Position numbers and translations under genes: made by a program
The notes under the pieces: model-generated
What the model was told of the DNA's origin: nothing
The model's input: the letters and a program-made list of their open reading frames with translations, nothing else
Database searches by the model: none
Origin: a virus
Length of the DNA: 21,055 nt
Virus record (IMG/VR): IMGVR_UViG_3300009503_001226
Location: 1-21,055 of that record
Strand: one strand, 5' to 3'
Shown here: positions 1 through 21,055 of the stretch, piece after piece
Layout of the letters: every line of letters begins with the position of its first letter
How positions within the stretch are numbered: the first letter of the stretch is position 1

Positions 1-1
1 C

Positions 2-1183
2 AACCACATCTGCTACGAGGTGGGCGTGCGGGAACTCATGCGCGACGGCTACCTCTGCCCCCTGGTCACGAAGGCTGGCATCCACAAGGCCGAGTTTGAG
101 CGACTGCACATCCGCGGCGGCGAGTTCGTGGCCGACGAGGTAGAGGACTTGATGGACGATGAACGGCTGGTGGCGGCGGCTTGCGGCGAGATCGTCGCCT
201 ACACGCACGACCGCCAGAGCGTGCTGGTGTTCACTTCCGGCGTGAAGCACGGCAAGCACGTGGCCCGGGTGCTTGCCGAGATGAGCGGGCAAGAGGTGGG
301 GTTTCTCGACGGCCAGACGCCGGCTGCCGAGCGGGCGGAGTTGATCGCCCGTTTCCGCCGCGAACCGCTCCCAGGCGACCTGTTCGGCCACAGGCTGCCG
401 CCGCTCAAGTACCTGGTGAACGTCAACGTGCTGACCACGGGATTCGACGCTCCGAACATCGACTGCGTGGCCATCCTGCGTCCCACGATGTCGCCGGGAC
501 TCTGGTATCAGTGCGTCGGGCGGGGATTCCGCCTGCACCCGGGCAAGCAGAACTGCCTCGTCTTGGACTTCGGCGGTAACGCCCTGCGCCACGGGCCGGT
601 GGATCAACTGAAGATGCCCGAAGCGCCCGGGCGCGGCAGCGGCGAGGCGCCGGCCAAGGAATGTCCCGAATGCCATGCGGTGATCGTTGCCGGCTACGCC
701 CGCTGCCCCGAGTGCGGCCACCAGTTCCCGCCGCCGGAAAGGCAGCGCCATGACGCCCGAGCCGCCACCACAGGCGTGCTCTCAGGCCAGGTCACCGACA
801 CCGAGTACGAGGTCCTGGACATCCGCTACAGCGTCCACACCAAGCGAGACGCCCCGCCGGATGCCCCGCGGTCCATGCGTGTGGAATACCGCATCGGCCA
901 GTTCACCTGGGTCTCCGAGTGGGTCTGCGTCGAGCATGGCGGCTACGCCCGCTGGAAGGCCGAACAGTGGTGGCGGCGCCGTTCGCCCGACCCGGTGCCG
1001 GAGACGGCCGAGCGGGCCGTCGAGATCGCCGAGGCGGGCGGGGTGGCGTGGACCGAAAAGATCGTGGTGCGCACGGTGGCCGGCGAGAAATACGACCGCA
1101 TCGTGGGCTACACGCTGGGGCCGAAGCCGGAGCCGGTGCCTATCGAGGAAACGGCGGGCGACTTGGCAGATGTTCCATTCTGA
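2..1183 (+). CDS. SF2 DEAD/DEAH-type helicase, C-terminal part (5' end outside the window)
   Basis: The reading frame is open to the left edge (it reads N-H-I-C-Y-E-V before the first GTG at 20), so the N-terminal ATPase lobe lies upstream and the internal GTG is not a credible start. Visible are the second RecA-like lobe with motif IV (SVLVFTSG), motif V (VLTTGFDAPNID) and motif VI (QCVGRGFRLHPGK), which contacts ATP through its arginines. A four-cysteine zinc ribbon follows, with CPEC at 662-673 and CPEC at 704-715. The last 130 or so residues form an unassigned C-terminal domain rich in Trp and Glu. The family unwinds or remodels DNA using ATP. Its place ahead of the primase suggests phage replication or recombination. 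The stop is followed 11 bases later by the next ATG, so the genes are probably co-transcribed. The helicase class is clear; the exact role is inference. Confidence 0.88.
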   Translation, partial: NHICYEVGVRELMRDGYLCPLVTKAGIHKAEFERLHIRGGEFVADEVEDLMDDERLVAAACGEIVAYTHDRQSVLVFTSGVKHGKHVARVLAEMSGQEVGFLDGQTPAAERAELIARFRREPLPGDLFGHRLPPLKYLVNVNVLTTGFDAPNIDCVAILRPTMSPGLWYQCVGRGFRLHPGKQNCLVLDFGGNALRHGPVDQLKMPEAPGRGSGEAPAKECPECHAVIVAGYARCPECGHQFPPPERQRHDARAATTGVLSGQVTDTEYEVLDIRYSVHTKRDAPPDAPRSMRVEYRIGQFTWVSEWVCVEHGGYARWKAEQWWRRRSPDPVPETAERAVEIAEAGGVAWTEKIVVRTVAGEKYDRIVGYTLGPKPEPVPIEETAGDLADVPF

Positions 1184-1194
1184 GGAGCAACGAC

Positions 1195-1569
1195 ATGAAC
1201 GAGCCTGAGGTTGCAGCGCTTGGCGAGCCCGTCCTGCTGCCGCAGGAACATCTTGCCCGTTTCGCCACCGGCGCGGTGCGTGGCAGCGACGCCGACGGCG
1301 AGCGATGGGATTTGATCACGCCCATCGGGCTGCGGCGCCTGGCCGAAACCTGCGCCGAAGGGGCGGCCAAGTACGGTGAACACAATTGGCAGAAGGGCAT
1401 CCCGGCGAGCGTGATGCTCAACCACGCCATCCGGCACATCTACCTGTACCTGGCCGGCGATGCGAGCGAAGACCACCTGGCCCACGCCGCCTGGAACATC
1501 CTGGGCGTGTGCCACTTCGAAGAGGCGCTGCCCGAGATGATCGACATTCCGGCGAGATCGACGAAATGA
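1195..1569 (+). CDS. dATP/dGTP diphosphohydrolase-like domain protein
   Basis: This 124-residue protein starts at the ATG at 1195, with GAGGAG just ahead at 1182-1187. Its core matches the small phage family named dATP/dGTP diphosphohydrolase, N-terminal (PF18909). The matching pattern is F-x-T-G-A-V-R, then W-D-L-I-x-P-x-x-L-R-R-L-A, an E-G-A-x-K-Y-G-x-x-N-W motif, and H-A-I-R-H-x-x-x-Y-L-A-G with a trailing D-H-L-A-H-A-A-W-N. The acidic and His residues of these all-alpha NTP pyrophosphohydrolase-like folds bind metal and nucleotide. Family members are thought to hydrolyse purine deoxynucleotides, here perhaps to adjust the pool during phage replication. Activity on dATP or dGTP is assigned by family only. 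The gene ends in an ATGA overlap with the next gene, which points to translational coupling. Confidence 0.8.
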   Translation: MNEPEVAALGEPVLLPQEHLARFATGAVRGSDADGERWDLITPIGLRRLAETCAEGAAKYGEHNWQKGIPASVMLNHAIRHIYLYLAGDASEDHLAHAAWNILGVCHFEEALPEMIDIPARSTK

Positions 1570-1859
1570 CCAGCTATGTCAAATTGCACTGGCCCGCAGA
1601 GCCGGCGGTGGTCTTTCATCACGATCGCCTGCACCGCCTGTGGAGCGACAGTTCCGGCCGCTACCAAGTGCATGAGCTGCTGATCGGCGACGGCACGCGG
1701 ACCGTGTATGCCTATCGCCTCGGTCGCATGCGCAATCGGCTGCTGGGGATGTGGCGTCTGCGGTCGCAACGACCGGCCGCCGTCGCGCGGGCCCTGGGAC
1801 GGGCGCGGCGCATCTGTGAGACCGACGCCGCCAAGGAAGGCCGGCAGGAGCGAGGATGA
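1566..1859 (+). CDS. hypothetical protein, 97 residues
   Basis: I do not recognise this protein. It begins at an ATG overlapping the previous stop (ATGA at 1566-1569) and ends in another ATGA overlap with the primase-polymerase gene (1856-1859), so it sits between two coupled genes, which is the main evidence that it is real. The N-terminal half looks like a small beta-rich domain (V-K-L-H-W-P, then Y-Q-V-H-E-L-L-I-G-D-G and T-V-Y-A-Y-R-L). The C-terminal half is strongly basic and probably helical, with many Arg and Ala. There is no signal peptide, membrane segment or cysteine motif. A nucleic-acid-binding accessory role in replication would fit the context and charge, but this is a guess. 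Confidence 0.7.
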   Translation: MTSYVKLHWPAEPAVVFHHDRLHRLWSDSSGRYQVHELLIGDGTRTVYAYRLGRMRNRLLGMWRLRSQRPAAVARALGRARRICETDAAKEGRQERG

Positions 1860-4147
1860 TCGAGGCGGCGCTGAAATACCTGCGAGCGGGGTTGTGCGTG
1901 CTGCCGGCCGTCCGGGCCGAGAAACGCCCGGCCGTGCCGCGCTGGAAAGAGTTCCAGCGCGCGCTACCCGGCGAAGAGCAACTTGCGGCCTGGTGCCGCC
2001 GCGCCGACGCCCTGTGCCTGGTCTGCGGGGCCGTCTCGGGCAACCTGGAGATGCTCGACTTCGATCTGGGCGGCGAAGCGTTCAATGCCTGGTACGCCAA
2101 GGTGCGAGAGAGCGATGCGACGCTTCCCGACCGGCTGGTCATCGAGCAATCGCCCTCGGGCGGCTGGCACGTCGTCTATCGCTGCCGGGAACCCGTATGC
2201 GGGAACCTGAAGCTCGCCCAGCGAATCGAGTGGGCCGCCGGGCCGGACGAGGTGACCATCGCGGGCAAGACCTACAAGCCCCGGCAGGACGCCCAGGGCC
2301 GCTGGCACGTCGTGCTGACGACAATCGAGACCCGTGGCGAAGGCGGGCTTTTTCTGTGCTCGCCGACGGCTGGCTATGAGCTCGTGCAAGGCGATCTGGC
2401 GGAACTACCGGTGCTCTCGGCGGCCGAGCGGGAGACGCTCTTGGAGGCGGCCTGGTCGCTGAACGAGTACTGGCTGGAGCCGGCCGGCAGCAGTGGCGGT
2501 GGACCGGACACCTATGCCCGGCCTGGCGACGATTTCAACCAGCGGGGCGATATCCGATCTGTACTGAAGCGTCACGGCTGGACGCTCGCTAAACCCGCCG
2601 GCAGCGACGGCAATGAGCACTGGCGCCGGCCGGGCAAGACCTCGGGCACGTCGGCTACACTGAAGGATGGCGTCTTCTACGTGTTCAGCACGAATGCAGC
2701 CCCCTTTGAAGCAGGCAGCGGCTACTCGCCGTTTGCCGTCTACGCCTTGCTCGAGCACGGCGGTGACTACGCGGCCGCCGCGTCCGCCCTGCGGGCCGAA
2801 GGCTTCGGCGGCGATGGGGCCCCGCCGCAAACCGTGGACCTGTCGGGCATCATCGGCTCAAGCGACGCACCGCCCCCGGCCGAGCCCACGGCACCCGACC
2901 CCGGCCCCATGCCGGAAGACCTTCTGGACGTGCCCGGCTTCATTCGGCAGGTGGCTGACTACACGCTGGCCGTCTCGCCCTATCCCCAGCCGGCCCTGGC
3001 GTTCGCCGCAGCGCTCGTGCTCCAGGCCTTCCTGGCCGGCCGCAAGGTACGCGACGCGGCCGACAATCGCACCAACCTCTACGTCCTGGCCCTGGCCAAT
3101 AGCGGCGCAGGCAAAAATGAGCCCCGCAAAGTCAACCAGAGGATCTGCGTCGAGGCCGGGCTGCAGGACTGCCTGGGCGACGCCTTCGCCTCCGGGGAAG
3201 GCATCGAGGACCGCCTGTTCGTCACGCCGTCGGTCCTGTTCCAGACCGACGAGATCGACGGCCTGATGAACGCCATCAACCGGGCCTCCGACGCCCGCCA
3301 CGAGGGCATCATGAACGTGCTGCTGAAGATGTACACCTCCAGCAGCACCATCTATCCCCTGCGGGTCAAGGCCGGCGGCCGCTCGCCCGGGGTGGTCGAC
3401 CAGCCCTCGCTGTGCATGCTCGGCACGGCCGTGCCCAAGTACTACTACGAGGCCCTAAGCGTCCGCATGCTCAATAATGGCTTCTTCGCCCGGCTGATCG
3501 TGCTGGAGGCGGGCAAGCGCGGCCGGGGCCAGACGCCGCTGTCGCGGCCGATCCCAGAGGCCATCCTGTGCACCGCACGCTGGTGGGCCGACTTCCGGCC
3601 CGGCGAAGGCAACCTTCAGAACTGGCACCCCATCCCGGTCTGCGTGGAGGCGACGCCGGAAGCTGAAGCGGCGTTGGAGGAGTTCCGCGCGCTGGCCGAC
3701 GACCGCTATGCCGAAGCCGAAGACCGGGACGACCCGGCGGGCATGGCCATCTGGGCTCGGGCTTACGAGAAGGCCCGCAAGCTCGCGCTGGTCTACGCCG
3801 CAAGCGAGAACCATCTCCAGATGCGGATCGACGAGCCGGCCGTGCAGTGGGCGTGGCGATTCGTGGACTACCAGACTCGGCGGATGCTCTTCATGGCCGG
3901 CCAGCACGTGGCCGAAGGCGAGTTCGACGCCCGCTGCAAGCGAATGCTCGAGGTGCTTGGAAACTGGCGGAAGCGTCGCGGCGACGACTGGATGCCCCAC
4001 TGGTATCTGTCGCGGCGTCTGGGTTGGAGTGACCGGGACATCGAGGAGGTGCGCAACACCCTGCTGAGCCAGCGGCGCATCGCCTACGAGATCGGCTCGA
4101 CGAACGAAGGAGGACGCATTGGACAGCGCTATCGGCTCTTGCATTAA
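1856..4147 (+). CDS. bifunctional primase-polymerase with DUF3987 helicase-like domain
   Basis: This 763-residue protein joins two parts. Residues 1 to about 190 are a prim-pol (archaeo-eukaryotic primase) domain (PF09250). It has the catalytic acidic pair D68 and D70 in LEMLDFDLGG and the His of SPSGGWHVVYRC at H105, which acts in nucleotide binding. From about residue 345 to the end is a DUF3987 P-loop domain, with a Walker A-like motif at 417-420 (SGAGK, followed by N rather than the usual S/T) and an acidic motif FQTDEID downstream. Proteins of this build prime and help unwind phage and plasmid DNA at the origin. The C-terminal part may hold a winged helix (residues about 690-763). The gene is translationally coupled to the one before it. 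A non-coding region with repeats follows directly, as expected if this protein works at a nearby origin. Confidence 0.88.
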   Translation: MIEAALKYLRAGLCVLPAVRAEKRPAVPRWKEFQRALPGEEQLAAWCRRADALCLVCGAVSGNLEMLDFDLGGEAFNAWYAKVRESDATLPDRLVIEQSPSGGWHVVYRCREPVCGNLKLAQRIEWAAGPDEVTIAGKTYKPRQDAQGRWHVVLTTIETRGEGGLFLCSPTAGYELVQGDLAELPVLSAAERETLLEAAWSLNEYWLEPAGSSGGGPDTYARPGDDFNQRGDIRSVLKRHGWTLAKPAGSDGNEHWRRPGKTSGTSATLKDGVFYVFSTNAAPFEAGSGYSPFAVYALLEHGGDYAAAASALRAEGFGGDGAPPQTVDLSGIIGSSDAPPPAEPTAPDPGPMPEDLLDVPGFIRQVADYTLAVSPYPQPALAFAAALVLQAFLAGRKVRDAADNRTNLYVLALANSGAGKNEPRKVNQRICVEAGLQDCLGDAFASGEGIEDRLFVTPSVLFQTDEIDGLMNAINRASDARHEGIMNVLLKMYTSSSTIYPLRVKAGGRSPGVVDQPSLCMLGTAVPKYYYEALSVRMLNNGFFARLIVLEAGKRGRGQTPLSRPIPEAILCTARWWADFRPGEGNLQNWHPIPVCVEATPEAEAALEEFRALADDRYAEAEDRDDPAGMAIWARAYEKARKLALVYAASENHLQMRIDEPAVQWAWRFVDYQTRRMLFMAGQHVAEGEFDARCKRMLEVLGNWRKRRGDDWMPHWYLSRRLGWSDRDIEEVRNTLLSQRRIAYEIGSTNEGGRIGQRYRLLH

Positions 4148-4150
4148 CCG

Positions 4151-4303
4151 CCAGTTACCGCCTCAAAAGTCGGTAACTGGCAATAGCTGCGCCCAATTGC
4201 CGACCAAACCGCCTAATTACCGCCTAGGCAAAGGCGGTAACTGGAAAAGACGTAAATGTATAAATAATAAATACTTACTTCTTCTTTATTCTAGTTACCG
4301 CCT
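4151..4303. repeat. cluster of TTACCGCC boxes forming two perfect inverted repeats
   Basis: CCAGTTACCG at 4151-4160 is repeated in reverse complement as CGGTAACTGG at 4171-4180, with a 10-base spacer. TTACCGCCT at 4217-4225 is repeated in reverse complement as AGGCGGTAA at 4232-4240, with a 6-base spacer. Single copies lie at 4208-4213 (ACCGCC) and 4295-4302, and a partial copy (AACCGCC) lies at the primase stop. The pairs could be protein-binding sites or hairpins. No T-run follows either pair, so a terminator is unlikely. Confidence 0.75.
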
Positions 4304-4480
4304 ATTCCGCCCGCCCACCCACGCGCGCGTGCCTGTGCGCGCGTACGCGCGTGAGGGGGCGGTCGGCGGTCGGTTAGGTACTTCCCGGCCGAACCCCTCC
4401 GAAGAGGCGTGCGGGAACGGGGCCGAACCATGGGAGAGTTTTATTGGATGGTCAAGACTTTGGACGCAGGGAGGCAAGCC

Positions 4481-4594
4481 ATGAAGATCGAGCTTTGGGC
4501 ACCGGGCCGCATCCGGCCCAGCGGAAGGGCAGGCCGGGAGAATCGGCCCGTAAAGGCCCCCAAAACGCCCGTAGCGGGGCGATTGCAAGGGTAA
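4481..4594 (+). CDS. possible small protein, 37 residues
   Basis: An ATG at 4481 follows a strong ribosome-binding site, GGGAGG at 4469-4474, with a 6-base spacer. The frame runs 37 codons to TAA at 4592 and encodes a basic peptide starting MKIELWAPG. An in-frame upstream ATG at 4430 would give 54 residues but has only a weak ribosome site. No family is recognisable and the sequence around it is rich in hairpins, so this may be a leader peptide or chance. The start context resembles that of the methyltransferase gene downstream (GGAGG, ATGAAGATTGA), which hints at a duplicated gene start. Confidence 0.25.
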   Translation: MKIELWAPGRIRPSGRAGRENRPVKAPKTPVAGRLQG

Positions 4595-4777
4595 TGGACA
4601 TCCGTATATCTCCCGGCCGAAGCCCCGCCACGCGGCCACCAGGGGCCTAGAAACGGCCAAACGGTACCGGTGGGGGGGCGGCTCTCGGCCCCATGTGCAA
4701 GGCGTGTCCGCGTGGCCCCTGCGGAAACGACGCTCCCCGCCACATCCGTCCCCAATGTCGCAGTCACGGAGGAAAGC

Positions 4778-7180
4778 ATGAAGATTGAATGGATCGACGT
4801 AGACCGGCTGATTCCCTATGAGCGGAACCCGCGACAAAACGACCAGGCCGTCGAGGCCGTGGCCCGGTCCATCCGGGAGTATGGCTTCAAGCAACCAATC
4901 GTGGTGGACGCCGATGGGGTGATCATCTGCGGCCACACGCGCTGGAAGGCGGCCCAGAAGCTGGGTCTGGAGAAAGTGCCCGTCCACGTGGCCAAGGACC
5001 TGTCGCCCGAGCAGGTCAAGGCCTACCGCATCGCCGACAACAAGACGGCCGAGCTGGCCGAGTGGAACTACGAGCTACTGCCCATCGAGCTGGGCGAGCT
5101 TCAGGGGATGAACTACGACCTGGGCCTCTTGGGCTTCTCGGAAGAGGAACTGGCCGAACTGCTAGACCCGGGCGTGAAAAAAGGCCTGTGCGACCCTGAC
5201 GAGGTGCCCGAGCCGCCCGATGAGCCGATCACCCGGCCTGGCGACCTGTGGCTCTTGGGCGACCACCGGCTGCTCTGTGGCGATGCGGGGAAGGCCGAGG
5301 ACGTGGACCGGCTGCTGGATGGCAACCCGGTGCACCTGGTGAACACCGACCCGCCGTACAACGTGCGGGTCGAGCCCCGATCGAACAACGCCATCGCTGC
5401 GGGCTTGAGCTCGTATCCTTCGGCCGAAGAGCTGCAGGGCGGGCGTCGTTGGCGTGGGCACCACCAGTCGATGGACGTGGCCCGGCACCCGGAGAAAGCC
5501 AAATCCACGCACCGCAAGCTGCGGGCCAAGGACCGGCCGCTGGAAAACGACTTCGTTTCGGACGAAGAGTTCAACCGGCTTCTGCACGCCTGGTTCGGCA
5601 ATATCGCGCGGGCGCTGCGTCCCGGCCACGCCTTCTACATCTGGGGCGGCTATGCGAATCTGGGCAACTATCCCCCAGTGCTCAAGGAGCACAAGCTCTA
5701 CTTCTCGCAAGGAATCGTGTGGGACAAAGAGCATCCCGTGTTGACCCGAAAAGACTTTCTTGGGTGCTTCGAACTTGCGTTCTACGGGTGGAAGGAGGGC
5801 GCGGGCCACCGCTTCTTCGGCCCCAACAACGTGCCCGACCTGTGGCAGGTCAAGAAGGTCAGCCCGCAGAAGATGCTCCACTTATGCCTTCACCCCGAGA
5901 GCCTGGTCCTGACGGAGGCTGGCTATCGCCCGATTCGGTCCCTTCAAACGGGCGACCGCGTTTTTTCAGGCGACGGCACCTTCCACGATGTCGTCCATGT
6001 GTCGTCGCATCCCTATACGTCCGAGTACCTGTATCGGATCACGGCCAAGGGGGGAAACATCACCACGGAGGCCTCGGACAACCACCCGTTTCTCATCTGG
6101 CGTCCCGCACGCTGCGGCCGGAGCATCGTGGGCGGCGAGGTGGGTTGGGTGCGCGCCGATGAAGTGCAGGCCGGCGATTACACGATGACCCCCGTCCTCG
6201 CCGGCGATGGTCCCGATCCCTTTCCTGAGCTGGACGAAGACTTCTGGTTCTTGTTCGGCTTGTACCTGGCCCAGGGGCATCTACAGGCGGCCGGCCACGG
6301 GGATCACCGCTACCCGGTCTTCTCGATCCACAAGAGGCGGCAGGATTTGGCTGCGCGAATCTGCAAGCAATGGCCCCGCGCCAGCGAGTACGACCCGAAC
6401 GATTACGCGCAGCGGCCCTCCAGCGGGCTGGTGGTGATGGCCTTCGACGCCGATGCCGGAGAGCGGTTCGAGGCCCTGGGGGGCCGTCACGCTCATGCCA
6501 AGCGGATGGCGCCGGAAGTCTTTTCCCTGCCGCGCGCGAAGCGCAGCGCCATCCTGCACGGTTGGCTCAACGGCGACGGCTGCAAGGTCCACGATCGCCC
6601 GTATTGGCAGGGGAACACGGTGTCGGCGGATCTGGCCGCGCAGTTGGCCTTGCTGGCCGAGTCGGTGGGCTACCGAGCGAACGTCTACGCATACGATCCC
6701 CCTCCCGACCTCGGCGGAGTCGGCGACCGACGCTTTCAGAGCCGGCGGCGGGTCTACTACCTCTACTTTTACGAACAGACCCAATTGGCCAAGCGTGGTT
6801 GTCCCACCTGGGTGGAGCACGGCGGCCAGGAGTACTCGCTGCGGCGCGTTAAGAGCGTAGAACGGGTGCCCTACGGAGGGCAGGTATGGAATCTCAGTAT
6901 CGAGGGGCACCCGTCGTTTCAGACGGCTGTCGGGCTATCGCACAACACCGAAAAGCCCGTGGAGCTGGCCGTGCGGGCGATCCAGTACTCGTCGCTTGCC
7001 GGCGAGAACGTGTTGGATCTGTTCGGCGGCAGCGGCTCGACGCTCATCGCGGCCGAGCAGACCGGGCGGCGTGCGTTCCTGATGGAACTGGACCCGCTGT
7101 ACTGCGACACCATCGTCCAGCGCTTCGAAAACTTCACGGGCAAGAAGGCGGAGCGAAAAAGATTGGAGGCAGCGGTATGA
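4778..7180 (+). CDS. ParB-like domain/DNA methyltransferase fusion, interrupted by an intein
   Basis: The ATG at 4778 is preceded by GGAGG and begins at the known start of the ParB-like domain; the upstream in-frame extension is low-complexity and rejected. The precursor is 800 residues. Residues 1 to about 95 form a ParB/sulfiredoxin-like domain, including I-I-C-G-H-T-R and Y-R-I-A-D-N-K. Then comes an N6-adenine/N4-cytosine methyltransferase: catalytic motif DPPY at 191-194 and, after the intein, the S-adenosylmethionine-binding FGGSGS at 749-754. Motif IV lies before motif I, as in the beta-type arrangement. An intein occupies residues 370-723 and splits the K-M-L-H-L/T-E-K-P-V-E-L segment; splicing would leave a 446-residue enzyme. 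Such phage enzymes usually modify phage DNA, probably against host restriction. The target sequence cannot be read from the gene. It overlaps the following HNH gene by ATGA. Confidence 0.9.
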   Translation: MKIEWIDVDRLIPYERNPRQNDQAVEAVARSIREYGFKQPIVVDADGVIICGHTRWKAAQKLGLEKVPVHVAKDLSPEQVKAYRIADNKTAELAEWNYELLPIELGELQGMNYDLGLLGFSEEELAELLDPGVKKGLCDPDEVPEPPDEPITRPGDLWLLGDHRLLCGDAGKAEDVDRLLDGNPVHLVNTDPPYNVRVEPRSNNAIAAGLSSYPSAEELQGGRRWRGHHQSMDVARHPEKAKSTHRKLRAKDRPLENDFVSDEEFNRLLHAWFGNIARALRPGHAFYIWGGYANLGNYPPVLKEHKLYFSQGIVWDKEHPVLTRKDFLGCFELAFYGWKEGAGHRFFGPNNVPDLWQVKKVSPQKMLHLCLHPESLVLTEAGYRPIRSLQTGDRVFSGDGTFHDVVHVSSHPYTSEYLYRITAKGGNITTEASDNHPFLIWRPARCGRSIVGGEVGWVRADEVQAGDYTMTPVLAGDGPDPFPELDEDFWFLFGLYLAQGHLQAAGHGDHRYPVFSIHKRRQDLAARICKQWPRASEYDPNDYAQRPSSGLVVMAFDADAGERFEALGGRHAHAKRMAPEVFSLPRAKRSAILHGWLNGDGCKVHDRPYWQGNTVSADLAAQLALLAESVGYRANVYAYDPPPDLGGVGDRRFQSRRRVYYLYFYEQTQLAKRGCPTWVEHGGQEYSLRRVKSVERVPYGGQVWNLSIEGHPSFQTAVGLSHNTEKPVELAVRAIQYSSLAGENVLDLFGGSGSTLIAAEQTGRRAFLMELDPLYCDTIVQRFENFTGKKAERKRLEAAV
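5885..6946 (+). mobile_element. intein with degenerate LAGLIDADG (DOD) homing endonuclease
   Basis: The 354-residue insertion begins at C370 (C-L-H-P-E-S-L-V-L-T, block A) and ends H-N at 723, with Thr724 as the first C-extein residue. This is the standard chemistry: Cys1, a terminal Asn that cyclises, and a +1 nucleophile. Block B is S-D-N-H-P-F-L-I-W and block F is G-Q-V-W-N-L-S-I-E-G-H-P-S-F. Two DOD motifs lie between: L-F-G-L-Y-L-A-Q-G near 492-500 and L-H-G-W-L-N-G-D-G near 593-601. The acidic residue of the first is replaced by Gln499; the second keeps Asp600. The flanking extein reads continuously as a normal methyltransferase once it is removed. Splicing competence looks intact; endonuclease activity is doubtful. 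Confidence 0.93.
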
Positions 7181-7643
7181 CCCATCCAGACTCTGTCGCT
7201 GCGCGTTTCTGGAGAAAAGTCGATCGTTCCGCACTGGAAGGTTGTTGGAATTGGACGGCATCCACAGGGACGGGCGGCTACGGTCAGATCAACATCAACG
7301 GAAAACCAAGACCTGCATCCCGCGTGGCGTTTGAATTGGTCTACGGCGAGATTCCCGAGGGTCTGTTTGTCTGTCACTGGTGCGACAACCGATTGTGCGT
7401 GAATCCAGACCATCTGTTCTTGGGGACTCCGGCAGACAACATACACGACATGGATGCGAAGGGGCGGCGCGTCAACACACCCCACCTTGGCTCGCGTCAC
7501 GGTTGTGCCAAGCTCGACGAGCAGAAGGTGGCCGAGATCAAACGAAGGATTCAGGCGGGGGAACCGCAAAAGGCGTTGGCCGCGTTACCCCCGGGGCAAT
7601 CAATCACATTGCGAAGAGACGGCAATGGAGACACGTTGCGTGA
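7177..7643 (+). pseudogene. HNH homing endonuclease, frameshifted near the C-terminus
   Basis: The ATG at 7177 overlaps the methyltransferase stop. The N-terminal half is a typical HNH_3 nuclease: W-N-W-T near residue 25, then V-C-H-W-C-D-N-R-L-C-V-N-P-D-H-L-F-L-G-T, with the His and Asn residues of the beta-beta-alpha-metal site. A C-terminal DNA-binding helix-turn-helix should follow (K-L-D-E-Q-K-V-A-E-I-K). After A-L-A-A near 7584 the frame turns to nonsense, while the expected ending V-T-P-G-A-I-N-H-I-A-K-R-R-Q-W-R-H-V-A continues in another frame to TGA at 7641. Compared with the intact gene at 17745, about 10 bases (three residues plus one base) are missing. In its starting frame there is no stop for more than 3 kb. 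A sequencing error is the alternative. The gene would normally cut DNA to spread itself. Confidence 0.82.
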
Positions 7644-8008
7644 AAAGAAGCCACCTTACGTACCTCGCCAGTCCGTATTCGCATCCCGACGCGGCGGTGC
7701 GCCAAGAGCGTTTCGAGGCCGCTTGCCGTGCGGCCGCGGAACTCATCCGGCGGGGCCACGTGGTGTTCTCGCCCATCGCCCACAGCCACTGCATTGCCCA
7801 GCACGGCCTGCCCGTGGACTGGGGCTTTTGGCAGCGGCAGGACATCGAGCTTCTGGCCGCCTGCGACGAACTGTGGGTGCTCAAGCTCAACGGCTGGCAA
7901 CACAGCCGCGGGGTGCAAGCGGAGATCGCCATCGCCCGGGCGCTGGGCAAAACGATCCGCTTCGTGAGCGAGGCGGAACTGGCCGAAAAGAAGGCCGCGG
8001 CAGGCTGA
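7640..8008 (+). CDS. DUF1937 family protein (nucleoside deoxyribosyltransferase-like)
   Basis: I choose the GTG at 7640, which overlaps the HNH stop as GTGA and has GGAG nine bases upstream; an ATG at 7625 would add five residues. The 122-residue product starts with Y-L-A-S-P-Y-S-H-P near residue 8, which is the hallmark of DUF1937 and related nucleoside 2-deoxyribosyltransferase-like folds. Further family signs are R-G-H-V-V-F-S-P-I-A-H-S-H, F-W-x-x-x-D, C-D-E-L-W-V-L and S-x-G-V-Q-A-E-I-A-I-A-x-x-L-G-K. Relatives bind or transfer nucleotide bases, and many are encoded by phages, but the substrate of this subfamily is not established. It could work with the dNTP hydrolase at 1195 in nucleotide metabolism. 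It converges on the minus-strand amidotransferase gene with only 17 bases between, and no clear terminator separates them. Confidence 0.85.
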   Translation: MKRSHLTYLASPYSHPDAAVRQERFEAACRAAAELIRRGHVVFSPIAHSHCIAQHGLPVDWGFWQRQDIELLAACDELWVLKLNGWQHSRGVQAEIAIARALGKTIRFVSEAELAEKKAAAG

Positions 8009-8025
8009 GCAGGTGCGTGATGCCT

Positions 8026-8700
8026 CTATGCGAGAATCGAGAGGTCTTGATGCTTGATCGAGCCGCCTTCGAGCCGCAGCACGCTCGTATACCCGTCGGT
8101 GATCGAGAACACCTTGCCCGGCAGTCCTGCGGGCAGGCTGGCGAAGTAGAACCCGCCGGGCGTCTCGGAGAAGCACAGCGGGTTGCCGCGGCGGACGATC
8201 AGAAGCCGCACCGGACTGCGCCACACGCCGAGCAAGGCCAAGGGACCTTCGGTCTGGGCCGCGGCCCAGGCGGCCCGCTCAAGAAGCGTCCCGGCCCGGC
8301 GCATCATGAGCAGGCCCAGCACCTCGCTATCGCAGTCGGTCTTGGGCCGCAGTCGGTAGCGCCGCACCAGGTCGGCGTAGTTTCGGACCACGCCGTTGTG
8401 GACTACAAAGCCGCGGCCGGCCGGATGGGGATGGTTGTTGCGGTTGTCCTGGGGGTCGCCGTGGGTGGCCCAGCGGCAGTGGCCGATGACGGCTACCGCG
8501 TGGCGGCAGACGTCCAGGTCGGCCAGGCAGGCCGTAGCCGCGCCCGGGCGCTTGAAGGTGTGCATCGTGCCATCGACGTCGATCCACGCCAGGCCGAAGG
8601 CATGGCGGCCGCGGGTTTCCGTCTCGGCGGCAATGTGCCGCAGGCGGGCCAGGTCCGGCCCGCGTCCATCGGTGCTCAGGAATCCGAAGATGCCGCACAT
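8026..8700 (-). CDS. class II (Ntn-type) glutamine amidotransferase, stand-alone domain
   Basis: The 224-residue protein starts MCGIFG, so Cys2 becomes the N-terminal nucleophile after Met removal. The rest of the glutaminase site is present: R-W-A-T-H-G at 76-81, H-N-G-V-V-R-N-Y at 101-108 (Asn102 and Gly103 form the oxyanion hole) and D-S-E-V-L-G with D124. The spacing agrees with the glutaminase domain of GlmS and asparagine synthetase. No synthase domain follows, so the enzyme probably releases ammonia from glutamine for a partner. The likely partner is the amidoligase encoded upstream on the same strand; such pairs are known from comparative genomics of amidoligases. The start has GGGGG about five bases upstream and lies 9 bases after the preceding stop, which indicates an operon. 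Activity looks intact; the acceptor is unknown. Confidence 0.92.
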   Translation of the reverse strand: MCGIFGFLSTDGRGPDLARLRHIAAETETRGRHAFGLAWIDVDGTMHTFKRPGAATACLADLDVCRHAVAVIGHCRWATHGDPQDNRNNHPHPAGRGFVVHNGVVRNYADLVRRYRLRPKTDCDSEVLGLLMMRRAGTLLERAAWAAAQTEGPLALLGVWRSPVRLLIVRRGNPLCFSETPGGFYFASLPAGLPGKVFSITDGYTSVLRLEGGSIKHQDLSILA

Positions 8701-8709
8701 GGCCGCCCC

Positions 8710-9000
8710 CTACGCCAGATCACCGGATTGCAGGCGGATCGCGTGGGATTCCAAGGCGTCTGCTACCGCAGCGAGCAAGGCGGCATCGCGTCGGGCGGTG
8801 GCGGCAAGCTCGCGCTGGCGGCAGACGGCGGCGTCGCCCCGCCGGGCATCGGCCATGTCCGAGAGGCGTTCAGCCAGGCGGGCGATTTCTGCGGCCCAAT
8901 CGCCCGGCGTGACATCCGCGCGGATGCCCCGGGCCAGGACCGCGGCCCACTCGGTGGCGGTCAGGCGTTGGTCGGCAGCGAGTCGCTTCGTGTGCGTCAT
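8710..9000 (-). CDS. small helical protein of unknown function, 96 residues
   Basis: I do not recognise this protein. The ATG (complement of 8998-9000) has a good ribosome site, AAAGGA, eight bases upstream. The sequence is rich in Ala, Arg, Asp and Leu with heptad-like spacing from about residue 35 onward, so it is probably alpha-helical, perhaps a short coiled coil. There is one Cys (near residue 60) and no signal peptide or membrane segment. It ends 9 bases before the amidotransferase gene and follows the amidoligase gene by 96 bases, so the three genes appear to form one operon. Its position suggests an accessory or even a substrate protein for the amidoligase, but nothing in the sequence proves this. 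Confidence 0.7.
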   Translation of the reverse strand: MTHTKRLAADQRLTATEWAAVLARGIRADVTPGDWAAEIARLAERLSDMADARRGDAAVCRQRELAATARRDAALLAAVADALESHAIRLQSGDLA

Positions 9001-9096
9001 GGTTGTGATCCTTTCGTCGCTTCGGTTTGGGTTGCCTCGTCAGGCGGCCGGCACCCATCCGGCCGCGACGCGGACCTCCGTGCCCGCGTTTCGGCT

Positions 9097-9948
9097 TCAG
9101 GGCATCGCGTCGTACTTCTTGGCCAACCGGCGGAACTCGGCCTTGATCTGGTCCTGTGGGATGGCGTCGGAAATCCATCCGTACTGCTTGCCGCCGTGGA
9201 TGCGGGCGTAGCCTTTTCCCCAGGCCAGGTAGCCCAGGAGGCGTTCCGTCTCGCTCTGGCCCGGGCCCGACTTCTTCCAGCCCCCCGTCGGGGCCTTGGG
9301 GTTCCAGGTGGGCATCCGCTTGGCCGCCAGGGCCCGCTCCACCAAGCCCAGGCAGACCTGAATCCAGCCGGCGACCTTGGTGGGGTTGAGCGAGCCGGAG
9401 AACACGCGGAACTCGACGGTGTCCTTGGTCCCGCGGGCGAGATTGGTCAGGTTCAAGGCGTGGTAGCGGTCACGGTCCAAGGCGGGCTTGGCCGACTTGT
9501 CGCTTCCGTACTTCCGCACCCCGCCGCAGTACCTGCCCCGCTCGCGGTTCTTGGTGCCGGTGATCGCGTAGAGGCCCTTTTCCAGGTAGGCGACGATGGT
9601 GACCAGCCGGGCCAGGGCCTCGCTCGGCCAATCGCGACTCCAGCCGACATGGACGTGGACGCCGCAGGAGGCGTTGACCCGGTGCCCCTTGGCCTCAAGC
9701 GTGCTGAGCACCTCGATTACCTGGCGGATGCCTTCTTCGCCTTGGAGCACGGGGCTGACGATTTCGCACTTGTGGCCGCCATTGCCGTTGTCGATGGAAC
9801 CGTCCGCTTCGGCCTTCCAGCCGGCCGGCAGGTACGGCACCTGGATTCCGCGGCGGTAGGGGCCGATGCGCAGCCCGTCGTTTCGCACGGCGCTGTCGGG
9901 GGCGATCGTCTCGACCTCGATTCCGAAGGTGAGTTCGTTGGCGTTCAT
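9097..9948 (-). CDS. putative amidoligase (ATP-dependent COOH-NH2 ligase)
   Basis: The 283-residue protein begins MNANELTFGIEVE, the typical start of the amidoligase family (PF12224), a branch of the glutamine synthetase-like fold. Conserved elements include F-G-I-E-V-E at 8-13, E-I-V-S-P at 62-66, C-G-V-H-V-H-V at 95-101 and T-V-E-F-R-V-F-S-G at 177-185. The Glu and His residues bind metal and ATP, and Arg181 probably contacts phosphate. The family joins a carboxylate to an amine using ATP, and the targets are often unknown peptides, metabolites or cell-wall groups. The start has GAGGGG six bases upstream. A class II amidotransferase two genes downstream could supply ammonia. A perfect 9-bp palindrome and a repeat shared with the HARE-HTH gene lie upstream and suggest regulation. 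Family is confident; substrate unknown. Confidence 0.9.
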   Translation of the reverse strand: MNANELTFGIEVETIAPDSAVRNDGLRIGPYRRGIQVPYLPAGWKAEADGSIDNGNGGHKCEIVSPVLQGEEGIRQVIEVLSTLEAKGHRVNASCGVHVHVGWSRDWPSEALARLVTIVAYLEKGLYAITGTKNRERGRYCGGVRKYGSDKSAKPALDRDRYHALNLTNLARGTKDTVEFRVFSGSLNPTKVAGWIQVCLGLVERALAAKRMPTWNPKAPTGGWKKSGPGQSETERLLGYLAWGKGYARIHGGKQYGWISDAIPQDQIKAEFRRLAKKYDAMP

Positions 9949-9964
9949 GGTTATCCCCTCGATG

Positions 9965-9990
9965 GTGTAATGTTCGTGCGTACATTACAC
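9965..9990 (-). promoter_or_regulatory. palindrome, candidate operator or 5'-UTR hairpin of the amidoligase operon
   Basis: GTGTAATGT at 9965-9973 and its exact reverse complement ACATTACAC at 9982-9990 are separated by 8 bases. The right arm touches copy A of the 90-bp repeat. The palindrome lies 17 to 42 bases upstream of the amidoligase ATG, just before its GAGGGG ribosome site. A dimeric repressor site or an mRNA hairpin that limits ribosome access would both fit. Confidence 0.6.
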
Positions 9991-10079
9991 AGGAGCCATG
10001 AACTCGCGAGAACATCAAGCGGGATTCCCGCCTGTGGGGCCGGATTTTTCGGAATACTTTCGGGCCGCTCGGTAGCACC
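9990..10079 (-). repeat. 90-bp repeat copy A, upstream of the amidoligase gene
   Basis: It aligns without gaps to 10911-11000 (copy B); by hand count 61 of 90 bases agree. Identical blocks sit at the same offsets: CAGGAGCCATG (9990), CATCAAGCGG (10013), GGAATACTTT (10051) and GTAGCAC (10072). Mismatches show no three-base rhythm, so it is probably a regulatory element rather than a conserved peptide. Confidence 0.8.
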
Positions 10080-10260
10080 GCCTCACGCTTGGGGCCGGCT
10101 TGGGACTAACGCTTTCGGTCGGCCGGCCGGAAGATGGGGGCTTAAGACGGGCGGGGTCGTTGCCGGGCCAGGGTGCGGGGGTCGCGCAGTGTTGGCCACG
10201 TGGGGCCCACCGTGGCCGCGTGTGGCGTTGTCTGCGGGAAGTGGCAGTTGGGGGCCCAGG

Positions 10261-10293
10261 CCAAAAGAAAACCCCGGGAGATTCCCCGGGGTT
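10261..10293 (-). terminator. rho-independent terminator of the HARE-HTH gene
   Basis: On the minus strand AACCCCGGG and CCCGGGGTT form a perfect 9-bp stem (10270-10278 with 10285-10293) with a 6-base loop, followed by a T-rich tail (TTTTCTTTTGG, complement of 10261-10271). It lies about 20 bases after the stop of the HARE-HTH gene, as expected for an intrinsic terminator, and it separates that gene from the amidoligase operon. Confidence 0.88.
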
Positions 10294-10314
10294 GGGCGAC
10301 CGGCGCGTTGGGCT

Positions 10315-10860
10315 TCACGCCCTGACGAACTTGCCGCGCTCGACTTTGCGGAAGCGGGACTCGGCCCCCTTGGCCGCGATCTCCCGCGCGATGGCTGCGT
10401 AGAGCGTCCGATCGGGCGTCTTGCCGGCGGGCGAACGCCAGTAGCCCTTAGCCTCGGCCTCGGCGACGATTTCCTTGGCCGTCATCGGCCGGCCCGCTTC
10501 TTCCAGCACGCGGGCGGCGGCGTCCAGGCCGCTGGTGCGATTGGGCTTGGACTCGCCTTTGGTCGGGCGCTTGCGTGGCTTGGCCTCGATGGCCCGGGTG
10601 CCTGGGATGGCGCTGTCGGGGACTGCTCCTTCAGCGGCCACTTGCGCCTCGGCCTGTGCGGCCTGCCGGCCGGCGCGCCTCGGCTTGTCCGCTTCGCCCC
10701 GCAACCGCTGGGCGCTTTTGATGCGGACCTTCTTGCCCGTGGCCAGGTTCGTGGCGTCCCAGCCGCCGTGGCGGCTTTCCGCCTCGATCCGCACCTGGAC
10801 CAGTCGATCCGACACCTTGGCGGCGTAGATGCCGCCGATTCGCACTTCGTTCTTTTTCAT
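10315..10860 (-). CDS. HARE-HTH domain protein with N-terminal small beta-barrel
   Basis: The ATG (complement of 10858-10860) follows GGAGG with a six-base spacer; a longer frame from 10920 has no ribosome site. The 181-residue product has three parts. Residues 1 to about 52 look like a small beta-barrel ([29 protein letters not shown]). A basic, Ala-rich linker follows to about residue 108. The C-terminus is a HARE-HTH winged helix: [22 protein letters not shown]-x-x-T-L-Y-A-A-I, [11 protein letters not shown]. This fold links chromatin, restriction and transcription proteins to DNA and may sense modified DNA. Here it may bind phage or host DNA. A terminator follows; a 90-bp repeat precedes it. 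Confidence 0.82.
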
Positions 10861-10910
10861 GGCACACCTCCGATTGGGATAGGAACAACGGTTCGCAACA
10901 CACCGTCTGA

Positions 10911-11000
10911 CAGGAGCCATGTTTCGGCCAGCGCATCAAGCGGATTTCCGGCCACATCGGACGGAATTCCTGGAATACTTTTTCGCGGAGCCGTAGCACG
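10911..11000 (-). repeat. 90-bp repeat copy B, upstream of the HARE-HTH gene
   Basis: Matches copy A (9990-10079) at fixed offsets with no gaps, 61 of 90 bases. It starts 51 bases upstream of the HARE-HTH ATG and ends 2 bases before the plus-strand ATG at 11003, so it fills the divergent intergenic region. It may hold the promoter or a shared control site for minus-strand transcription. Confidence 0.8.
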
Positions 11001-11002
11001 CC

Positions 11003-11221
11003 ATGACGGACAGTAACGCCCAAGGACGGAATCCCCTTAACCCTCAGGCGTTATCCCTGGAGGACGTGGCCCGGATTCTCTCGGCGGCCGGGCCGAAGCC
11101 CGTGACAGTTGCCATGCTCCGCGATGATATCGACTACGGCGCCCCGACCAACGCGGATGGGACGATGAACCTAGTCCACTACGTGGCTTGGCTGGTAAAG
11201 GAACTTGCCCGTGGCGATTGA
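11003..11221 (+). CDS. small protein before terminase, 72 residues
   Basis: I do not recognise this with certainty. The ATG at 11003 opens the packaging module, and the end overlaps the start of the terminase large subunit gene by 11 bases, which supports coupling. The product is probably a small helical fold, with S-L-E-D-V-A-R-I-L-S-A-A and V-T-V-A-M-L-R-D-D-I resembling a helix-turn-helix. The C-terminus H-Y-V-A-W-L-V-K-E-L-A is similar in style to a segment of the terminase N-terminus (F-R-Y-A-A-W-L-V-E-L), so the two may share a domain. Position suggests a terminase small subunit or DNA-recognition role, but the length is short for that family and this is inference. The ribosome site is weak (GGAG 12 bases upstream). 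Confidence 0.72.
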   Translation: MTDSNAQGRNPLNPQALSLEDVARILSAAGPKPVTVAMLRDDIDYGAPTNADGTMNLVHYVAWLVKELARGD

Positions 11222-13487
11222 CCCCAGGCGACTGCGTCCCAGCGAGCTCTGCCGGCTGGTCAACTCCACGCCGCTAGGCACGGTCTTGGACGAGCGGCAA
11301 CTGCACCGGCACCGCACCCGGGCCGGCTTCCGCATCGGCGACGGACGGCATGTGGACCTGTTTCGTTATGCCGCTTGGCTGGTGGAGCTGCGCCACACGC
11401 CGCGCCCGCAAGCCGAGGGCGACCCGTACGAGAAGCTCAAGGAGCGTGCCGCGGCTCGGAACAAGGCCCTGTCGCTTGCCGGCCGCGACATCGGCCAATT
11501 GCCGGTGGTGGTCAACCCCGAGCGGAAGGCGCAGGCAGTCGGCGACTTCCGCTTCTTCTGCGAGCAGTACTTCCCGATGACGTTCCATCTGCGCTGGTCT
11601 CCCGACCACATGAAGGTCATGGCCAAGATCGAACAGGCCGTCTTGCGGGGCGGGCTCTTTGCGATGGCCATGCCTCGCGGGGCAGGCAAGTCGTCGCTGG
11701 CTGAGACCGCTTGCCTTTGGGCCGTGCTCTACGGCCACCGGGAGTTCGTCTGCCTGATCGGCTCGGATGAAGGCCACGCGATGGACATGCTCGAGTCGAT
11801 CAAGATGGAGCTGGACGGCAATGAGCTATTGCTGGAAGACTTCCCCGAGGTGGTCTACCCGATCCATTGCCTGGAGGGCATCGCCAATCGCTGCGCCGGG
11901 CAGCTTTACCAGGGCCAGCGGACCCATATCGGTTGGACCGCCCGGGAGATCGTCCTGCCCACGATCCCGGGCTCGAAGGCTTCCGGTGCGATCATCAAGG
12001 TGGCAGGACTGACGGGCCGCATCCGGGGCATGAAGTTCAAGCGGGCCGATGGAAAGACCGTCAGGCCCAGCCTGGTGGTGCTAGACGATCCTCAGACCGA
12101 CGAGAGTGCCCGCAGCCTTTCGCAGTGCGCCACCCGCGAGAGCATCTTGGCCGGGGCGGTACTGGGCCTGGCCGGCCCGGGCAAGAAGATCAGCGGCATC
12201 ATGCCCTGCACGGTGATCCGCCCGGGCGACATGGCCGACAACATTCTGAATCGGGACAAGCACCCGGAATGGAACGGCGAAAGGACGAAGCTCGTCTACC
12301 GCTTCCCCACGAATGAGAGGCTCTGGCAGCGCTACGCCGAACTGCGTGCCGAGAGTTTTCGCCGGGGCGCGCACGGCGAAGAGGCGACCGAGTTCTACCG
12401 CGCCAACCGCCAGGCGATGGACGAGGGCGCCGTGGCGGCGTGGCCGGAGCGGTTCAACCACGACGAGCTATCCGCCATCCAGCATGCCATGAACCTGAAG
12501 CTCCAGGACGAGCGGGCCTTCTGGGCCGAGTACCAGAACGAGCCCTTGCCCGAGGAGTCGGCTCAAGAGGAGGACCTTTCGGCCGACCAGATCGCTGCGA
12601 AGATCAATCGTCTTCGCCGTGGCGAGGTGCCCATCGGGTGCAATCACCTCACGATGTTCATCGACGTGCAGCAGAGTGTCTTGTTCTTCGTGGTGGCCGC
12701 CTGGGAGGACGATTTCACCGGCTACGTGATCGACTACGGCACCTATCCACCGCAACATCGGCCCTATTTCACGCTCCGCGATGCCCGGCCCACGCTCGCG
12801 GCGGTAACGAAAGCCGGCGGCGTGGAAGGGGCGATCTATGCCGGGCTGGAAAAACTCACCGGCGACTACCTGGGCCGCGAGTTCCGCAGGGATGATGGGG
12901 CCCAGTTGCGGATCGAACGGTGCTTGGTGGATGCCAACTGGGGCCAATCCACCGATGTGGTCTACCAGTTCTGCCGCCAGTCGGCCCATGCCGCGGTGGT
13001 GATGCCCAGTCACGGCCGGTTCATCGGGGCATCGAGCCGGCCGCTCAATGACTACCAGCGCAAGCCGGGTGATCGCGTGGGGCTGAACTGGCGCATCCCG
13101 AACGTCCAGGGGCGCCGGGCGGTGCGGTACGTGATTTACGACACGAACTTCTGGAAGTCGTTCGTCTACGCCCGGCTGGCCGTGGCGATGGGCGACCGGG
13201 GCTGCTTGTCGCTCTTTGGCCAACGGCCGGAGGAGCACCGGTTGTTTGCTGAGCACGTGACGGCCGAGTACCGCGTGAAGACCGAAGGCCGGGGCCGGAC
13301 GGTGGACGAGTGGAAGCTGCGTCCGTCCGCCGGGGATAACCACTGGCTCGACTGCCTGGTGGGCTGCGCCGTGGCCGCGTCGATCCAGGGGGTTTCACTG
13401 CCGGGCCTGTCCGCCGAACCAGGCCGGGACCGCCGGCGGGTGAGCTTTGCGGAGCTTCAGCGGAGGCGTCGAGAGCATCATGGATGA
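11211..13487 (+). CDS. terminase large subunit
   Basis: The GTG at 11211 has AAAGGA eight bases upstream, whereas the TTG at 11205 is too close to it. The 758-residue product has a small N-terminal region (about 1-90) similar to the preceding gene. An ATPase follows with Walker A P-R-G-A-G-K-S-S (K160) and Walker B L-V-V-L-D-D-P-Q-T-D-E (D292, D293). The C-terminal RNase H-like nuclease has D485 in M-F-I-D-V-Q and D714 in N-H-W-L-D-C-L-V-G. The motor threads DNA into the prohead and the nuclease cuts the concatemer. The C-terminal D-N-H-W-L-D ending is like the GpA-type terminases of phage lambda-like packaging. It ends in an overlap with the zinc-ribbon gene, whose ATG lies eight bases before the stop codon ends. 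Confidence 0.93.
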   Translation: MAIDPRRLRPSELCRLVNSTPLGTVLDERQLHRHRTRAGFRIGDGRHVDLFRYAAWLVELRHTPRPQAEGDPYEKLKERAAARNKALSLAGRDIGQLPVVVNPERKAQAVGDFRFFCEQYFPMTFHLRWSPDHMKVMAKIEQAVLRGGLFAMAMPRGAGKSSLAETACLWAVLYGHREFVCLIGSDEGHAMDMLESIKMELDGNELLLEDFPEVVYPIHCLEGIANRCAGQLYQGQRTHIGWTAREIVLPTIPGSKASGAIIKVAGLTGRIRGMKFKRADGKTVRPSLVVLDDPQTDESARSLSQCATRESILAGAVLGLAGPGKKISGIMPCTVIRPGDMADNILNRDKHPEWNGERTKLVYRFPTNERLWQRYAELRAESFRRGAHGEEATEFYRANRQAMDEGAVAAWPERFNHDELSAIQHAMNLKLQDERAFWAEYQNEPLPEESAQEEDLSADQIAAKINRLRRGEVPIGCNHLTMFIDVQQSVLFFVVAAWEDDFTGYVIDYGTYPPQHRPYFTLRDARPTLAAVTKAGGVEGAIYAGLEKLTGDYLGREFRRDDGAQLRIERCLVDANWGQSTDVVYQFCRQSAHAAVVMPSHGRFIGASSRPLNDYQRKPGDRVGLNWRIPNVQGRRAVRYVIYDTNFWKSFVYARLAVAMGDRGCLSLFGQRPEEHRLFAEHVTAEYRVKTEGRGRTVDEWKLRPSAGDNHWLDCLVGCAVAASIQGVSLPGLSAEPGRDRRRVSFAELQRRRREHHG

Positions 13488-13698
13488 TCCATCCCAAGCC
13501 CCAAGTCCCACGTCCCAGGCTAGCCCCCCGCGTGGCATTGCCTGCCCTCGATGCGGGTGCTGCCACTTGCGCACCACGCACACCGAGCCATTACGAAACG
13601 GCCGCATCCGCCGCCGCAAGGTCTGTCGGCATTGCGGCCGACGCATGGTGACCTATGAGTCGCCACCATCCCAACGGGTGGCGGATCGCTATATGTAG
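13480..13698 (+). CDS. NrdR-like zinc-ribbon protein, 72 residues
   Basis: The ATG at 13480 overlaps the terminase end. Residues 22-25 (C-P-R-C) and 49-52 (C-R-H-C) form a zinc ribbon, and the intervening R-I-R-R-R-K-V-C with the trailing R-R-M-V-T-Y-E follow the pattern of the N-terminal ribbon of the NrdR repressor (R-R-R-x-C, then R-F-T-T-x-E). NrdR binds boxes ahead of ribonucleotide reductase genes. This protein has the DNA-binding ribbon but not the ATP-cone, so it would not sense nucleotides in the same way. A proline-rich stretch (residues 4-18) encoded by seven-base repeats precedes it. The C-terminus D-R-Y-M lies inside a 26-bp direct repeat. A small transcription regulator or DNA-binding packaging factor fits; not proven. 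Confidence 0.72.
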   Translation: MDDPSQAPSPTSQASPPRGIACPRCGCCHLRTTHTEPLRNGRIRRRKVCRHCGRRMVTYESPPSQRVADRYM

Positions 13699-13850
13699 CA
13701 CGATTTCGATCTTTTTGGCGAATTGGCGGACAGGTTGCGCCCAATTGGCATATGTAAGAGATAGGCGGACTAGCCCTGTGGCAACCCGTGGCGAGCTCGT
13801 GGCCGTCCCCCGCTGGGCAGGGCTGGATCGCTATATGTAGCACGATTTCG
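13683..13850 (+). repeat. 26-bp perfect direct repeat flanking a spacer between terminase and portal
   Basis: The 26 bases at 13683-13708 recur exactly at 13825-13850, 142 bases apart. Both begin GGATCGCTATATGTAGCACG. Weaker similarity (GGCGAA, then GACAG) continues about 35 bases further at nearly equal spacing. The first copy includes the last codons and stop of the zinc-ribbon gene, and the second copy would encode the same D-R-Y-M-stop in another frame. A partial third ATATGTA lies near 13750. Confidence 0.85.
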
Positions 13851-13957
13851 GAATTCTGGGCGAAAAGCTCCGACAGTTCGGCCTTCCGCCGGGTAGGTCA
13901 AATAGTAGGGGGACGTTCCGCAGTGAGGCAGGTTCGCGTTCGCCGGAGAAACCGCAG

Positions 13958-14155
13958 GTGACCGAGAACCTCGAAGACACCATCCGTCAGAACGCCCAGG
14001 GGCCGGCCAAGGTCGCCGGCGATGCGGGCAGTGTCGAGCAACATCCGCTTTCGGAGCAGATCGAGGCCGACCGCTATCTGGCCGGCAAGGAGGCGGCCGG
14101 CAAGACCAGGCGCGGGTTGAGGTTCAACAAGCTCGTCCCGCCGGGGGTGAACTGA
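13958..14155 (+). CDS. small phage protein upstream of portal, 65 residues
   Basis: A GTG at 13958 with GGAG nine bases upstream starts this 65-residue protein. It is rich in Glu, Lys and Ala, ends in L-R-F-N-K-L-V-P-P-G-V-N, and contains L-S-E-Q-I-E-A-D-R-Y-L-A-G-K. The first half is probably disordered and the middle helical. Its place, one base before the portal start, is where many head gene clusters carry a small head-joining or connector protein, and I have seen similar sequences only as unnamed phage proteins. No enzymatic motif is present. A structural or assembly role is inferred from position; the coding call rests on the ribosome site and tight spacing. Confidence 0.7.
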   Translation: MTENLEDTIRQNAQGPAKVAGDAGSVEQHPLSEQIEADRYLAGKEAAGKTRRGLRFNKLVPPGVN

Positions 14156-14156
14156 G

Positions 14157-15632
14157 TTGTTTGCATGGATGCGGCAGTTGTGGCCAAGGAAGGCCACCCC
14201 CGCTGGTCGTCGCTCGCGTGCGTGGCGGGCCGCGCTTCCCCTGCGGGCCCGCTACGACGCGGCGATGACCACCGAGGACAACCGCCGGCACTGGGCGGCC
14301 GCCGATGGGCTTTCGGCCCGGGCGGCCAACAGCCCCGAGGTCCGGCGCATCCTGCGCAACCGCGCCCGGTACGAGGTGGCCAACAACAGCTACGCCAGGG
14401 GGATCGTGCTCACGCTGGCTAATGACCTGATCGGCAGCGGCCCGCGGCTCCAGATGCTCACCGGTAGTGCCGAGGCCAACCGCCGGATCGAGCAGGAGTT
14501 TTCCATGTGGGCCAAGGCGGTGAACCTGGCCGAGAAGCTCCGCACGATGCGTATGGCCCGGGCGCAGGATGGCGAGGCCTTTGCCATCCTCACGAGCAAC
14601 CCGCGATTGCCCACGCCCGTGAAGCTCGACCTGCGCCTGGTCGAGGCCGACCAGGTGACCACGCCGGACTTGAGCGCACTTGGCGGCAATGCCGTCGATG
14701 GGATCGTGTTCGATGCCTTCGGCAACCCGATCGAGTACCACGTGCTGCGGGAGCATCCGGGCGATGCGACGTTGGCTTTGGGCATCCAGTACGACCGCGT
14801 GCCGGCCGAGTCGGTGATTCACTGGTTCCGCATGGATCGCCCGGGCCAAGTCCGCGGCATCCCGGACATCATGCCGGCCCTGCCGCTTTTCGCCCAGCTT
14901 CGGCGATTCACGCTGGCGGTGATTGCCGCGGCCGAGACGGCGGCCGACTTCGCCGGCATCCTCTACACCGACGCCCCGCCGGGCGGCGAGGCCGACGCGG
15001 CCGAACCGTTCGAGCCGATCGAACTGGAGCAGCGGGCCCTCGTGACCATGCCCGGCGGCTGGAAGATGAGCCAACTTCAGGCCGAGCAGCCGAGCACGAC
15101 CTATGCCGAGTTCAAACGGGAGGTTCTCAACGAAATCGCCCGCTGCCTTTCGATGCCTTATTGCATCGCGGCGGGCAACTCGTCGGGCTACAACTACGCT
15201 TCCGGCCGGCTGGACCACCAGACGTACTACAAGAGCCTCCGCGTCGAGCAGGCCCATTTGGAGGCCGTGGTGCTCGATCGCGTGCTGGCCGCCTGGCTCG
15301 ACGAGGCGGTGCTCATTCGCGAGTTATGGCCTGAGGATCTCGGGCCGTTTGTCGACTGGCCGCACCAGTGGTTCTGGGACGGGCAGGAGCATGTGGACCC
15401 GGCCAAGGAAGCCGCCGCCCAGGCCACGCGCCTGGCCAGCCACACCACGACCCTGGCCTACGAGTACGCCCGGCAGGGGCGCGACTGGGAAGAGGCCCTG
15501 CGCCAGCGGGCCAAGGAACTGGTCTTGATGCGCGAGCTGGGGCTCAATGCAGCCCAGACGGTGCCGGGGCCGGCATCGGAGGACGAGGACGACGAAGAGG
15601 AGGAAGCGACGCATGCCGCTGCCGCAGCGTAA
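14157..15632 (+). CDS. phage portal protein (lambda family)
   Basis: The frame starts at TTG 14157 with GGTGA six bases upstream; an ATG at 14169 is the alternative and gives four fewer residues. The 491-residue protein matches the lambda-type portal family (PF05136). The N-terminal signature is R-Y-D-A-A-x-T-T-x-D-N-R-R-H-W with N-S-P-E-V-R-R-x-L-R-N-R-A-R-Y-E-V-A-N-N-S-Y. The middle carries the portal core (V-I-H-W-F-R-x-x-R-P-G-Q-x-R-G-I-P). Late family signatures include R-C-L-S-M-P-Y-C-I-A-A-G-N-S-S-G-Y-N-Y-A-S-G. Twelve copies form the ring through which terminase pumps DNA and to which the tail joins. The C-terminus is acidic (E-D-E-D-D-E-E-E-E). It overlaps the start of the protease-capsid gene by 20 bases in another frame. 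Confidence 0.93.
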   Translation: MFAWMRQLWPRKATPAGRRSRAWRAALPLRARYDAAMTTEDNRRHWAAADGLSARAANSPEVRRILRNRARYEVANNSYARGIVLTLANDLIGSGPRLQMLTGSAEANRRIEQEFSMWAKAVNLAEKLRTMRMARAQDGEAFAILTSNPRLPTPVKLDLRLVEADQVTTPDLSALGGNAVDGIVFDAFGNPIEYHVLREHPGDATLALGIQYDRVPAESVIHWFRMDRPGQVRGIPDIMPALPLFAQLRRFTLAVIAAAETAADFAGILYTDAPPGGEADAAEPFEPIELEQRALVTMPGGWKMSQLQAEQPSTTYAEFKREVLNEIARCLSMPYCIAAGNSSGYNYASGRLDHQTYYKSLRVEQAHLEAVVLDRVLAAWLDEAVLIRELWPEDLGPFVDWPHQWFWDGQEHVDPAKEAAAQATRLASHTTTLAYEYARQGRDWEEALRQRAKELVLMRELGLNAAQTVPGPASEDEDDEEEEATHAAAAA

Positions 15633-17739
15633 TCCAAGCGAATCGCATGATGAGTTCATCGGGCGGTGCATGGCCGATCCGGTCATGGTCGAAGAGTTTC
15701 CCGACGCAGCTCAGCGCAGGGCTGTCTGCCAGCGCCAGGCTCGGGTGCGCACGGAGGCCTACCTGAACCTGGTCTGCGATCCCGGCAGCATCACGATCGA
15801 GGCTGCTGAGGAGGGCCAGGCCGATGGCCGGCCTAAGCTGCCGCGGTTCTCGATGGTCGCCTACACCGGCGGGCCCATGCGGATCGCCGGTTGGCGCTAC
15901 CCGGTGATCGTGGACTTGGCTGGGCTGGCGATCCCCTCGCAGAGCCGGCCGATCCGGTTCGGCCATGACATGCAAAGCGGCGTTGGGCACACGGATGCGA
16001 TCCGCATCGAGGATGGCCGCCTGGTGGCCACGGGAGTCGTCTCCCGCGACACGGGCGCAGCCCGGGAGATCGTGGCCAGTGCCCGCAATGGGTTTCCGTG
16101 GCAGGCCTCGATCGGAGCGGCCGTCGAGGAGTTCGAGTTCGTCAAGGAGAACCAGAAAGTGCTGGTCAACGGCCGCCAGTTCGCCGGGCCGGTGAACGTG
16201 GTTCGCAAGGCCACTTTGGGCGAGATCAGTTTCGTGGACCTGGGGGCCGACGGGGCGACCAGTGCCAGCGTGGCCATGGCCGGCCTGCAAGCAAGCAAGG
16301 AGGAGAACCGAGCGATGGAAAACCTTTCCGACACCAACCAGCCTGCCGGGCAGCAGGCCGCGGTTCGAGTGCAGGCTGCGGCGGACGCGGCCGCTTCTGG
16401 GCCCGAGCCCCAGGTCCCGGACCCCCAGCCCCAAGCCTCTGACGCCCAGGCCGCCGAGGCGGCGCGGGTGTTGGCCATCCGCATGGTCTGTGGAGGGAAA
16501 CACCCCGAGCTCGAGGCCCAGGCGATCCAGGAGCACTGGGACGTCAACCGCACGGCCCTGGCCGTCCTGCGGGAAGAGCGCCCCAAGGCCCCGGCCGTAC
16601 ATGTCCGCAGCCCAGAGGCCGTGACCGGCCGACTGCTCGAGGCTGCCTGCATGCTCACGGCCAAGGCCGTGGGCGTGGAAGAGCTGTTCGACGAGCCCAC
16701 CTTGGAGGCGGCCGGCCGCCGGTTCCGCGGCGGGATCGGACTCCAGGAGCTTCTCTTGGAAGCTGCTTGGGCCAATGGCTACACGGGCCGCAGCTTCCGC
16801 GACAGCCGGGCCGTGCTGCGTTTCGCGTTTCGCCCCGAGTTGGAGGCCGGGTTCTCGACGATCGACATCGGCGGCATCCTGTCGAACGTGGCCAACAAGT
16901 TCCTCTTGGACGGCTTCTTCTCGGTCGAACGCACCTGGCGGAACATCTGCGCGGTGCGGAACGTCTCGGACTTCAAAACGGTGACGAGCTACCGCCTGAT
17001 CGGCACGGACCAGTACGAGCAGGTCGCGCCGGGCGGGGAACTCAAGCACGGCACCCTGGGCAACGAGACGTACACCAACAAGGCCGACACCTATGGCCTG
17101 GTCCTGTCGATCGACCGCCGCGACATCATCAACGACGATCTGGGGGCGATCACCACCGTGCCGAGGAAGCTTGGCCGCGGCTCGGGCCTGAAGATCAACG
17201 ACGTGTTCTGGAGCACGTTTCTCGATAATGCCAGCTTCTTCTCGGCAGGCAACAAGAACTACCTGGAAGGGGCCGACACGGCCCTGTCGATCGACGGACT
17301 GACCAAGGCCGAAGTGCTCTTCATGGACCAGGTGGACAGCGACGGCAAGCCGATCGGCATCATGCCGGCGATCCTCTTGGTGCCTACGGCGCTTTCGGCC
17401 ATCGGCTCGCAGCTCTACAAGTCGATGGAGCTGCGGGACACGACGAGCAACAAGAGCTACCCGGTGGCTAACCCGCACCAGGGCAAGTTCCGCGTGGAGG
17501 TCTCTCGATACCTGTCGAACAGCCAGTACTCGGGCAGTTCCAGCAAGGCCTGGTATCTGTTGGCCACACCGGACGACCTGCCGGTGATCGAGGTCGCGTT
17601 CCTCAACGGCCAGGAGTCGCCCACGATCGAGACGGCCGACGCGGACTTCAATGTGCTGGGGATTCAGGCCAGGGGCTACCATGATTTCGGCGTGGCCAGG
17701 CAGGACCCCAGGGGAGGGGTGAAGATGAAGGGGGAGTAG
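15613..17739 (+). CDS. prohead protease-major capsid protein fusion
   Basis: The ATG at 15613 has GAGGAGGAAG upstream, within the portal end. Residues 1 to about 45 are a short leader module (F-I-G-R-C-M-A-D, E-F-P-D-x-x-Q-R-x-A-V-C) often seen in phage head proteins. The S78/U35-like protease follows, with likely catalytic H118 in F-G-H-D-M and S166 in Q-A-S-I-G-A, spaced as in HK97 protease. A Pro/Ala linker (about 235-285) and a long scaffold-like helical part precede the HK97-fold capsid (about 400-708), which ends in a putative beta-tongue and N-F/A-D-x-N-V-L-G-I-Q-A-R-G-Y-H-D-F-G-V. The fusion probably self-cleaves to free capsid subunits. An internal in-frame ATG at 16315 with a strong ribosome site could yield the capsid part alone. 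Confidence 0.9.
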   Translation: MPLPQRNPSESHDEFIGRCMADPVMVEEFPDAAQRRAVCQRQARVRTEAYLNLVCDPGSITIEAAEEGQADGRPKLPRFSMVAYTGGPMRIAGWRYPVIVDLAGLAIPSQSRPIRFGHDMQSGVGHTDAIRIEDGRLVATGVVSRDTGAAREIVASARNGFPWQASIGAAVEEFEFVKENQKVLVNGRQFAGPVNVVRKATLGEISFVDLGADGATSASVAMAGLQASKEENRAMENLSDTNQPAGQQAAVRVQAAADAAASGPEPQVPDPQPQASDAQAAEAARVLAIRMVCGGKHPELEAQAIQEHWDVNRTALAVLREERPKAPAVHVRSPEAVTGRLLEAACMLTAKAVGVEELFDEPTLEAAGRRFRGGIGLQELLLEAAWANGYTGRSFRDSRAVLRFAFRPELEAGFSTIDIGGILSNVANKFLLDGFFSVERTWRNICAVRNVSDFKTVTSYRLIGTDQYEQVAPGGELKHGTLGNETYTNKADTYGLVLSIDRRDIINDDLGAITTVPRKLGRGSGLKINDVFWSTFLDNASFFSAGNKNYLEGADTALSIDGLTKAEVLFMDQVDSDGKPIGIMPAILLVPTALSAIGSQLYKSMELRDTTSNKSYPVANPHQGKFRVEVSRYLSNSQYSGSSSKAWYLLATPDDLPVIEVAFLNGQESPTIETADADFNVLGIQARGYHDFGVARQDPRGGVKMKGE
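16297..16317 (+). promoter_or_regulatory. internal ribosome site and in-frame start inside the protease-capsid gene
   Basis: AAGGAGGAG at 16297-16305 lies nine bases before an in-frame ATG at 16315 and is one of the strongest Shine-Dalgarno sequences in the window. It falls where the protease domain ends and the linker begins. Starting there would give a 474-residue protein without the protease, comparable to the nested C/Nu3 arrangement of phage lambda. The Lys-Glu-Glu-Asn codons could also produce such a match by chance. Confidence 0.5.
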
Positions 17740-17744
17740 GGCAA

Positions 17745-18347
17745 ATGGAACCCGACCTCGTCACAAAGACAGACGCTGTCTCTTGGGCTCCGCCGCAACC
17801 GTTTCCGATCGCTGCGCCCCAGGAAACCTGGCGGTGTATCCCGGGGTGCGACGGTTTTTACAGCGTGAGCAACCTTGGCCGCGTGCGGAGTGAACCGATC
17901 CAGACCAGTTCGGTTGGGAGGCGTCGAGGAAGGATTCTGAAGTGCTCCCCAGACACGAAGGGGTACTTGCTGTTCGGCGTGTGCCTGCCTGGCCGAACGC
18001 GCCGGACGATGAAAGTCCACCACGCCGTTGCATTGGCATTCCTTGGTCCGCGACCTGATGGTTACCAGGTCAATCATAAGTCCGGTGACAAGCTGGATAA
18101 CTCGGTGGCCAACCTCGAGTACGTCACGTGCCGTGAAAACATCCGGCACTGTTGGCAGAGGGGGTTGCACGGCACGGCCCACTGCCGAGGCGAGGCAAAT
18201 CAACGGGCGAAGCTGACAGCCGACGATGTCCGAGTAATTCGCCGGTTGTATCCAGAGGTTTCGCTCGGCCGCTTGGCCGCTCTGTATGGTGTAACGAAAA
18301 CAAATGTTTGGTCAATCGTGCGAAACAAGACGTGGCAACACGTCTAA
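17745..18347 (+). CDS. NUMOD4/HNH homing endonuclease
   Basis: The ATG at 17745 follows GGGGGAG by about eight bases. The 200-residue product has a NUMOD4 motif (W-R-C-I-P-G-C-D-G-F-Y-S-V-S-N-L-G-R-V-R-S), an HNH_3 nuclease (V-H-H-A-V-A-L-A-F-L-G, V-N-H-K-S-G-D-K-L-D-N, N-L-E-Y-V-T) and a C-terminal helix-turn-helix (L-A-A-L-Y-G-V-T-K-T-N-V-W-S-I-V) ending N-K-T-W-Q-H-V. All parts are present, so it is probably active. Such genes cut DNA near their insertion site and so spread between related phages. It sits between the capsid and decoration-protein genes, a spot where phage head clusters normally have no extra gene, with 24 bases to the next start. The pseudogene at 7177 is a relative. Confidence 0.9.
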   Translation: MEPDLVTKTDAVSWAPPQPFPIAAPQETWRCIPGCDGFYSVSNLGRVRSEPIQTSSVGRRRGRILKCSPDTKGYLLFGVCLPGRTRRTMKVHHAVALAFLGPRPDGYQVNHKSGDKLDNSVANLEYVTCRENIRHCWQRGLHGTAHCRGEANQRAKLTADDVRVIRRLYPEVSLGRLAALYGVTKTNVWSIVRNKTWQHV

Positions 18348-18370
18348 CCCAGGAATAGGAGATCACTTCA

Positions 18371-18706
18371 ATGCCTACGGCTGTTTTCATCCAGGATGGC
18401 CACACGATCGACTACACGCCGTCGGCCGATTGTGCGGCGGGCGATGTCGTGGTCCAGGGCGATCTGGTGGGTATCGCCCGAACGCCGATCCCCGCCGGCA
18501 CGCCGGGCTCGCTGGCCGTGGCCGGGGTGTTCGACGTGGCTAAGGCGAGCGCGACGGAGTTCGCGGCCGGGGCCAAGGTCTATTGGGACGCCGCCAACAA
18601 GCTGGCCGTGACCACCGACGCGGCCGGGGCCAACAAGCTTGTGGGCAAGGCCGTCCGCGCGGCCGGCGCCGGGCTGACCACGGTCCGCGTGCGGCTGAGC
18701 CAGTGA
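18371..18706 (+). CDS. DUF2190 family capsid decoration (cement) protein
   Basis: An ATG at 18371 has AGGAG nine bases upstream. The 111-residue product has the DUF2190 pattern: Y-T-P-S-A-D-x-A-A-G-D-V-V-V-Q-G-D-L-V-G-I-A near residues 15-37, L-A-V-A-G-V-F-D-V-A-K, and G-A-K-V-Y-W-D-A-A-N-K-L-A-V-T. Relatives bind the outer capsid surface and stabilise the expanded head. The position after the capsid gene is the usual one for this family, but an HNH gene has come between them. There is no cysteine or membrane part; length is typical. Its stop overlaps a GTG (18703) that could start the next gene. Confidence 0.88.
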   Translation: MPTAVFIQDGHTIDYTPSADCAAGDVVVQGDLVGIARTPIPAGTPGSLAVAGVFDVAKASATEFAAGAKVYWDAANKLAVTTDAAGANKLVGKAVRAAGAGLTTVRVRLSQ

Positions 18707-18714
18707 CGCTCCCT

Positions 18715-19095
18715 ATGGGCGACCTGCTCGATGATGGCCTCGGCTGGCTGGCCGAGAAGCTCAAGGCCCACGCCTCGCGGCCGATTGTCTACCGACGCGG
18801 GGCTGACGAGGTGACCGTTCAAGCGATCGTCGGGCGGACGCTTCTGAAGCTGGACGACGGCTACGGCGGCGTGCGCATGGAGTGGACCGACCGGGATTTT
18901 TTGATTGCGGCCGACGACCTCATTCTCGCCGGCCGGAGGACGTTGCCCAAGCGGGGCGACCAGATTCGGGAGAATCAGGACGGCAAGACGCTGGTCTACG
19001 AGGTGCTGGCCCCAGCGGGCCAGCCCGAGTGGCGATGGAGCGATCCGCATCGCAAGCTGCTGCGGATTCACACCAAACAGATCGGCGAGGAGTGA
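18715..19095 (+). CDS. probable head-tail joining protein, 126 residues
   Basis: The ATG at 18715 gives M-G-D-L-L-D-D-G-L-G-W-L; a GTG at 18703, overlapping the previous stop, would add four residues and cannot be excluded. The sequence has a helix at residues 1-20 and then a beta-rich body: I-V-Y-R-R-G-A-D-E-V-T-V-Q-A-I-V-G-R-T and D-F-L-I-A-A-D-D-L, followed by L-P-K-R-G-D-Q-I and Y-E-V. The pattern Y-R-R-G then A-x-x-G-R-T, then D-F-x-x, then P-x-x-G-D-x-I resembles small head-closure or head-tail connector proteins in other head clusters, and the location after the decoration protein agrees. The family name is not certain. It has no signal peptide and would act inside the virion neck. Confidence 0.68.
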   Translation: MGDLLDDGLGWLAEKLKAHASRPIVYRRGADEVTVQAIVGRTLLKLDDGYGGVRMEWTDRDFLIAADDLILAGRRTLPKRGDQIRENQDGKTLVYEVLAPAGQPEWRWSDPHRKLLRIHTKQIGEE

Positions 19096-19101
19096 CAAAC
19101 G

Positions 19102-19749
19102 ATGATGCGACTGTGTGCCGTGATTCTTGCGGCCTTGCTCGTGGGGCTGGCTGCGGTCGGCCTGGGGGCCGTGGTCGGCGGCAACCGGGCACCCGATGGG
19201 ACCGAGGTCCAGTGCGACCTGCCGGTGGAACTTCATCGCCGCAACACGACCTCGCGGGGCCAGGGCTGCTGCGTGTGGACTTCGATCCACCATGCGGCGC
19301 TGTGGCAGAACGTCCCGGCCTATCAAGAGGCCCCGAAGTGGATTCAGGAGCACGGCGTACCGGGCGGGGCGTATCCGGGGGCCGTGGAAAAATACCTGCC
19401 CGAGATGGCCCGCCAGCGTGGTGCAAGCCAGGCGCCTGCGTTCCTCAACTACGAGGGCAGCGACCTGGAACTGTTGAAGCTGGCCTGCCGCACGGGCCGG
19501 ATGCCTGCGGTCACGTATAGCTATAGCCCCAGCGGCCGCTATGGCGGAGGGCGGATCGCCCACATGGTCAACCTGGTCCACGCCGACGATCGCTACTTCG
19601 CCGTCTTGGACAACAACTACATCGGGGAGAACCAGATCGAGTGGATGACGCCTGAGGAGTTCCGGCGTTCGTGGACGGGCCTGGGGGGCGGGTGGGCGGT
19701 GATCCTCCTGGCTCCGCCCCCGCCCCCACCGCCAACCAGCGCAAACTGA
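19102..19749 (+). CDS. exported papain-like (C39-type) cysteine peptidase
   Basis: The ATG at 19102 follows GAGGAG by about nine bases. Residues 1-27 form a hydrophobic segment (C-A-V-I-L-A-A-L-L-V-G-L-A-A-V-G-L-G-A-V-V) that looks like a signal peptide or anchor. The mature part has a papain-like triad candidate: Cys57 in G-Q-G-C-C-V-W-T-S, with Q54 as possible oxyanion residue; His154 in R-I-A-H-M-V-N-L-V; and Asp170 in V-L-D-N-N. The H-D spacing and H-x-V/M-N motif resemble C39-like peptidases. The protein is 215 residues and ends in a proline run. It may cleave a host surface or phage structural protein, but could be a transglutaminase-like enzyme. Its place directly after the neck gene suggests a virion or late function. 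Confidence 0.72.
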   Translation: MMRLCAVILAALLVGLAAVGLGAVVGGNRAPDGTEVQCDLPVELHRRNTTSRGQGCCVWTSIHHAALWQNVPAYQEAPKWIQEHGVPGGAYPGAVEKYLPEMARQRGASQAPAFLNYEGSDLELLKLACRTGRMPAVTYSYSPSGRYGGGRIAHMVNLVHADDRYFAVLDNNYIGENQIEWMTPEEFRRSWTGLGGGWAVILLAPPPPPPPTSAN

Positions 19750-19774
19750 GGGCTCTCACGCGGAAGGACCTGTC

Positions 19775-21052
19775 ATGTACGCACTCTTGTTTCCGCTTCT
19801 GTTGGGCCAGTGCGGTCCCGGCGGTTGCGCGATCCCGTCGGGTTGGCCGCAGTGGCAACCGATGGTTGTCGACCGCACGGTGTGGCAGCCGGCCGTCTTC
19901 GATGTCGAAGTCGTTCCGCCTGATGCTCAGGTTTGGTTCGATAGCCACGCAGTGCGGCTTCTGGGCGGAAAGGGCCGCGTCCAGACGCCGCCCCTGGAGC
20001 CGGGCCGGCGCTACCGCTATCGCGTGACGGCCCGCTGGGGGGATGTCCAGCGTGAGTGGACTCTGAGCTTCTCCCCTGGGCAGACGGTCCGCGTGGTGCT
20101 GCGGCGCGATGAACCCGCGCCCTCGACGTCGGGGAGCACCGCGTCGCCCAGCGGCTCCTCGGCCGCCCGACAATCGCCACCGGCTTCGACCAAGCCGGCT
20201 CAGCCACAACCGCCTTCGCCGCCACCCTCGTCCCCCGAGGAAGGCGTGAGGCTGAAGACTGAAGACCGCAGGAAGGCGGACAACAGTCCCTCCAGCCTCC
20301 CGCCTTCAGCCTCCGGTCTTCCGCAAGGCCAGTTGCCGGTGGTGGAACAAGACGGAGTCCAGAACTTCGGCATCGACCGAGCCGGCCTGAACGGTTCGGC
20401 CGAGCGGATCACGCTGGGCGGCCGGGAGATCACCCGCTCCGAAGCCACGCAAATCCTCCAGGCCGGCAGCTTGGCCGATGACAGCGGCAAGTTGCGCCTG
20501 ACGGTGATCGGTAACGACGTGGATCGCAAGCGGGTGCTGGATGATTTGAAAGGTCCGCTTGCCGATGTTGCGGCTCAATGTCTGGTCCAGGACTATCCGC
20601 CGGAACACTGGGCCGTAGCCGGGGCAGGCTTCCACACGGCCGGCAAGCCGACGATCTACGTTCAGGCCCCCGACGGCACGGTGCTTCACCGGCAGGACGA
20701 CTATGCCGACGGGGCGGAGGGTTTTCGGCAGGCCTTCGAGCGCCTGCGCAAACCCGATCCCGACTACCGGCCCGACAAAGACCGCGACCTGAGGCGGCCG
20801 ACGGACGGTTTTCTGTCCCGACTGATCGATGTCCTGGCGCGCCCCTTCCGCGTGGTTCTCTCGTGGCTTCTGGCCGCGGGCGTGGTGTTCGTCCTGATCG
20901 TCCTGGTGATGAAAGGCTGGCTCGTCTACCTCTTGGGCCTGTTGGCAAGCCTGGTGCCCGGGCCGCCGAAGACGGCCGGCTCCAACAAACGGCAGCCCGC
21001 CAAGCGCCGGCGGGCTCGACCATCGACTGCCGGCGCGCGTGCGAGGAGATGA
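19775..21052 (+). CDS. TIGR03000-domain, thioredoxin-like, membrane-anchored protein
   Basis: The 425-residue protein starts at the ATG at 19775. Residues 1-20 are hydrophobic and may be a signal peptide. Residues 42-111 match the TIGR03000 domain known from planctomycetes (V-E-V-x-P-P-D-A-Q-V-W-F-D, P-P-L-E-P-G-R-R-Y-R-Y-R-V-T-A-R-W, G-Q-T-V-R-V). A Pro/Ser linker runs to about residue 205. Residues 238-325 resemble a thioredoxin fold with G-K-P-T-I-Y-V-Q-A-P-D-G (cis-Pro-like) but no CxxC (inference). Residues 359-394 are two membrane segments, followed by a strongly basic tail (K-R-R-R-A-R-P). Orientation and role are unknown; it would sit at the host membrane. The next gene seems to start at the ATGA overlap at 21049. 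Confidence 0.75.
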   Translation: MYALLFPLLLGQCGPGGCAIPSGWPQWQPMVVDRTVWQPAVFDVEVVPPDAQVWFDSHAVRLLGGKGRVQTPPLEPGRRYRYRVTARWGDVQREWTLSFSPGQTVRVVLRRDEPAPSTSGSTASPSGSSAARQSPPASTKPAQPQPPSPPPSSPEEGVRLKTEDRRKADNSPSSLPPSASGLPQGQLPVVEQDGVQNFGIDRAGLNGSAERITLGGREITRSEATQILQAGSLADDSGKLRLTVIGNDVDRKRVLDDLKGPLADVAAQCLVQDYPPEHWAVAGAGFHTAGKPTIYVQAPDGTVLHRQDDYADGAEGFRQAFERLRKPDPDYRPDKDRDLRRPTDGFLSRLIDVLARPFRVVLSWLLAAGVVFVLIVLVMKGWLVYLLGLLASLVPGPPKTAGSNKRQPAKRRRARPSTAGARARR

Positions 21053-21055
21053 TCC

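Follow-up and report, generated by a model that had tools for sequence, protein, structure and literature searches.

A repeated element ahead of amidoligase and HARE-HTH genes is probably a bipartite promoter of planctomycete phages

The window considered here, the whole stretch of DNA that was analysed, is a complete IMG/VR virus record (21,055 bases); it raises the question of why two minus-strand genes, encoding an amidoligase and a HARE-HTH protein, are preceded by similar 90-bp sequences. Positions 9990-10079 and 10911-11000 align without gaps with 61/90 identities, exactly as an earlier sequence-only reading had counted, and a shift of one base gives 62/90. This is the top 90-base pair of the whole window by a margin of ten (the runner-up scores 52); five block-shuffled windows reached maxima of 50 or 51 (48-51 for the top three pairs of each), and the best pair between the window and its own reverse scored 55. 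Four blocks are identical in both copies (CAGGAGCCATG, CATCAAGCGG, GGAATACTTT and GTAGCAC). Mismatches are spread 7/11/10 over the codon positions in the frame of a short plus-strand ORF, which bears out the earlier view that this is not simply a shared coding segment.

On the minus strand, each copy contains the motif GCTTGATG(T)-N11-CATGGCTCmTGTGT, with A-rich tracts about 11 bp apart upstream of it. The TGTGT end lies 38 nt from the amidoligase ATG in copy 1 and 47 nt from the HARE-HTH ATG in copy 2, and each gene has its own Shine-Dalgarno (SD) sequence. This placement at the 5′ ends of both genes agrees with the proposal of a common control element for minus-strand genes. The interval first reported covered the element and cut off its gene-proximal end, as the -10-like boxes begin at 9987 and 10908. 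A plus-strand small terminase gene starts at 11003, where copy 2 ends, so this region is divergent. A family profile built from relatives recovers the two copies on the minus strand at 39.5 and 27.0 bits, and the next site in the window scores -7.4, leaving n = 2 copies of the element (Table 1).

Table 1. Coordinates of the two element copies, the genes that they lead and neighbouring features of the window.
Feature	Position	Strand	Basis or remark
Copy 1 -10-like box, CATGGCTCCTGTGT	9987..10000	-	family consensus CATGGCTCATGTGT, 14 positions 80-100% conserved
Copy 1 spacer, 11 nt, weakly conserved, fixed length	10001..10011	-	gap of 11 in 506/509 matches
Copy 1 -35-like box, GCTTGATGT	10012..10020	-	family consensus
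Copy 1 upstream A-rich tracts, UP-element-like	10021..10060	-	A-frequency peaks of family alignment
Palindrome TGTAATGT-N8-ACATTACA, perfect 8-bp arms, operator-like	9966..9989	.	adjoins copy 1 -10-like box, overlapping its last bases
Shine-Dalgarno GAGGGG, amidoligase gene	9955..9960	-	sequence
Amidoligase gene, led by copy 1	9097..9948	-	Pfam Amidoligase_2, E=2.5e-25
Copy 2 -10-like box, CATGGCTCCTGTCA	10908..10921	-	family consensus, profile
Copy 2 spacer, 11 nt	10922..10932	-	fixed family gap
Copy 2 -35-like box, GCTTGATGC	10933..10941	-	family consensus, profile
Copy 2 upstream A-rich tracts	10942..10981	-	family alignment
Shine-Dalgarno GGAGG, HARE-HTH gene	10867..10871	-	sequence
HARE-HTH gene, led by copy 2	10315..10860	-	Pfam HARE-HTH, E=2.9e-14
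Intrinsic-terminator-like hairpin, T-rich tail, ends HARE-HTH unit before copy 1	10270..10293	-	terminator scan; the scan itself shows no excess over shuffles here
Type II hammerhead ribozyme just after amidoligase gene	9026..9096	-	Rfam RF02276, 42.4 bits, gathering 37
25-codon ORF inside copy 1, judged accidental	9998..10075	+	relatives' alignment
25-codon ORF inside copy 2, judged accidental	10919..10996	+	relatives' alignment

Further copies in related phages, for which the sequence-only reading had suggested a search, proved abundant. Loci carrying relatives of the terminase and amidoligase were gathered, followed by a pattern search of public collections; a loose first pattern on viral contigs had returned mostly chance matches and one true relative (L111). 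The family comprises 509 profile matches, 364 of them distinct, in 188 related phage or prophage loci, with up to 11 per locus or cluster and all copies within one locus on one strand. The consensus, drawn from 85 diverse representatives of a set whose related sequences are not independent, is GCTTGATGT-N11-CATGGCTCATGTGT(G), and the 11-nt gap is found in 506/509 matches to a profile that itself favours fixed spacing. Within one phage, copies vary freely outside the two boxes. Upstream of the boxes the DNA is 55-62% AT, compared with 40% overall, and A-frequency in the family alignment peaks near -37, -27, -16 and -5, so that maxima recur roughly every 11 bp. Such spaced A-tracts resemble the curved DNA or alpha-subunit contact sites that lie upstream of promoters.

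The copies are firmly linked to gene starts. An SD-preceded start codon, picked by a simple SD/ATG rule, lies within 140 nt downstream in 322/348 distinct testable copies (93%; median distance 47 nt), and 320 of these 322 starts are at 30-79 nt and 318 are ATG; in controls such starts were found for 128/360 copies in the opposite direction and for 298/1092 random places. With this link, and with tight clustering in host genomes (see below), the copies do not show the scatter without regard to gene starts that the sequence-only reading had named as evidence against a control element. Consecutive copies are spaced by a median of 618 nt, and a terminator-like hairpin precedes the next element in 45/207 inter-element segments versus 4 in shuffled sequence. 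Together, the start codons downstream and the terminators between elements define a unit of promoter, gene and often terminator. On this comparative evidence, the repeat in the window probably represents a bipartite, phage-specific promoter that occurs twice on the minus strand, a reading to which we assign a probability of roughly 0.8.

Two non-promoter readings were weighed against the same alignments. The 25-codon plus-strand frames (the first begins MNSREHQAGF...) both open with an ATG preceded by AGGAG and end at stop codons that align, and might thus encode a pair of microproteins. Yet each of the three plus-strand registers is open at a similar frequency (57, 62 and 55 of 85), conservation ignores codon position, and L205 and L148 have lost the start codon; the odds of this reading are accordingly very low. 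A tblastn search of the 25-aa peptide against annotated phage genomes found nothing, and a small protein-coding gene was rejected, as neither frame nor start is conserved across relatives. A structured RNA leader common to both genes, whether riboswitch or ribozyme, would suit the position just upstream of start codons and the presence of hammerhead ribozymes in the same cluster. We nevertheless consider it highly improbable: the 85 diverse copies gave no consensus fold on either strand (shuffles also gave zero energy, so this comparison has little power), single-sequence folding gave z ~ -0.7, with windows folding no better than shuffles, and the repeat has no Rfam match.

The boxes do not belong to a familiar promoter class. 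Under sigma-70 criteria of a TTGACA-like -35 and a TATAAT-like -10 (A at 2, T at 6) 16-18 nt apart, a scan of the region for sigma-70-type promoters found no site: TTGATG resembles a -35, but the second box, CATGGCTCATGTGT, contains no TATAAT-like hexamer, is not rich in AT and is unlike any known -10. A sigma-70-type promoter was therefore rejected, as was a sigma-54 promoter, for which TGGC is present by eye and no conserved GC stands at the -12 place. In some phages a variant, GGTAACTGACTG, stands in place of or beside the standard -10-like box. Variant leaders were observed in L129, L136, L137, L138 and L269 and before the amidoligase genes of L209, L211, L213 and L217; here the -35-like box is kept or altered and the second box is replaced by GGTAACTGACTG or CAACTGACTG, and L138 and L141 have both box types together.

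The information content of the element is high for a plain promoter, and its single orientation and many copies per phage are also what would be expected of an operator, bound by a repressor or activator at every unit in the manner of stoperators, with the true core promoter elsewhere or weak. The palindrome beside copy 1 would fit such a role. However, the core itself is not palindromic, its near-constant distance from the start codon is that of a promoter, and the surroundings offer no other recognisable promoter-like sequence. A LexA/S24-type repressor gene, the one type searched for, is present in only 6/50 records, which makes such a repressor unlikely as a general binder. We regard a mainly operator function as unlikely. 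The earlier suggestion of a promoter plus operator is supported in its first part, a promoter being most probable, and in its second by an operator-like sequence at one copy: the palindrome (9966-9989) lies where transcription of the amidoligase unit should begin, and copy 2 has none. Relatives have similar palindromes at the equivalent place upstream of the amidoligase gene, for example GATGTTCGCATGTACATC, some of them beside diverged boxes, and the sequence looks like a putative operator of the amidoligase unit alone.

Around 30 gene families, mostly of 50-130 aa, lie downstream of the element. The amidoligase is the most frequent (64 loci), and most of the other element-led families tested gave no informative match. 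The order of element-led genes differs between phages, and the finding of small genes from so many families in varying order between elements could indicate a recombination or boundary sequence for the exchange of island gene cassettes, with any promoter role secondary. We think this very unlikely, because copies within a phage differ except in the boxes, unlike a site homogenised by exchange, orientation and spacing are always tied to start codons, and portable promoter-gene-terminator units may alone explain the shuffling.

The distribution of the promoter-like element points to the phages rather than to their hosts. Scanned with an exact pattern, 84,980 species genomes yielded 53 matching stretches, all from Planctomycetota and mostly Pirellulales by their titles; among sampled planctomycete genomes the element was present in 7/392, with none in the control. 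Across 12 host genomes (6.6-10.8 Mb), almost every match falls within one of 1-4 tight clusters per genome, and the reversed pattern gave 0 matches. In SV_7m_r and K23_9 the cluster is located between prophage replication and packaging genes, with the terminase adjoining and a serine recombinase in the region. That the signal is missing elsewhere in the host genome argues for a phage-specific factor and makes it unlikely that a host factor, one of the two binders first proposed, acts alone. Taken with the lack of a sigma-70 -10, this absence suggests that a phage factor is probably needed.

A candidate for this factor is encoded by the phages themselves. The SV_7m_r prophage specifies a 204-aa protein with marginal Pfam matches to sigma regions 2 and 4; among this protein and its relatives, 14/14 matched the PHROG 'RNA polymerase sigma factor', and a profile of these sigma-like proteins retrieves ECF sigma structures. 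An AlphaFold2 model, poor without an alignment, reached a pLDDT of 81.5 with 14 relatives, and its top Foldseek matches were ECF sigma factors, at low TM-scores (~0.3) that are expected if the two sigma domains are differently placed. The gene is present in 25/36 element-bearing virus records (E<=1e-23), with one further weak match, and usually lies 8.5-15 kb transcriptionally downstream of the last element; 9/10 element-bearing records without it end <9 kb beyond their last element. It was not found in the window, which ends before the expected place, and a close relative, L221, has one. The gene also occurs in 9/14 related records with no strict element copy, so it is a group-wide gene that does not track the element. 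On these sequence and model comparisons, a link between sigma factor and element is plausible. More broadly, the ECF-type sigma family of planctomycete phages is diverse (L359:10016-10630 (-) and L365-L398), and L290 and G448 apparently have two such genes.

We consider the phage-encoded ECF-type sigma the leading trans-acting candidate, more specific than the HARE-HTH protein; that it reads the element is about half as probable as the promoter assignment itself. A co-factor role for the HARE-HTH protein, proposed earlier as a binder of the element, is possible because its gene is present in 48/50 related records, though its family makes up few (11) of the element-led loci. A HARE-HTH domain is also found in the delta subunit of the RNA polymerase of Firmicutes, and the HARE-HTH protein could therefore be a polymerase partner. 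In the proposed mechanism, the A-tracts and the -35-like box would recruit RNA polymerase, the DNA would melt at or just after the -10-like box, 11 nt away, and a short leader containing the Shine-Dalgarno would start there. As the same type of start signal stands before each gene, the amidoligase and HARE-HTH genes would form separate transcription units, and the ECF-type sigma encoded downstream of the cluster would supply the phage factor. A wider proposal, which we put forward tentatively and at somewhat less than even odds, is a new promoter class specific to phages of Planctomycetota. Host RNA polymerase with a phage ECF-type sigma would jointly switch on a conserved island in which the amidoligase, HARE-HTH and numerous small proteins are encoded as portable promoter-gene-terminator units; HARE-HTH might act as a delta-like partner, and type II hammerheads would trim the transcripts.

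Comparable arrangements exist in other phages. Host RNA polymerase carrying the phage sigma SaPh711_gp47 reads the late promoters of phage 7-11, eight in number with the consensus GTAAtg-(16)-aCTA (PMC8948821). Like these and the gp36 promoters of phiEco32, the element would be a repeated phage-specific promoter paired with a phage-encoded sigma, bipartite as in 7-11: the motif recurs in one orientation at a fixed distance before gene starts, is absent from the rest of the host, and occurs in phages that also encode a sigma. It differs in that the 7-11 promoters serve late genes, whereas in planctomycete phages and prophages GCTTGATGT-N11-CATGGCTCATGTGT leads small genes grouped in a reverse-strand island, and the sigma link is putative.

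In cluster K mycobacteriophages, the start-associated sequences (SAS/ESAS) include a 13-bp SAS, GGGATAGGAGCCC, positioned 3-7 bp from the start codon and overlapping the ribosome-binding site (PMC3203893). With 11-19 copies per genome, SAS resembles the element in its single orientation, its position before many unrelated genes (non-structural for SAS) and its absence or near absence from the host. The element is, however, 34 bp long plus A-tracts and lies 30-79 nt from the start with the ribosome-binding site outside it, and identity with SAS was rejected on sequence, distance and this separation; AGGAGCC is found in both, on the opposite strand here, and is a coincidence. The 13-bp stoperators of L5 and other cluster A mycobacteriophages, which have a role in transcription regulation (PMC3203893), are similarly asymmetric and numerous in one phage, but the element is bipartite and fixed before start codons. 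Nine cloned intergenic repeats of halovirus HF2 all had promoter activity (PMC8707807). These too are repeated intergenic sequences, but they belong to an archaeal virus with archaeal transcription, comprise 58-bp and 29-bp repeats with AT-rich motifs, and bear no sequence relation to the element. The open literature searched holds no description of the element or of planctomycete phage promoters.

With the element at their starts, hundreds of functionally uncharacterised small phage genes fall into one regulon-like set; early or accessory phage clusters often hold host-takeover or anti-defence genes. The element offers a concrete candidate pairing of promoter and sigma, might serve as a phage-specific expression signal in planctomycete hosts, and provides a sequence tag for locating planctomycete prophages.

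Several other features of these phages were observed. The hammerhead in the window separates the amidoligase gene from the minus-strand gene that follows, presumably within the unit transcribed from copy 1. Type II hammerheads are also present in L147, L149, L154 and L201, and a hammerhead-like pattern was found in 91/235 related loci; their occurrence in prophages was already known (PMC3088659). A ParB/methylase-like gene at 4670-7180 (+) has an apparent intein-like insertion (CLHPESLVLTEAGYRPIRSLQTGD ... VGLSHNT) that its SV_7m_r prophage homologue does not contain. Finally, a second direct repeat of 40 nt (88%; GGATCGCTATATGTAGCACGATTTCG...) lies on the plus strand between the terminase and portal genes, at 13683-13722 and 13825-13864.
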